A stretch of DNA of 49,826 bases from Alistipes sp. (GTDB taxonomy: Bacteria > Bacteroidota > Bacteroidia > Bacteroidales > Rikenellaceae). Positions 1-49,826 of the stretch are shown in pieces; the first letter of the stretch is position 1, and each line of letters begins with the position of its first letter. The stretch spans positions 1 to 49,826 of the forward strand of contig JAFQAN010000009.1 in NCBI GenBank assembly GCA_017416915.1, given 5' to 3'. The notes beneath the pieces are model-generated. The model ran no database searches. It worked only from the letters and a program-made list of their open reading frames with translations, and was not told the origin of the DNA. Made by a program: the position numbers and the translations under genes.

Positions 1-202
1 TGTAGCATCAAGAGTTACCACATTGAAGCATAACAATGAAGAATTCAGAAATACGAACGGTTGCTATCTCGTTACCCAATTTTCAGGCAATCCGACCAAT
101 CGATTTATTCTAAGCAAGTTATCTTTTCTTGCAAAAGTTACTCCAATAATTTTGATTTTCGCGCGCGAACAGTATAAATTGATACTATCATCGTATGACA
201 TA
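1..202. other. Intergenic DNA at window edge
   Basis: No convincing gene is visible. The short open frames here have no recognisable motif, and one runs into the antisense of the permease gene that follows. The stretch is AT-rich and probably holds the downstream region of the permease and the upstream region of a gene beyond the window. Confidence 0.5.
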
Positions 203-1105
203 CTATCGGCTGCCTATGGCGAGGAGCGTCATACCAACAAGTATGAGTAGCATATCGACCGCCTTAGCGCGAAGGTTGCGTTCGCCAAAGAGCAGAGCGC
301 CGCAGATAAACGTTACGATGACCGACGAGCGGCGTATCATCGAGACCACGGCGACCATCGACCCCTCGGCGTCGAGGGCGTGGTAGTAGAAGAAGTCGGC
401 GGCAGAGACAAAGAGCGATATAAAGGGTATGGTCCACACCCAACGGAATTTCTCGATATGTCGTTTGGGTAGCCACATTACTGCGGCTATAAGCGACATC
501 ATCGCTAACTGATAGACCCCAAACCAACTCTGCACGAAGAGCGGGTCGAGCGAGTGCGACGATATTATGTACTTGTCCCACAGACCACTAACAGCTCCCA
601 ATAGCATTGCGGCAAAGAGTGCCCAGATGTGGCGGTTATGGCGAAAATTTATACTCTCGCGGCTGCCTGCAACACTTAGCAGATAGAGCGATACGATGGT
701 AAGCAGTACGCCCGACCACTGCCACGCATTAAGGCGTTCGCCAAAGAGCAACAACGCACCCAATAGTACGACTACGGGGCGAGTGGCATTTACAGGACCT
801 ACGATGGTGAGTGGCAGACTCTTAATGGCGTAGTAGCCGCAGAGCCACGACGAGAGGGTTATTGCTGCCTTAGTCGCAACCAACACGTGGTCGCCAAGAG
901 TGCCGCGCGAGCTTTCAAAGGGTGTTCCGTCAAACCATCCCAACGACAACTCTGCGTCGAGTATTATGGGCGAAAAAAGGAGTGTCGCAAAGAGCGTGTT
1001 GAGCAGCAGTACGGGGATTACGGCATTGTCCGCGAGCGACCGCTTTTTTGCGACGTCGTAAAAGCCTAAAAGTAGGGCAGATAAGAATGCTGCGCCGACC
1101 CACAT
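203..1105 (-). CDS. EamA/DMT-family transporter
   Basis: A 300-residue, very hydrophobic inner-membrane protein with about ten predicted transmembrane segments arranged as two similar halves, as in the drug/metabolite transporter (EamA) family. The N-terminal half contains a segment around GPVNATRPVVVLLGALLLFG and the C-terminal half a matching segment ending in GALLFGERN; this glycine/glutamate pattern before the last helix of each EamA repeat is typical. The substrate cannot be read from sequence. The ATG at 1105 lies 2 bases past the stop of the upstream prenyltransferase gene, so the two are almost certainly cotranscribed. No terminator hairpin is visible after it. Confidence 0.85.
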   Translation of the reverse strand: MWVGAAFLSALLLGFYDVAKKRSLADNAVIPVLLLNTLFATLLFSPIILDAELSLGWFDGTPFESSRGTLGDHVLVATKAAITLSSWLCGYYAIKSLPLTIVGPVNATRPVVVLLGALLLFGERLNAWQWSGVLLTIVSLYLLSVAGSRESINFRHNRHIWALFAAMLLGAVSGLWDKYIISSHSLDPLFVQSWFGVYQLAMMSLIAAVMWLPKRHIEKFRWVWTIPFISLFVSAADFFYYHALDAEGSMVAVVSMIRRSSVIVTFICGALLFGERNLRAKAVDMLLILVGMTLLAIGSR

Positions 1106-1107
1106 AA

Positions 1108-1986
1108 CTAACCGTAAATTAATAGATTAGCGATAAGACACACCGCTAACGATACGCTTGCCATAGCGTTGAGATTTCCAAACGCTATGCCGATGTTTCG
1201 TTGCTTGGTAGGCGTAACGAGGATATGCTCCAAAAGCAGTATCAGTGAAAAGAGCGAACACCCCGTCCATAGCAACCACGTTTGCGGCATATAACGTGCC
1301 ACGAGAAGCAGCAGTACGACGCTTGCAAGGTGTAGCAGTGCGCTGATTATTAGTGATGTACGTGCCGAGAAGCGCGAGGGTATGGAGTGTAGTCCACGTT
1401 CGCGGTCGAAGGCTGCATCCTGCAAGGCGTAGATTATGTCGAAGCCAGCGCACCACGTAGTAACCACCGCTGCAAGCAACCAGCATAGTGTCGTGTCGTG
1501 TCCCGCTACCGCCATATATGCACCCACGGGGGCTATGCCGAGAGATACTCCGAGGACGATGTGTGCCAACGACGTGAAGCGCTTGCAGTAGCTGTAAAAC
1601 ATTATGATAAAGAGTGCTACGGGCGATAACCAGCCGCAGAGGGGGTTTATCGTCGCGGCAACGCCTATGAAGAGCAGTGCGTTTATCGCTACAAACCACG
1701 CGGCACTGCGTGGCGACACCCTTCCTGCTGGAATTTCGCGTGTTGCGGTGCGGGGATTTTCGGCGTCGATGCGCCAATCTGCCCAGCGGTTGAAGCCCAT
1801 TGCCGTATTGCGGGCAAAGACCATACACGCCACCACCTGCAATAGTAGTAGCCATAGCGAGGTGTCGTGCGTTGCTGTTGTCCACGCATAGGTAAACGAT
1901 AGTAGCGCAAAGGGCATAGCAAATATCGTGTGCGAGAATTTTACTAATCGCAAATAGTCGGTTATGGTTGTTTTTCTTGGTTTCAT
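1108..1986 (-). CDS. ubiA: UbiA-family polyprenyltransferase (MqnP/UbiA-like)
   Basis: A 292-residue integral membrane prenyltransferase that should attach a polyprenyl chain to an aromatic quinone precursor. Both Mg-diphosphate motifs are present: N66-RWADWRI-D74 in the first loop and D183-xxYALQD-xxx-D194 in the second. About nine hydrophobic helices surround them. The long N-R-xx-D-xxx-D motif fits the UbiA/MqnP group rather than MenA. As no other quinone gene lies nearby, the sequence alone does not settle whether the substrate is 4-hydroxybenzoate or a futalosine-pathway naphthoate. A close-to-consensus promoter ends about 7 bases before the ATG, implying a very short leader. Confidence 0.88.
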   Translation of the reverse strand: MKPRKTTITDYLRLVKFSHTIFAMPFALLSFTYAWTTATHDTSLWLLLLQVVACMVFARNTAMGFNRWADWRIDAENPRTATREIPAGRVSPRSAAWFVAINALLFIGVAATINPLCGWLSPVALFIIMFYSYCKRFTSLAHIVLGVSLGIAPVGAYMAVAGHDTTLCWLLAAVVTTWCAGFDIIYALQDAAFDRERGLHSIPSRFSARTSLIISALLHLASVVLLLLVARYMPQTWLLWTGCSLFSLILLLEHILVTPTKQRNIGIAFGNLNAMASVSLAVCLIANLLIYG

Positions 1987-1993
1987 AGCGTGG

Positions 1994-2025
1994 CAAAGGT
2001 AGCCACTTTTGGTGTAACGCGCAAA
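1994..2025 (-). promoter_or_regulatory. Bacteroidetes-type promoter of ubiA
   Basis: On the minus strand TTTG (2022-2025) and TACCTTTG (1994-2001) are separated by 20 bases, matching the -33/-7 consensus of the Bacteroidetes primary sigma factor. The ubiA start at 1986 is only 7 bases beyond the -7 box, so the mRNA would be leaderless or nearly so. Confidence 0.75.
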
Positions 2026-2083
2026 TCGAAGCGCTCTTTTTACGAAAAAATGGTGCGCACGGGGACAATTCGAAAAAAATTAT

Positions 2084-2091
2084 TACCTTTG
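2084..2091 (+). promoter_or_regulatory. Putative -7 box for lepA
   Basis: TACCTTTG matches the -7 consensus TAnnTTTG. No clear TTTG is found 19-20 bases upstream, so the call is weaker than for the divergent ubiA promoter. The predicted leader is about 65 bases. Confidence 0.5.
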
Positions 2092-2163
2092 TACGCTCAA
2101 TATATAGTATAGTGAGCGATGACCGATGCTGCGAGCGTTGGATTGTTAGTTTGAATAGAGCAG

Positions 2164-3960
2164 ATGAAGATGAAGAATATACGTAACTTTTGCATTATTG
2201 CACATATCGACCACGGAAAGAGTACCCTTGCCGACCGTCTTTTGGAGAAGACCAACACGTTGAATCAGCGTGAGATGCAGGCGCAGGTACTCGATGATAT
2301 GGACCTCGAACGCGAGAAGGGTATTACCATTAAGAGCCACGCTATACAGATGGAGTATGTGGCGCGCAATGGCGAAAGCTACACGCTCAACCTTATCGAC
2401 ACCCCAGGACACGTCGATTTTTCGTACGAGGTGTCGCGTGCTATTGCCTCGTGCGAGGGTGCGCTGTTGGTCGTTGATGCTACGCAGGGTATCCAGGCAC
2501 AGACCATTTCGAATCTATATCTGGCTTTGGGTCAGGACCTCGAAATTATCCCCGTGCTGAACAAAATCGACTGCGAGTCGGCGATGATTGACGAGGTTAA
2601 GGACCAGATTATCGACCTTATCGGCTGTAAGGAGGAGGAGATTTTGCTCGCCTCGGGCAAGACGGGTCAGGGCGTAGAGGATGTGTTGGAGGCTATCGTG
2701 GAGCGTGTGCCTGCTCCCGAGGGCGACGAGAATGCACCGCTACAAGCTCTTATCTTCGACTCGGTGTTTAACCCCTTCCGTGGCGTTATCGCATATTTCC
2801 GCGTCTTCAACGGCACTATCCGCAAGGGCGATCACGTCAAGTTCTTCAATGCAGGCAGCGACTACGATGCCGACGAGATTGGCGTGTTGAAGTTGAAGAT
2901 GATGCCTCGTGCCGAGATTAAAGCGGGCGACGTAGGCTATATCTGCTCGGGTATCAAGAACTCTACGGATGTTAAGGTGGGCGACACCATCACCGCTGTT
3001 GCTAACCCCTGTCAGGAGGCTATTGCGGGCTTTGAGGATGTTAAGCCTATGGTCTTTGCGGGTGTCTATCCCGTTGAGGCAGACCAATATGAGGATTTGC
3101 GTGCCTCGCTCGAAAAGCTCCAACTGAACGATGCGTCGCTCACGTTTGAGCCTGAGAGTTCGTTGGCTCTTGGCTTCGGCTTCCGTTGCGGCTTCCTCGG
3201 ACTGCTGCATATGGAGATTATTCAGGAGCGTCTCTATCGTGAGTTCGATATGGATGTTATTACCACCGTCCCCAACGTCTCATACCGTATCACTACCACT
3301 ACGGGCGAGGAGTTGGAGGTACACAACCCATCGGGATTGCCCGAGATTACGAAGGTGGCAAAGATTGAGGAGCCATATATCCTTGCACAGATTATCACCA
3401 AGGCAGACTTCCTCGGCAACGTGCTGAAACTATGTATTGATAAGCGCGGTGTGATGAAGAATCAGACCTTCATCACGCAGGACCGTGTGGAGGTCAATTT
3501 CGAGATGCCTCTCTCGGAGATTGTCTTCGACTTCTACGATAAGTTGAAGAGTATCTCTAAGGGTTATGCCTCGTTTGACTACCATCGTACGGACTATCAG
3601 CCGAGTAAACTTGCCAAGCTTGATATATTGCTCAATGGCGAGGCTGTCGATGCGCTGTCGTCGCTTATATATGCCGACCACGCCTACGACTTTGGTCGCA
3701 AGATGTGCGAGAAGCTAAAAGAGCTTATTCCGCGTCAGCAGTTCGATATTGCTATTCAGGCGGCTATCGGCGCGAAGATTATCGCCCGTGAGACGGTAAA
3801 GGCTGTTCGTAAGGATGTTACGGCAAAGTGCTACGGTGGCGATATATCGCGTAAGCGTAAGTTGCTTGAAAAGCAGAAGGCGGGTAAGAAGCGTATGCGT
3901 CAGATTGGCTCGGTGCAAGTTCCCCAGTCGGCGTTCCTTGCTGTGTTGAAGATGGACTAA
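2164..3960 (+). CDS. lepA: Elongation factor 4 (LepA) back-translocating GTPase
   Basis: A 598-residue translational GTPase of normal LepA length. The P-loop AHIDHGKS is at residues 13-20, followed by DTPGHVDF (G3) and NKID (G4). The downstream EF-G-like domains are intact, and the LepA-specific C-terminal domain ends with the family-typical basic run and a [12 protein letters not shown] segment. LepA acts on the ribosome during initiation or stalled elongation. The reading frame allows Met1 (2164) or Met3 (2170); most homologues begin with the equivalent of Met3, so the first two residues are uncertain. It stands alone between divergent ubiA and a tRNA gene. Confidence 0.97.
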
Positions 3961-4022
3961 GGCATAGTTTGGAGGCAGCGAAGGTGGTGTAGCGCCTTAC
4001 TCCCATATTTGAGAAGATAGTT

Positions 4023-4095
4023 GCGGCAATAGCTCAGTCGGTAGAGCATCGGCTTCCCAAGCCGAGGGTCGCGGGTTCGAGCCCCGTTTGCCGCT
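4023..4095 (+). tRNA. tRNA-Gly (anticodon CCC)
   Basis: A 73-base cloverleaf. The acceptor stem GCGGCAA pairs with TTGCCGC. The D arm is GCTC...GAGC, and the anticodon stem TCGGC/GCCGA encloses the loop TTCCCAA, giving anticodon CCC (glycine, codon GGG). The T arm is GCGGG-TTCGAGC-CCCGT. The discriminator base is T and CCA is not encoded. Confidence 0.96.
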
Positions 4096-4221
4096 CAAAT
4101 AGTTTGAATAAAAAGTGTATTTTGTCGTTACGCTTGCCCTCGAAATGCTCATTTACGCTCAGTAAACTCCGCTTTCTCGGGCTACGCAAGCCTAAAACTA
4201 CATCTTTTTTTCAAACTATTG
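4096..4221 (+). repeat. Long imperfect inverted repeat after the tRNA
   Basis: The stretch begins with AATAGTTTGA and ends with TCAAACTATT. The arms continue to pair imperfectly inward: GCTTG-CCC against GGGCTACGCAAGC, and GAAATGCTCATTTAC against GTAAACTCCGCTTTC. This gives a hairpin of about 55 bases per arm with a short apex near 4160. It may terminate tRNA transcription or be a dispersed palindromic element. The following 4222-4354 carries only GT-rich sequence with two copies of GGGGTGTAAG and no gene. Confidence 0.6.
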
Positions 4222-4354
4222 TGTAGTAGGCAAGGCTCTCACACGCGACCCTCATTCTCCCCTTCTATGGGTTGGGGTGTAAGCGTAGGGCTGGGGAGTA
4301 CGTGTGGGGGTGTAAGTATATGTAAATTATGTGTCCTAAATAAAACCTAAGACT

Positions 4355-5656
4355 ATGATAAAGAGAATATTATCTATGACACTCGCGCTGCTCGTTGTCA
4401 GCCAAGCATCGGCGCAGTATCAGCCTACGCCCGAGAACATCGAAGCTCGTAAGGAGTTCTCCGACAGCCGCTTCGGAGTATTTATCCATTGGGGTATTTA
4501 CAGTATGTTTGCACAAGGCGAGTGGTACTTGCAGAATGCGGGTCTCGACCATAGAGAGTATGCAAAGGCTGCCGATGCCTTCTATCCGCACCGCTTCAAT
4601 GCTAAGGAGTGGGTATCGACCATCAAGGCGGCGGGAGCGAAGTATATATGTTTCACTACGCGCCACCACGATAGCTTCTCGATGTGGGATACCGAGCAGT
4701 CGGAGTACAACATTGTCGATGCTACGCCCTTCAAGCGCGATGTTCTGCGTGAGTTGGCGAAGGAGTGTCGCAAGCAGGGTATCCGTCTGCACCTCTACTA
4801 CTCGCACGCCGACTGGGCGCGTGATGAGTACCCCCGCGGACGTACCGCCAAGACCGTTACGGGGCGCGACTCTACGCGCATAAATTGGTCGGAGTACTAC
4901 GGCTTTATGAATCGCCAGATTACCGAGTTGCTGACCAATTACGGCGAGATAGGCGCTATATGGTTTGACGGTTGGTGGGACCACGACGAGGATGCTACGC
5001 CCTTCGACTGGCAGCTCGACGAGCAGTACGCCCTGGTACACCGCCTGCAACCCTCGTGCTTGGTGGCAAACAACCACCATCAAGTACCCTTCGAGGGCGA
5101 GGATATTCAGATTTTTGAGCGCGACCTGCCTGGCGAAAATGAGTATGGCTTGTCGGGACAGGCTATCAGCCGCCTACCGTTGGAGACGTGCCAAACGATG
5201 AACGGTATGTGGGGCTATAAGGTTATTGACCAAAACTATAAGTCTGTCGAGACGCTTATTCAGTATCTTGTTACGGCAGCAGGTAAGGGCGCCAACCTTC
5301 TGCTAAATGTCGGTCCACAGCCTAATGGCGAGTTGCCCGCTGCGGCGGTTGAGCGCTTGAAGGCAATGGGTGAGTGGTTGGCGCAGAATGGCGAGACTAT
5401 TTATGCTACCGAGGCGGGCGATATTAAGCCTCAGCCGTGGGGCGTAACAACACGCAAGGGCGATAGACTATTCGTCCACATCTTTGAGTTGGATGGCGAG
5501 GAGCTACTGCTGCCTTTGGAGTGTGAGGTGGTAGAGGCTGTACGCTTTGCAGACCGCGAGAAGGTCGCCTTCCGCACTACCGACGAGGGTGTAGTACTTA
5601 CGGTGGGCGATATAGGCGATGTGGAAGACTTCATCGTGGAGCTTCGTACACGTTAA
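4355..5656 (+). CDS. Alpha-L-fucosidase (GH29), secreted
   Basis: A 433-residue glycoside hydrolase with a signal peptide (residues 1-20, cleavage after SQASA). The GH29 catalytic barrel follows: RFGVFIHWGIYS at 39-50, the substrate-pocket H-H pair at 104-105, YYSHADW near 148-154, and IWFDGWW at 202-208, where D205 aligns with the catalytic nucleophile of the family. A short beta-sandwich-like tail completes it. It should release L-fucose from host or dietary glycans in the periplasm or at the cell surface. It stands alone, with no SusC/SusD pair or sulfatase nearby. A strong intrinsic terminator follows. Confidence 0.92.
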   Translation: MIKRILSMTLALLVVSQASAQYQPTPENIEARKEFSDSRFGVFIHWGIYSMFAQGEWYLQNAGLDHREYAKAADAFYPHRFNAKEWVSTIKAAGAKYICFTTRHHDSFSMWDTEQSEYNIVDATPFKRDVLRELAKECRKQGIRLHLYYSHADWARDEYPRGRTAKTVTGRDSTRINWSEYYGFMNRQITELLTNYGEIGAIWFDGWWDHDEDATPFDWQLDEQYALVHRLQPSCLVANNHHQVPFEGEDIQIFERDLPGENEYGLSGQAISRLPLETCQTMNGMWGYKVIDQNYKSVETLIQYLVTAAGKGANLLLNVGPQPNGELPAAAVERLKAMGEWLAQNGETIYATEAGDIKPQPWGVTTRKGDRLFVHIFELDGEELLLPLECEVVEAVRFADREKVAFRTTDEGVVLTVGDIGDVEDFIVELRTR

Positions 5657-5677
5657 AAAGCTGCACATATATAAAAT

Positions 5678-5712
5678 AATCGCAGTCCGTGGTTGCGGAT
5701 TGCGATTTTTTT
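5678..5712 (+). terminator. Intrinsic terminator after the fucosidase gene
   Basis: AATCGCAGTCCG (5678-5689) pairs with CGGATTGCGATT (5696-5707) with a T/G offset in the middle, across the loop TGGTTG. A run of T follows to 5712. Confidence 0.8.
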
Positions 5713-5722
5713 GTTATCTTTG
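5692..5722 (+). promoter_or_regulatory. Promoter of secDF, overlapping the terminator
   Basis: The -7 box TATCTTTG (5715-5722) is preceded by GTTG (5692-5695) at 19 bases, a one-mismatch -33 box. The -33 box sits in the loop of the upstream terminator and the spacer contains its T-tract. The predicted leader is about 120 bases. Confidence 0.65.
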
Positions 5723-5849
5723 CGCGATTAACGCGCGAATACACCAAGGTATTGCAGAATACGTATGGCTGCTGTTCGAAAATACGGGTGGTTTGCGACG
5801 CGAAATGTTGAAAAACAAAACGAATAAATAATAACAAAACTTTTTAACA

Positions 5850-8762
5850 ATGCAGAGTAAAGGTATTATTAAGTGGCTGGCAGTGCTTTTGGGTCTTGCC
5901 AGCATTTTCCAGCTCTCTTTCACGTTTGTTACACGCAGCGTGGAGAGCGATGCTGCGAAGACGGAGAACCCACAGGCGTATCTCGACCAGAAGTGGGATG
6001 AGGTTGTCTATAACCTCGGATTTGTGAAGTACACCTATGGTGAGTGTAAGGAGCGTGAGTTGAACTTGGGTCTTGACCTCAAAGGTGGTATGAACGTGAT
6101 GCTCGAAATCCGTGCAGAGGATGTTATCGAGACACGTGTTGAGAGCGTAGGTATTGCCTATGACGACGCTGATATGACCAATCGTGTGAACGACGCGTTG
6201 GTTGCAGCTTCGAAGCACGACGATGCAGCGGAGGCTATCGACGCCTTCATCGCAACCTATGGCGAGGGCGTATGCCAGGTTTTGGGCTACAACCACAACG
6301 ACACCAACAAGCTCGCAGAGGACTTGCGTAACTTGGTTGATGGCGCTGTTGCCAGCTCGTTGGACGTGCTTAACAACCGTATCGACCTTCTCGGTGTAAC
6401 GCAGCCCAATATCCAGCAGGTAACAGGCTCAAACCGTATCTTGGTTGAGTTGCCTGGTGTTAAGGAGCCTGAGCGTGTTAGCAAGCTGCTCGCCTCTACC
6501 GCACAGCTCGAATTCTGGACAGTATGCGATGCAAACGAGACAAGCGACATTATGGCTATCCTCTACAACGAGGCTAATGCTATCGTTCGTGACTACTTGT
6601 TGCAGAATGGTGCTTCGGAGGAGGATACAAGCTTTACTCCTATGACCGACCTTTTGCGTCGCGACTATGTGGGTGTAAACCAGAATGGCGAGCAGTTCGA
6701 TGCTATTGTATATGCTCCGCTGGTAGGTGCTGCCGAGAAGGATGATATGGCAACCATCAGCGAGTATCTCAAAATTGACGCTTTGCGTAACTTGTTGCCC
6801 GCGGACGTAAAGCTCTGCTGGTCTAACAAGAGTTCGATGGAGACCTCACGTGGTACATTCCTTCTCTACGCTTTGAAGGGTAACAACGGCGCTGCAACTC
6901 CCGTATTGGATGGCTCGGGTATCACCAATGCTCGCGCTCAGGGTGGTCAGTATGGTGGCTTCGAGGTGTCGATGACCATGGATTCGGATACCGCTATTAA
7001 GTGGGGCGACATCACTGCGGCTAACGTAGGTAAGCAGATAGCTATCGTTTTGGATGACTATGTATATTCAGCTCCTAACGTGAACGACCGTATTGATGGT
7101 GGTCAGTCGGCAATCTCGGGTAACTTCACCCCGCAGGAGGCTGAGGACTTGGCAAGCGTACTCAACTCGGGTAAGGCTCCCGCACGTGCTACTATCGTTC
7201 ACACCGAGGTTGTAGGTCCTTCGTTGGGTGCTAAGTCAATCTCGATGGGTCTTATCTCGTTTGCTTTGGCATTTGCGTTAGTATTGCTCTATATGGCATT
7301 CTTCTACAAGACGGCAGGTTGGATGGCAAACATCGCCCTTCTGTTCAATGTCTTGTTGTTGATGGGTGTCTTGGTGTCGTTTGGCGCAGTATTGACCCTG
7401 CCTGGTATCGCAGGTATCGTGCTTACGATGGGTATGGCTGTGGATGCTAACGTCATCATCTTCGAGCGTGTTAAGGAGGAGTTGCGCGCAGGTAAGGGCT
7501 TGATGCTCGCTATCAAGGATGGTTTCTCGAACGCATACTCGGCAATTATCGACGGTAACCTTACCACAATTATCACTGGTGTAGTACTGTTCTACTTCGG
7601 TTCGGGTCCTGTTAAGGGCTTCGCTACTACGTTGGTTGTGGGTATCATTACCTCGTTGTTCTGCTCGATTTTCATCACTCGTGTACTTATCGAGTCGTGG
7701 GCTAAGCGTCGCGGTAACATCGCCTTCTCGCGTAAGATTACCGAGAACTTCTTGCAGAATGTTAAGTTCAACTTCATCTCGAAGCGTAAGATTTCGTATA
7801 TCGTATCTGGTACGTTGCTCGTATTGTCTGTTGTATCATTCCTTACCCTCGGTCTTAACAAGGGTATCGAGTTTACAGGTGGTCGTTCGTACGTTATCAA
7901 GTTCGATAAGAGCGTCAATGTTGAGGATGTTCGTAAGAGCTTGGCGGAGACCTTCTCGACTGTTGGCGATGCTCAGAATACTTCACTCGAAGTTAAGCAG
8001 TATGGTGATGACAATCAGGTGCGTATCGTTACTCAGTATGAGCCTACAAATATGAAGGGTGAGGAGGCTAACGACCACGTTGATAAGCTTGTCTATGACG
8101 CTGTTAAGGGCTTCTACACGTTGGAGGGCTTCGAGTATGAGCATTTCCGCACCGCTGGTGATGGTATCGCACAGTACGGTATCGCATCGTCGGAGCAGGT
8201 TGGTAGCACTATCTCTGGCGAGATGACACGCAGCTCTATTATCGCAGTGCTTATCTCGTTGGTGGCTATCGGTCTCTATATCGCAGTTCGTTTCCGTCGT
8301 TGGCAGTGGGCTTTGGGTGCTACCGTAGCCTTGGCTCACAACGCATTGTTGGTTATCGGTCTGTTCTCGATGCTCTACGCTATTATGCCCTTCAACTTGG
8401 AGGTTAATCAGGCGTTCATCGCTGCAATCTTGACAATCATCGGTTACTCTATCAACGATACCGTGGTTATCTTTGACCGTATCCGTGAGTTCTTGGGTCT
8501 CTATCCCAAGCGCAACTTGAAGGATAACATCAACAACGCTATCTGCGCTACGTTGGCACGTACTATCAATACGTCGGGTACTACGCTCGTTACGCTGTTG
8601 TCTATCTTTATCTTCGGTGGTGAGACCATCCGTGGTTTCGTCTTCGCGTTGATTTTGGGTGTTGTCATCGGTACTTACTCTTCGGTATTTATCGCTACGC
8701 CTATCGCTTACGACTTGCAGCGCAAGAAGGTAGCTAAGGAGGCTCAGCAGAAGGAGGCATAA
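5850..8762 (+). CDS. secDF: Protein translocase subunit SecDF (fused)
   Basis: A 970-residue fusion of SecD (about 1-635) and SecF (about 645-970), the usual Bacteroidetes arrangement. SecDF uses the proton gradient to pull secreted proteins out of the SecYEG channel. Visible SecD features are an N-terminal membrane helix, the LGLDLKGG motif at about 74-81, a large periplasmic domain, and six C-terminal helices with GIVLTMGMAVDANVIIFERV. SecF starts near FISKRKISYIVSG and repeats the motif as AILTIIGYSINDTVVIFDRI. Start and stop are clear; it is monocistronic between two terminators. Confidence 0.97.
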   Translation: MQSKGIIKWLAVLLGLASIFQLSFTFVTRSVESDAAKTENPQAYLDQKWDEVVYNLGFVKYTYGECKERELNLGLDLKGGMNVMLEIRAEDVIETRVESVGIAYDDADMTNRVNDALVAASKHDDAAEAIDAFIATYGEGVCQVLGYNHNDTNKLAEDLRNLVDGAVASSLDVLNNRIDLLGVTQPNIQQVTGSNRILVELPGVKEPERVSKLLASTAQLEFWTVCDANETSDIMAILYNEANAIVRDYLLQNGASEEDTSFTPMTDLLRRDYVGVNQNGEQFDAIVYAPLVGAAEKDDMATISEYLKIDALRNLLPADVKLCWSNKSSMETSRGTFLLYALKGNNGAATPVLDGSGITNARAQGGQYGGFEVSMTMDSDTAIKWGDITAANVGKQIAIVLDDYVYSAPNVNDRIDGGQSAISGNFTPQEAEDLASVLNSGKAPARATIVHTEVVGPSLGAKSISMGLISFALAFALVLLYMAFFYKTAGWMANIALLFNVLLLMGVLVSFGAVLTLPGIAGIVLTMGMAVDANVIIFERVKEELRAGKGLMLAIKDGFSNAYSAIIDGNLTTIITGVVLFYFGSGPVKGFATTLVVGIITSLFCSIFITRVLIESWAKRRGNIAFSRKITENFLQNVKFNFISKRKISYIVSGTLLVLSVVSFLTLGLNKGIEFTGGRSYVIKFDKSVNVEDVRKSLAETFSTVGDAQNTSLEVKQYGDDNQVRIVTQYEPTNMKGEEANDHVDKLVYDAVKGFYTLEGFEYEHFRTAGDGIAQYGIASSEQVGSTISGEMTRSSIIAVLISLVAIGLYIAVRFRRWQWALGATVALAHNALLVIGLFSMLYAIMPFNLEVNQAFIAAILTIIGYSINDTVVIFDRIREFLGLYPKRNLKDNINNAICATLARTINTSGTTLVTLLSIFIFGGETIRGFVFALILGVVIGTYSSVFIATPIAYDLQRKKVAKEAQQKEA

Positions 8763-8840
8763 GCCTCAATCGTTATACTCGTAGCCGTTGCCGATGTGGT
8801 AGCTTTGTAGGCTAAAACCATAAACATTGGCTATGGCATA

Positions 8841-8881
8841 AAAATAGGTCGCATACTTTGTTGGATGCGACCTATTTTTTT
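8841..8881 (+). terminator. Intrinsic terminator after secDF
   Basis: A perfect 14-bp stem, AAAATAGGTCGCAT (8841-8854) with ATGCGACCTATTTT (8865-8878), encloses a 10-base loop and ends in a T-run. Confidence 0.92.
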
Positions 8882-8890
8882 GTAACTTTG
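8857..8890 (+). promoter_or_regulatory. Promoter of the YbbR-coaE-folP run, overlapping the terminator
   Basis: TAACTTTG (8883-8890) is the -7 box. The upstream candidates TTTG (8857-8860, spacing 22) and GTTG (8860-8863, spacing 19) both lie in the loop of the secDF terminator. The first ATG follows 20 bases after the -7 box. Confidence 0.65.
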
Positions 8891-8910
8891 CGTAGAAAAC
8901 AGAGGACATT

Positions 8911-9372
8911 ATGAAATATATCAAATCTTTTTTTAGGTGGTTACGCCGTTGTATCTCTCCCGTCTATGTGATGATGTTTATCGCAGCCTTCATCCTGTGG
9001 TACTCGACAAAGCTGGGTGATACCTATACAACCGAACACGAGGTTGTCATAGTCGTTGCTGGCGAGGAGCATAGCGTCGATTGCACCATTCGCGGTAAGG
9101 GTACCGACTTGGTGGGCTATACGCTGTGGTCGCGTGGCGATAGGTTTACCATACCTCTTGGCGAGCTTTCGTTCGAGGAGGGCGTTGTCGAGGAGAATGA
9201 TAGCCGAGGTCTGCATATCTCGGCGGTGTCGTTGCAGCAGGCTATTGCGGCACGTATGAGCGATGTCGAGGTGCTGTCGGTGGGTACACCTCCGACTATT
9301 GAGCTCGCATCTATTGTCAGTGAGGTGGAGCGCACACAGCATCAGCCTCAGATAACCAAGCCGACAAAGTAG
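8911..9372 (+). CDS. YbbR-like membrane-anchored protein (CdaR-like, degenerate)
   Basis: A 153-residue protein with a basic N terminus and one transmembrane helix at about 17-31. A short extracytoplasmic beta-rich region follows, containing EHEVVIVVAGEEHSVDCTIRG. The tail is polar. In other Bacteroidetes a YbbR-domain protein sits just before coaE, and position plus topology support that reading here; the sequence itself is weakly conserved and shorter than usual for the family. YbbR/CdaR proteins regulate cyclic-di-AMP synthase in Firmicutes, but no such role can be read from this gene. It is the first gene of a six-gene run. Confidence 0.6.
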   Translation: MKYIKSFFRWLRRCISPVYVMMFIAAFILWYSTKLGDTYTTEHEVVIVVAGEEHSVDCTIRGKGTDLVGYTLWSRGDRFTIPLGELSFEEGVVEENDSRGLHISAVSLQQAIAARMSDVEVLSVGTPPTIELASIVSEVERTQHQPQITKPTK

Positions 9373-9391
9373 GATACTATTATATAAATAT

Positions 9392-9985
9392 ATGTATAAG
9401 GTAGGTATAACGGGGGGTATTGGCTCGGGTAAGAGCCTTGTATGTGGGCTACTTGCGGAGCGTGGTGTTGCTGTCTATGACTCGGATAGTCGCGCTAAGG
9501 AGCTTATGCACCATAGCGAGAGCTTGCGCAATGCCCTTGTCGAGACGTTTGGCGGGGAGTGCTACGTGGATGGTGCGCTTAACCGCCGTTACCTTGCCGA
9601 GCGTGTCTTTGGCGATAAGGAGGCGTTGCGGAGGCTCAATAGCATCGTCCATCCCGCTGTTATGGCAGACTTTGCGCAGTGGGCAGAGCAGCAGTCGGGC
9701 AGCTACGTTGTCATCGAGTCTGCCATACTCTTCGAGGCGGGCTTAGACGATAGTGTAGATGCGACGGTCGCTGTTATGGCACCAGAGACGCTACGCTTGG
9801 AGCGCGCTATGGCGCGTGATGGCGCAAGCGAGGAGCAGATACGTGAGCGTATGCGTAATCAACTATCGGACGACGAGCGTTCGGAGCGAGCCACCTATGC
9901 CATTATAAATATATCGTTGGACGATTTAGAGGAGGATGTCGAACAACTACACCGCCGTTTGAGTTATGCTGCTGCCCGTAGATAA
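9392..9985 (+). CDS. coaE: Dephospho-CoA kinase
   Basis: A 197-residue P-loop kinase catalysing the last step of coenzyme A synthesis, phosphorylation of the 3'-hydroxyl of dephospho-CoA. The P-loop GGIGSGKS is at residues 8-15. The CoA-binding DSDSRAKEL segment lies near 30-38, VHPAV near 86-90, and the lid region with RMRNQLSDDER near 152-162. The length is normal. Its last 20 bases overlap the start of folP, so translation of the two is probably coupled. Confidence 0.95.
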   Translation: MYKVGITGGIGSGKSLVCGLLAERGVAVYDSDSRAKELMHHSESLRNALVETFGGECYVDGALNRRYLAERVFGDKEALRRLNSIVHPAVMADFAQWAEQQSGSYVVIESAILFEAGLDDSVDATVAVMAPETLRLERAMARDGASEEQIRERMRNQLSDDERSERATYAIINISLDDLEEDVEQLHRRLSYAAARR

Positions 9986-10802
9986 ATTTGCCGAGGAGCG
10001 CTGCTCTGTGATGGCTATCGTAAACCTTACGCCCGACTCGTTCTATGCTACGAGCCGCAATTTTAGTTCGGATGCCGTATGTAGTCGTATCGACGAGGCT
10101 TTGGCTGAGGGTGCTACGATATTGGACCTTGGTGGCTACTCGTCGCGTCCAGGTGCTGACGATGTGTCGCTCGACGAGGAGTGGCGACGTGTGTCGATGG
10201 GTCTGCGCGCTGTTGCGCAGAGTGAGCGTAGCGTTGTGGTGTCGATTGATACCTTCCGCGCGGAGATTATCCGCCGCGCTGTCGAGGAGTATGGGGCGGT
10301 TATGGTAAATGACATCTCGGCGGGTGAGTTAGATGAGCGGATGCTGCCCACTGTGGCACACTACAATTTGCCGTATGTTGCTATGCATATGCGCGGTGTG
10401 CCAGCTACGATGCAGAGCCTTACCGACTATGCGGAGGGCGTTGTGGCGGCTGTGAGAGGGTACTTCGAGCAGCGCATAGGCGATATGCTCTCGGCAGGTA
10501 TCTCTGCGCAAAACATCATCCTCGACCCAGGTTTTGGCTTCTCGAAGAGCGTGGAGCAGAATATGGAGCTGTTGGCAGGCTTGCACTCGATTGTAGAGTT
10601 GGGATATAGAGTGCTTGCGGGCGTGTCGCGTAAGTCTATGATATATAAGCCGTTGGGTATCACGCCCGACGAGGCTCTCGCAGGCTCGTTAGCTTTTGGC
10701 TGGGAGGCGCTGTGCAAGGGCGCTTCGATACTGCGTGTTCACGACGTTAAGCCCACACGACAGATTGTCGATTTATACGAAATTTATAGGATGCACCGAT
10801 GA
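9966..10802 (+). CDS. folP: Dihydropteroate synthase
   Basis: A 278-residue TIM-barrel enzyme joining p-aminobenzoate to hydroxymethyl-dihydropterin diphosphate in folate synthesis; it is the sulfonamide target. Motifs in order: MAIVNLTPDSF (16-26), DLGGYSSRPGA (about 55-65; SSRPG in place of the common STRPG), SIDTF, NDIS, HMRG, LDPGFGFSKSVEQN, GVSRKS and RVHDV. The start at 9966 inside coaE leaves 15 residues before the first motif, which is normal for the family. Confidence 0.95.
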   Translation: MLLPVDKFAEERCSVMAIVNLTPDSFYATSRNFSSDAVCSRIDEALAEGATILDLGGYSSRPGADDVSLDEEWRRVSMGLRAVAQSERSVVVSIDTFRAEIIRRAVEEYGAVMVNDISAGELDERMLPTVAHYNLPYVAMHMRGVPATMQSLTDYAEGVVAAVRGYFEQRIGDMLSAGISAQNIILDPGFGFSKSVEQNMELLAGLHSIVELGYRVLAGVSRKSMIYKPLGITPDEALAGSLAFGWEALCKGASILRVHDVKPTRQIVDLYEIYRMHR

Positions 10803-10858
10803 TATTCGGTTTTGAAAACAGGTAGATATTATACGTTACAACATAATACCCCAAAACG

Positions 10859-11512
10859 ATGATTGAGGTTAAAGATATTGTCAAGCGCTTTGGCGAGTTG
10901 GAGGTGCTGCACGGCGTCTCGCTTAGTGTTAGCCGCTCGGAGGTCGTCTCGTTGGTAGGCGCAAGTGGTGCGGGCAAGAGTACGCTGTTGCAAATTATAG
11001 GAACTCTTATGAAGCCCGATAGTGGTAACATCACTATTGGTGGAGTCTCGCCTGCGGGCTTGGGCGAGAAGGCTCTTGCTCAGTTTCGTAACCGCCACAT
11101 AGGCTTTGTGTTTCAGTATCATCATCTTTTGGAGGAGTTTTCGGCATTGGAGAATGTTATGATGCCGATGCTTATCGGTGGTGCGCGTCGCTCGGCGGCT
11201 AAGGAGCGCGCCGCGGAGCTTCTCGATATGGTCGGTATGAGTGCGCGTTTAGAGCATAAGCCATCTATGTTGTCGGGTGGTGAGCGGCAGCGCGTAGCCA
11301 TTGCTCGTGCGCTTGTAAACAGCCCCGAGGTGGTGCTTGCCGACGAGCCTACGGGAAATCTCGATAGCGTCACGCGTGATGAGATACAGCGCCTCTTCTT
11401 CGACCTCAGAGACCGTACCTCGCAGACATTCCTTATCGTTACGCACGATGAGACGCTTGCTTCGTTGTCAGACCGTAAAATAGAACTTCGTGATGGTAGA
11501 ATTATCGGATAG
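10859..11512 (+). CDS. lolD: LolD-like ABC transporter ATP-binding protein
   Basis: A 217-residue ABC ATPase. Walker A GASGAGKST is at 34-42, the Q-loop falls in VFQYHHLL near 84-91, the signature LSGGERQ at 138-144 and Walker B VVLADEP at 158-164, followed by the D-loop and the switch histidine in VTHD. Family context (MacB/LolD/FtsE group) suggests it powers lipoprotein release from the inner membrane or another MacB-type exporter; no LolC/E permease lies beside it, so the exact partner is unknown. The following gene starts 2 bases after its stop. Confidence 0.85.
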   Translation: MIEVKDIVKRFGELEVLHGVSLSVSRSEVVSLVGASGAGKSTLLQIIGTLMKPDSGNITIGGVSPAGLGEKALAQFRNRHIGFVFQYHHLLEEFSALENVMMPMLIGGARRSAAKERAAELLDMVGMSARLEHKPSMLSGGERQRVAIARALVNSPEVVLADEPTGNLDSVTRDEIQRLFFDLRDRTSQTFLIVTHDETLASLSDRKIELRDGRIIG

Positions 11513-11513
11513 A

Positions 11514-12293
11514 ATGTCGGATGACGAGCTTCGCGACCTACTTGAATATCTCCACGATAAGTACAATACGTCTGACTTTATCGCCGAGGACCCTATCAGC
11601 GTGCCTCATAGCTTCACTGCCACCGAGGACCGCGAGATAGCAGGACTTCTCGCCTCGACCATTGCTTGGGGCAACCGTCGCGCCATAGTGCAGAGCGCAC
11701 ACCGTATGATGCGCTATATGGATAATGCCCCCTACGACTTCGTTGTCAATGCCTCGGCTGAGGATATAGCCACTCTCAGTAGCTTTGTGCATCGCACCTT
11801 CAACGGTGGCGACTTCCGCGACTTTGTCCTTGGTATGCGCCATATTGTCAAGGGGTGGGGTAGCATAGGTGGTTACTTCGAGCAGCGCTACCGAGAGACG
11901 GGCGACTTGCGTCGTGTCTTGGCGATGTTCCGTGAGGATTTCTTTGCGGTGGAGCATAACCCCCATAGCGAGAAGCACGTCTCGAATATTTGTCGAGGTG
12001 CTGCGTGTAAGCGCCTCTGTATGTATCTTAGGTGGTTTGTGCGCCGCGATAGCCGAGGTGTCGATTTTGGCTTGTGGCGTGATATACCGATGTCGGCACT
12101 ATACTTGCCTCTCGACCTGCATACAGGTCGTGTAGGTCGTGCTTTGGGGCTTCTTACGCGCAAGCAGGACGACTGGAAGGCTGTTGAGCAGATTACCGAG
12201 CGTCTTGCCGCTTTTTCTAAGGACGACCCCACGCGCTACGACTATGCCCTCTTTGGTGCGGGTATCTCGGGGGTGTTGAAAAATGGCTTATAG
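11514..12293 (+). CDS. TIGR02757 (DUF2400) family protein
   Basis: A 259-residue protein of unknown biochemical role, conserved in Bacteroidetes. Hallmarks are DKYNTSDFIAEDPISVPHSF near the N terminus, GLLASTIAWGNRRAIV near 50-65, NPHSEKHVSN, CKRLCMYLRWFVRRDS and PLDLHTGRVGRALGLLTRKQ; the last two resemble the region around the catalytic helix of HhH-type DNA glycosylases. The frame stays open upstream to a GTG at 11490 inside lolD. The ATG at 11514 lies just after the lolD stop and matches the usual family N terminus, so it is preferred. Confidence 0.88.
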   Translation: MSDDELRDLLEYLHDKYNTSDFIAEDPISVPHSFTATEDREIAGLLASTIAWGNRRAIVQSAHRMMRYMDNAPYDFVVNASAEDIATLSSFVHRTFNGGDFRDFVLGMRHIVKGWGSIGGYFEQRYRETGDLRRVLAMFREDFFAVEHNPHSEKHVSNICRGAACKRLCMYLRWFVRRDSRGVDFGLWRDIPMSALYLPLDLHTGRVGRALGLLTRKQDDWKAVEQITERLAAFSKDDPTRYDYALFGAGISGVLKNGL

Positions 12294-12295
12294 CG

Positions 12296-12991
12296 ATGTT
12301 TCGTTTCAAGGAGTTTCAGGTTGATGACAGCCTCGCGGCTATGAAGGTGGGTACCGACGGTGTGCTGCTGGGTGCGTGGGCTGCGGTCGAGCATAGCCGC
12401 AATATCCTCGATGTAGGCACAGGTAGTGGGCTTATTGCCCTTATGGTGGCGCAGCGCAGCGGAGCGGATGTCGTAGCTGTGGATATATCCGAAGATGCCG
12501 TGCGCCAGGCGGAGTATAATGTCGCGCAGTCGCCGTGGTCGGAGCGTGTCGAGGTGCGTTTAGGGGATATTCGCACGATGACGTTCGATTGTATGTTTGA
12601 CCATATCGTGAGCAATCCTCCCTATTTCGAGGAGCCGTTGCTATCGCCCGATGCGGGGCGTAACCTTGCGCGTCATACCACAACACTCTCCTTCGAGGAG
12701 CTTGTAGGTGCTGCGGAGCGACTGTTGATTGATGGCGGACTACTCAGCGTTGTGCTACCCGCAGACGCTGCTGCTCGCCTTCGTCGTGTCGCCTTTGGGA
12801 GGCTGTGGCTCGTGCGGCAGCTGGACGTTGCAACCAAGCAGGGCGAAAGCGTGAAGCGTACACTGATGGAGTTTAAGAGGAGCGATAGTCCTTCGATGCC
12901 ACGCTGCGAAACCCTTGCCATACACTCCCTCGATGGCTCATATAGCGACGATTATCGCCGCCTAACACAAGATTTCTACCTTAAATTTTGA
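12296..12991 (+). CDS. tRNA1(Val) adenine-N6 methyltransferase (TrmN6/YfiC-like)
   Basis: A 231-residue SAM-dependent methyltransferase. The N terminus FRFKEFQVDDSLAAMKVGTD is typical of the YfiC family. Motif I is DVGTGSGL (39-46), acidic motif II is AVDIS (61-65), and the adenine-N6 catalytic motif NPPYF is at 107-111. The expected reaction is methylation of A37 in tRNA1(Val); the family assignment is firm and the tRNA target is inferred. It begins 2 bases after the preceding stop and ends the operon that began at 8911. Confidence 0.88.
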   Translation: MFRFKEFQVDDSLAAMKVGTDGVLLGAWAAVEHSRNILDVGTGSGLIALMVAQRSGADVVAVDISEDAVRQAEYNVAQSPWSERVEVRLGDIRTMTFDCMFDHIVSNPPYFEEPLLSPDAGRNLARHTTTLSFEELVGAAERLLIDGGLLSVVLPADAAARLRRVAFGRLWLVRQLDVATKQGESVKRTLMEFKRSDSPSMPRCETLAIHSLDGSYSDDYRRLTQDFYLKF

Positions 12992-13017
12992 ACTCCGCAG
13001 AATATTACCTATCTTTG
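12987..13017 (+). promoter_or_regulatory. Consensus promoter for the DUF4831 gene
   Basis: TTTG (12987-12990) and TATCTTTG (13010-13017) are separated by exactly 19 bases. The -33 box overlaps the last codons of the methyltransferase gene. Confidence 0.85.
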
Positions 13018-13060
13018 TAAACTACCAAATTGTTTGATTGATAATAAAGCACGATAGATT

Positions 13061-13927
13061 ATGAAACGTATCCTACTTTTAGCGTTGATGCTTGTGGCCT
13101 CTGCACAGATGGTGCAGCTGTCGGCACAGCAGCTTGTCAAGAAGCGTGTAGGCAGCTACATAGAGAGCGGTAATGTTGTTGTGGCGGAGGCTGCTACGAC
13201 CTTAGCTGTCGATTTGGTTGTCGAGAGCGAGAGCGTTGAGGTGGGCATCTATGCCCGCTATGCCCAGAAGTACTTTGGTCAGCGCGCCCCGCTGGTAAAC
13301 AAGAGTGAGTGTCGCATCCTTGCTGCCGAGGTTGCTATATTGGAGGAGGGCGACTACCGCGCTAAGCCAGTAGAGGAGAAAGTCGCTACTCGCTCAACTA
13401 CCCCGATAGTGCCTATCAACCGCCTATCTATTAGCGAGATGCAGCCCGAGGAGGCAGCCCGTGAGGCGGCACAGCAGGTCTATGACCTGCGCCAGGCACG
13501 TCTCGACCTCGTTACAGGTGAGCTGGGCGATGGTGCCTATGGCGCTGGCTTGCAGGCGGCTCTCGACGAGCTTGACCGCTTGGAGCAGGCATACCTCGAA
13601 CTCTTCTATGGCAAGCGTTGCCGCAAGGTGGAGGTTGTACGTTGCGTAGTCCCCGTTGAGACAGATAAAAAGTCATATATCGTGGCACGTTTCAATGCCG
13701 AGCAGGGTGTTCTTGCGTCGGACGACCTCGCTGGTGAGATTGTGATGCTCAACATACAGCCTACCGATATGGCATACCCCGCCTCGAACGAGAAGGGCAA
13801 GATAGAGTATCGCTATGCCAACAATGCGCATGTAACGCTCAGCCTTGCTCAGTCGCCGTTGTGTACCACGACGCTGCCTATCTTTGAGTTTGGCGAGACG
13901 GTGAAGTTTTTAGCCCCAGCAAAGTAG
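13061..13927 (+). CDS. DUF4831-family secreted protein
   Basis: A 288-residue protein with a signal peptide (about 1-22, LSAQQ). The body alternates beta-rich segments with an acidic helical stretch (about 128-185: EEAAREAAQQVYDLRQARLD...LDELDRLEQAYLELFYGK). The order, including PINRLSISEMQPEEAAREAAQQ and a late ARFNAEQGVL segment, fits DUF4831, a periplasmic Bacteroidetes family of unknown function. It has its own promoter and is followed after 1 base by the AlkD-like gene, so the pair is likely cotranscribed. Confidence 0.8.
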   Translation: MKRILLLALMLVASAQMVQLSAQQLVKKRVGSYIESGNVVVAEAATTLAVDLVVESESVEVGIYARYAQKYFGQRAPLVNKSECRILAAEVAILEEGDYRAKPVEEKVATRSTTPIVPINRLSISEMQPEEAAREAAQQVYDLRQARLDLVTGELGDGAYGAGLQAALDELDRLEQAYLELFYGKRCRKVEVVRCVVPVETDKKSYIVARFNAEQGVLASDDLAGEIVMLNIQPTDMAYPASNEKGKIEYRYANNAHVTLSLAQSPLCTTTLPIFEFGETVKFLAPAK

Positions 13928-13928
13928 T

Positions 13929-14567
13929 ATGGACCAGACGCAACGTATGATAGCGCTGCTTGGACGTATGCGCAAGCAGATGAACGGTGCGGTGGCTGAG
14001 AGTATGGCAACGCACAACCAGAAGTATGGGCTTAACTATGGAGTGAGCATCGCCACAGTGCGCGAGATTGTCGCCGAGGAGCCTAAGGACTACGCCTTTG
14101 CCAAGTACCTCTACACGCAGCAGGTGCGCGAACTTAAACTCGCGGCTTGTCATATCGCCGACCCTAAGTGTTTGGATACTGCCGAGTTCGCCTTCTGGGC
14201 GCGAGGTATCGTCAATGCCGAGCTTGCCGAGGAGATAGCCTTTGCGTTGCTGTCGAAGATTTATGATATCAACTCGCTGATGGGCGTATGGTGTACCGAG
14301 AGTAGCGAGATGGTGGCATACGCGGCGCTTATGGCAGCTGCACGTAATGAGCGTACCACCTCCGAGGTGGCGTTTATCGCTGTGGAGAATGCTATGCGCG
14401 CCAACCCCGAGTCGGAGTATATCGCCCACGGCGTTGTTACTCTGTTGTGCTACGTCGCCTCACGCGATATGTCCGTAAAGGTGGGAATACCTGTGGTAAT
14501 GGAGCGCATCGCCCCCTCAAAAGTTAAGGGTATAGTCGAAGAGGAACTCTCGTGGCGCTTGGCGTGA
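13929..14567 (+). CDS. AlkD-like HEAT-repeat protein (putative DNA alkylation repair)
   Basis: A 212-residue all-helical protein. NYGVSIATVREIVAE (about 36-50) and the series of amphipathic helices around KYLYTQQVRELKLAACHIADP resemble the AlkD superfamily of HEAT-like DNA glycosylases and their Bacteroidetes relatives. I do not see a clearly conserved catalytic Trp/Asp pair, so enzymatic activity is unproven. The last three codons and stop (R-L-A-stop) are formed by the 5' end of the dispersed GCTTGGCGT element that begins at 14557. Confidence 0.6.
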   Translation: MDQTQRMIALLGRMRKQMNGAVAESMATHNQKYGLNYGVSIATVREIVAEEPKDYAFAKYLYTQQVRELKLAACHIADPKCLDTAEFAFWARGIVNAELAEEIAFALLSKIYDINSLMGVWCTESSEMVAYAALMAAARNERTTSEVAFIAVENAMRANPESEYIAHGVVTLLCYVASRDMSVKVGIPVVMERIAPSKVKGIVEEELSWRLA

Positions 14568-14682
14568 TAGCGGCGCATCAGCGCCGCCTCAATCATTGGG
14601 CTGAATGGAATGTACGCACAGTACTATCCATCCAGCCCAATCTCTTTATCGGCGGTACTGCTGCACCACTCTGACGCCAAGC
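14557..14682 (+). repeat. GCTTGGCGT element, copy A1 (canonical type)
   Basis: A 126-bp element with inverted ends GCTTGGCGT and ACGCCAAGC. Hairpin 1 is GCGGCGC-ATCA-GCGCCGC. Hairpin 2 has the stem ATTGGGCTG/CAGCCCAAT and the apex GTACGCACAGTAC. It is almost identical to copies at 34654 and 49679. It starts inside the coding end of the AlkD-like gene and supplies its stop codon. Confidence 0.85.
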
Positions 14683-14683
14683 C

Positions 14684-14809
14684 CTTGTCGTGATAGCGGC
14701 GCATCTACTGCCGCTAACGAATTATCTCACCAATGGGCAGTACGCCTTAGTACAGCCCATCGGCTCGAAATTCGCCGAGCGTTGTAGCTGCACCACTCTG
14801 ACGCCAAGC
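14684..14809 (+). repeat. GCTTGGCGT element, copy A2 (divergent)
   Basis: A 126-bp copy in direct tandem with A1. The left end is CTTGTCGTGATAG and the right end GACGCCAAGC. Hairpin 1 is AGCGGC/GCCGCT and hairpin 2 is built on CCAATGGGC/GCCCATCGG with apex GTACGCCTTAGTAC. The stems differ from A1 yet remain paired. Confidence 0.8.
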
Positions 14810-14865
14810 AATTTTTGTGATAAGAGGCTATCTGCGGCACACCTCCAAAGTGTAGTACCGTAGGC
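14810..14865 (+). repeat. Degenerate partial GCTTGGCGT element (A3)
   Basis: TTGTGATAAGAGGC followed by TCTGCGGCACA and AGTGTAGTACCGTA matches the first half of other copies (compare the copy at 49551) and stops at the end of the convergent thioredoxin gene. The second half is missing. Confidence 0.5.
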
Positions 14866-15195
14866 TTAGTAGCTGCCAACGAATTGGTGTTGTCTTACGA
14901 TGTTACACAGTCGGTCATAGGGGATAACGCCACTCTCGCGCCATAGCATCTGCGACTCCCTGAAAAGTAGTAGCGTGGGGACAGAGACGATATTATAACG
15001 GCGCACAAGGTCGCGATGCGAGGCGTCCGAAATGTCTATGCGCACCACGTTAATATCGGTCATCGACTGCGCTAAACGCTCGATGGAGGGCTGCATAGCA
15101 CGGCAAGGACCGCACCACGTAGCGTAAAAATCTATAAGTGTTAGCTGCTCGGAAGCCACCAAGTTGTCGAAATCGGCTGTTGTCATAACGTACAT
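14866..15195 (-). CDS. Thioredoxin
   Basis: A single-domain thioredoxin of 109 residues. FYATWCGPCRAM carries the redox pair C28/C31, and the cis-proline loop is SVPTLLLF near residues 74-81. There is no signal peptide, so it is cytoplasmic. The open frame extends to a TTG at 15216, but the ATG at 15195 (MYVMTT) or 15186 (MTT) gives the normal family length; 15195 is chosen. It is the last gene of a minus-strand operon behind radA, 56 bases downstream of it. Confidence 0.92.
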   Translation of the reverse strand: MYVMTTADFDNLVASEQLTLIDFYATWCGPCRAMQPSIERLAQSMTDINVVRIDISDASHRDLVRRYNIVSVPTLLLFRESQMLWRESGVIPYDRLCNIVRQHQFVGSY

Positions 15196-15250
15196 TTTTG
15201 GTAGTGATACCCTCAAAATCTACGCCAAAAGCGACACCCTCTCTCCTCTT

Positions 15251-16609
15251 CTAAAACAGAGCCTTGGGAAGCTGCTCGATGCTGCTAATAAAGATTACTT
15301 CGATACCTTTTGGACGTTTGATGCTACGCTCCACGAAGCTCGATACCACGATACGCTTGAAGCCCAAACGTGCCGCCTCTGATATGCGTTGCTCGGTGCG
15401 TGGTGCTGGGCGCACCTCGCCCGAGAGACCTATCTCGCCAGCGCAGCACACACCCTCCATCAGCGCACGGTCGTAGTATGACGATATGATAGCCGCGATG
15501 ATAGCGAGGTCCATACCCGTATCCGAAATCTTGAAGCCGCCTGCGAAGTTGAGGAATACATCCTTCTGAAACATCTTCATTCCGACCCTCTTCTCCAATA
15601 CCGCCAATAGCATATTGAGACGTCGTTGGTCAAGACCTGTTGTCGAGCGCTGAGGCGTGCCGTATGCAGCATTGCTTACCAACGCCTGTACCTCAATAAG
15701 GTAGGGGCGTATGCCGTCCACCGCCGAGCCAACGGCAATACCCGCCAGAGGCTCCTCATAGTGTTGCAGAAGTATCTCCGAGGGGTTATCAACGCTACGT
15801 AACCCCGTCTCGCACATCTCAAAAACGCCTATCTCGTAGGTTGCACCAAATCGGTTTTTAATGCCGCGCAGGATGCGGTATGTGTTGTTGTGGTCGCCCT
15901 CGAATTGCAGCACTACATCGACGATATGTTCCAAAATCTTAGGTCCTGCAATAGCGCCATCCTTGGTGATATGTCCGATGATAAATATCGCCGTGCCGCT
16001 CGTCTTTGCCACTTTGAGCAGCGTGGCAGCGCACTCGCGTATCTGCGTCACGCTACCTGCCGACGACTCCACAAGGTCGGTGTATATCGTCTGTATCGAG
16101 TCGATGATGACGATGTCGGGGTGTTGCTCCTCGATTAGCGAGACTATGTTTTCGAGTAGCGTCTCGGTAAATACCGTACACTCGCGGTTTTGTATGCCGA
16201 TGCGCATAGCGCGCATCTTTATCTGCTCCGACGACTCCTCGCCCGAGACGTAGAGCGTCGAGAGGTTGTTGGGCGTGAGTGCAAGTTGCAGCGAGAGGGT
16301 CGATTTGCCGATACCAGGCTCGCCACCGAGCAGTACCAGTGAGCCAGGCACTAAGCCACCACCCAACACGCGGTTTATCTCACTGTTGCCTAAGTCGATA
16401 CGTCTGTTTTCGTGTTCGGTGATGTCCTGCACCTTGCGTGGTACGGCACGTGGTAGGCTTACCACCTGTGCTGCGATGCTCTTCGACTCGCGCGACACCA
16501 GATGCTCGGTGATAGTGTTCCACTCGCCGCACGAGGGGCATTTGCCTAACCACTTGGGGGTCTCGTAGCCGCACTCCGTGCAGAAAAACGTACGTTTCGC
16601 CTTAGCCAT
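15251..16609 (-). CDS. radA: DNA repair protein RadA
   Basis: A 452-residue RecA-like ATPase that promotes branch migration in recombination. The zinc finger has cysteines 10, 13, 24 and 27. Walker A GGEPGIGKST is at 95-104. The RadA-specific KNRFG motif lies in the middle, and the C-terminal third is the Lon-protease-like domain (from about 290). All parts are intact and the length is typical. It starts 11 bases after the end of rseP. Confidence 0.97.
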   Translation of the reverse strand: MAKAKRTFFCTECGYETPKWLGKCPSCGEWNTITEHLVSRESKSIAAQVVSLPRAVPRKVQDITEHENRRIDLGNSEINRVLGGGLVPGSLVLLGGEPGIGKSTLSLQLALTPNNLSTLYVSGEESSEQIKMRAMRIGIQNRECTVFTETLLENIVSLIEEQHPDIVIIDSIQTIYTDLVESSAGSVTQIRECAATLLKVAKTSGTAIFIIGHITKDGAIAGPKILEHIVDVVLQFEGDHNNTYRILRGIKNRFGATYEIGVFEMCETGLRSVDNPSEILLQHYEEPLAGIAVGSAVDGIRPYLIEVQALVSNAAYGTPQRSTTGLDQRRLNMLLAVLEKRVGMKMFQKDVFLNFAGGFKISDTGMDLAIIAAIISSYYDRALMEGVCCAGEIGLSGEVRPAPRTEQRISEAARLGFKRIVVSSFVERSIKRPKGIEVIFISSIEQLPKALF

Positions 16610-16620
16610 AGCTCTCTCTA

Positions 16621-17973
16621 TTAGTTAAATAGCTTTAATATATCGTTACCGTTGGCATATACCAACAGGGCGAGTAGCAGTGCAAGACCTATCCACTGCA
16701 TAACCTCCATAAACTTGTCGCTCGGCTTACGACGTGTGATAATCTCCCAGAGCGTGAAGAGGGCGTGGCCGCCATCCAAGCCAGGTATGGGCAGTAGGTT
16801 CATCACGGCAAGCATAATCGAGATAAGTGCCGTGATACTCCAAAACGACTGCCAATCCCAAGCCTCAGGGAAGACGTTACCTATGGCGATGAAGCCGCCA
16901 ACCTCCTTATATAGCTTCGTGTCGGGGTTTACAATCATTTTGAGCTGGTCCCAGTACGACGAAATCTCGTTGCCCGCGCGCTTGATGCCCGCAGGTATTG
17001 ACTCGAAGAAGCCGTACTCGACGTGTGTAATCTCGGCGGGTGTGATGATTGCGCGCTCGATGCCGATACGGCTATCCTCGCCGATAGGTGTATGAAGTGT
17101 TACGAGCTGCTTTGAACTTACGCCCAACGAGTCGGTCATAATACGCTCAACCTCGATATTAACGCTGCGGTTTTTGATTGTCGAGAGCTGATTCATACCC
17201 TCCACGAAGTTTGCCACCTTCTGATTGTCGATAGCAACAATGCGGTCGCCTGGCAGGTAGCCCGCCGCAATAGCGCTCTCGGAGATGACATTCTCCACGA
17301 TAAAGGGTGCGTACTCCTGATAAAGACCCTTATAGCCGCCACTCTCGCGCATATCAACCAACCTTTCGAGCGGTATATCGAACTCCACGGTGTCGCCCGC
17401 ACGTAGTACCTCGACGTGGCGTGTGTCGTCGGCGATAAGCAACATTGAGCCTATCTCGTTCACCTTGCCTATATGTTTGCCGTCGATTGATAGTATGCGG
17501 TCGCCATCTTCGAAGCCGAGTTTATGTCCCTCCTCGTTGAAGGCGTAGCCGTTTATCATATTGTCGTTGAGGTAGTAGCTCTCGCCCCACGCATAGAGCA
17601 TACCCGAATATATGACAATTGCCAAGATGACGTTCATCATAACACCCGCAAGCATCACTATAAGACGCTGCCACGCAGGCTTGGTGCGGAACTCCCACGG
17701 CTGAGGCTCCTGCTTCATCTGTTCGAGGTTCATAGACTCGTCAATCATACCCGAGAGCGATACGTAGCCGCCCAACGGCAGCCAGCCGATACCATACTCG
17801 GTATTGCCTATCTTACGCTTGTAGAGCGTGAACCACGGGTTGAAAAAGATGTAGAACTTCTCGACACGTATCTTGAAGATGCGCGCTGCGATGTAGTGTC
17901 CAAACTCGTGAATCATCACAAGTAGCGATAGCGACACTACGAATTGGAGAATCTTAATTAGAATTACACTCAT
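16621..17973 (-). CDS. rseP: RseP-type site-2 metalloprotease
   Basis: A 450-residue inner-membrane zinc protease that cuts within the membrane, typically releasing anti-sigma factors or signal-peptide remnants. HEFGH at 22-26 provides the zinc ligands, and the third ligand is in the C-terminal NLLPIPGLDGGH segment. Two PDZ-like domains fill the periplasmic middle (VDGKHIGKV near 165 and VAIDNQKVANF near 255). Four hydrophobic helices fit the family. The order M23-dxr-rseP is compatible with the common dxr-rseP pairing. Confidence 0.95.
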   Translation of the reverse strand: MSVILIKILQFVVSLSLLVMIHEFGHYIAARIFKIRVEKFYIFFNPWFTLYKRKIGNTEYGIGWLPLGGYVSLSGMIDESMNLEQMKQEPQPWEFRTKPAWQRLIVMLAGVMMNVILAIVIYSGMLYAWGESYYLNDNMINGYAFNEEGHKLGFEDGDRILSIDGKHIGKVNEIGSMLLIADDTRHVEVLRAGDTVEFDIPLERLVDMRESGGYKGLYQEYAPFIVENVISESAIAAGYLPGDRIVAIDNQKVANFVEGMNQLSTIKNRSVNIEVERIMTDSLGVSSKQLVTLHTPIGEDSRIGIERAIITPAEITHVEYGFFESIPAGIKRAGNEISSYWDQLKMIVNPDTKLYKEVGGFIAIGNVFPEAWDWQSFWSITALISIMLAVMNLLPIPGLDGGHALFTLWEIITRRKPSDKFMEVMQWIGLALLLALLVYANGNDILKLFN

Positions 17974-17999
17974 TGTTATACTGTTTTTCTTATTTTCGG

Positions 18000-19160
18000 T
18001 TATAGTTTCAGATAGCGACGCGCCAACTCGCGAGCCTCAATATTCGAGGCGTCGTAGTCCGCTAAGGTGGGGTGTGCCACAAACGAGGCGTTGTCGAGCG
18101 CATAGCGTATAGCCCCCACAATATCTAAATAGCCGCACTTATGACCGAGGAAGGCGGCTACCGCCACCTCGTTAGCACCGTTCATCACGCACGCCGCTGT
18201 GCCGCCGCGCTCCAAGCACTCGTAGGCGATGCCCAAGGCGGGATATTTGGCGTGGTCCACCTCCGAGAAGCTGAGCGTGGGGTGGTTGAGTATCGAGAAG
18301 TCCTCCTGTGGCTCTGTTGCGCGCTCGGGGTATAGCAGAGCATAGCTGATGGGTGTGTGCATATCTGCCGAGCCGAGCTGTGCCTTGATGGCGCCGTCGG
18401 TAAACTCCACCATGGAGTGTACTATCGACTGTGGATGTATCACCACCTTGATACGCTCGGGTGCCATATCGAAGAGCCAACGTGCTTCTATGACCTCGAA
18501 GCCCTTGTTTACCAGTGTCGAAGAGTCAATCGTAATCTTTGCCCCCATAGACCACTGTGGGTGTCTGAGAGCCATCTCGGGTGTTACGTTGGCAAGCTCC
18601 TCACGAGCCATATCGCGTAGCGCTCCACCACTGCACGTGATGATAAGGTTGCGTACAGCCTCGCGGCGCTCTCCATCCAAGCACTGCATTATCGCCGAGT
18701 GTTCCGAGTCGATAGGTAGAATATCGACACCCTTGCGTCGCGCCTCCTTCATAATAAGGTCGCCCGCAACCACCAACGTCTCCTTGTTGGCGAGGGCTAT
18801 ACGCTTGCCACTCTCGATGGCGAGTGCCGTGGGGTGCAGTCCTGCGTAGCCCACCAGGGCATTTACTACGGTGTCGCTGCGGTAGCTCTTTGCTACGTGG
18901 TTTATGGCGTCGCTACCCGCTAGCACCTCTGTCGAGGTGTCGCGAAGTGCCTCTTTAAGCTCGTCGTAGTAGCGCGTGTCGCCTATGACGACACTCTCTG
19001 CGCCGAACTCGCGTGCTTGCTCGGCGAGCTGCTGCCAGCGGCTGTGTGCCACAAGCGATGTTATGCGGAAACGGTCGGGGTAACGGCGCACAATATCGAG
19101 TGTCTGCACACCGATAGAACCCGTCGAACCCAAAAGTGTTATTCTCTCAATGCTCTTCAT
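18000..19160 (-). CDS. dxr: 1-deoxy-D-xylulose 5-phosphate reductoisomerase
   Basis: A 386-residue NADPH- and metal-dependent enzyme catalysing the second step of the MEP isoprenoid pathway. The NADPH-binding GSTGSIGVQT is at 11-20, the metal-site motif is PIDSEHSA near 150, and substrate-loop segments include the GGALRD, HPQWSMGAKITIDSSTLVNKGFE region and HPQSIVHSMVEF. The conserved PDMR segment reads SADMHTP, a small deviation. The length is normal. It is 26 bases upstream of rseP in the operon. Confidence 0.96.
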   Translation of the reverse strand: MKSIERITLLGSTGSIGVQTLDIVRRYPDRFRITSLVAHSRWQQLAEQAREFGAESVVIGDTRYYDELKEALRDTSTEVLAGSDAINHVAKSYRSDTVVNALVGYAGLHPTALAIESGKRIALANKETLVVAGDLIMKEARRKGVDILPIDSEHSAIMQCLDGERREAVRNLIITCSGGALRDMAREELANVTPEMALRHPQWSMGAKITIDSSTLVNKGFEVIEARWLFDMAPERIKVVIHPQSIVHSMVEFTDGAIKAQLGSADMHTPISYALLYPERATEPQEDFSILNHPTLSFSEVDHAKYPALGIAYECLERGGTAACVMNGANEVAVAAFLGHKCGYLDIVGAIRYALDNASFVAHPTLADYDASNIEARELARRYLKL

Positions 19161-19180
19161 CTATCTCACAAAATCTTTAC

Positions 19181-19216
19181 TTAGAGTGTCTGCTGAAATT
19201 AGAGTGTCTGCTGAAA
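19181..19216. repeat. 18-bp perfect tandem duplication at the LytM gene end
   Basis: TTAGAGTGTCTGCTGAAA occurs twice in a row (19181-19198 and 19199-19216). Read on the minus strand it encodes the last residues FQQTL plus the stop codon, so the gene's final six codons, stop included, are duplicated just after the stop. Confidence 0.9.
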
Positions 19217-20089
19217 CAAAATGTACTGCTCGGGGTCCACTGCCGTGCCGTTGCGCCACAACTCAAAGCATAGCTCACGATTGGTGGTTGTATGGTCATC
19301 CTCGGATAACTCGGTGGGGCTTAGGTGAGCGATGACACTGCCGCTCTGCACACTCTGACCCTTACGTACCAGCACCTCGCCAAGTTGGCGATATATCGAC
19401 ACGTAGCCGCCGTTATGCTGTATGGTAACGCTCATATTGCCCTCCACCGTGCCATCGACGCCTACCACCGTGCCATTCTCGACTGCCATCACAGAGTTGT
19501 CGCCATCCAAAGGTAGTATGGCGATGTCGAAACTCGACTCGGGTGCTTCGAAGTTGCGTGTTATCGTACCTCGCATAGGTGCGCTGAACATCGCCGCCTC
19601 GTTGCGTAGAGGCTTAGTGTTGTTGAGCGAGTATTCGCCCGAGGTGCGCTCCAATGCACTGCGCAGCAACGAGTCGGCGCGTGTGGGTAACACGAGCGAC
19701 TTGTCGTAGCGTATGGTATCTGTCATAATTGTCGAGTGCATCGTGGGCGTACTGCCACTCATAATCTGTGTTACCGCCTCGTTGTAGCTAAGTATCATTG
19801 CCATCTGACGCTCCATAGAGTCGATACGTATGATATTCTCGGTAAGCTCCTCCTTCGTCGCCTCGGCACGTGTGCGGTAGCCAGGCAGAATGTCGAGTAT
19901 CGAGGTGTAGGCCATAAGCAGCGCGAGCGTAACGGCGATAAGTAGTATCACGGTTACTACCACGCCCCATAGTGCCACGGGCGTAATGTTGAGTTTCCAG
20001 TGTATCTCGTCTGTCGTGCGGTTGCGCATCGACAGCTGGCGACGCTCGGTCAGGCGAGACCATAGACGTCCGAAAAAGCTCTGCTCCAT
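19199..20089 (-). CDS. M23/LytM-like envelope protein, probably inactive
   Basis: A 296-residue protein with a cytoplasmic N terminus, one membrane helix at about 36-60, a coiled-coil region (about 75-105) and a C-terminal LytM-like fold (about 165-290). The fold elements GTVVGVDGTVEGNMSVTIQH, YVSIYRQL and VRKGQSVQSGSVIAHL are recognisable. The zinc ligands are not: the HxxxD position reads SSFDIA and HLHFE reads ELCFELW. By analogy with EnvC/NlpD-type proteins it may regulate an amidase rather than cut peptidoglycan. It is the first gene of the operon leading to dxr, rseP, radA and thioredoxin. Confidence 0.8.
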   Translation of the reverse strand: MEQSFFGRLWSRLTERRQLSMRNRTTDEIHWKLNITPVALWGVVVTVILLIAVTLALLMAYTSILDILPGYRTRAEATKEELTENIIRIDSMERQMAMILSYNEAVTQIMSGSTPTMHSTIMTDTIRYDKSLVLPTRADSLLRSALERTSGEYSLNNTKPLRNEAAMFSAPMRGTITRNFEAPESSFDIAILPLDGDNSVMAVENGTVVGVDGTVEGNMSVTIQHNGGYVSIYRQLGEVLVRKGQSVQSGSVIAHLSPTELSEDDHTTTNRELCFELWRNGTAVDPEQYILFQQTL

Positions 20090-20118
20090 ATAGTCGAGGT
20101 TAAGCTAAAATGTTTGTC

Positions 20119-20140
20119 GGTCAATAACTGACAATTGACC
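20119..20140 (-). promoter_or_regulatory. Small hairpin in the leader of the LytM-dxr operon
   Basis: GGTCAAT and ATTGACC form a perfect 7-bp stem around an 8-base loop, between the presumed transcription start and the ATG at 20089. Its role is unknown. Confidence 0.4.
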
Positions 20141-20156
20141 AAATATATAATACGTG

Positions 20157-20164
20157 CAAAGATA
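20157..20164 (-). promoter_or_regulatory. Putative -7 box of the LytM-dxr-rseP-radA operon
   Basis: TATCTTTG on the minus strand matches TAnnTTTG, but no TTTG is found at the right distance. It lies back to back with the promoter of the nucleotidyltransferase gene. Confidence 0.5.
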
Positions 20165-20183
20165 ACGAAAAAAGGTCGGATAC

Positions 20184-20214
20184 TTTGTATTTCCATATAA
20201 CTTTTTTACCTTTG
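20184..20214 (+). promoter_or_regulatory. Consensus promoter of the nucleotidyltransferase gene
   Basis: TTTG (20184-20187), a 19-base spacer, then TACCTTTG (20207-20214). The leader is about 27 bases. Confidence 0.85.
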
Positions 20215-20247
20215 TGGCACGAAAAACTCTAAAAATACAATATAACT

Positions 20248-21156
20248 ATGGTAAAACCTACTCTTTTGGTTCTGGCTGCGGGTATGGGCTCGCGCTATGG
20301 CTCACTGAAACAGATGGACGGCGTAGGTCCTAATGGTGAGGCTATTATTGACTATTCGGTATATGATGCTATCCGTGCGGGCTTCGGCAAGGTGGTATTC
20401 GTCATCCGCCACTCGTTTGCCGATGACTTCTGCGAGGTCTTCAATGCCGAGCGCTTCGGACATAAGATTGCAGTTGAGTATGTCTATCAGGAGCTGGATT
20501 GTCTGCCCGAGGGCTTCTCTCTGCCCGAGGAGCGTCAGAAGCCGTGGGGTACAAACCACGCTGTGATGATGGCGGCAAATGTTATCAACGAGCCGTTTGC
20601 CGTTATCAATGCCGACGACTTCTACGGTAGAGATGGCTACGCTGTTATTGGCAACTATCTCTCGCAGTTGGAGGGTTCGCGTGGAAGGTACTGTATGGTG
20701 GGCTATGAGGTGTGCAAGACCCTCTCGGAGAATGGCACCGTATCGCGTGGTGTATGCACCGTAGATGGCGAGGGCAACCTTACAAGTATGGTTGAGCGCA
20801 CTAAGATTGAGCGTGTCAATGGCACTGTCGTATTCCACGACAATGGCGACGATGAGCCTCTGGCAGAGAATACTCCTGTGTCGATGAACCTCTTTGGCTT
20901 CACTCCCGACTACTTCGAACACTCTGAGGCATACTTCAAAGAGTTCCTCGCAGCAAATATCGAAAACCTCAAATCGGAGTTTTTTATCCCCCTTATGGTA
21001 AACAAGGTTATTACCGATGGTACTGCGACGATGCGAGTACTATCGACCACAGCAAACTGGTTTGGCGTAACCTACAAGGAGGATAAGCCTCAGCTTATGG
21101 CAAAAATCGAAGAACTCATAGAGGCGGGAGAGTATCCGCGAAACCTCTGGGCGTAG
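20248..21156 (+). CDS. Sugar-phosphate nucleotidyltransferase family protein
   Basis: A 302-residue GT-A fold protein. The nucleotide-binding motif LAAGMGSRYGSLKQ starts at residue 9, with KPWGTNHAVMMA near 92-103 and the metal-binding INADDFYG near 113-120. These match glucose-1-phosphate uridylyltransferase-like enzymes, which make NDP-sugars for the envelope, although the precise sugar and nucleotide are unclear and no pathway genes adjoin. The final codons (W-A-stop) overlap the start of a degenerate GCTTGGCGT-type element. Confidence 0.85.
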   Translation: MVKPTLLVLAAGMGSRYGSLKQMDGVGPNGEAIIDYSVYDAIRAGFGKVVFVIRHSFADDFCEVFNAERFGHKIAVEYVYQELDCLPEGFSLPEERQKPWGTNHAVMMAANVINEPFAVINADDFYGRDGYAVIGNYLSQLEGSRGRYCMVGYEVCKTLSENGTVSRGVCTVDGEGNLTSMVERTKIERVNGTVVFHDNGDDEPLAENTPVSMNLFGFTPDYFEHSEAYFKEFLAANIENLKSEFFIPLMVNKVITDGTATMRVLSTTANWFGVTYKEDKPQLMAKIEELIEAGEYPRNLWA

Positions 21157-21236
21157 CGATAGCAGCGCATTGGCGCCACCTTGTAATTGGGCTGAATGGG
21201 GTAATATCCCGTTCAGCCCAATCTCTTTATTGGCGG
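21151..21236 (+). repeat. Degenerate GCTTGGCGT element, copy B
   Basis: GCGTAGCGATAGCAGCGCAT, then GGCGCCACC, then hairpin 2 as ATTGGGCTGAA/TTCAGCCCAAT, and TCTCTTTATTGGCGG align with the canonical copies. The left GCTTG, the apical GTAC...GTAC and the right ACGCCAAGC are lost. It overlaps the stop codon of the nucleotidyltransferase gene. Confidence 0.65.
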
Positions 21237-21250
21237 ACTTTGTGCGAGGT

Positions 21251-21380
21251 TGGGAATGACTGGGAAAGACTGGGAAAGACTGGGAAAGACTGGGAAAGAC
21301 TGAGAAAGGCTGAGAAAGACTGAGAACGACTGTGTTTTTCTTATTCTCTAACTTCCCTAACTTCTCTAATCTCCCTAATC
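21251..21380 (+). repeat. 10-bp and 9-bp tandem repeats between convergent genes
   Basis: Eight exact-phase copies of a 10-bp unit (TGGGAAAGAC and variants) fill 21251-21330. After TGTGTTTTTCTTAT come four copies of a 9-bp unit (TCTCTAACT and variants) at 21345-21380. The first block is purine-rich and the second pyrimidine-rich, so the two can pair imperfectly as one long hairpin. The same arrangement with related sequence follows elements C and D. Confidence 0.85.
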
Positions 21381-21382
21381 CC

Positions 21383-21420
21383 AACTAAAAAGGGTTGCTC
21401 CCATCAGGAAGCAACCCTTT
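21383..21420 (-). terminator. Intrinsic terminator of dsbD
   Basis: AAAGGGTTGCT (21389-21399) and AGCAACCCTTT (21410-21420) form a perfect 11-bp stem. On the minus strand it is followed by a T-run, which fits the convergent dsbD gene. Confidence 0.88.
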
Positions 21421-21438
21421 GTCGAAGTAGTACAACGA

Positions 21439-23373
21439 CTACTTATTGCCGTCGATACCGCGCTGCAAGAACTCCAAGAAGCCGTCGATATCGGTGTTAT
21501 AGCCACGAGGACCTGCCAATACCTCCTCGCCATCGGGCGAAAGAAGGATATAGGCGGGCTGCGCATTAACCTTCCATCTCTCCTGTGCGAAGGCTGCGTT
21601 TATTGAGCCGAGGCGCTTGCCACCCTCAACCTTGGTCATATCATCGACATAGAGGGCGCAGATGACAAACTCGTCGCGTAGCTTGGGAAGCACCTGGTCG
21701 TTGCTCCATACCATAGTCTCCATCTCGCGGCAGTTGTTGCAAGCGTGTCCTGTAACGTCCACGAAGATAGGCTTATTCTGCTTCGTTGCATCCTCGATAG
21801 CCTCCTCGAAATCGAAGTGTCCTTCGAGCTGGTGGGGCAGGTGGAGGAAGTCGGCATACTTACGTCCAGCATTCACATTCTCAACGCGACCATTAACCTG
21901 GTAATCCTGAGTACTCATAGGAGGAATGTAGCCCGAGATAGCATTCAGCGGAGCGCCGAACATACCAGGAATCATATATACAACGAACGAGAATACGCCG
22001 ATAGCCAACGTAAGGCGGAAAACAGAGATGTGCTTAACCTCGTCGTCGTGTGCGAAGCGCAACTTGCCAAGGAGGTAGAAGCCCAAGAGGGTAAATACTA
22101 CAATCCAGATAGCGAGATATACCTCACGGTCGAGCAAGCCCCAGTGCATAGTCTGGTCGGCGGTCATCAAGAACTTCAAGCCGAGAGCGACCTCGATGAA
22201 ACCGAGTACAACCTTTACAGAGTTCAACCAGCCACCGCTCTTAGGAAGGTTTTTGAGCAACGAGGGGAACCAAGCCAATACGGTGAAGGGGAGAGCGAAG
22301 GCAATAGCAAAGGCTGCCATGGTGATAATAGGCATCCATACACCGCCGCTCGTCGAGCTGATGATAACCGAACCTACGATAGGACCTGTGCAAGAGAACG
22401 ATACTAACACGAGGGTCAATGCCATAAAGAAGATACCGAGCAAACCACCCTTGTCGGCACCTGCATCGCTCTTGTTTACGAGGCTCGAAGGCATAGTAAT
22501 CTCGAACGCACCGAAGAACGAAGCGGCAAATACCATAAATATAACAAAGAAGATAAGGTTGGGAATCCAGTGTGTACCGATAGCATTGAATATATCGCCC
22601 GCTACGTTTGTGCCAAAGGCGTTAGAGAGTAGTACCAGTACGGCGATAGGCAATACGTAGAGCGCTACAATGAAGAGACCATACATCAACGCGCGGAAGC
22701 GACCCTGTGCAGGAGTCTGCGAACCCTTAACGAAGAACGATACGGTCATAGGCACCATGGGGAATACGCAGGGTGTGAGCAACGCTGCAAAGCCCCAAAG
22801 GATAGCCTGAACGATAGAACTCCAATCAAGCTCTGTCGATGTCTCCTCCTCAGCAACCTCAGCAACCTCCTCAGCCTCAGCGATTACTGCGCTGTTGAAC
22901 TCGATTGAGAATGTTGCGGGGTTTGCGGTACACTGGTTGGTGTCGTTGGTGCAGATGGTAGCCTGAATAAAGCCTGTAACGGGGCTTTCGCTAACCTTAA
23001 TCTGCTGTACATAGGTGGCCTTGTCGTAGTAGATGTACGACGGACCGCCAGTAAGCTCGTCGATGCCATGCTCTACGGGGGTGAGAGGCTCGGTCATCTC
23101 GCCAACAAGCTCAGCATTGTCGAACTCGAAGATGGGAGCCGAGAAATCGGTCATAGGGTAGCCGTGGAAGCCCTCCTTGATTGTTGCGTCGAAGGTAACG
23201 GTGTAAACGTCCTCACCCTCACTAACAGCCGTAACGGTCCACTCTACGGGCGCGTCGGCATTCTCATTGACTACCTTTGCGGTAATCTGCTCGTTTTGAA
23301 CCTCCTCGGCGATGGCTGCAAAAGGCATAACCAAAGCCAAAGTGAGCATCAAACTCTTAAATAGTTTTTTCAT
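21439..23373 (-). CDS. dsbD: Thiol:disulfide interchange protein DsbD
   Basis: A 644-residue three-part electron relay that carries reducing power from cytoplasmic thioredoxin to the periplasm. A signal peptide (1-22) precedes an immunoglobulin-like alpha domain with C-x6-C (CTNDTNQC near 143-150). Eight membrane helices follow (about 180-480) with the redox cysteines in LLTPCVFPMVPMTVSFF and VSFSCTGPIVG. A C-terminal thioredoxin-like domain (from about 515) carries GHACNNCREME. All three cysteine pairs are present, so the relay should work. The upstream region is occupied by a 13-bp tandem repeat. Confidence 0.95.
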   Translation of the reverse strand: MKKLFKSLMLTLALVMPFAAIAEEVQNEQITAKVVNENADAPVEWTVTAVSEGEDVYTVTFDATIKEGFHGYPMTDFSAPIFEFDNAELVGEMTEPLTPVEHGIDELTGGPSYIYYDKATYVQQIKVSESPVTGFIQATICTNDTNQCTANPATFSIEFNSAVIAEAEEVAEVAEEETSTELDWSSIVQAILWGFAALLTPCVFPMVPMTVSFFVKGSQTPAQGRFRALMYGLFIVALYVLPIAVLVLLSNAFGTNVAGDIFNAIGTHWIPNLIFFVIFMVFAASFFGAFEITMPSSLVNKSDAGADKGGLLGIFFMALTLVLVSFSCTGPIVGSVIISSTSGGVWMPIITMAAFAIAFALPFTVLAWFPSLLKNLPKSGGWLNSVKVVLGFIEVALGLKFLMTADQTMHWGLLDREVYLAIWIVVFTLLGFYLLGKLRFAHDDEVKHISVFRLTLAIGVFSFVVYMIPGMFGAPLNAISGYIPPMSTQDYQVNGRVENVNAGRKYADFLHLPHQLEGHFDFEEAIEDATKQNKPIFVDVTGHACNNCREMETMVWSNDQVLPKLRDEFVICALYVDDMTKVEGGKRLGSINAAFAQERWKVNAQPAYILLSPDGEEVLAGPRGYNTDIDGFLEFLQRGIDGNK

Positions 23374-23410
23374 AAATTAATGTAGTTTAGATATTTATAT
23401 TGTTTGTTTT

Positions 23411-23514
23411 CTTGTTTCTGTCGTCTGTTTCAGCCCTCTGTTTCTGTCGTCTGTCTCAGTCGCCTGTTTCTGTCGTCTGTCTCAGTCGTCTGTCTCAGCC
23501 CACTGTTTTGCTGC
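23411..23514. repeat. 13-bp tandem repeat upstream of dsbD
   Basis: Eight contiguous 13-bp units of consensus TCTGTYTCWGYCS (first CTTGTTTCTGTCG, last ACTGTTTTGCTGC). It occupies nearly the whole gap between the end of the AraC gene and the start of dsbD, so it is transcribed or lies in the dsbD upstream region. Copy number could vary by slippage. Confidence 0.9.
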
Positions 23515-23522
23515 ACTCTTTG

Positions 23523-24467
23523 TTACTCCGTGTCTCTCGAAAACGCGAGAGCCTCCTCCGATGTAGCCTCCTCGGTGCGACCATCCCACACCTTGTAGCG
23601 AGAGGGCGATACGCCGACGCGCTGCTTGAAGTACTTGCCGAAGAACGACTGCGACGCGAAGTTCAGGCGTGTGGCAATCTCCTGAATACTCAATCCCGAG
23701 TATTTAAGCAGACGCTTTGCCTCATATACCACCGCCTCGTCGATAAGCTTCGAGGCGTTGCGACCGCTCTTCTTTTTAAGTATTAGTGAGAGGTACTTTG
23801 GTGTGATGCCCATCTTCGAGGCGTAGAACTCCACGCTACGCTCGGTGCTGCAATGCTCTCGAAGCAGAGCGAGGAAGTTGTTGAACAGCTCGTCGGTGCG
23901 GTTGCTTACCGTAGGGCTACCTGCGGTGCTATGCTGCTGCAAGATGCCCATCACGTAGTGGAACATCGCGGCAAAGAGTGAGCTGATAATCTTCTCACGG
24001 TTTGAGGTGGGGGCGTAGTCGCAAAGCACCGAACGCATAAGCTTCGATATGTCGTGGATGTATGCCGCCTCCTGAGGCTCAATCTGTACGCAGGGGTCGT
24101 CCAAGAAGCCGTGGTATATAGATATGAGGTCCTGTGTATCGACGTGTATGCTGTTGAGATACTGGCGCGAGTAGGTAATCATATATCCCGATGCGCGTAT
24201 CGACGCCTTCACCTGCTCAATAACGGTGTTTTCGTTGAAGATGAAAAGTGTGTTGGGTCGTAGCTCGTGGAGCTTGCCGTTTATCTTAATCTTCGCCGTG
24301 CCGCTTACTGTAACGCCTATCGAGACACCCTGAATGAGCGCCGTGAGGTCGTCCAACTCGCGGAACATTACCAACGGTGTAATCACCATATCCTCCGAGT
24401 AGTACGCCGTCTCGAAACGCGATTTGAGCTTCTCGATAGATGCTCGTTTGATGCCATCCTGCTTCAT
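23523..24467 (-). CDS. AraC-family transcriptional regulator
   Basis: A 314-residue protein with an N-terminal cupin-like sensor region (about 25-140, GVSIGVTVSGTAKIKINGKLHELRPNT in the open frame) and a C-terminal AraC DNA-binding domain (about 200-300). The two helix-turn-helix units are SVEFYASKMGITPKYLSLIL and SIQEIATRLNFASQSFFGKY, followed by FKQRVGVSPSRYK, the family signature. A TTG at 24515 would add 16 residues, but the ATG at 24467 is preferred. It sits between dsbD and a lipid kinase on the same strand; its target is unknown. Confidence 0.9.
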   Translation of the reverse strand: MKQDGIKRASIEKLKSRFETAYYSEDMVITPLVMFRELDDLTALIQGVSIGVTVSGTAKIKINGKLHELRPNTLFIFNENTVIEQVKASIRASGYMITYSRQYLNSIHVDTQDLISIYHGFLDDPCVQIEPQEAAYIHDISKLMRSVLCDYAPTSNREKIISSLFAAMFHYVMGILQQHSTAGSPTVSNRTDELFNNFLALLREHCSTERSVEFYASKMGITPKYLSLILKKKSGRNASKLIDEAVVYEAKRLLKYSGLSIQEIATRLNFASQSFFGKYFKQRVGVSPSRYKVWDGRTEEATSEEALAFSRDTE

Positions 24468-24533
24468 TGATTGCAACTGCTTTGGGTTATTATTCTGTTT
24501 TCTCCTAATCTTCAATTTTATCGGTCGTCTATC

Positions 24534-25385
24534 CTAACATCTTACCGTCAAGGCTCCCGCCTCGCAACGTATGACGATTGGGAAGTCGGGACCGCGCTGT
24601 CCGTCCACGTCGGTACGCTCGCTACGGTCGGAGGTTATCTCCACCGTGCTACTCTTTATGTAGCGCACATCGCGTGGCTTACCGCCACATAGGTATCTAA
24701 GCATATTCCAGCACGTAACAAAGAAGTTACGGCGACAGAGTATGAGTATGTCGAACACTCCATCATCAATCTTCGCCTTGCGCGCTAACGGGAAGCGCCC
24801 CGCAGTCTCGCCGTTGAAGGCGAGGAACATCAGTGCCGAGCAGTCGAACTCCTCGTCGTGGGTCTTCACGTGTAGTGCCATACGGTGCATCGTGAAGAGG
24901 TCTTTGAGACCTATGCCGATGTATGCCAACTTACCAAAGCGATGTTTCGCTCTGTCGGAGGTCTGCTGCGATGTGGTTGTCAATACACCGAAGCTGAATA
25001 CGTTGATAAAGTACTCGCCGTTGATATTGCCACAATCGACCTTGCGCTCACTACCTCGGGCAATCTGTCGTGCCGCCTTGTAGGGGTTGCTGCTCATACC
25101 CACAGCGCCAGCAAAGTCGTTTGCTGTGCCAGAGGGTATTATGCCGAGTGTGGGGTTTATCGCCTTGCGACGCATCATATTTACCACATAGTTTATAGTG
25201 CCATCGCCGCCACATATCACCGCCAACTCTGTATCTTCGTAGCCATCAAAGGGGTTTTCGCCAAATATCACCTTGCGCGATGTGATGTCGATACCCTCCT
25301 CGCGGAAGATGTCGCACAGCCGCTTCACACGCTTCTCTATCGAGCCTTTGCCCGCCTTGATGTTGTATAGTAAAAGTGCCTTCAC
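24534..25385 (-). CDS. Diacylglycerol kinase / YegS-like lipid kinase
   Basis: A 283-residue member of the DAGK catalytic family. The nucleotide-binding GGDGT is at 59-63 and the conserved GIIPSGTANDFA near 81-92; a later NGETAGRFPLARKAKIDDG segment belongs to the second domain. It is expected to phosphorylate a lipid such as diacylglycerol or an undecaprenol/sphingoid-type substrate, and the sequence does not tell which. The start codon is GTG (MKALLLYN matches the family N terminus). It is 29 bases downstream of apbE, so cotranscription is likely. Confidence 0.9.
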   Translation of the reverse strand: MKALLLYNIKAGKGSIEKRVKRLCDIFREEGIDITSRKVIFGENPFDGYEDTELAVICGGDGTINYVVNMMRRKAINPTLGIIPSGTANDFAGAVGMSSNPYKAARQIARGSERKVDCGNINGEYFINVFSFGVLTTTSQQTSDRAKHRFGKLAYIGIGLKDLFTMHRMALHVKTHDEEFDCSALMFLAFNGETAGRFPLARKAKIDDGVFDILILCRRNFFVTCWNMLRYLCGGKPRDVRYIKSSTVEITSDRSERTDVDGQRGPDFPIVIRCEAGALTVRC

Positions 25386-25414
25386 TTGCTATTTCTTAAA
25401 AAACGTGTGTTGCT

Positions 25415-26428
25415 CTATCGTAACTCCTCGGAACACTCAATGCGGTAATTTTCGCCATCGGCATATATGAAGTAGTACTTCCAGCCGAACTCCTCCTCGC
25501 AGTGTTGAGCCAACTCTGCGGCTCCGCCCTCTGAGCCCATCGCCATAAACATCGTTGCTGCGGCGTCAGCCTCAGCGCAGGTGGGCGCTATGACCGTTGC
25601 CGAGAGTAGGTCGCTTATGACGCTGTACCCCGTGCGAGGGTCGAGCGTGTGCGCCACTTTGCGTCCGTCGTTGGTGAGGTAGAAGCGGCGATAGTTGCCC
25701 GAAGTGGCTATTGCGCAGTCCGTAACGTCGATAATCTTCTCGAACGACTCCTGCGACATATTGCCGTCGTATGGTGTCTCGATACCTATCGTCCAGCGCT
25801 CCGACTTGGCATTCACGCCACGACAGCGTATCTCGCCACCGATGTTTACCATATAGTCTGTTATGCCCCGCTTCTCCAACTCTTCGGCAACAAGATCTAC
25901 GGTGTAACCCTTGGCTATGGAGTTGAGGTCAATCTCCACGCGCGTGTCAGCCTTGCATAGACGACCGTCGCAGACCAAAATTTTGTTGTATCCTACAAAA
26001 TCCAAGAGTGAGTCGATGTTGGGTGTTGAGCCGTCGCTCTTCTCGGCGGCAAAGCCCCACGCCTCGGTCAAGGGTTTTATGGTTATGTCGTACGCTCCGT
26101 TACTCAATTTCGAGAAGCGCTCGGCAAGTTCGATGTTGCGAATTATATGACAATCGAGCGAGTCGGTGTCGTTTCTGTTGATTTTCGAGAGGAGCGAACT
26201 CTCGTTAAAAATCGACATCGACTCTTTTGCTTCGGTGTCGATGCGTCTTACTATGGCGATTAGTTCGTCGTCATCTAACGAGGTGTTGCACTTGACCTGT
26301 ACGAATGTGCCAAGTGCCTCGCCCTCAATGGTTAAAAACTCGCTCTTTGGGGTGCTGCACGCGCCGAGTAGCAGTGCGATACACAGCACGGCGAACAAAC
26401 GAACTATGTTTTGATTATTTGCGAACAT
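25415..26428 (-). CDS. apbE: FAD:protein FMN transferase (ApbE), lipoprotein
   Basis: A 337-residue protein that covalently attaches FMN to threonines of redox proteins such as NqrB/NqrC and RnfG. A lipobox (LLGAC, Cys24) makes it a periplasmic lipoprotein. Family segments include EGEALGTFVQVKC, AYDITIKPLTEAWGF, DLNSIAKGYTVDLVAE, NIGGEIRCRG, GRKVAHTLDPRTGY and the metal-site CAEADAAATMFMAMG. The frame runs back to a TTG at 26455, but that codon lies in the -7 box; the ATG at 26428 is the sensible start. Confidence 0.94.
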   Translation of the reverse strand: MFANNQNIVRLFAVLCIALLLGACSTPKSEFLTIEGEALGTFVQVKCNTSLDDDELIAIVRRIDTEAKESMSIFNESSLLSKINRNDTDSLDCHIIRNIELAERFSKLSNGAYDITIKPLTEAWGFAAEKSDGSTPNIDSLLDFVGYNKILVCDGRLCKADTRVEIDLNSIAKGYTVDLVAEELEKRGITDYMVNIGGEIRCRGVNAKSERWTIGIETPYDGNMSQESFEKIIDVTDCAIATSGNYRRFYLTNDGRKVAHTLDPRTGYSVISDLLSATVIAPTCAEADAAATMFMAMGSEGGAAELAQHCEEEFGWKYYFIYADGENYRIECSEELR

Positions 26429-26452
26429 CGCTCCTATTCTCAAATTAACAAA

Positions 26453-26460
26453 CAAAGGTA
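26453..26460 (-). promoter_or_regulatory. -7 box of the apbE gene
   Basis: TACCTTTG on the minus strand; ATTG (26482-26485) 21 bases upstream is a one-mismatch -33 box. The leader would be about 20 bases. Confidence 0.6.
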
Positions 26461-26769
26461 ACTAAAATTTCCGAAATATTACAATTTTGGGAGTACTTTT
26501 TTTGAAATCATTAGAAAAATGGTGGAATTTGTCTTGTGAAGTAGTGGCGGCTGATATAGCTTTTTGAGGTGTGGAAATGCAAAATTTTATTTAGGAAAAT
26601 TGTCTTTTTGTGCGGTCGATTTTTATGCGTTGCATAGGTCGTTTTGCAGGTGGAATAGATGGGGTAGAATAGTGGAATAAACGGCTAATTTATGTTCTAT
26701 TTTACTGCTGTGTTTCTGGCGTTTGTTTTGGTCGGTTGCGCCAAAATACTCTTTTTCTTTGAAAAAGGC
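26461..26769. other. AT-rich intergenic region between apbE and rpsO
   Basis: About 310 bases without a convincing gene. GTGGAAT recurs a few times on the plus strand (near 26531, 26650 and 26672) without a clear pattern. It presumably holds only the divergent upstream regions. Confidence 0.5.
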
Positions 26770-26800
26770 TTTGTAGTTTTAGAAAAATAGCGTATCTTTG
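26770..26800 (+). promoter_or_regulatory. Consensus promoter of rpsO-pnp
   Basis: TTTG (26770-26773), a 19-base spacer and TATCTTTG (26793-26800). Confidence 0.88.
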
Positions 26801-26908
26801 CCGCACGCTCCGGCAGGATCAAGGTAAGGATGATCTGTCGTGGAGTGGAACCAGGGGCGTTCTCCTCGGGAATCGTTACAAGGAGGCGCACCATAAAACC
26901 TTAATTTT
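26801..26908 (+). promoter_or_regulatory. Structured rpsO leader, possible S15 autoregulatory site
   Basis: The 5' UTR of about 100 bases folds readily. CACGCTCC pairs with GGAGTG, and inside it CGGCAGGATC pairs with GATCTGTCG. A second hairpin joins CTCCT (26862-26866) to AGGAG (26881-26885). Ribosomal protein S15 represses its own mRNA through leader structures in several bacterial phyla, so such a role is plausible here but not shown. The AGGAGG is 22 bases from the ATG, too far for a Shine-Dalgarno site. Confidence 0.45.
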
Positions 26909-27178
26909 ATGTATTTGACACCTGAGAAAAAGCAGGAGTTGTTTGGTCAGTACGGCAAATCAACAACCGACACTGGTTCACCCGAGAGCCAGATCGCGTT
27001 ATTCACCTACCGTATCAACCACCTTACCGAGCACATGAAGAGCAACCGTCACGACTACGGCACGCAGCGTTCGCTGTTGCGTCTTGTAGGTAAGCGTCGT
27101 AAGTTGCTTATGTACTTGAAGGAGGTTGATATCGAGCGTTACCGTGCGATCATCAAGACACTCAACCTTCGTAAGTAA
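26909..27178 (+). CDS. rpsO: Small ribosomal subunit protein uS15
   Basis: An 89-residue S15 of standard length that binds 16S rRNA helices 20-22 in the central domain of the 30S subunit. The family run TDTGSPESQIALFTYRINHL is at 20-39, then LTEHMKSNRHDYGTQRSLLRLVGKRRKLL and the C-terminal YLKEVDIERYRAIIKTLNLRK. It precedes pnp, the widely conserved order, and a hairpin separates the two. Confidence 0.98.
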   Translation: MYLTPEKKQELFGQYGKSTTDTGSPESQIALFTYRINHLTEHMKSNRHDYGTQRSLLRLVGKRRKLLMYLKEVDIERYRAIIKTLNLRK

Positions 27179-27190
27179 GAGTGTGCAACG

Positions 27191-27223
27191 AATGAAGGCA
27201 ACGCCATTGGTGCTGCCTTCATT
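27191..27223 (+). terminator. Hairpin between rpsO and pnp
   Basis: AATGAAGGCA (27191-27200) pairs perfectly with TGCCTTCATT (27214-27223). The following sequence AATTTGG has only a weak T-run, so it may attenuate transcription, protect the rpsO mRNA end or act as a processing site, like the rpsO-pnp junction of other bacteria. Confidence 0.6.
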
Positions 27224-27282
27224 AATTTGGAAGCGAATTACAAAAATATAGCAGAATTTTTAAGAGGTTTTTAGATTTTTTT

Positions 27283-29514
27283 ATGGAAGCAAACAAGTTG
27301 TACAATGCTGTACAGAAGACAATCACGCTCGCCGATGGTCGCGAGATTATGATCGAGACTGGCAAGCTGGCAAAGCAGGCAGACGGCTCGGTGGTTGTAC
27401 GTATGGGCGACACAATGCTTTTGGGTACTGTTGTTGCCGCAAAGGATGCCAAGGAGGGTACCGATTTTATGCCCTTGCAGGTGGAGTATAAGGAGAAGTA
27501 TGCGTCGTGTGGTCGTTTCCCTGGTGGCTTTATGAAGCGTGAGGGTAAGGCTGGCGACTCTGAAATTTTGGTGGCACGTCTTATCGACCGTGCTTTGCGC
27601 CCCTTGTTCCCCGCCGACTATCACGCCGAGGTTTTCGTTACTGTAAACCTTATCTCGGCAGAGAAAGATATTCAGCCCGACGCACTTGCAGGTTTGGCAG
27701 CGTCGGCAGCACTTGCCGTGTCGGACATCCCCTTCGGTGGTCCTATCTCGGAGGTGCGTGTAGCACGTATCAATGGTGAGTATGTCATCAACCCTGGCTT
27801 TGAGGCTATGAAGAGCGCCGATTTGGACATTATGGTTGGTGGTACTATCGACAATATCCTTATGGTTGAGGGTGAGATGAACGAGGTGTCGGAGGAGGTT
27901 ATGCTCGGCGCTATCAAGTTCGCTCACGAGGAGATTAAGAAGCACTGCGCCGTGCAGATTGAGCTTATGAAGGAGCTTGGCAAGGATGTTAAGCGTACCT
28001 ACTGCCACGAGACCAACGACGAGGAGCTTCGTCAGACTATCATCACGGAGCTTTACGACAAGGCTTATGCTATCGCTACCAGCGGTACTATGAAGCACGA
28101 GCGTCAGGATGCCTTCGACGCATTGGAGGCGGAGTTCGCAGCGCGCTATACCGAGGAGGAGTTGGAGGAGAAGGCTCCGCTTATCCACAAGTATTTCCAC
28201 GACGACGTGCAGAAGAAGGCTATGCGTAATATGATTCTCGACGAGGGTAAGCGTCTCGATGGTCGTCGCACCGACGAGATTCGTCCTATCTGGTGCGAGG
28301 TTGATTACCTGCCCTGCGCTCACGGCTCGGCAATCTTTACCCGTGGTGAGACCCAGTCGCTTACGACCGTTACTCTCGGCACGAAGCTCGACGAGAAGAT
28401 GAAGGATGAGGTGCTTGTTCAGGGTAGCGAGCAGTTTGTTCTGCACTATAACTTCCCGCCCTTCTCTACGGGCGAGGCACGTCCTGCACGTGGTTTGAGC
28501 CGTCGCGAGATTGGCCACGGCCATTTGGCTTGGCGCGCGTTGAAGCCTATGGTACCCCTGGGCGAGGAGAACCCCTATGCGGTACGTGTTGTTTCGGACA
28601 TCTTGGAGTCTAACGGCTCGTCGTCAATGGCAACCGTATGTGCTGGTACTTTGGCGCTTATGGATGCAGGTGTTAAGTTGCGTAAGCCCGTGTCGGGTAT
28701 CGCTATGGGTCTTATCTCGGACTCTGCAACAGGTCGTTGGGCCGTGTTGTCGGATATTCTTGGTGATGAGGACCACCTCGGCGATATGGACTTCAAGGTT
28801 ACAGGTACGCGCGACGGTATCACCGCTACACAGATGGATATCAAGGTTGATGGTCTCTCGTACGAGGTCCTTGCTACGGCTTTGGAGCAGGCACGTCAGG
28901 GTCGTCTGCATATCCTCGACAAGCTCGTAGAGACTATCGCTGAGCCACGCGAGGACTACAAGCCCTTCGTACCCCGTATCGTGCAGATTACCATCCCTCA
29001 GGACTTCATTGGAGCTGTTATCGGCCCTGGCGGTAAGGTTATTCAGGATATCCAGAAGACTACTGGCACCACCATCACCATTACCGAGGTTGATGAGAAG
29101 GGTATCGTAGATATTTTCGGTCAGGACAAGGAGGCTTTGGATGGTGCTTTGGCACGTATCAAGGCTATCGTCGCTGTCCCCGAGATTGGCGAGACCTACA
29201 ATGGTAAGATTCGCTCGATTGTCGATTTCGGCGCATTTGTCGAGATTTTGCCTGGCAAGGATGCGCTGCTCCACATCTCGGAGATTGACTACAAGCGCTT
29301 CGAGACTATGGAGGAGACAGGCTTGAAGGAGGGCGATATGATTGAGGTTAAGCTCATCGCCAAGGATCAGAAGACAGGTAAGTTGAAGCTGTCGCGCCGC
29401 GCACTTCTCCCCAAGCCCGAGGGTTGGGTGGAGCGTGAGCCACGCGAGCGTAAGCCCCGCGAGGGTGGTGAGCGTCGTGATGACAAGCGCGGTCCACGCC
29501 GTGAGCGCCACTAA
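27283..29514 (+). CDS. pnp: Polyribonucleotide nucleotidyltransferase (PNPase)
   Basis: A 743-residue 3'-5' phosphorolytic exoribonuclease of the RNA degradosome. Two RNase PH domains (about 10-230 and 310-545), a KH domain with [14 protein letters not shown] near 576-589, and an S1 domain (about 635-705, [28 protein letters not shown]) are intact. The catalytic-core segments [23 protein letters not shown] and [13 protein letters not shown] are present. An Arg/Glu/Pro-rich tail ([17 protein letters not shown]) ends the protein. The antisense strand is open over long stretches because of codon bias. Confidence 0.98.
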
Positions 29515-29532
29515 TAGATAGACAATAGTTCG

Positions 29533-29571
29533 ACGCCCGACATCGCTATATATAATAAGGTGTCGGGGCGT
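29533..29571 (+). terminator. GC-rich hairpin after pnp
   Basis: ACGCCCGACA (29533-29542) pairs with TGTCGGGGCGT (29561-29571) with one bulged G. No T-tract follows, so it could be an mRNA 3'-end stabiliser or a weak terminator. Confidence 0.5.
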
Positions 29572-29627
29572 TGAGACCACAAGGCAACTACGTAAATAAT
29601 AATTTTTAACCACATTTTTTTTAGACT

Positions 29628-31382
29628 ATGAAGAATCTTTTTAAGTTGAGCGCATTGCTCGTTGTTGCAGTGATGACCCTTACGGGCTGTAACTGCTTCA
29701 AGAAGATGGCAAAGCATCAGGACGATGTTAAGCTTACCTGCACCCCCGAGGTGTTGGTGTTGAACAACGGTCGTGTTGAGGCTGATGTTAAGGTTACCTT
29801 CCCCGAGGAGTACTTCAACAAGAAGGCTGTGTTGAAGGTTACCCCTGTGATGGTATTCGAGGGTGGCGAGGTAGCAGGTACTACTCAGTACTTCCAGGGT
29901 ACTAAGGTAGATGACAACTACACAGTAATCTCTAAGGACAACGGTGGCGAATACACTATGCACGTGTCGTTCCCCTATGACGACCGTATGGAGTGCAGCG
30001 AGTTGCAGCTCCGCGCCGAGGTTAAGTGTCCTAAGGGTAAGTGCAAGGAGTTCACTTTGGTAAATCTCAACGATGGTGCTATCCCCACCAAGGAGCAGGC
30101 TGAGATCTTGGCTGCTGGTGGTGCCGAGGCAGATATGTTGAAGCGTCAGTTCGGTTTGACTATCGCTCAGGGTGTTAATACTATGCAGCGTGACCTCGAC
30201 TATGCAGCTGCTATGCAGCCTATGGAGTCGGGCTACAAGAACGTTATTACCGAGGTTACCAAGGCTAACTATATGTACGCTATCAACTCTTCAACCTTGT
30301 CATCGAAGGCTAAGAAGAGCGACGAGCTTACCGCATTCCAGCAGAAGGCTGCCGAGCAGATGTCTAACGACCGCATCAAGCAGAACATCTACGTTAATGG
30401 TTACGCATCGCCCGATGGTCCCGAGAAGTTCAACGATAAGCTCTCGGCTAAGCGTAGCGAGTCTGGTAAGAAGGCTGCCGAGCAGCTCCTCAAGGAGGTA
30501 GGTCTGCCCCTTGACGCCGCATCGTATGGCGAGGACTGGGAGGGCTTCAAGGAGCTTGTTGCTGCTTCGGACATCGAGGATAAGGAGCTTATCCTTTCGG
30601 TGTTGAACAGCTACGAGTCATCTTCGGAGCGCGAGAACCAGATTAAGAATATGTCTCAGGTATTCGAGGCTTTGAAGAACGACATTCTTCCTCAGTTGCG
30701 TCGTGCGCAGCTCGTAAATAGCTCGGATATCACAGGCAAGACCGATGACGAGATGGTTGCTTTTGTTCGCAATGGTCAGTACGATAAGCTCGACGAGAAG
30801 GAGATGCTTCACATCGCATCTACCGACAAGCTCAGCGAGCGCGAGCAGATTGCCGTTTTGGAGAAGGCTGCTAAGGAGTATAAGAGCGCTACGGCATACA
30901 ACAACCTTGGTGTAGCTTATGCTAAGGCTGGCGAGACTGCTAAGGCTGATGAGGCTTTTGCTGCTGCTGTTAAGGCTGGTGGCAACGCATCGGAGATTAA
31001 CAACAACCTCGCATTGGTAAACCTTATGAAGGGCGATACGGCTGCTGCTAAGAGCTACGTTGCTGCTGCTACTGCCGAGACTAAGGCGCTGGCTGCTGCT
31101 GCCGAGGGTAACTATGCCTCAGCACAGTCGCAGCTCGACGGCTACAACGCTGCTGTTGCTGCCGCAATGAACGCAGACTACACCGCTGCAAAGCAGTTTA
31201 TCGCTAACGACACCACTGCAAAGGCTGACTACTTGCGCGCTATCATCGCCGTTAAGCAGGGCGATATGGCAGCAGCTACTGCACAGCTCAACAGCGCTAT
31301 CGCTAAGGAGCCTGCGTATGCAGAGCGTTGCAAGAAGGATGTTAATTTGAGAGAGTATATCGGCAAGGACATCATCTTGTAG
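29628..31382 (+). CDS. OmpA-domain and TPR lipoprotein
   Basis: A 584-residue lipoprotein (lipobox LTGC, Cys21). The N-terminal half is beta-rich and includes VKLTCTPEVLVLNNGRVEAD. An OmpA-like peptidoglycan-binding region lies around 255-300 (NIYVNGYASPDGPEKFNDKLSAKRS), with the usual Asp and Arg positions. From about 415 there are TPR-like helices (ATAYNNLGVAYAKAGETAKADEAF) in an alanine-rich C terminus. It probably tethers the outer membrane to peptidoglycan or scaffolds envelope proteins. Codon use is strongly biased, suggesting high expression. The G of its TAG stop is the first base of element C. Confidence 0.82.
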   Translation: MKNLFKLSALLVVAVMTLTGCNCFKKMAKHQDDVKLTCTPEVLVLNNGRVEADVKVTFPEEYFNKKAVLKVTPVMVFEGGEVAGTTQYFQGTKVDDNYTVISKDNGGEYTMHVSFPYDDRMECSELQLRAEVKCPKGKCKEFTLVNLNDGAIPTKEQAEILAAGGAEADMLKRQFGLTIAQGVNTMQRDLDYAAAMQPMESGYKNVITEVTKANYMYAINSSTLSSKAKKSDELTAFQQKAAEQMSNDRIKQNIYVNGYASPDGPEKFNDKLSAKRSESGKKAAEQLLKEVGLPLDAASYGEDWEGFKELVAASDIEDKELILSVLNSYESSSERENQIKNMSQVFEALKNDILPQLRRAQLVNSSDITGKTDDEMVAFVRNGQYDKLDEKEMLHIASTDKLSEREQIAVLEKAAKEYKSATAYNNLGVAYAKAGETAKADEAFAAAVKAGGNASEINNNLALVNLMKGDTAAAKSYVAAATAETKALAAAAEGNYASAQSQLDGYNAAVAAAMNADYTAAKQFIANDTTAKADYLRAIIAVKQGDMAAATAQLNSAIAKEPAYAERCKKDVNLREYIGKDIIL

Positions 31383-31510
31383 CTTGGCGTGATAGCGGCG
31401 CATCAGCGTCCTATCCCAAAAAGTAGAGTGCCGTGGGCTGTACGTTTTAGTACTATCCCACGGCACTCTCTTTTGCGATAGAACACTGCTGCACCACTCT
31501 GACGCCAAGC
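31382..31510 (+). repeat. GCTTGGCGT element, copy C (divergent)
   Basis: A 129-bp element with perfect inverted ends GCTTGGCGT/ACGCCAAGC. Hairpin 2 has the stem GAGTGCCGTGGG/CCCACGGCACTC, unlike the canonical stem but fully paired, and keeps the apex GTACGTTTTAGTAC. Hairpin 1 is weaker here (GCGGCGC against GCGTCC). Confidence 0.85.
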
Positions 31511-31532
31511 TGCCACGCACGGCCCCGCACAG

Positions 31533-31783
31533 CTGAGAATGCCTGAGAATGCCTGAGAACGCCTGGGTTTTTCAGCAGTCTCGTCGTCCCGTCGTCTCGT
31601 CGTCCCGTCGTCTCGCGGTCTCGTAGTCCCGTCGTCTTGTTGGCGCGCTTCCCAGTCATTCCCAGTCTTTCTCAGTCTTTCCCAGTCAATCGCGCGCCCC
31701 AGCCAATCGCGCGCCTCAGTCAATCGCGCGCCTCAGCCTCCCGCGCCCCTCAGCCTCCCGCGCCCCAGCCAATCGCGCGCCAC
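31533..31783 (+). repeat. Composite tandem-repeat tail after element C
   Basis: Four ordered blocks: three 10-bp units CTGAGAAYGC (31533-31562) followed by TTTTTCAGC; eight 8-bp units GTCYCGTC and variants (31578-31641); four 10-bp units CCCAGTCATT and variants (31651-31690), roughly inverted to the first block; and six 17-bp units such as CAGCCAATCGCGCGCCT (31683-31783). The first three blocks recur in the same order at 34802-34997. No gene is credible here, although frames stay open. From 31784 to 31913 I see only pyrimidine-rich sequence. Confidence 0.85.
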
Positions 31784-31913
31784 CCAGCCGTTCCCTTAAA
31801 AAACGCCCGCTTCTCGCTCTCCGCTCCTTACCTCTCACCCCCCCCCTCATGCCTCGCTGCTCAGCTTGCACTTTGCGCCATATCGCCTTTCTCCTACACT
31901 TTTTTTACTTTTT

Positions 31914-31945
31914 TTTGCGAGAATAAAAAATTTTTCATATCTTCG
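31914..31945 (+). promoter_or_regulatory. Near-consensus promoter of the FN3 lipoprotein gene
   Basis: TTTG (31914-31917), 20 bases, then TATCTTCG (31938-31945, one mismatch). The leader would be about 120 bases and AT-rich. Confidence 0.6.
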
Positions 31946-32072
31946 CGTATGCAATTTGGATTAATGTGTTCCGATTTTATGAGACGACATAATTTTGGGA
32001 GATTTTAAGCGTTATTTTAATTGCCAAAAAATAAACTTTATAACAATATTTATTAACTAATTATCAAACAAA

Positions 32073-33512
32073 ATGAAAAAGTTTTTTTCTTTGATGGTAG
32101 CATTTGCTACTTTGTTTGCTTTCACTTCTTGCGGTGAGGGTGAGGAGACTCCCGAGCCTGTTGCTCCTACCAAGTGCTCGAAGCCTTCGTTGAAGGTTAC
32201 TGAGAAGGGCGATGACTACTTCACTATTGAGTGGAAGACTGTTGCTGGTGCTGCAAGCTACTTCGTAGATTGCGGTGGTAACACTCAGAGCATTACTGAG
32301 CCTACGGTTACCTACACTGATGTTGCTCCTGGCGAGTATGTAGTACGTGTAATGGCTGTTGCTGGCGAGGGCTATACCGACTCTGATTATGCAGAGATTA
32401 AGGTAAAGGTTGTTCCCCAAGATACTAAGGACTGGTTTACTCAGACCGTTGAGCTTGGTGAGGATGCTGAGAAAAATATTACCAGGAGTAATGCATTTTA
32501 CTCTACTTGGAAGGGTAAGGGTATTGTAGCTATCAAGTGCGGTGTGTTTGAGGCAGCTGCTTCGAGCAATATGTCTGAAGCTGATCTCGAGGGCTATCTG
32601 CAAGCAGCTGAGGAGAAGTATGTAACTGCTGCAAATAGCGAGGAGGGCTGCACTTTGGTATGGGGTCCCCTTCAGGCTGCTACCGAGTGGGAGATTGTTG
32701 CTATTGCTGAGAATGAGTTTGGCTATAAGCTCGTTCAGCGTCACACAATCGAGACTGAGCCTGCCGCTATGGCAGATTACGTAGCTGAGTGGCTTGGCAC
32801 TTGGGAGGTAACCGCTGATAAGACTGTGGAGTACTATCAGTATGAGGACGAGGAGACTGGAATGGAGTACCTTGGCGATCGCGTTTTGGAGGAGCCTTAC
32901 ACTACGACTTGGGAGATTCAGCACTACCCCGTATATTCTGATGCTGTCGTTATTAATGGTGTATCGCGCGTATTCCCCGAGGACGGCTTCCCCGCTTTGG
33001 CACGTGTTCTCGAAGGTGGTAAGTTGGAGTTGGTAGCTGGTATCCAGGTTGCTGCAGCTGACCAAGGTGGTTATGTTCCTATGTGGGTTCCTACGTTTGC
33101 CGTAGCTGAGATGGATGTGTATCGTGTTCCAGTCGATATTCCGTTCTATGATTTCGGTGTAGATGAGAATGGCGAGCTTAACTACTTTGCTGCTTACACA
33201 TTTACTCTTAATGGAACTACTGCGGTATCTGCTCCTGGTGAGATGCCATTGACTGCAACAGATAATGAGACTAAAGAAACGACTGAGGTAACTGGTATTG
33301 TTGATAGCTTCGATATCTATGCAGTAGGTCAGCAGGGAGTTGCAACTTATGGCAATTTCACAGCGGGTGAGACTACCAAGGTTAATACTGGTACTATGAC
33401 CATGGTTAAGAGCCAGGCTGCTCCCGCAATCAGCGCTAAGATGGTTGGCGAGAAGAAGAACATCGTTCTTATGCCCTTTAAGAAGAGCAACAAGTGCGAG
33501 TTTACGTACTAA
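32073..33512 (+). CDS. FN3-domain surface lipoprotein
   Basis: A 479-residue lipoprotein with lipobox FTSC (Cys20). Right after the cysteine comes an acidic run (GEGEETPEP), resembling the signals that send Bacteroidetes lipoproteins to the cell surface. A fibronectin type III-like domain occupies about 35-115 (LKVTEKGDDYFTIEWKTVAGA...YVVRVMAVAGEGYTDSDY). The remaining 350 residues match no fold I recognise; they are beta-rich and may bind a ligand. It is monocistronic, with its own promoter and terminator. Confidence 0.72.
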   Translation: MKKFFSLMVAFATLFAFTSCGEGEETPEPVAPTKCSKPSLKVTEKGDDYFTIEWKTVAGAASYFVDCGGNTQSITEPTVTYTDVAPGEYVVRVMAVAGEGYTDSDYAEIKVKVVPQDTKDWFTQTVELGEDAEKNITRSNAFYSTWKGKGIVAIKCGVFEAAASSNMSEADLEGYLQAAEEKYVTAANSEEGCTLVWGPLQAATEWEIVAIAENEFGYKLVQRHTIETEPAAMADYVAEWLGTWEVTADKTVEYYQYEDEETGMEYLGDRVLEEPYTTTWEIQHYPVYSDAVVINGVSRVFPEDGFPALARVLEGGKLELVAGIQVAAADQGGYVPMWVPTFAVAEMDVYRVPVDIPFYDFGVDENGELNYFAAYTFTLNGTTAVSAPGEMPLTATDNETKETTEVTGIVDSFDIYAVGQQGVATYGNFTAGETTKVNTGTMTMVKSQAAPAISAKMVGEKKNIVLMPFKKSNKCEFTY

Positions 33513-33534
33513 TTAACTCTATATAAGTAAGTAT

Positions 33535-33568
33535 GGCGCGGCAGTCTATCTGCTGCGCCTATTTTTTT
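33535..33568 (+). terminator. Intrinsic terminator after the FN3 lipoprotein gene
   Basis: GGCGCGGCAG (33535-33544) pairs with CTGCTGCGCC (33550-33559) with one G-T pair around the loop TCTAT, followed by TATTTTTTT. Confidence 0.9.
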
Positions 33569-33597
33569 ATTGTGCGATGCAAAAAAGTGGGGTAGTT

Positions 33598-33629
33598 GTT
33601 GGCTAAGTGAGGAAAAATGTCTATATTTG
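33598..33629 (+). promoter_or_regulatory. Promoter of deoC
   Basis: GTTG (33598-33601), 20 bases, then TATATTTG (33622-33629). The leader is about 15 bases to the ATG at 33651. Confidence 0.6.
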
Positions 33630-33650
33630 TGATTACAAAAATGTGTGATT

Positions 33651-34526
33651 ATGGATTACGCTAAGGAGTTAGAGAAATATGCGCCTGCGCATACCGACGC
33701 TCAGGTCGCCAAGGAGGTCGCCAAGATTAAGGTGGCAGCCAACCGCAATGACAATGCCGATGTCTATAAGTTTTGCTACTCGGCAATAGACCTTACCACG
33801 CTGTCGTGCAACGACTCGCAGGAGTCGGTACAGGCATTTGCACGTAAGGCGGTGGAGTTCTACGAGAAGTACCCCAACATACCCAACGTGGCATCTATCT
33901 GCGTCTATCCGCCCTTTGTCGAGACCGTAGGCTTGGAGATTGACGGTACGCCTATGCGCATAACAAGCGTGGCAGGCGCATTCCCCGCATCGCAGAGCTT
34001 CATCGAGGTCAAGGCGTTGGAGGTGGCTATGGCCATCGAAAATGGTGCCGACGAGGTAGATATAGTCCTCAACCCAGGTATGATGCTTGCAGGACATACC
34101 GACGAGGCAGCAAGCGAGGTGGAGTTGCTTAGAGAGGAGGCGCGCGATGTGGTGTTGAAGGTTATCATCGAGTCGGGCGCACTGAAAACTCCTGAGCTGA
34201 TACGTCGCGCATCGTTGGTGTCGATGTTTGCGGGTGCAGACTTCGTGAAGACCTCGACAGGTAAGATTGACGTTGCCGCAACACCCGAGGCAGCCTTTGT
34301 GATGTGCCACGCCATCAAGGACTACTACAATATGACAGGTCGTAAGGTGGGCTTCAAGGCGGCAGGTGGTGTGCGCACCCCCGAGGATGCAGCCCTCTAC
34401 TACACCATCGTAGAGGAGGTATTGGGCGAGGAGTGGCTAACAACGGATTTATTCCGTATCGGCGCGTCGTCAGCAGCCAACAACCTTATTTCAGCGATTG
34501 AGGATAAGGATATCAAGTATTATTAG
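33651..34526 (+). CDS. deoC: Deoxyribose-phosphate aldolase
   Basis: A 291-residue class I aldolase that splits 2-deoxyribose 5-phosphate into glyceraldehyde 3-phosphate and acetaldehyde. The Schiff-base lysine lies in GADFVKTSTGK, the proton-relay lysine in GRKVGFKAAGGVRTPEDA, and ENGADEVDIVLNPG forms the characteristic barrel strand. The length is that of the longer DeoC subgroup. A GTG at 33645 would add two residues; the ATG at 33651 is preferred. Its TAG stop ends at the first base of element D1. Confidence 0.96.
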   Translation: MDYAKELEKYAPAHTDAQVAKEVAKIKVAANRNDNADVYKFCYSAIDLTTLSCNDSQESVQAFARKAVEFYEKYPNIPNVASICVYPPFVETVGLEIDGTPMRITSVAGAFPASQSFIEVKALEVAMAIENGADEVDIVLNPGMMLAGHTDEAASEVELLREEARDVVLKVIIESGALKTPELIRRASLVSMFAGADFVKTSTGKIDVAATPEAAFVMCHAIKDYYNMTGRKVGFKAAGGVRTPEDAALYYTIVEEVLGEEWLTTDLFRIGASSAANNLISAIEDKDIKYY

Positions 34527-34652
34527 CTTGGCGTGATAAGGGGTCGATTGCGTCCCCTAACAAAAATGCCGTCAATGGGACGTACGTTCAAGTACTACCC
34601 ATCGACGGCATTTTTGCCGAGTGTAGCACTCGGCACCCTTCTGACACCAAGC
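34526..34652 (+). repeat. GCTTGGCGT element, copy D1 (divergent)
   Basis: A 127-bp element with ends GCTTGGCGT and ACACCAAGC (one change). Hairpin 1 is AGGGG/CCCCT. Hairpin 2 uses AAAAATGCCGTC/GACGGCATTTTT with apex GTACGTTCAAGTAC, and a third hairpin GCCGAGTG-TAG-CACTCGGC is unique to this copy. Confidence 0.85.
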
Positions 34653-34653
34653 T

Positions 34654-34779
34654 GCTTGATGTGATAGCGGCGCATCAGCGCCGCCTCAATCATTGGGCTG
34701 AATGGAATGTACGCTCAGTACTATCCATCCAGCCCAATCTCTTTATCGGCGACACTGCTGCACCACTCTGACGCCAAGC
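34654..34779 (+). repeat. GCTTGGCGT element, copy D2 (canonical type)
   Basis: A 126-bp copy in direct tandem with D1. The left end is GCTTGATGT and the right end ACGCCAAGC. The interior is almost identical to the copies at 14557 and 49679 (apex GTACGCTCAGTAC). Confidence 0.85.
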
Positions 34780-34801
34780 TGCCTCGCGCAGCCACGCACA
34801 A

Positions 34802-34997
34802 CTGAGAACGCCTGAGAATGCCTGAGAATACCTGAGAACGCCTGAGTTTTTCAGCGGTCTCGCAGTCCCGCAGTTCCGCTGTCCCGTCGTCCCGTGGTCT
34901 CGTAGTCTCGTCGTCTCGTCGTCTTGTTGGCGCGCCTCCCAGTCATTCCCAGTCATTCCCAGGCTTTCTCAGTCTTTCTCAGCCATTCTCAGTCAAT
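34802..34997 (+). repeat. Composite tandem-repeat tail after element D
   Basis: Four 10-bp units CTGAGAAYGC (34802-34841), then CTGAGTTTTTCAGCG; nine 8-bp units GTCYCGTC and variants (34857-34928); and six 10-bp units CCCAGTCATT/CTCAGTCTTT (34938-34997). Block order and joining sequences (TTTTTCAGC, TTGTTGGCGCGC, CAATCGCGCGCC) match the tail of element C. The rest of the gap up to 35084 holds nothing recognisable. Confidence 0.85.
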
Positions 34998-35084
34998 CGC
35001 GCGCCTCTCGGTTGTTTTCAGCTGTGTGAGGCTGCTGCCACCATTTTCTGCGCCGCCCTTGCTCGGTTTGTTTGTTCGCTGATA

Positions 35085-35118
35085 AAACACAAAAGGCGAC
35101 CCGAAGGTCGCCTTTTGT
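35085..35118 (-). terminator. Intrinsic terminator of the rpmB-rpmG-DUF4295 operon
   Basis: ACAAAAGGCGACC and GGTCGCCTTTTGT form a perfect 13-bp stem around CGAA. On the minus strand it runs into TTTTGTGTTTTA. Confidence 0.92.
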
Positions 35119-35140
35119 ATTAGTCGATGACTAATGCAAA

Positions 35141-35299
35141 TTATTTCTGTGCGAAGAAGTTCTTAATCTCCTCGTCGTCCAGAATGTTCTGAGTCTGGAA
35201 AACGTAAGCACCTGTCTTCTCCGACTTAACCATCTTGATACACTTTGTGTACTTCTTGCTGGTACCCGTTTTAAGGGTTGCAACTACTTTCTTTGCCAT
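35141..35299 (-). CDS. DUF4295 small basic protein
   Basis: A 52-residue lysine-rich protein starting MAKKVVATLKTGTSKKYTK and ending KNFFAQK, a close match to the DUF4295 family encoded after rpmB and rpmG in Bacteroidetes. The position and basic character point to a ribosome-associated protein, but its role is not established in the sequence. It begins 20 bases after rpmG and is followed by the operon terminator. Confidence 0.9.
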   Translation of the reverse strand: MAKKVVATLKTGTSKKYTKCIKMVKSEKTGAYVFQTQNILDDEEIKNFFAQK

Positions 35300-35319
35300 A
35301 CTTTACCTTCTTGTTAAAA

Positions 35320-35502
35320 TTACTTAATCTCACGGTGTAAAGTTACTCGCTTCAAGTAAGGATTGTACTTCTTACGCTCCAAACGGTCGGGAGTATTCTT
35401 CTTGTTCTTGGTGGTGATGTAGCGCGACATACCTGCAACGCCGCTCTCCTTCTGCTCGGTGCACTCCAAGATTACCTGCACTCTGTTACCTTTCTTTGCC
35501 AT
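35320..35502 (-). CDS. rpmG: Large ribosomal subunit protein bL33
   Basis: A 60-residue L33 near the E site of the 50S subunit. The family pattern [37 protein letters not shown] and [11 protein letters not shown] is complete. There is a single cysteine and no CxxC pairs, so it is the zinc-independent form. It lies between rpmB and DUF4295. Confidence 0.96.
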
Positions 35503-35518
35503 TTTTTGCTACTTGTTT

Positions 35519-35752
35519 TTAGTAAACCTTCTTAGCGGCCTTAGCCTCACGAAGTGCAGCTGCAAGACCCTTCTTGTTAATTGTTTTGATACCCGCTGCC
35601 GAAACCTTCAAAGTGATCCAGCGGTTCTCCTCCTCCGACCAGAAACGCTTGGTTCTCAAATTGGGAGAGAACTTACGCTTGGTGCGGATGTGCGAGTGAG
35701 AAACATTGTTACCCACCATCGCTACCTTACCGGTAATTTCACAAACTTTCAT
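35519..35752 (-). CDS. rpmB: Large ribosomal subunit protein bL28
   Basis: A 77-residue L28 of normal size: [20 protein letters not shown] at the N terminus, then [39 protein letters not shown]. The open frame extends 13 codons further upstream, but the ATG at 35752 gives the standard protein. It is the first gene of the operon and has its own promoter. Confidence 0.97.
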
Positions 35753-35798
35753 TCTTCTAAAAATTTTATCTATTGTACCAACGTGGCACAAAAGCGCA

Positions 35799-35829
35799 CA
35801 AAGATACTAATTTTTTTTTATTTTGCAAT
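35799..35829 (-). promoter_or_regulatory. Promoter of the rpmB operon
   Basis: On the minus strand ATTG (35826-35829, one mismatch to TTTG), 19 bases, then TATCTTTG (35799-35806). The leader is about 40 bases. Confidence 0.75.
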
Positions 35830-36285
35830 ATCTGCCACCAATATTTATAGCTATCAGCTATATAACACGCCTTGCGCCAACCAATTTTGCAATATTATTC
35901 CGCTTAGTTTTTGCCCTGGTTGCGCAACCTCGCATATCCCCCCCCCTTCCCGCTCTGCGGGTTGCCTCTCTCGCCTGCTTGCCCCCCGCTCTCCTTGCCC
36001 CCCCCCTCTCTCGCCATCCCCCCCCACATTGCGGGTCGTTTTCAAACTTTTGGGCAGTTTTTTTTGCCTGCAATGATTGTAAGAGGCTGAGATATAGTAC
36101 AATGTATGGAGTGCGGACTTATTATCCCTAAAAACTATCACGATGTAGAGGCGCAGTTGCCATGTCTCGTGTGTTTATCAGTGGTAGCAACGATTTGAAA
36201 TTTGACGAACAACCAATATTTTGCACCATGCACGTCCGTAGTGCGTATAAAAATGGCATTTCAAGTAATTGTAACCTTATCACTA
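35830..36285. other. Gene-free region with poly-C and pyrimidine tracts
   Basis: About 455 bases without a credible gene. Between about 35936 and 36030 there are several runs of 6-9 C separated by CTCT-rich sequence. The remainder is AT-rich with no recognisable motif. It marks the change from ribosomal genes to the AT-richer lipoprotein cluster. Confidence 0.55.
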
Positions 36286-36316
36286 TTTGCTTTTTCCAAA
36301 ATATTTTGTATTTTTG
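36286..36316 (+). promoter_or_regulatory. Promoter-like pair upstream of a small hairpin
   Basis: TTTG (36286-36289), 19 bases, then TATTTTTG (36309-36316). A transcript from here would soon reach the perfect hairpin TGCGTAT-AATGAG-ATACGCA (36365-36384) followed by TAATTT. It contains only a five-codon frame (36356-36373). Confidence 0.5.
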
Positions 36317-36409
36317 TGATTGAGAAAAAGTAGTTACACGAAATAATTATTGCCTATGAAACACTGCGTATAATGAGATACGCATAATTTAACATATTGA
36401 AAAAAGCGT

Positions 36410-36417
36410 TAGCTTTG
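36410..36417 (+). promoter_or_regulatory. -7 box of the structured RNA
   Basis: TAGCTTTG matches TAnnTTTG, with no good -33 box. The expected transcription start, about 7 bases downstream, coincides with the first base of the RNA's closing stem. Confidence 0.55.
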
Positions 36418-36423
36418 CGACTT

Positions 36424-36575
36424 TGCATATCGAAATCTGGAAAATTTCAAAATGTGGCAAAAGAAGTGAAGTTGATGCTCGCGCTATACAGTGCGGGCTT
36501 CACTTGATTATTGCCACAGGGTATTCCAGAACCTCGATATGCGATAAGAAAGTTTGGTCCGCGCCTTTTTTTTAT
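36424..36575 (+). ncRNA. Rod-shaped structured RNA, 6S-RNA-like candidate
   Basis: Four perfect nested stems form one rod: GCATATCGA (36425-36433)/TCGATATGC (36534-36542); TCTGGAA (36436)/TTCCAGA (36524); TGTGGCAA (36453)/TTGCCACA (36511); AAGTGAAG (36464)/CTTCACTT (36498). The tip is CTCGCGC-TATACA-GTGCGGG. The widest internal loop is 10 bases against 5, between stems 2 and 3. A T8 run (36566-36573) follows about 23 bases later. A single long hairpin with a central bubble is the layout of 6S RNA, known in Bacteroidetes as 6S-Flavo. The alternative is a leader of the gene at 36628. Confidence 0.6.
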
Positions 36576-36627
36576 GCGTATCTATATCCTATCTTGGACA
36601 CAACATCTAACTCATAAAATTAATAGT

Positions 36628-37149
36628 ATGAAAAAATTATTTATTATCATCGCAGTTGCTATTGTAGCAACATCTTGTGCATCTAACTCTGCACTCGTTA
36701 TACCAAAAGCTGTAAATACGGTAAATTCGGTACGCCTTAATGAGCTGAATCTCGAACGTGAAGATTATGAGATTCTTAACACTGCAACAGCCACAGCTAC
36801 AATTACCTACACTGAAAGTTACGGTGGCGCAAATAGAAAAATTGTGGGTGAAAATAATGAATTTATGCTGTTGTACTCATCGGGCAAGAAGGGGCTTTCT
36901 GTGAAGTTCTCAGGTATCTTAAAGTTCGGCTATTTGGCTAACGACTACGAGATACAGGGCGATGTTCTTCATCCCGAGGAGGTGGCGCGTCGTGTCGCTA
37001 TCTATCGCATAATAAATCAGGTATATCAGTACGGCGCTGATGGTGTTGTTGAGCCTGTAATCTCAACAAACGTAGAACAGGTTGGTAAGAGCATCGTATT
37101 CCAAACAACTGTGAGCGCAAAGCTTATTAAGCTTAAAACCAATAACTAA
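36628..37149 (+). CDS. Lipoprotein of unknown function
   Basis: A 173-residue lipoprotein (lipobox VATSC, Cys17). I do not recognise the family. After the anchor, a beta-rich core contains VNSVRLNELNLEREDYEILNTATATATI, and an alpha/beta tail contains EEVARRVAIYRIINQVYQYGADGVVEPVIS; the phrase GADGVVEPVIS is reminiscent of small Bacteroidetes lipoproteins in which a similar segment forms a conserved strand. The open frame continues 39 codons upstream over the structured RNA, but the signal peptide fixes the start. It is first of three same-strand genes with AT-richer codons than the neighbourhood. Confidence 0.75.
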   Translation: MKKLFIIIAVAIVATSCASNSALVIPKAVNTVNSVRLNELNLEREDYEILNTATATATITYTESYGGANRKIVGENNEFMLLYSSGKKGLSVKFSGILKFGYLANDYEIQGDVLHPEEVARRVAIYRIINQVYQYGADGVVEPVISTNVEQVGKSIVFQTTVSAKLIKLKTNN

Positions 37150-37168
37150 CCCTTAAAAAGTGTATATT

Positions 37169-38128
37169 ATGAGACGAATTTATCTGTATTGTCTTGCAGC
37201 TGTTGTTGCAGTAGTAGCGGTAGCTTGCACCGCCGTTAAACCTATGCCAGTTGCTCAGACCCACTCGATTAACCTTGCACTAATCAAAGATGCGCCTGCC
37301 AACAAATATGTAGGTATGGAGTACGGCATTAGATTATATGTAAATGATAGTCGCTCAACATCTAAGGTGCTTACCAAGTATGATGCAAGCGCGATAAGCC
37401 TGCCTCAGGTGCGAGTATCTCCCGATGTTAATTCGTTCGTATCGGAGAGTATGCGCCGATATATGCGTACAATGGGCTTTAATCTCGATGCCGATGTATC
37501 GACCGATTATATGCTAAACGTAGCTATTAAGGAGTTTAACCTCGGCTACCTGTCTGGTGTGGGTTGGTCTGCTACCGTATCTCTTGACGTATGCGTTTAC
37601 GATGCAAATCGACAGTTGGTATATCCCAATGTTGTGGCTGTTGGTAGAGCAAGCGGCGCTGGTAGTGCATACGATTTTTCGTATGGCAACGGTGTGCTTA
37701 ACACAGCATATAACAACGCTCTTGAAGATATTGACTGGGATCGTATCGCCTACTTCCTCGATAAAAAGTCATCGCCCTCTATGGAGGCCAATAAGCAAGT
37801 AAGCGGCGAAGGTAACACGTCGCTCGAATCGACGGTTATTCGTTGGTACTTAGACTCTTCGCCTCGCGGTGCAGACATTTCGCTGCGTGTAGTATCTTCT
37901 ACGCCTGATGTTAAAAATACTAACCAAAACTACGTTGGAAGCACTCCATACGAGACTACTGAGACATTCGATATTATTGGTTTAACGTATAACAACTCGG
38001 GTAACGTGCAGATAGAGGTAACGTGCGAAAAGGCTGGATACATAACACAGAAGAAACGTTTTAATCTTCGTCAGGCAATTGACCAGAAGGAGATCTCTAC
38101 GAAGTTCAACCTTATCAAGGAGGAGTAA
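37169..38128 (+). CDS. Lipoprotein with a C-terminal PEGA-like region
   Basis: A 319-residue lipoprotein (lipobox VAVAC, Cys20). The middle (about 45-205) has a YajG-like pattern: IRLYVNDSRSTSKVLTKYD, FVSESMRRYMRTMGF and DYMLNVAIKEFNLGYLSGVGWSATVSLDVCVYD. The C terminus (about 220-315) resembles a PEGA-type beta domain (SSPRGADISLRV ... YVGSTPYETTETFDI). Both assignments are by eye and moderate. It follows the previous gene by 19 bases and precedes the next by 2, so the three form an operon. Confidence 0.65.
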   Translation: MRRIYLYCLAAVVAVVAVACTAVKPMPVAQTHSINLALIKDAPANKYVGMEYGIRLYVNDSRSTSKVLTKYDASAISLPQVRVSPDVNSFVSESMRRYMRTMGFNLDADVSTDYMLNVAIKEFNLGYLSGVGWSATVSLDVCVYDANRQLVYPNVVAVGRASGAGSAYDFSYGNGVLNTAYNNALEDIDWDRIAYFLDKKSSPSMEANKQVSGEGNTSLESTVIRWYLDSSPRGADISLRVVSSTPDVKNTNQNYVGSTPYETTETFDIIGLTYNNSGNVQIEVTCEKAGYITQKKRFNLRQAIDQKEISTKFNLIKEE

Positions 38129-38130
38129 CA

Positions 38131-38916
38131 ATGAGATTATTGACATTAATAGTGGCAATGTTGTTGGTTGTAAGTGCCGAAGCACAGGAGCTTACATATC
38201 AACAACTAAGTACAGTAATGTCCGCCAAAGAGATTCCTAATAAGCGCCCCCAATCGTATCTGGCAGCCAATGGTTTGACTTATTGTGTAGGTGGAGAGAT
38301 TGAGATTATTCAGAATGATAGATATGTAAATCTTGTAAACTCCCGCAAGGAGTATGGACCTGCAACAATTGTTGATATGATGGCTATCGGCAATAAGAAA
38401 AGAGGCTTCTCTATTTTTGCCAATGTAAAGACTGCAAGCAACAGAACTGTTTATATCCTCAACTTGGATGAGGCGTTAGCTATGAATGAGGTCAGAGGGG
38501 GTGCTGACTCGTTACCCTTGACAGAGATAAATAGTGCTTCTATTGCGGATGCTAATGAGGTCGTACCACAACAAACCTATGATAATGCACTCGTGGTGAA
38601 TGATGCTACAATTAGTTACGATACGTTGGCTTCGTTCGATAATGGCTACTACTCTTCATATATGACAATAGACAATAAAGTCGTAACAGTTAATCAGAGT
38701 ACTGCCGTTATTGGCGTATCGCTATTTAAGCAATATCTCTACGTAGAGTGTCCTACCAAGTACGAAGGTCAAAGTGGCGTGGTAACCTCAATTGCTGTTG
38801 AGGGTAGAGGGCCCAGAAAGACTGTTACTATGAAAATTGCATTAGATAACGGACGAGTTGTATTTGTTAATGATGTAAACGGCGCTTTAATGGAGGGCGA
38901 AATATACTTCCGATAG
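38131..38916 (+). CDS. Secreted protein of unknown function
   Basis: A 261-residue protein with a signal peptide (about 1-18, VSAEA). It has no lipobox and no domain I recognise. The composition is beta-rich and polar, with SIFANVKTASNRTVYILNLDEAL in the middle and a C terminus alternating beta strands (GQSGVVTSIAVEGRG, VTMKIALDNGRVVFVNDV). It starts 2 bases after the PEGA-like lipoprotein gene and ends the cluster; a clear terminator follows. With its neighbours it probably makes an envelope assembly, but this is inferred from gene order only. Confidence 0.65.
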   Translation: MRLLTLIVAMLLVVSAEAQELTYQQLSTVMSAKEIPNKRPQSYLAANGLTYCVGGEIEIIQNDRYVNLVNSRKEYGPATIVDMMAIGNKKRGFSIFANVKTASNRTVYILNLDEALAMNEVRGGADSLPLTEINSASIADANEVVPQQTYDNALVVNDATISYDTLASFDNGYYSSYMTIDNKVVTVNQSTAVIGVSLFKQYLYVECPTKYEGQSGVVTSIAVEGRGPRKTVTMKIALDNGRVVFVNDVNGALMEGEIYFR

Positions 38917-38948
38917 CAGTTGTCATTAGGACGTCTTTATTCTGAAAG

Positions 38949-38996
38949 CAAGACTGGCAAATCTCTTTTAGGGCATTTGTCGGTCTTGTTTTTTAT
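38949..38996 (+). terminator. Intrinsic terminator of the three-gene lipoprotein operon
   Basis: CAAGACTGGCAAAT (38949-38962) pairs with ATTTGTCGGTCTTG (38975-38988) with two G-T pairs, followed by TTTTTTATTT. From 38997 to 39176 no gene or motif is visible. Confidence 0.88.
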
Positions 38997-39176
38997 TTAC
39001 ATTTTGCTTGTCGGGTTGTGAAAGTATGTATTTCGAGGTGTTTTTTGCTTGCCTGTGAGTCGCGGATATTGTTGCATTAGTTTGGCGTAATTTAAAAAAA
39101 GCCTCTCAAACCCCATTTGTCGTCTTCGCCCTTTAGGTCCTCACTTGTTTATGCTTTGCGGGTCATCATCACGTAT

Positions 39177-39890
39177 GGCGGGTAGGTTTTACCTACCCGT
39201 GCGGTTGTTGGTCTCTGTGTTGTTATGTCTGACTACCAATACTTTGCGGGTAGGTTTTACCTACCCGTGTGGTTGTGGGTCCCCTTTGTTATGTATGACT
39301 GCCAGTACTTTGTGGGTAGGTTTTTACCTACCCGTACAGTTGTGAGTCTCTGTGTTGTTATGTATGACTACCAATACTTCGCAGGTAGGTTTTTGCCTAC
39401 CCGTGCGGATGATTGATGTTTGTTTGCAGAAGTTATCTTCGGCTGTGTGCGCTTCTTTTTTTGCGTTCCTCAACTTTGTGGGTAGGTTTTTACCTACCCG
39501 TGTGGTTGTGAGTGCCAATTGTTATGTATGACTGCCGATGCTTTGCGGGTAGGTTTTTACCTACCCGTGCGGTTGTGAGTGCTATTTGTTATGTATGACT
39601 ACCAGTACTTTGTGTGTAGGTTTTTGCCTACCCGTGCGGTTGTGAGTGCCATTTGTTATGTATGGCTACCAGTACTTTGCGGGTGGGTTTTTACCTACCC
39701 GTGCGGTTGTGAGTCCCCTTTGTTATGTATGATTGCCGATGCTTTGTGGGTAGGTTTTTACCTACCCGTGCAGTTGTGAGTACCAATTGTTATGTATGAC
39801 TGCCAATACTTTGCGGGTGGGTTTTTACCTACCCGCACAGTTGTGAGTCTCTGTGTTGTTATGTATGACTACCAATACAAAGTGGGTATT
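39177..39890. repeat. 67-bp tandem array of hairpins
   Basis: Ten copies of a unit containing the palindrome GGGTAGGTTTTTACCTACCC or a near match. The hairpins start at 39180, 39248, 39314, 39383, 39480, 39547, 39614, 39681, 39748 and 39815, and an eleventh half-copy sits near 39884. The period is 66-69 bp, except one of 97 bp. Between hairpins the sequence is also conserved (GTGCGGTTGTGAGT, TTGTTATGTATGACTRCC, ARTACTTTGCG). No stable reading frame crosses it. Confidence 0.95.
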
Positions 39891-39913
39891 TAATATCTCT
39901 TGCTTAATCTGCA

Positions 39914-39947
39914 AAAAATAATACGGGCTGGTAAAACCTACCCGTAT
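39914..39947 (-). terminator. Terminator of the pyrD-cinA-pncB-HTH operon
   Basis: ATACGGG (39921-39927) and CCCGTAT (39941-39947) form the stem, extended by TGG/CC. On the minus strand it is followed by TATTTTTT. Its core resembles the hairpin of the adjacent 67-bp array. Confidence 0.7.
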
Positions 39948-39987
39948 CATATTATGTCTAATAATGTAGAGTATAAAGTTTGCAATA

Positions 39988-40212
39988 TTATAGCTCCACT
40001 TTTAGTAGCTCTCTGCCGAGGTCGTGTATAAAGCGTTCAATCTCCTTACGACGCTCAAACCCTGGATTCTTGCTGCCATTTGAGTACTGGTGCATCAACT
40101 TATCATTAATACCCAACGCACAAGCCACTTGCTTAATGTTAAGTTCGGGAAAATTCTCGGCAAGTTTCTGAATACTATTATTGTATAGTGTATGGCTTTT
40201 GTCGGTATTCAT
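39988..40212 (-). CDS. Small helix-turn-helix protein (HicB C-terminal-like)
   Basis: A 74-residue protein, largely one DNA-binding domain: NIKQVACALGINDKLMHQYSNGSK (split as a helix, turn and recognition helix at about 25-48), followed by KEIERFIHDLGRELLKVEL. This pattern is that of the C-terminal domain of Bacteroidetes HicB-type antitoxins, without the RNase-H-like N-terminal part and without an adjacent HicA toxin gene. It starts 11 bases after pncB and probably belongs to that operon. It could be a small regulator or an antitoxin remnant. Confidence 0.7.
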   Translation of the reverse strand: MNTDKSHTLYNNSIQKLAENFPELNIKQVACALGINDKLMHQYSNGSKNPGFERRKEIERFIHDLGRELLKVEL

Positions 40213-40223
40213 AGCTTCAAATA

Positions 40224-41393
40224 TTAGTTTTTGCCCTGGTTGCGCAGGAGGTAGCGATATACCTTTACCTCCTCGGGGTCGCCCATCTCCTTGCCCTCGA
40301 CATCCGAGAGCTTAACACACAACTCCTTGGGTTTGCGGGCGTTAATCTGGCACGACGACAGCTTCATCACGATATTGCACGAGGCGTGTCCCGTGTCGCA
40401 CGTGAGGTTGGTGCCAATGCCGAACATACACTTGATACGTCCCTCACACGCCCTCTTAATCTCGACACACTTCTCGAAGTTCAGCGAGTCGCTAAACACG
40501 ATGCTCTTAGTCATCGGGTCGATGCCAAGCTCCTTGTAGCGGTTGATGGCCATATCTATAAAGGCTATCGGATCGCCAGAGTCGTGGCGTACGCCGTCAA
40601 AGAGGCAGGCGTGTTTCTTTGAGAAGTTGTTGAAGAAGACCTCCGAGCCAAAGCTATCCGTAAGTGCCGTGCCGAGGTAGCCATCATAGACCTTCACCCA
40701 ATCCTCCATAGTGAGGTAGTTGGCGTTACGAGGACCGCCATTCACGGCAGCGATAAACATTGGCAACTCGTGAGGGTATGTGCCTATCATCTTCATATCT
40801 AACTCCATAGCAAGGTGGCAGTTAGATGTGCCTGTGCAGCCGCAAGGGTTGTTTTTGAGGTGCTTGACAACCATACGCTGCACGTCGTACGAGAAGCGGC
40901 GACGTGTGCCGAAGTCCGAGAAGAGGAGGTTGTTATCGCGCGCTATCTGCTCCTTCTTCTCCAAGCGGGCAATCATATCCTCGGCGTCGTAGCTGTTTTT
41001 GAGGTGGAACAGCTCCGATACGGTTGCAAGAATAGGTATCTCGTAGAGTGTAACCTTATACATATAGTCCGTAACGTTGATTTGCAAGTGTCTCTCCTCG
41101 TCGAGCCATACGTTAATCTTAGATGCATCGAAGCGGAAGCCGAGCAACCACTCGAAGTAGTTTTGAGGGATATACTTGCAATTCTCGTTCATATATCGGA
41201 ACTCGTCGTCCGAGAGCGCTATACGCTCCAAAGCCTTTAACTCGGCTTTGAGGTCCTGCAAAAAGTCGTCGTCAAAGACGGTCTTTGCGCGGTCGTTGAA
41301 CGTGAAAGTGCCTATTGCCTGGGGGTAGAGCTTGAAATAGGCGTACGAAGTTGTAAACTTGTAAAGGTCAGTGTCTAAGATTGAGCGAATCAT
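40224..41393 (-). CDS. pncB: Nicotinate phosphoribosyltransferase
   Basis: A 389-residue NAD-salvage enzyme joining nicotinate and phosphoribosyl diphosphate. The family N terminus (ILDTDLYKFTTSYAYFKLYP), the phosphorylatable-histidine region (NNPCGCTGTSNCHLAMELDMKMIGTYPHE), FGTRRRFSYDVQ and GVRHDSGDPIAFID are present; the last binds the phosphoribosyl group. The length is normal. It lies 18 bases after cinA and 11 before the HTH gene. Confidence 0.95.
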   Translation of the reverse strand: MIRSILDTDLYKFTTSYAYFKLYPQAIGTFTFNDRAKTVFDDDFLQDLKAELKALERIALSDDEFRYMNENCKYIPQNYFEWLLGFRFDASKINVWLDEERHLQINVTDYMYKVTLYEIPILATVSELFHLKNSYDAEDMIARLEKKEQIARDNNLLFSDFGTRRRFSYDVQRMVVKHLKNNPCGCTGTSNCHLAMELDMKMIGTYPHELPMFIAAVNGGPRNANYLTMEDWVKVYDGYLGTALTDSFGSEVFFNNFSKKHACLFDGVRHDSGDPIAFIDMAINRYKELGIDPMTKSIVFSDSLNFEKCVEIKRACEGRIKCMFGIGTNLTCDTGHASCNIVMKLSSCQINARKPKELCVKLSDVEGKEMGDPEEVKVYRYLLRNQGKN

Positions 41394-41411
41394 AGCTTTA
41401 TGTGTTTTTAT

Positions 41412-42656
41412 TTATGCTCTTTTTAACTCCTCGTATAGCAACTCGATGGCGTATGCCGAGGCGCGGCTGATAATCTGTGAGCGGTCGGTACCCGAGTTGC
41501 GCATCACTGCACGACAGCCCGATGGCGTGGCAACAGCCATCCATACCGTGCCTACGGGCTTCTCGTCGCTGCCTCCCGTAGGTCCTGCGATGCCCGTGGT
41601 AGCTATGGCGTAATCGGATTGTGTGGTGCGTCTTGCGCCCTCGGCCATCTGTAAGGCAACCTCTTCGCTGACAGCACCGTAGCGCTTTATGTCTGCCATA
41701 TTTACGCCGAGGATGTCGCGCTTAGCCTCGTTGCTGTATGCCACGATGCCAGCGCGGAAGTATGCCGAGGCGCCACTCATCGCGGTAAACTTCGCGGCTA
41801 TCGTGCCTCCTGTGCAGCTCTCGGCAACGGCAAGATGTTGTCCGCGCTCGGTGAGGATGTCGTGAACACGCTGCTCGATTGTAGAACCCTCCATACCTAA
41901 AATGTTGTCGCCTAATAGTGCGTCAAGCTTCGACAGCTCGGCGCGCATAGCACTCTCCGCCCTCTCTCGTTCGACATCGTATGCCGATAGTCTAAGGCGC
42001 ACGATGTTGGGTGCGGGAAGGTAGGCGAGGTGCATATAGTCGGGAAGAGCATCCTCCCAGTCGGCAATGCGTTCGGCAAGCAACGACTCGGGGATGCCGC
42101 GTGTTATCAGCGTAAGGTGGACGATAGATTTTAGCTCGAAGCGCTCTTTGAGGCGTGGTACAACCTCATCTTCCATAAGGTGTTCCATCTCGAACGGTAC
42201 GCCTGGTAGCGATACCACCACACCGCCATTGTTGGTGTCGAACCACATACCTGGTGCAGTGCCGTGGGCGTTGTGTAACACCGTGCAGCACTCGGGAAGC
42301 ATCGCTTGTGAGCGGTTTAGCTCCGTGAATGGTATGTTGCGACGTGCTAAGAGCGAGCGTATGTGTTCGCCCTCGGTGGTGTTGTAGCTGAGCGTTGAGT
42401 TGAACATCTGCGCCAGCGTGTGCTTCGTGATGTCGTCTTTGGTAGGACCTAAGCCCCCCGTGATTACTACCACGTCTGTCTGCTGCATAGCGCGCTCGAC
42501 GCTATGGGTTATCTGCTCAGCGCTGTCGCCTATTGATAGCTTCTCGGCGATGGTTATGCCTATGTTGTTCAGATGTTTGGCTATCGACACGCTGTTTGTA
42601 TCGACAATCTGGCCGATAAGAATCTCGTCGCCTATGGTTATTATCGTCGCCTTCAT
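41412..42656 (-). CDS. cinA: CinA-family nicotinamide-nucleotide amidase
   Basis: A 414-residue protein with an N-terminal MoaB/MogA-like domain (ATIITIGDEILIGQIVDTNS at 3-22; VVVITGGLGPTKDDITK near 70-86) and a C-terminal NMN deamidase domain (LAVAESCTGGTIAAKFTA, AIATTGIAGPTGG). It recycles NMN to nicotinate mononucleotide, which fits its pairing with pncB in NAD salvage. The open frame extends 96 codons into the pyrD-like gene, but the CinA N terminus fixes the ATG at 42656, 2 bases after the pyrD-like stop. Confidence 0.93.
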   Translation of the reverse strand: MKATIITIGDEILIGQIVDTNSVSIAKHLNNIGITIAEKLSIGDSAEQITHSVERAMQQTDVVVITGGLGPTKDDITKHTLAQMFNSTLSYNTTEGEHIRSLLARRNIPFTELNRSQAMLPECCTVLHNAHGTAPGMWFDTNNGGVVVSLPGVPFEMEHLMEDEVVPRLKERFELKSIVHLTLITRGIPESLLAERIADWEDALPDYMHLAYLPAPNIVRLRLSAYDVERERAESAMRAELSKLDALLGDNILGMEGSTIEQRVHDILTERGQHLAVAESCTGGTIAAKFTAMSGASAYFRAGIVAYSNEAKRDILGVNMADIKRYGAVSEEVALQMAEGARRTTQSDYAIATTGIAGPTGGSDEKPVGTVWMAVATPSGCRAVMRNSGTDRSQIISRASAYAIELLYEELKRA

Positions 42657-42658
42657 TA

Positions 42659-43732
42659 TTATTGTGCGTTTTCGACGTTCTGTTCGTTTGTAGGCTCTTG
42701 GCTCGGCGTCTCCACCTCCTCGGCGGGTGCCACAAGAGAGTCTGCGGCGTGTCGCAACAGACGGAAGCCATTTTCGCGTACTCCCGAGTTGAGTGCTACG
42801 AGCGACGCTCCCGCCTCCATCATACGGCGCACATCCTCGGGCTGCATCATACCGCCGCAGCCGATGATGGGGTAGTTGCCCTCGGTGCGTTTGGCAATAT
42901 GGCGCACAACCTCTATGGCGCGTTCGGTGAGAGCGGCGCCGCATACTGCGCCCTCGCCCGTGGCGGATAGGTTGAGCGAGCCAGATACCGCCTCGATGCC
43001 GTCGAGAGGCGTCTCGATGAGTATTGCTATTACCTCGTCGAGAAGCTCATCGCTCAGGTCGGGCGATATTTTGAGAAGTATGGGTCGGTAGTCGAGCTGT
43101 CCGCGGCGGAACTCAAAGAGTGGCTCTATGATGTCGAGTATCTCTTCACGCGAGGTGGGCATAAAACGCTTTGTCGAACTGTTGCAAACGATGTTAATAG
43201 CAAAGTAATCGACATATTGATACATATTGCGGAATACGCGCAGATACTCCTTGACTATGTCCTGGGGTGGGGTAGCGGTACACTTCGAGATGTTACAGCC
43301 GATGACGATGCCATCCTTTGAACTCTTGCGATGGCGTACGTTGTTTAGCACATACTCCAAGCCGCGACTGGGGTATCCCGAGCGGTCGATAAACGAACTC
43401 TTGCTGCGCAGACGCTCCAAGCGTGGACGTGGCGTGCCTGGCTGTGGGTGTGCTACCACGGCGCCAATCTCCACAAAGCCGAAGCCTACGCCGTCCAGAC
43501 GGTCGATGTAGTCGCCATTTGGGTCGAAGCCTGCGGCGATACCTATGGGGTTGCGGAAGTGTACGCCAAAGACCTCGCGTTGTAGCTCTTTGTGGCGTGG
43601 ACACAGGTTGTGGCGCAACCACCATTTGCCTGTTGGTAGTTTGCTGGCGCACCCCAATAGAGCCATATGCAACTTATGTGTTGTCTCGGCGGGAAATAGT
43701 CGTAATATTCGTTGTAGGACAGATCGTTTCAT
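42659..43732 (-). CDS. Dihydroorotate dehydrogenase-like protein with altered active site
   Basis: A 357-residue protein of the quinone-dependent (class 2) DHODH fold. FRNPIGIAAGFDPNG (59-73), GFVEIGAVVAHPQPGTPRPRL, LKISPDLSDELLDEV (220-234) and YPIIGCGGM (287-295) align with the family. The usual GLDKNG lysine is P71, NRMGFNN is DRSGYPS (116-122), the catalytic-loop NxSSPNT is NIVCNSS (180-186), and the orotate-binding ATNTT is AVSGS (248-252). Most substrate contacts are therefore lost; C183 aligns with the catalytic base. It may use another substrate or be a pseudoenzyme. An acidic tail of about 20 residues ends it. Confidence 0.8.
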   Translation of the reverse strand: MKRSVLQRILRLFPAETTHKLHMALLGCASKLPTGKWWLRHNLCPRHKELQREVFGVHFRNPIGIAAGFDPNGDYIDRLDGVGFGFVEIGAVVAHPQPGTPRPRLERLRSKSSFIDRSGYPSRGLEYVLNNVRHRKSSKDGIVIGCNISKCTATPPQDIVKEYLRVFRNMYQYVDYFAINIVCNSSTKRFMPTSREEILDIIEPLFEFRRGQLDYRPILLKISPDLSDELLDEVIAILIETPLDGIEAVSGSLNLSATGEGAVCGAALTERAIEVVRHIAKRTEGNYPIIGCGGMMQPEDVRRMMEAGASLVALNSGVRENGFRLLRHAADSLVAPAEEVETPSQEPTNEQNVENAQ

Positions 43733-43756
43733 CTGACACTTTATCTAAAAATTACA

Positions 43757-43787
43757 CAAAGATACGAATAATTCCGCAACGAACAAC
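43757..43787 (-). promoter_or_regulatory. Promoter of the pyrD-like operon
   Basis: On the minus strand GTTG (43784-43787), 19 bases, then TATCTTTG (43757-43764). The leader is about 20 bases to the ATG at 43732. Confidence 0.7.
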
Positions 43788-43815
43788 CTTTTATCTGATT
43801 TTATACGAAATGGAG

Positions 43816-44811
43816 CTAAAAATACTCCTCGCGATAGTGGTAGTTGTCGCGAAGCGACTCGAAACATTCGGGGGTCGATTTTAGCTGTGAAGATTGTTCC
43901 TCAATAGGAAAATAGTTGTCTATACTGCTGCACATCTCCTCCCACGAAATATCGCGTTTTGGGCTACGTGCCACACCCTCGGGATACCACTCCGTAAGTG
44001 GTAATTTGAAGTGGAGGGCAAGGGCCTGGACGCTCATTGCCGTAGCGTTCGCCTTACCCTGTATTGAGTAGCCTGCAATGTGGGGCGTCGCAAGCGCTGC
44101 GCACCGCAAGACGTCGGGCAGGATGTTGGGCTCTTGCTCCCAAACATCGAATATGTAGGGGTGTCCGCTGCGGCTAACGGCGAGGTTATCGACCACGCCG
44201 CCACGCGATGCATTAAGTATGATGCAATGTGGCATTAGAGACTGTATAACGCTCTCGTTTATAAGGTGTTTTGTCGTGCTGTCGAGGGGTGTGTGAAGCG
44301 TTATTATATCGCTTAATGAGGCTATCTTGTCGAACGAACAGAAGTCGCCACCTTCGCGCTCTTGACGCGGTGGGTCGCAAGCCAAAACCTTGAAGCCCCA
44401 GCGTTGGGCATACTCCACCACAAGCGAGCCGACGTTACCCACGCCCACTACGCCGAGCGTCAAATCTTGGGGCTTTGCTCTAAGTATCGTCGTAGCCTCG
44501 CGCAGTGCCGCTGCTACCCATTGCAGTACGCCGCGAGCGTTGCACCCTGCGGCACTCGAAACGGTGATGCCTGCTTTTTCGCACCACGGCAAATCTATAT
44601 GGTCGGTGCCGATGGTTGCTGTGGCTATAAACTTCACCTTTGACGAGGCGAGTAACGAGGCGTTGCAGCGAGTGCGGGTACGAATGATAAGGGCGTCGCT
44701 CTCGCCGACCAAATCCGAGTCGATATGTTGTGCCTGAGAGTATATAACCTCTGCGTAAGGCTCCAAGACCCCCTTGATGAAGGGTATCGCACTGTCGATG
44801 ACAACTCTCAT
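43816..44811 (-). CDS. pdxB: Erythronate-4-phosphate dehydrogenase
   Basis: A 331-residue NAD-dependent 2-hydroxyacid dehydrogenase for the DXP-dependent pyridoxal-phosphate pathway. Segments typical of PdxB are MRVVIDSAIPFIKG at the N terminus and IATATIGTDHIDLPWCEKAGI. The NAD-binding motif is VVGVGNVGS, the substrate arginine is in LNASRGGVVD, the acidic partner in FDVWEQEP and the catalytic histidine in ATPHIAGYS. The C-terminal dimerisation part is shortened to about 60 residues. It is monocistronic and divergent from the arginase-fold gene. Confidence 0.92.
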   Translation of the reverse strand: MRVVIDSAIPFIKGVLEPYAEVIYSQAQHIDSDLVGESDALIIRTRTRCNASLLASSKVKFIATATIGTDHIDLPWCEKAGITVSSAAGCNARGVLQWVAAALREATTILRAKPQDLTLGVVGVGNVGSLVVEYAQRWGFKVLACDPPRQEREGGDFCSFDKIASLSDIITLHTPLDSTTKHLINESVIQSLMPHCIILNASRGGVVDNLAVSRSGHPYIFDVWEQEPNILPDVLRCAALATPHIAGYSIQGKANATAMSVQALALHFKLPLTEWYPEGVARSPKRDISWEEMCSSIDNYFPIEEQSSQLKSTPECFESLRDNYHYREEYF

Positions 44812-44850
44812 TGAGGTTCTGTTTTTATGGTTTTACTACGTAAATTTAGA

Positions 44851-44858
44851 CAAAGGTA
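44851..44858 (-). promoter_or_regulatory. -7 box of pdxB
   Basis: TACCTTTG on the minus strand, about 40 bases before the ATG; no clear -33 box. Confidence 0.5.
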
Positions 44859-44880
44859 ACGAAAAAATATAAAAAATTAC

Positions 44881-44888
44881 TATATTTG
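44881..44888 (+). promoter_or_regulatory. -7 box of the arginase-fold gene
   Basis: TATATTTG fits TAnnTTTG. No TTTG is found upstream at the right distance. The ATG is 52 bases downstream. Confidence 0.5.
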
Positions 44889-44939
44889 CACGATATTTAG
44901 CAAGCAAAAGAGAGTCTATAAACGTAACCTATTGTCGTT

Positions 44940-45998
44940 ATGCAAACAAAAGAGTTTGATCCCAATGGCGTAACGCCCGATAATGGCAACTATTTCGGTA
45001 TGCCGCTCAGCCCCGAGGAGGCTGCGCTGGTGCTTATCTCGGCACCGTGGGATGCTACAGTGTCGGTGCGTTCGGGTAGCTCGTATGCCCCCGATGCTAT
45101 CATTGAGGCGTCGCGTTACGTCGATTTCTATGAGCCTCTTGCCCCGCATAGCTGGCGTAAGGGTATTGCCACAGCGCCTATCGACTACTCGTTGCAGGAC
45201 CTATCGCACCGTCTGCGTTCGGACGCCGAGCGTGTGATTAAGCTGCACGAGGAGCTTGGTCTGTCGGCTCTGGAAAATATGATATACTCGCGCCGTCTGC
45301 GTCGTGTGAACGATGGCTCGGTGGAGCTTAATCGCAATATCTATGAGCAGGCGCGCCATTGGCTTTCGCAAGATAAGATTGTGGGCTTGGTTGGTGGCGA
45401 TCAATCGACAGCCTATGGTCTTATGAAGGCGGTGGGCGAGAAGTATGGCAATGTCGGTGTGTTGCATATCGATTCGCGTTGCGACCTACGTGAGCAACAT
45501 CAGGGCTTCGACTTCTCACACGCCTCGGTTATGCACAATGTGCTACGCGATGTGCCGACCATAACGAGCCTTGTGTCGGTGGGTGTTCGTGAGTTCACAC
45601 CTTACGAGTGGAGTCGTGCCGAGCGCGACGAGCGCATATCGCTCTTCACGGGTCAGTATCTGTGGACGCAACTCTTTGAGGGTGCTACGTGGGCATCGCT
45701 CTGCGACGAGATTGTCGAAAAGCTGCCCGAGTATGTCTATATATCGCTCGATATTGACGGTCTTACCATCGAGTGTTCACCCCATACAGGAACGCTTATT
45801 ACGGGCGGCCTACGCTTCCCCGAGGTGGTATATCTTATGGGCAAGGTGGTGGCATCGGGACGACGTATCGTAGGCTTCGACCTCACGGAGGTTGTGCCTG
45901 ATATGGATGATAGAACGGATGCTACCATAGCGGCACGTCTGCTATTTAAGCTGTGTAGTATGGCTCTTAAAGAGCATCCTGCACCCGATGTGTTGTAG
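44940..45998 (+). CDS. Arginase/agmatinase-fold protein with altered metal site
   Basis: A 352-residue member of the ureohydrolase fold. The four metal-binding segments align but two are changed. GGDH is GGDQ (152-155), and HxDAHxD is HIDSRCD (176-182), so both metal-binding histidines are missing (Gln155 and Arg180), while Asp178, Asp182 and the DxD of SLDID (269-273) remain. The C-terminal GTLITGGLRFPEV and FDLTEVVPDMD segments are normal. The length and order fit the family. It may bind one metal, use a different substrate, or be inactive; arginase activity should not be assumed. Confidence 0.8.
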   Translation: MQTKEFDPNGVTPDNGNYFGMPLSPEEAALVLISAPWDATVSVRSGSSYAPDAIIEASRYVDFYEPLAPHSWRKGIATAPIDYSLQDLSHRLRSDAERVIKLHEELGLSALENMIYSRRLRRVNDGSVELNRNIYEQARHWLSQDKIVGLVGGDQSTAYGLMKAVGEKYGNVGVLHIDSRCDLREQHQGFDFSHASVMHNVLRDVPTITSLVSVGVREFTPYEWSRAERDERISLFTGQYLWTQLFEGATWASLCDEIVEKLPEYVYISLDIDGLTIECSPHTGTLITGGLRFPEVVYLMGKVVASGRRIVGFDLTEVVPDMDDRTDATIAARLLFKLCSMALKEHPAPDVL

Positions 45999-46084
45999 TA
46001 AATAATGGTGTTAAATAATAGGTGGTTAAAAATGTTGTAACCCCAAACCCGACAAAGAAACCAACTTTATAATTAACAGATAAA

Positions 46085-47518
46085 ATGTCAATTTTTAACC
46101 GTTTTTCAATGATTAAGCGCAACCACATTCTGTCGCTGCGCGGACAGAATTTCCTGCAAGCGCCTTGGGCAGGTGGTATTGTGCTTGTTGTTTGTGTTAT
46201 TATTGCCATGTTGCTGGCAAATATGCCTGCGACCTCCGACATTTATCACGCTGTTTTACACACCGATTTAGGTCTGTATATCAAGACTCACGGTGCCGAA
46301 CCTATCCTTTTCCCCGAGGGTATGACCGTCGAGAAGTTCATCAACGACGGATTGATGGTTATCTTCTTCTTCACCGTAGGCCTTGAAATACGCCGCGAAA
46401 TATCACACGGACAGCTATCTTCACCCAAGAAGGCTGCACTGCCCATTATCGCTGCTATGGGAGGTATGCTTGTGCCGGCTCTTATCTTCATCTGCTTCAA
46501 TGGCGGTACCGCAACATCGAATGGCTGGGGTATCCCCACTGCAACAGATATAGCCTTTGCCATTGGCATTATGTCGCTTTTGGGTAAGCGTGTGCCTATA
46601 TCGTTGAAGGTCTTTCTTACCGCTCTTGCGGTGGCAGATGACCTCGGTGCGATATTGGTTATCGCCCTCTTCTATGGCGAGACTCCCAACCTGCTGTTGC
46701 TCGGTATAGCTGTGCTCATTATGGTAGGCATCTACTTTATGCGTCGTATGGGTGAATTCCGTATGATGGCATATCTCATCCCCGCCGCCGCAGTGTGGAT
46801 ACTGTTCTACTACTCGGGTGTTCACGCCACAATATCGGGTGTGGCTATGGCTATGCTTATCCCCACAAGACCGCGTTACAGCCGCTCGTACTATCTGCAC
46901 AAGGCTGATATTATCGAACGTAACATCGCGAGTGCCGCAGCCTCGGATGATGAGGCGTCGCAGGAGATACTGCACTACAATATCAATCGTATGCATCAGG
47001 TGGCAAACGGCGCTATGAGTATGAGCCATCGTCTCGAACACGCGCTTATGCCCTATGTCAATTTCCTCATTATGCCGATTTTTGCCCTCGCCAATGCAGG
47101 TGTGCATATCGAGTCGGCGGAGTATTTCAACATCTTTGAGTATAGCCCCGAGATGGGCTCTATCGGTATGGGTATCTTCTTGGGTCTTGTCATCGGCAAG
47201 CCGCTGGGTATCTCGCTTTTCAGTTACCTCGCCGTGAAGTTTGGTCTTGCCGAGAGACCGTCGGGAGCGACGTGGCGTATGCTTATCGCCGTGGCGTGCT
47301 TGGGCGGTATCGGCTTTACGATGTCGATATTTGTCGATAACCTCGCCTTCTGCACCAACACCGAGATAGTCTCGGTGGCGGAGGCTGCGGTAAACTTGGA
47401 GTTTATCAATAAGGGTAAGATAGCTATTCTGATGGGCTCGACAGTTGCTGCCGTACTCGGCTCACTCTTAATCATTCAGGAGTCGATGTTCGAGCGACAC
47501 AGAAACGAAAAAAAATAG
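46085..47518 (+). CDS. nhaA: Na+/H+ antiporter NhaA
   Basis: A 477-residue inner-membrane antiporter that expels sodium in exchange for protons. The family order is complete: an N-terminal helix pair, FINDGLMVIFFFTVGLEIRRE (86-106), GWGIPTATDIAFAIGIMSLLG (147-167), and the ion-binding Asp pair D185-D186 in LTALAVADDLGAI. Later segments include PIFALANAGVHI and GLVIGKPLGI. A stretch between helices (about 278-310) is longer than in E. coli and contains DEASQEILHYNI. It starts 86 bases after the arginase-fold gene. Confidence 0.96.
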   Translation: MSIFNRFSMIKRNHILSLRGQNFLQAPWAGGIVLVVCVIIAMLLANMPATSDIYHAVLHTDLGLYIKTHGAEPILFPEGMTVEKFINDGLMVIFFFTVGLEIRREISHGQLSSPKKAALPIIAAMGGMLVPALIFICFNGGTATSNGWGIPTATDIAFAIGIMSLLGKRVPISLKVFLTALAVADDLGAILVIALFYGETPNLLLLGIAVLIMVGIYFMRRMGEFRMMAYLIPAAAVWILFYYSGVHATISGVAMAMLIPTRPRYSRSYYLHKADIIERNIASAAASDDEASQEILHYNINRMHQVANGAMSMSHRLEHALMPYVNFLIMPIFALANAGVHIESAEYFNIFEYSPEMGSIGMGIFLGLVIGKPLGISLFSYLAVKFGLAERPSGATWRMLIAVACLGGIGFTMSIFVDNLAFCTNTEIVSVAEAAVNLEFINKGKIAILMGSTVAAVLGSLLIIQESMFERHRNEKK

Positions 47519-47530
47519 TAACACAATAGA

Positions 47531-48241
47531 ATGAAACGACTTTTTAGCATACTTTTAACATCTGTGGCTGTGTTGTCGGTGGCGTGTGGTGGCGGTAAAG
47601 ACACCACGAAGACTCCTCAGATGACCTCTGGCTTGGATACTATGTCCTATGTGGTGGGTCTAAACATAGGTCTCAACCTTATAGAGATGGACTCGACGCT
47701 CAATATTGATATGGTCTGCGAGGGTATTCGTAACGCCTATGCCAATCAGCCGAAGCTCAACGACGAGGAGGCACGTACCGCCTTTTTGAAGTATATGAAC
47801 TACGACAACTACGAGCGCATCAAGGCGTACGAAAACCGCTTCTTGGAGGATTTGCGCAAGCAGGACCGTAAGTTTGTGGCTACCGCTACGGGTGTTACCT
47901 ATAAGATTACGGAGCTTGGCGACTTGAAGAGTGCCATACGTAGCACCCGAGATACTATACGCTTGCAGTGTCGTATCCTCAATAGTGCGGGTCAAGTGGT
48001 CGATACTGCCTACTATCGCAACGATACGTTGCGCCTCGCCGTTAGCGATATGCCGCGCGGTGTGCAGGAGGCGGCTCGCCTCATTGGTAAGGGCGGACAT
48101 ATCGAGGCGTGGATACCCTCTGCCTTAGCCTATGGTGCCGATGGTTGCGACTCTCTGTCGGTAGAGCCTAATATGTTGCTATACTACGAGTTAAAGCTTG
48201 TAGATGTGGAGCGCAAAGACAATAACGCACGACGACGATAA
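47531..48241 (+). CDS. FKBP-type peptidyl-prolyl isomerase lipoprotein
   Basis: A 236-residue lipoprotein (lipobox LSVAC, Cys19). An N-terminal helical FKBP-N-like part (about 30-110, DTMSYVVGLNIGLNLIEMD...) precedes an FKBP domain at about 145-228 with GQVVDTAYYRND, AARLIGKGGHIEAWIPSALAYG and LLYYELKLVDVE. Several aromatic pocket residues are absent, so it may act more as a chaperone than an isomerase. It begins 12 bases after nhaA and is followed by a longer relative. Confidence 0.85.
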   Translation: MKRLFSILLTSVAVLSVACGGGKDTTKTPQMTSGLDTMSYVVGLNIGLNLIEMDSTLNIDMVCEGIRNAYANQPKLNDEEARTAFLKYMNYDNYERIKAYENRFLEDLRKQDRKFVATATGVTYKITELGDLKSAIRSTRDTIRLQCRILNSAGQVVDTAYYRNDTLRLAVSDMPRGVQEAARLIGKGGHIEAWIPSALAYGADGCDSLSVEPNMLLYYELKLVDVERKDNNARRR

Positions 48242-48270
48242 CAATAACAATTAAAACAATAAGTACTATT

Positions 48271-49536
48271 ATGAAGAAAATCCTATTTTTTGGTCTTGCG
48301 GCGTTGTGTGCCGTAGGCTGTAAGAGTGAGCCTAAGCCCCTCGAAGAGTTTTCGCTGGATGGCCCAGTATCGCCCGACTACTACTGCCAGATGGCAAATG
48401 GTGAGGTGTATGATGATGCCAAGGCGGAGTTTGATACGCTCTCTTATGCGTTGGGTATGAATCTTGGTATTAGCATCAACGTCCAGCAGGCAGATATGGA
48501 TCTCGATGCCGACATAATCGCCAAGATGCTCCGCAGCGAGGCGTTGAATACAAACATCGATAATAAGGGCATCAATCAAAATCGCAAGCATCTTAACGAG
48601 TTCTCGGCAGAGCGAGTGCGCCCCTTTATGATGCAGAAGCGTATGATGGCCTATGTGGAGACCGACCAGCCCGATACCATCGAGCAGCCTCTACTTTATG
48701 ACGATACATACCGCCGCGACGAGGTGTCTGAGTGGTTTGGACGTGATATGGCGGAGTATATCCGCTCGACGCAGGTCCCCGTAAATCTAACGTGGTTGAT
48801 GGCGGGCTACGAAGATTCGAAGAGTGTAAAGTCGGTAGAGGAGATTGACTCGCTGATGGCTCTTACCACTACCGAGATGCGCGCTGCTTTGGACCCCTAT
48901 TTCCGTGCAGAGCTTCCCAAGAAGTCGCGTGAGGCATCTGAGGCTTGGCTTGCGGAGGTCGCTACAAAGCCCGATGTTCAGCCCTTGGTAGTTGGTGCCG
49001 ATACACTCTACTACCGCATTGATGAGGCTGGTGGTGAGGTTAAGCCCGCAGACGGTCGTGATACTATCACGATGCGTTTTGAGATGTTTACACGTCGTGG
49101 TACACTTGTAGAATCTACCGTGCAGCGTGGCGCTGACCGTCGCGATGAGGTTGCTAAGCGCGTCGAGAAGTTGCAGCAGGATACTCTCATTGACCCCGCA
49201 AGACGTGATGAGCAGATTGAGGCTCTCGATAAGTCGGTGGACTTTGCCTTCGAGCCTAATATTATGCTTAGCCGCTTCACGGTGCGTGGCGCTATCGAGG
49301 CGTTGAAGCAGGTGGGCGAGGGCGGTCGCATCACTATCTGGATGCCGTCATCATTGGCTTATGGTCCTCGTGGCAACCGTGCAGTATTGCCCAACGAGGC
49401 TATCGTGATGTCTGTACGTTTGGTTGATGTAGTACCCTACATATCTACTGATGCCGCTAAGGTAACGCCCAAGTTTGTCGAGCCTAAGGAGGTAGTTCCT
49501 GGCAAGCCTTCGATAAAGCGAGAGGGGGTAAAGTAG
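48271..49536 (+). CDS. Long FKBP-like lipoprotein, paralogue of the preceding gene
   Basis: A 421-residue lipoprotein (lipobox CAVGC, Cys17). It has the same order as its neighbour but longer: a helical part (about 50-230) with DTLSYALGMNLGISINVQQAD and an FKBP domain (about 265-385) interrupted by an insertion rich in Arg, Asp and Lys (RGADRRDEVAKRVEKLQQD). GEGGRITIWMPSSLAYGPRG and NEAIVMSVRLVDVV close the domain. A proline/lysine tail follows. The pair probably arose by tandem duplication and assists folding of periplasmic or outer-membrane proteins. Element E1 begins 14 bases after its stop. Confidence 0.82.
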   Translation: MKKILFFGLAALCAVGCKSEPKPLEEFSLDGPVSPDYYCQMANGEVYDDAKAEFDTLSYALGMNLGISINVQQADMDLDADIIAKMLRSEALNTNIDNKGINQNRKHLNEFSAERVRPFMMQKRMMAYVETDQPDTIEQPLLYDDTYRRDEVSEWFGRDMAEYIRSTQVPVNLTWLMAGYEDSKSVKSVEEIDSLMALTTTEMRAALDPYFRAELPKKSREASEAWLAEVATKPDVQPLVVGADTLYYRIDEAGGEVKPADGRDTITMRFEMFTRRGTLVESTVQRGADRRDEVAKRVEKLQQDTLIDPARRDEQIEALDKSVDFAFEPNIMLSRFTVRGAIEALKQVGEGGRITIWMPSSLAYGPRGNRAVLPNEAIVMSVRLVDVVPYISTDAAKVTPKFVEPKEVVPGKPSIKREGVK

Positions 49537-49550
49537 TTCTTACAATATCC

Positions 49551-49678
49551 GCTTGGCGTGATAAGCCGCAATCTGCGGCACATCCCAATTGTAAAGCACC
49601 ACGGGCTGTACGTATTAGTACTATCCCGTGGTGCTTTCATTTGCGATGTACCACATCTCACGACTTCTCCCACCAAGC
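49551..49678 (+). repeat. GCTTGGCGT element, copy E1 (divergent)
   Basis: A 128-bp element. The left end is GCTTGGCGTGATAAG and the right end CACCAAGC. Hairpin 1 is GCCGCA-ATC-TGCGGC, and hairpin 2 is AAAGCACCACGGG/CCCGTGGTGCTTT with apex GTACGTATTAGTAC. Confidence 0.85.
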
Positions 49679-49804
49679 CCTTGGCGTGATAGCGGCGCAT
49701 CAGCGCCGCCTCAATCATTGGGCTGAATGGAATGTACGCTCAGTACTATCCATCCAGCCCAATCTCTTTATCGGCGGTACTGCTGCACCACTCTGACGCC
49801 AAGC
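49679..49804 (+). repeat. GCTTGGCGT element, copy E2 (canonical type)
   Basis: A 126-bp copy in tandem with E1, nearly identical to the copies at 14557 and 34654. The window ends 22 bases later in GCTGAGAACGA, which looks like the first unit of the 10-bp tail seen after copies C and D. Confidence 0.85.
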
Positions 49805-49826
49805 TGCCCCGCGCGGCTGAGAACGA

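Follow-up and report, generated by a model that had tools for sequence, protein, structure and literature searches.

The window analysed here, a stretch of 49,826 nucleotides, is contig C25 of the Alistipes sp. genome G000 (1.97 Mb, 42 contigs, 93% complete). Along its upper strand, referred to below as the listed strand (its complement being the lower strand), lie seven full copies of a repeat of 126-129 bp, together with degenerate copies and arrays of short tandem units (Table 1). The seven full copies had all been located correctly in a preliminary description of this DNA and are scored at 74-133 bits by a covariance model trained partly on these same copies, and the conserved ends and GTACG..AGTAC apex that it ascribed to them are present. 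The two degenerate copies that it reported at 14810 and 21151 are recognisable by eye, but the covariance model is silent on both at E<=0.01. When each full copy is compared with dinucleotide shuffles of itself, 0/200 fold equally well (z -4.8 to -11.2). The tail at 31511..31800 is built from 10-mers (GCCCCGCACA, CTGAGAATGC), 8-mers (GTCTCGTC), inverted 10-mers (TTCCCAGTCA) and 17-mers (TCGCGCGCCTCAGTCAA). In the tails at 31511-31700 and 34790-35010, purine-rich 10-mers are followed by their inverse, and a second long hairpin is possible there. The window also holds a 67-bp tandem array at 39173-39915 (8 registered 175-nt matches), apparently unrelated to the hairpin family, and a 13-bp tandem array (TGTTTCTGTCGTC-like) at 23400-23519, near a gene end.

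Table 1. Copies of the repeat and their tandem tails in the window (strand as listed).
Feature	Position	Strand	Remarks
Full copy, type A	14557..14682	+	Contains the TGA stop (GCGTGA) of ORF 13929-14567
Full copy, type D	14683..14809	+	Abuts the copy at 14557..14682
Degenerate copy, type F left end (AATTTTTGTGATAA)	14810..14930	+	By eye; right boundary approximate
Degenerate copy, type A	21151..21250	+	At the stop codon of ORF 20248-21156; inner hairpin retained; by eye; boundaries approximate
10-bp tandem tail, ACTGGGAAAG units	21259..21338	+	
Full copy, type E	31382..31510	+	Starts on the final base of the TAG stop of ORF 29628-31382
Tail after the type E copy	31511..31800	+	Boundaries approximate
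Full copy, type B	34526..34652	+	Starts on the final base of the TAG stop of ORF 33645-34526
Full copy, type A	34654..34779	+	
Tail, laid out as 31511-31800 minus the 17-mer array	34780..35010	+	Boundaries approximate
Full copy, type C	49551..49678	+	14 nt past the stop of ORF 48271-49536
Full copy, type A	49679..49804	+	Contig ends 22 nt on, within the tail

The same repeat is dispersed throughout the genome. With the covariance model R1 at least 150 matches in 114 clusters are found in G000 (150 of 876 first-look candidates scored), and 150 model matches in a genome of 1.97 Mb exclude a chance origin. The clusters comprise 82 single, 29 double, 2 triple and 1 quadruple, none of them with mixed strands; a single type A copy used as a BLAST query returns 46 matches across G000, some partial. 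Several subfamilies (A-F and more) differ in their stems, including even the terminal stem (type F ends in AATTTTTGT..ACAAAAATT). Many contigs of G000 start or end in or beside a copy (C12, C14, C17, C18, C21, C22, C25, C28, C30, C33, C38, C39 and C41); the repeats therefore seem to break the assembly, and the copy number is probably underestimated.

Arrays in G000 often continue into 10-bp tandem units and their inverse, with a strong 10-bp period within 150 nt of the array in 39/55 cases, compared with 0/58 upstream controls. A 10-bp period is found at 0/38 arrays of the genome G040, where a 9-bp period occurs at 5/38, which makes the 10-bp tail a feature of G000; it may reflect a process separate from the hairpin element. 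At the right ends of three G000 arrays (L174, L181 and L186) a shared neighbour of another kind, aatctcgcttgggagcgtggcgatagcgcgcag, takes the place of the usual tail.

The preliminary description proposed two internal hairpins in each copy. The corresponding local inverted repeats exist, those of its hairpin 1 being used in the best listed-strand fold of some copies (49551, 34526), and in type B copies (34526) local arm hairpins appear in most folds. The main structure is instead a single end-to-end hairpin in which the left arm pairs with the right, and in folding it is clearest on the complement of the strand that had been folded before. On the lower strand it consists of a 9-bp terminal stem, a 3x3 loop (CAG/ATC), a 9-bp stem, a small loop, a variable stem and the GTAC apex, the small internal loop being AGAT/AGAT in many copies and readable as two G-A mismatches. 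C-A mismatches of the listed strand become G-U pairs on the complement, where the hairpin is nearly continuous. For 23 copies, a consensus fold of the listed strand by RNAalifold (-8.5 kcal/mol) is limited to 7 pairs around the apex, compared with 35 pairs at -44.0 kcal/mol for the complement (19 copies, four type B copies omitted).

Pairing is kept while the stems change, which was the central claim of the preliminary description and which larger sets of copies strongly support. In an alignment of 19 copies, which leaves out four type B copies whose arms also fold locally (one of them, L016, is back in the later alignment), 94.6% of cells are paired and 22/36 pairs show two-sided changes; on none of five measures is this matched in 500 shuffles (0/500), and pairing falls to 26-47% when the partner is slid. 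A second set of 22 copies spans four families (7 from G000, 6 from G040, the five loci L061, L070, L071, L075 and L076, and 4 from genomes of three other families), and 23/26 of its pairs change on both sides, again with 0/500 shuffles and with slid controls at 34-50%; in both sets the alignments under test also supplied the structures, so that the slid control looks more favourable than it should, and relatedness among copies inflates the shuffle control. Selection on the structure is supported by these comparisons.

Which of the two strands is kept paired was assessed on 149 copies found with a model of the complement. Removal of the lower-scoring opposite-strand match at each place reduced 168 matches to 89 in G000 and 102 to 65 in G040, and removal of copies shorter than 116 nt (four and one, respectively) left 85 and 64. 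The complement folds better in 81/85 and 64/64 of these copies with RNA parameters (145/149) and in 84/85 and 62/64 with DNA parameters (146/149), with a median difference between strands of about 17 kcal/mol. G·U pairs number 479 on the complement versus 39 on the listed strand in G000, and 354 versus 37 in G040. A strand-neutral test considered only Watson-Crick pairs formed in the folds of both strands, using ten subfamily consensuses that cover 110 of 148 distinct copies. One-sided transitions within subfamilies there gave 46 lower-strand G·U versus 15 A·C (binomial p 8.8e-5), beside 48 other one-sided mismatches, and the two-sided changes comprised 47 Watson-Crick, 8 G·U and 4 broken pairs. 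Leading strands show an excess of C-to-T change, which would act in the opposite direction, so that selection is the likelier cause of the lower-strand G·U excess. All 35 copies folded from other genera likewise fold better on the matched strand, this strand having been picked by the model match (among them L260 duplicates L259, and three copies of G214 are cut by contig ends).

The position of the copies relative to genes, their replication-strand bias and the tandem tails are additions to the preliminary description. Gene calling followed a simple longest-ORF rule, in stretches sampled because they contain copies. Across 21 such stretches of G000 (450 kb), the gene upstream of 58 arrays, each of 1-4 copies, is co-oriented in 48 cases, opposite in 9 and not called in 1, and 38/58 arrays begin between -14 and +18 nt from a co-oriented stop codon, often overlapping it; common overlap offsets are -1 (the last base of TAG or TAA) and -11 (the TGA in GTGATA). 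Similar placement is seen in 20 stretches of G040 (400 kb), where 33/38 arrays are co-oriented with the upstream gene and 29/38 begin between -14 and +10 nt from its stop. The next called gene is convergent for 32/55 arrays in G000 and 22/37 in G040. Outside the genus placement is weaker: a co-oriented stop is found between -14 and +14 nt for 12 of 31 copies (35 less four, dropped as second array copies or a repeated contig end), the upstream gene, where one is called, is co-oriented in 18/30 and on the other strand in 12/30, and 3 copies are flagged inside a called ORF.

Features of transcription terminators accompany this placement. At least 5 T in the 8 nt after the stem, read in the direction of the upstream gene, are present in 42/85 copies of G000 and 28/64 of G040, compared with 9/447 shuffled. 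T-tracts are as common in the opposite direction (31/85 and 34/64). Bacteroidetes-type promoter motifs reading into the arrays show no clear excess, at 4/55 versus 1.8 in shuffled sequence (G000) and 4/38 versus 3.4 (G040).

Orientation is nearly uniform within contigs. Clusters on the majority strand of their contig number 108/114 in G000, 76/85 in G040 (121 of 127 matches used, after removal of six same-place opposite-strand ones), 56/62 in G041 and 60/71 in G058, the last two counted on the best 150 matches only. This corresponds to 89-95% in the first three genomes and 85% in G058, whereas coin-toss means are 79, 53, 43 and 52, and the maxima in 10,000 draws 92, 65, 53 and 62. In G058 the observed 60 is thus below the coin-toss maximum of 62 and was reached in 36/20,000 draws, while 56 in G041 was reached in 0/20,000. 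Gene ends alone do not explain the orientation, because only 212/408 called ORFs in the sampled stretches of G000 and 190/334 in those of G040 are on the element strand (defined as that of the majority of arrays in a stretch).

Both GC skew and the orientation of rpoB match the element strand, so that the leading strand is most likely the listed one, with the well-folding strand as its template. GC skew is positive on the element strand in 16/21 stretches of G000 and 18/20 of G040, and rpoB has the same orientation as the elements of its contig in G000 (C1), G040 (C4) and G041 (C15); the rpoB contig of G058 carries one cluster each way. Orientation thus follows replication, probably that of the leading strand. 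According to PMC5371416, the lagging template is normally where single-stranded DNA is most available, and in most sedentary integrons (25/30) the attC bottom strand is on the leading-strand template. The position of the hairpin appears to depart from a simple lagging-template model and to resemble that of attC sites in most sedentary integrons.

The element is patchily present. The wider search of Bacteroidetes genomes that the preliminary description had proposed gives matches in 46/72 congeners and none in 26 (with at most 28 scored matches per genome). Relatives identified through a neighbouring protein (the closest at 75-84% identity) are MAGs, mostly labelled Alistipes sp. or Rikenellaceae bacterium, and many come from ruminant hindgut. 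With a wider model, R2, 19 genomes besides G000 are positive among 393 Bacteroidales genomes at E<=1e-4, one from another genus of the same family and the others from ten further families, four of the 19 having supplied training sequences; model R1 finds 4 genomes besides G000 among 295 of the same order. Plasmids and phages gave no match to one G352-type and one type A copy used as queries, and viral contigs none to two exact apex patterns.

Terminal stems are largely genome-specific among the copies listed, with GCTTGGCG in G000 and ATTTGTTG in G040. Behind the orthologue of gene 29628-31382 a copy directly follows the stop codon in 10 of 80 named loci, the best match being on the same strand, and the copies viewed at this site have terminal stems unlike those of G000, for instance TAATTTCTTGTGATA. 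Several other loci have a plain terminator-like hairpin and no copy there (judged by eye on 28 of the 80 loci), and in the same 28 apparent truncated copies at L064, L069 and L080 run from the inner hairpin into a T-tract; L069 is also among the 10 copy-bearing loci, at 29 bits. In G000, the copy and its tail fill most of the interval between this gene and the upstream region of the next. In the one locus compared a clean empty site was not found, the relative G004 being rearranged at this gene.

No family with which the element was compared fits it, in agreement with the preliminary description, which knew of no named family. In Rfam, a search of the whole window gave only a tRNA above the gathering threshold, and evalue-mode searches of five loci and of window 31000-35100 gave only miRNA and L20-leader matches far below threshold; membership of an Rfam family is rejected, the element being unmatched above threshold. 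In the literature searched no description of the hairpin family was recognised, though one may well exist.

Among known kinds, the REP/REPIN class comes nearest. PMC3116915 describes REPINs as having two conserved inverted ends, between which a variable spacer stays paired through compensatory changes, and PMC3733652 describes REPs as dispersed extragenic palindromes that often lie downstream of genes, can supply a stop codon and have G-T pairs in their stems. The present element shares these traits, including two conserved inverted ends and a variable paired spacer in one hairpin. It differs in its near-uniform orientation within contigs, in the clear pairing of one strand and in having, from ends read by eye, no GTAG/CGTC tag conserved across species: many G000 copies carry CGTC on their lower strand (GCGTCAGA), G040 has mostly TTGTCAGA and other families differ. 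Since neither of the features that define the class was found, a conserved tag in the ends read or the transposase (PF01797, sought in the 47 genus carriers), the element is not filed as a REP/REPIN member.

The R box of attC sites has the pattern RYYYAAC..GTTRRRY, which the ends in G000 and G040 do not fit, and membership among attC sites is rejected. In folding the element resembles attC through its bottom-strand hairpin, conserved paired arms, unpaired spacer and variable tip, but it forms no cassette arrays, and its strand difference of about 17 kcal/mol compares with about 2 reported for mobile-integron attC in PMC5371416. Terminal inverted repeats are shared with DDE-type MITEs. RU-1 corresponds to ERIC and forms a long hairpin. 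According to PMC2759123, RU-1 (127 bp) and other enterobacterial RU elements are alike in size class, intergenic position and multiple copies; they are taxonomically separate. BrickBuilt of Porphyromonas gingivalis, also from Bacteroidales, combines an intergenic inverted-repeat element with a minisatellite, but has 23-nt tandem units and 19 copies in one strain by the account in PMC4596501, unlike the structured hairpin of 126-129 bp with tails of 8-10 bp units in G000. Palindromic candidate structured RNAs of Bacteroidetes, such as HMP2_4205 (132 bp), are similar in size, palindromy, phylum and a predicted terminator, according to PMC8040213.

No transposase had been visible in the window, and domain searches extend this. 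Y1_Tnp/RAYT (PF01797), the usual mobiliser of such palindromes, was found in 0/47 match-bearing genomes of the genus including G000, most of which are incomplete MAGs; it occurs in 1/76 genus genomes (G122, outside the element scan), with search controls positive in 5/14. Mobilisation by RAYT/Y1 is rejected for the 47 carriers, in which PF01797 was not found. RVT_1 (PF00078) was not found in G000 or in the carriers G017, G051, G058 and G072, and is present in 24/73 genomes, the carriers G040 and G041 among them; reverse-transcriptase movement is rejected for G000, where PF00078 was not found. PF00589 is represented by 3 genes in G000 and 2 in G040, compatible with housekeeping enzymes of XerC/D type.

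These observations are drawn together by a reading to which we give about even chances. In it, the element would be a mobile hairpin of a non-autonomous, REPIN-like type, with one folded strand being recognised close to the replication fork, and would serve secondarily as a terminator. The lower strand would fold into the form that is recognised, and new copies would be inserted at passing forks or close by, in this genus chiefly right after the stop codons of leading-strand genes, or beside an existing copy, giving rise to head-to-tail arrays. The mobilising factor, which may act in trans as the preliminary description supposed, may be encoded by the host or be some other factor. Once in place, the inner hairpin and its T-rich flank could act as a transcription terminator, a role for which decayed copies may be kept. 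Structure, strand choice, placement, strand uniformity within contigs and patchy occurrence are results of the computation, while mobility, the replication strand concerned, recognition as single-stranded DNA and terminator activity are inferred. Mobility is supported by the at least 150 copies, the largely genome-specific terminal stems and the copies at 10/80 orthologous sites. The same reading is weakened because neither a transposition event or intermediate nor a clean empty site was seen and no target duplication was evident by eye in five G352 copies, because placement at stops is looser outside the genus and strand uniformity weakest in G058, and because the well-folding strand appears to lie on the leading template although the lagging template is normally freest. 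T-tracts moreover run in both directions, and the gene ends rest on the longest-ORF rule. A broader extension is decidedly more tentative: the elements would form a Bacteroidales-wide class of mobile DNA driven by neither IS200/RAYT, reverse transcriptase nor integrons, in which the hairpin is recognised as one folded strand, inserted with fork polarity (behind stops in relatives of Alistipes) and spread and homogenised within each genome by perhaps a housekeeping enzyme.

Covariation, selection on one strand, placement at stop codons and strand uniformity are an unusual combination in one repeat family, in whose genus carriers RAYT, which usually mobilises palindromes of this kind, was not found. 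If mobile, the element would allow a direct study of the way in which dispersed palindromes spread through bacterial genomes in the absence of RAYT, and of the meeting of replication polarity with the ends of transcription. The covariance models can annotate many intergenic regions of gut bacteria, as the 114 clusters in G000 illustrate.

Part of the evidence could be read in terms of RNA. The lower strand might be transcribed as a hairpin RNA of about 126 nt, antisense to the upstream gene or within a convergent 3' UTR, and act in trans or on the neighbouring mRNA; retention of lower-strand G-U pairs through one-sided changes is typical of RNA, and the frequent convergent next gene would suit it. 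We nevertheless regard such an RNA as unlikely, given that no clear promoter excess reads into the arrays, that transcription would run in varying directions relative to neighbours (with the upstream gene opposite in 12/30 non-genus copies), that a replication-strand bias is unexpected of an RNA gene and that DNA energies prefer the same strand. Nor does it seem probable that the copies are host terminators or 3'-end mRNA stabilisers only, multiplied by gene conversion, with mobility past or absent. On such an account there is no obvious reason for 108/114 clusters to keep to one replication strand, for pairing to be favoured on the strand that is not the mRNA, or for outer stems and loops to be conserved beyond the inner hairpin, even though it would accommodate the location behind stop codons, the T-rich flanks in both directions and, by eye, both the apparent truncated relics with T-tracts (L064, L069, L080) and the terminator-like hairpins at the same site in relatives that have no copy.

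Two further accounts are less probable still. An integron-like site, with a bottom-strand attC-type hairpin used by a tyrosine recombinase, would share the anatomy (terminal stem, unpaired spacer, second stem, variable tip, bottom-strand folding) and the strand that sedentary attC mostly has, its bottom strand being the leading template as seems to be the case here (PMC5371416). It is very unlikely when neither GCTTGGC..GCCAAGC nor ATTTGTT..AACAAAT follows the R-box pattern, the PF00589 genes (3 in G000, 2 in G040) are compatible with XerC/D-type enzymes, and copies are dispersed and form no gene-cassette arrays. Similarly, we give little credence to a classical MITE moved by a DDE transposase acting on terminal inverted repeats: such repeats, short length and high copy number are all found, but no target duplication is evident by eye in five G352 copies, the whole arm is kept paired beyond the ends, and the strand bias is strong. 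The mobile hairpin recognised as a folded strand remains the reading that we prefer.

Two minor observations come from copies outside the genus. Those at L254-L260, all in G352, are very similar to one another, 113 bp long and bounded by extended GAGACT..AGTCTC ends, apparently as the result of a recent expansion. At L233, L234, L238 and L252, in other genera, the element is immediately followed by another hairpin (ggttgtgtcaaaac..gttttgacacaacc-like), perhaps the terminator of the neighbouring gene.
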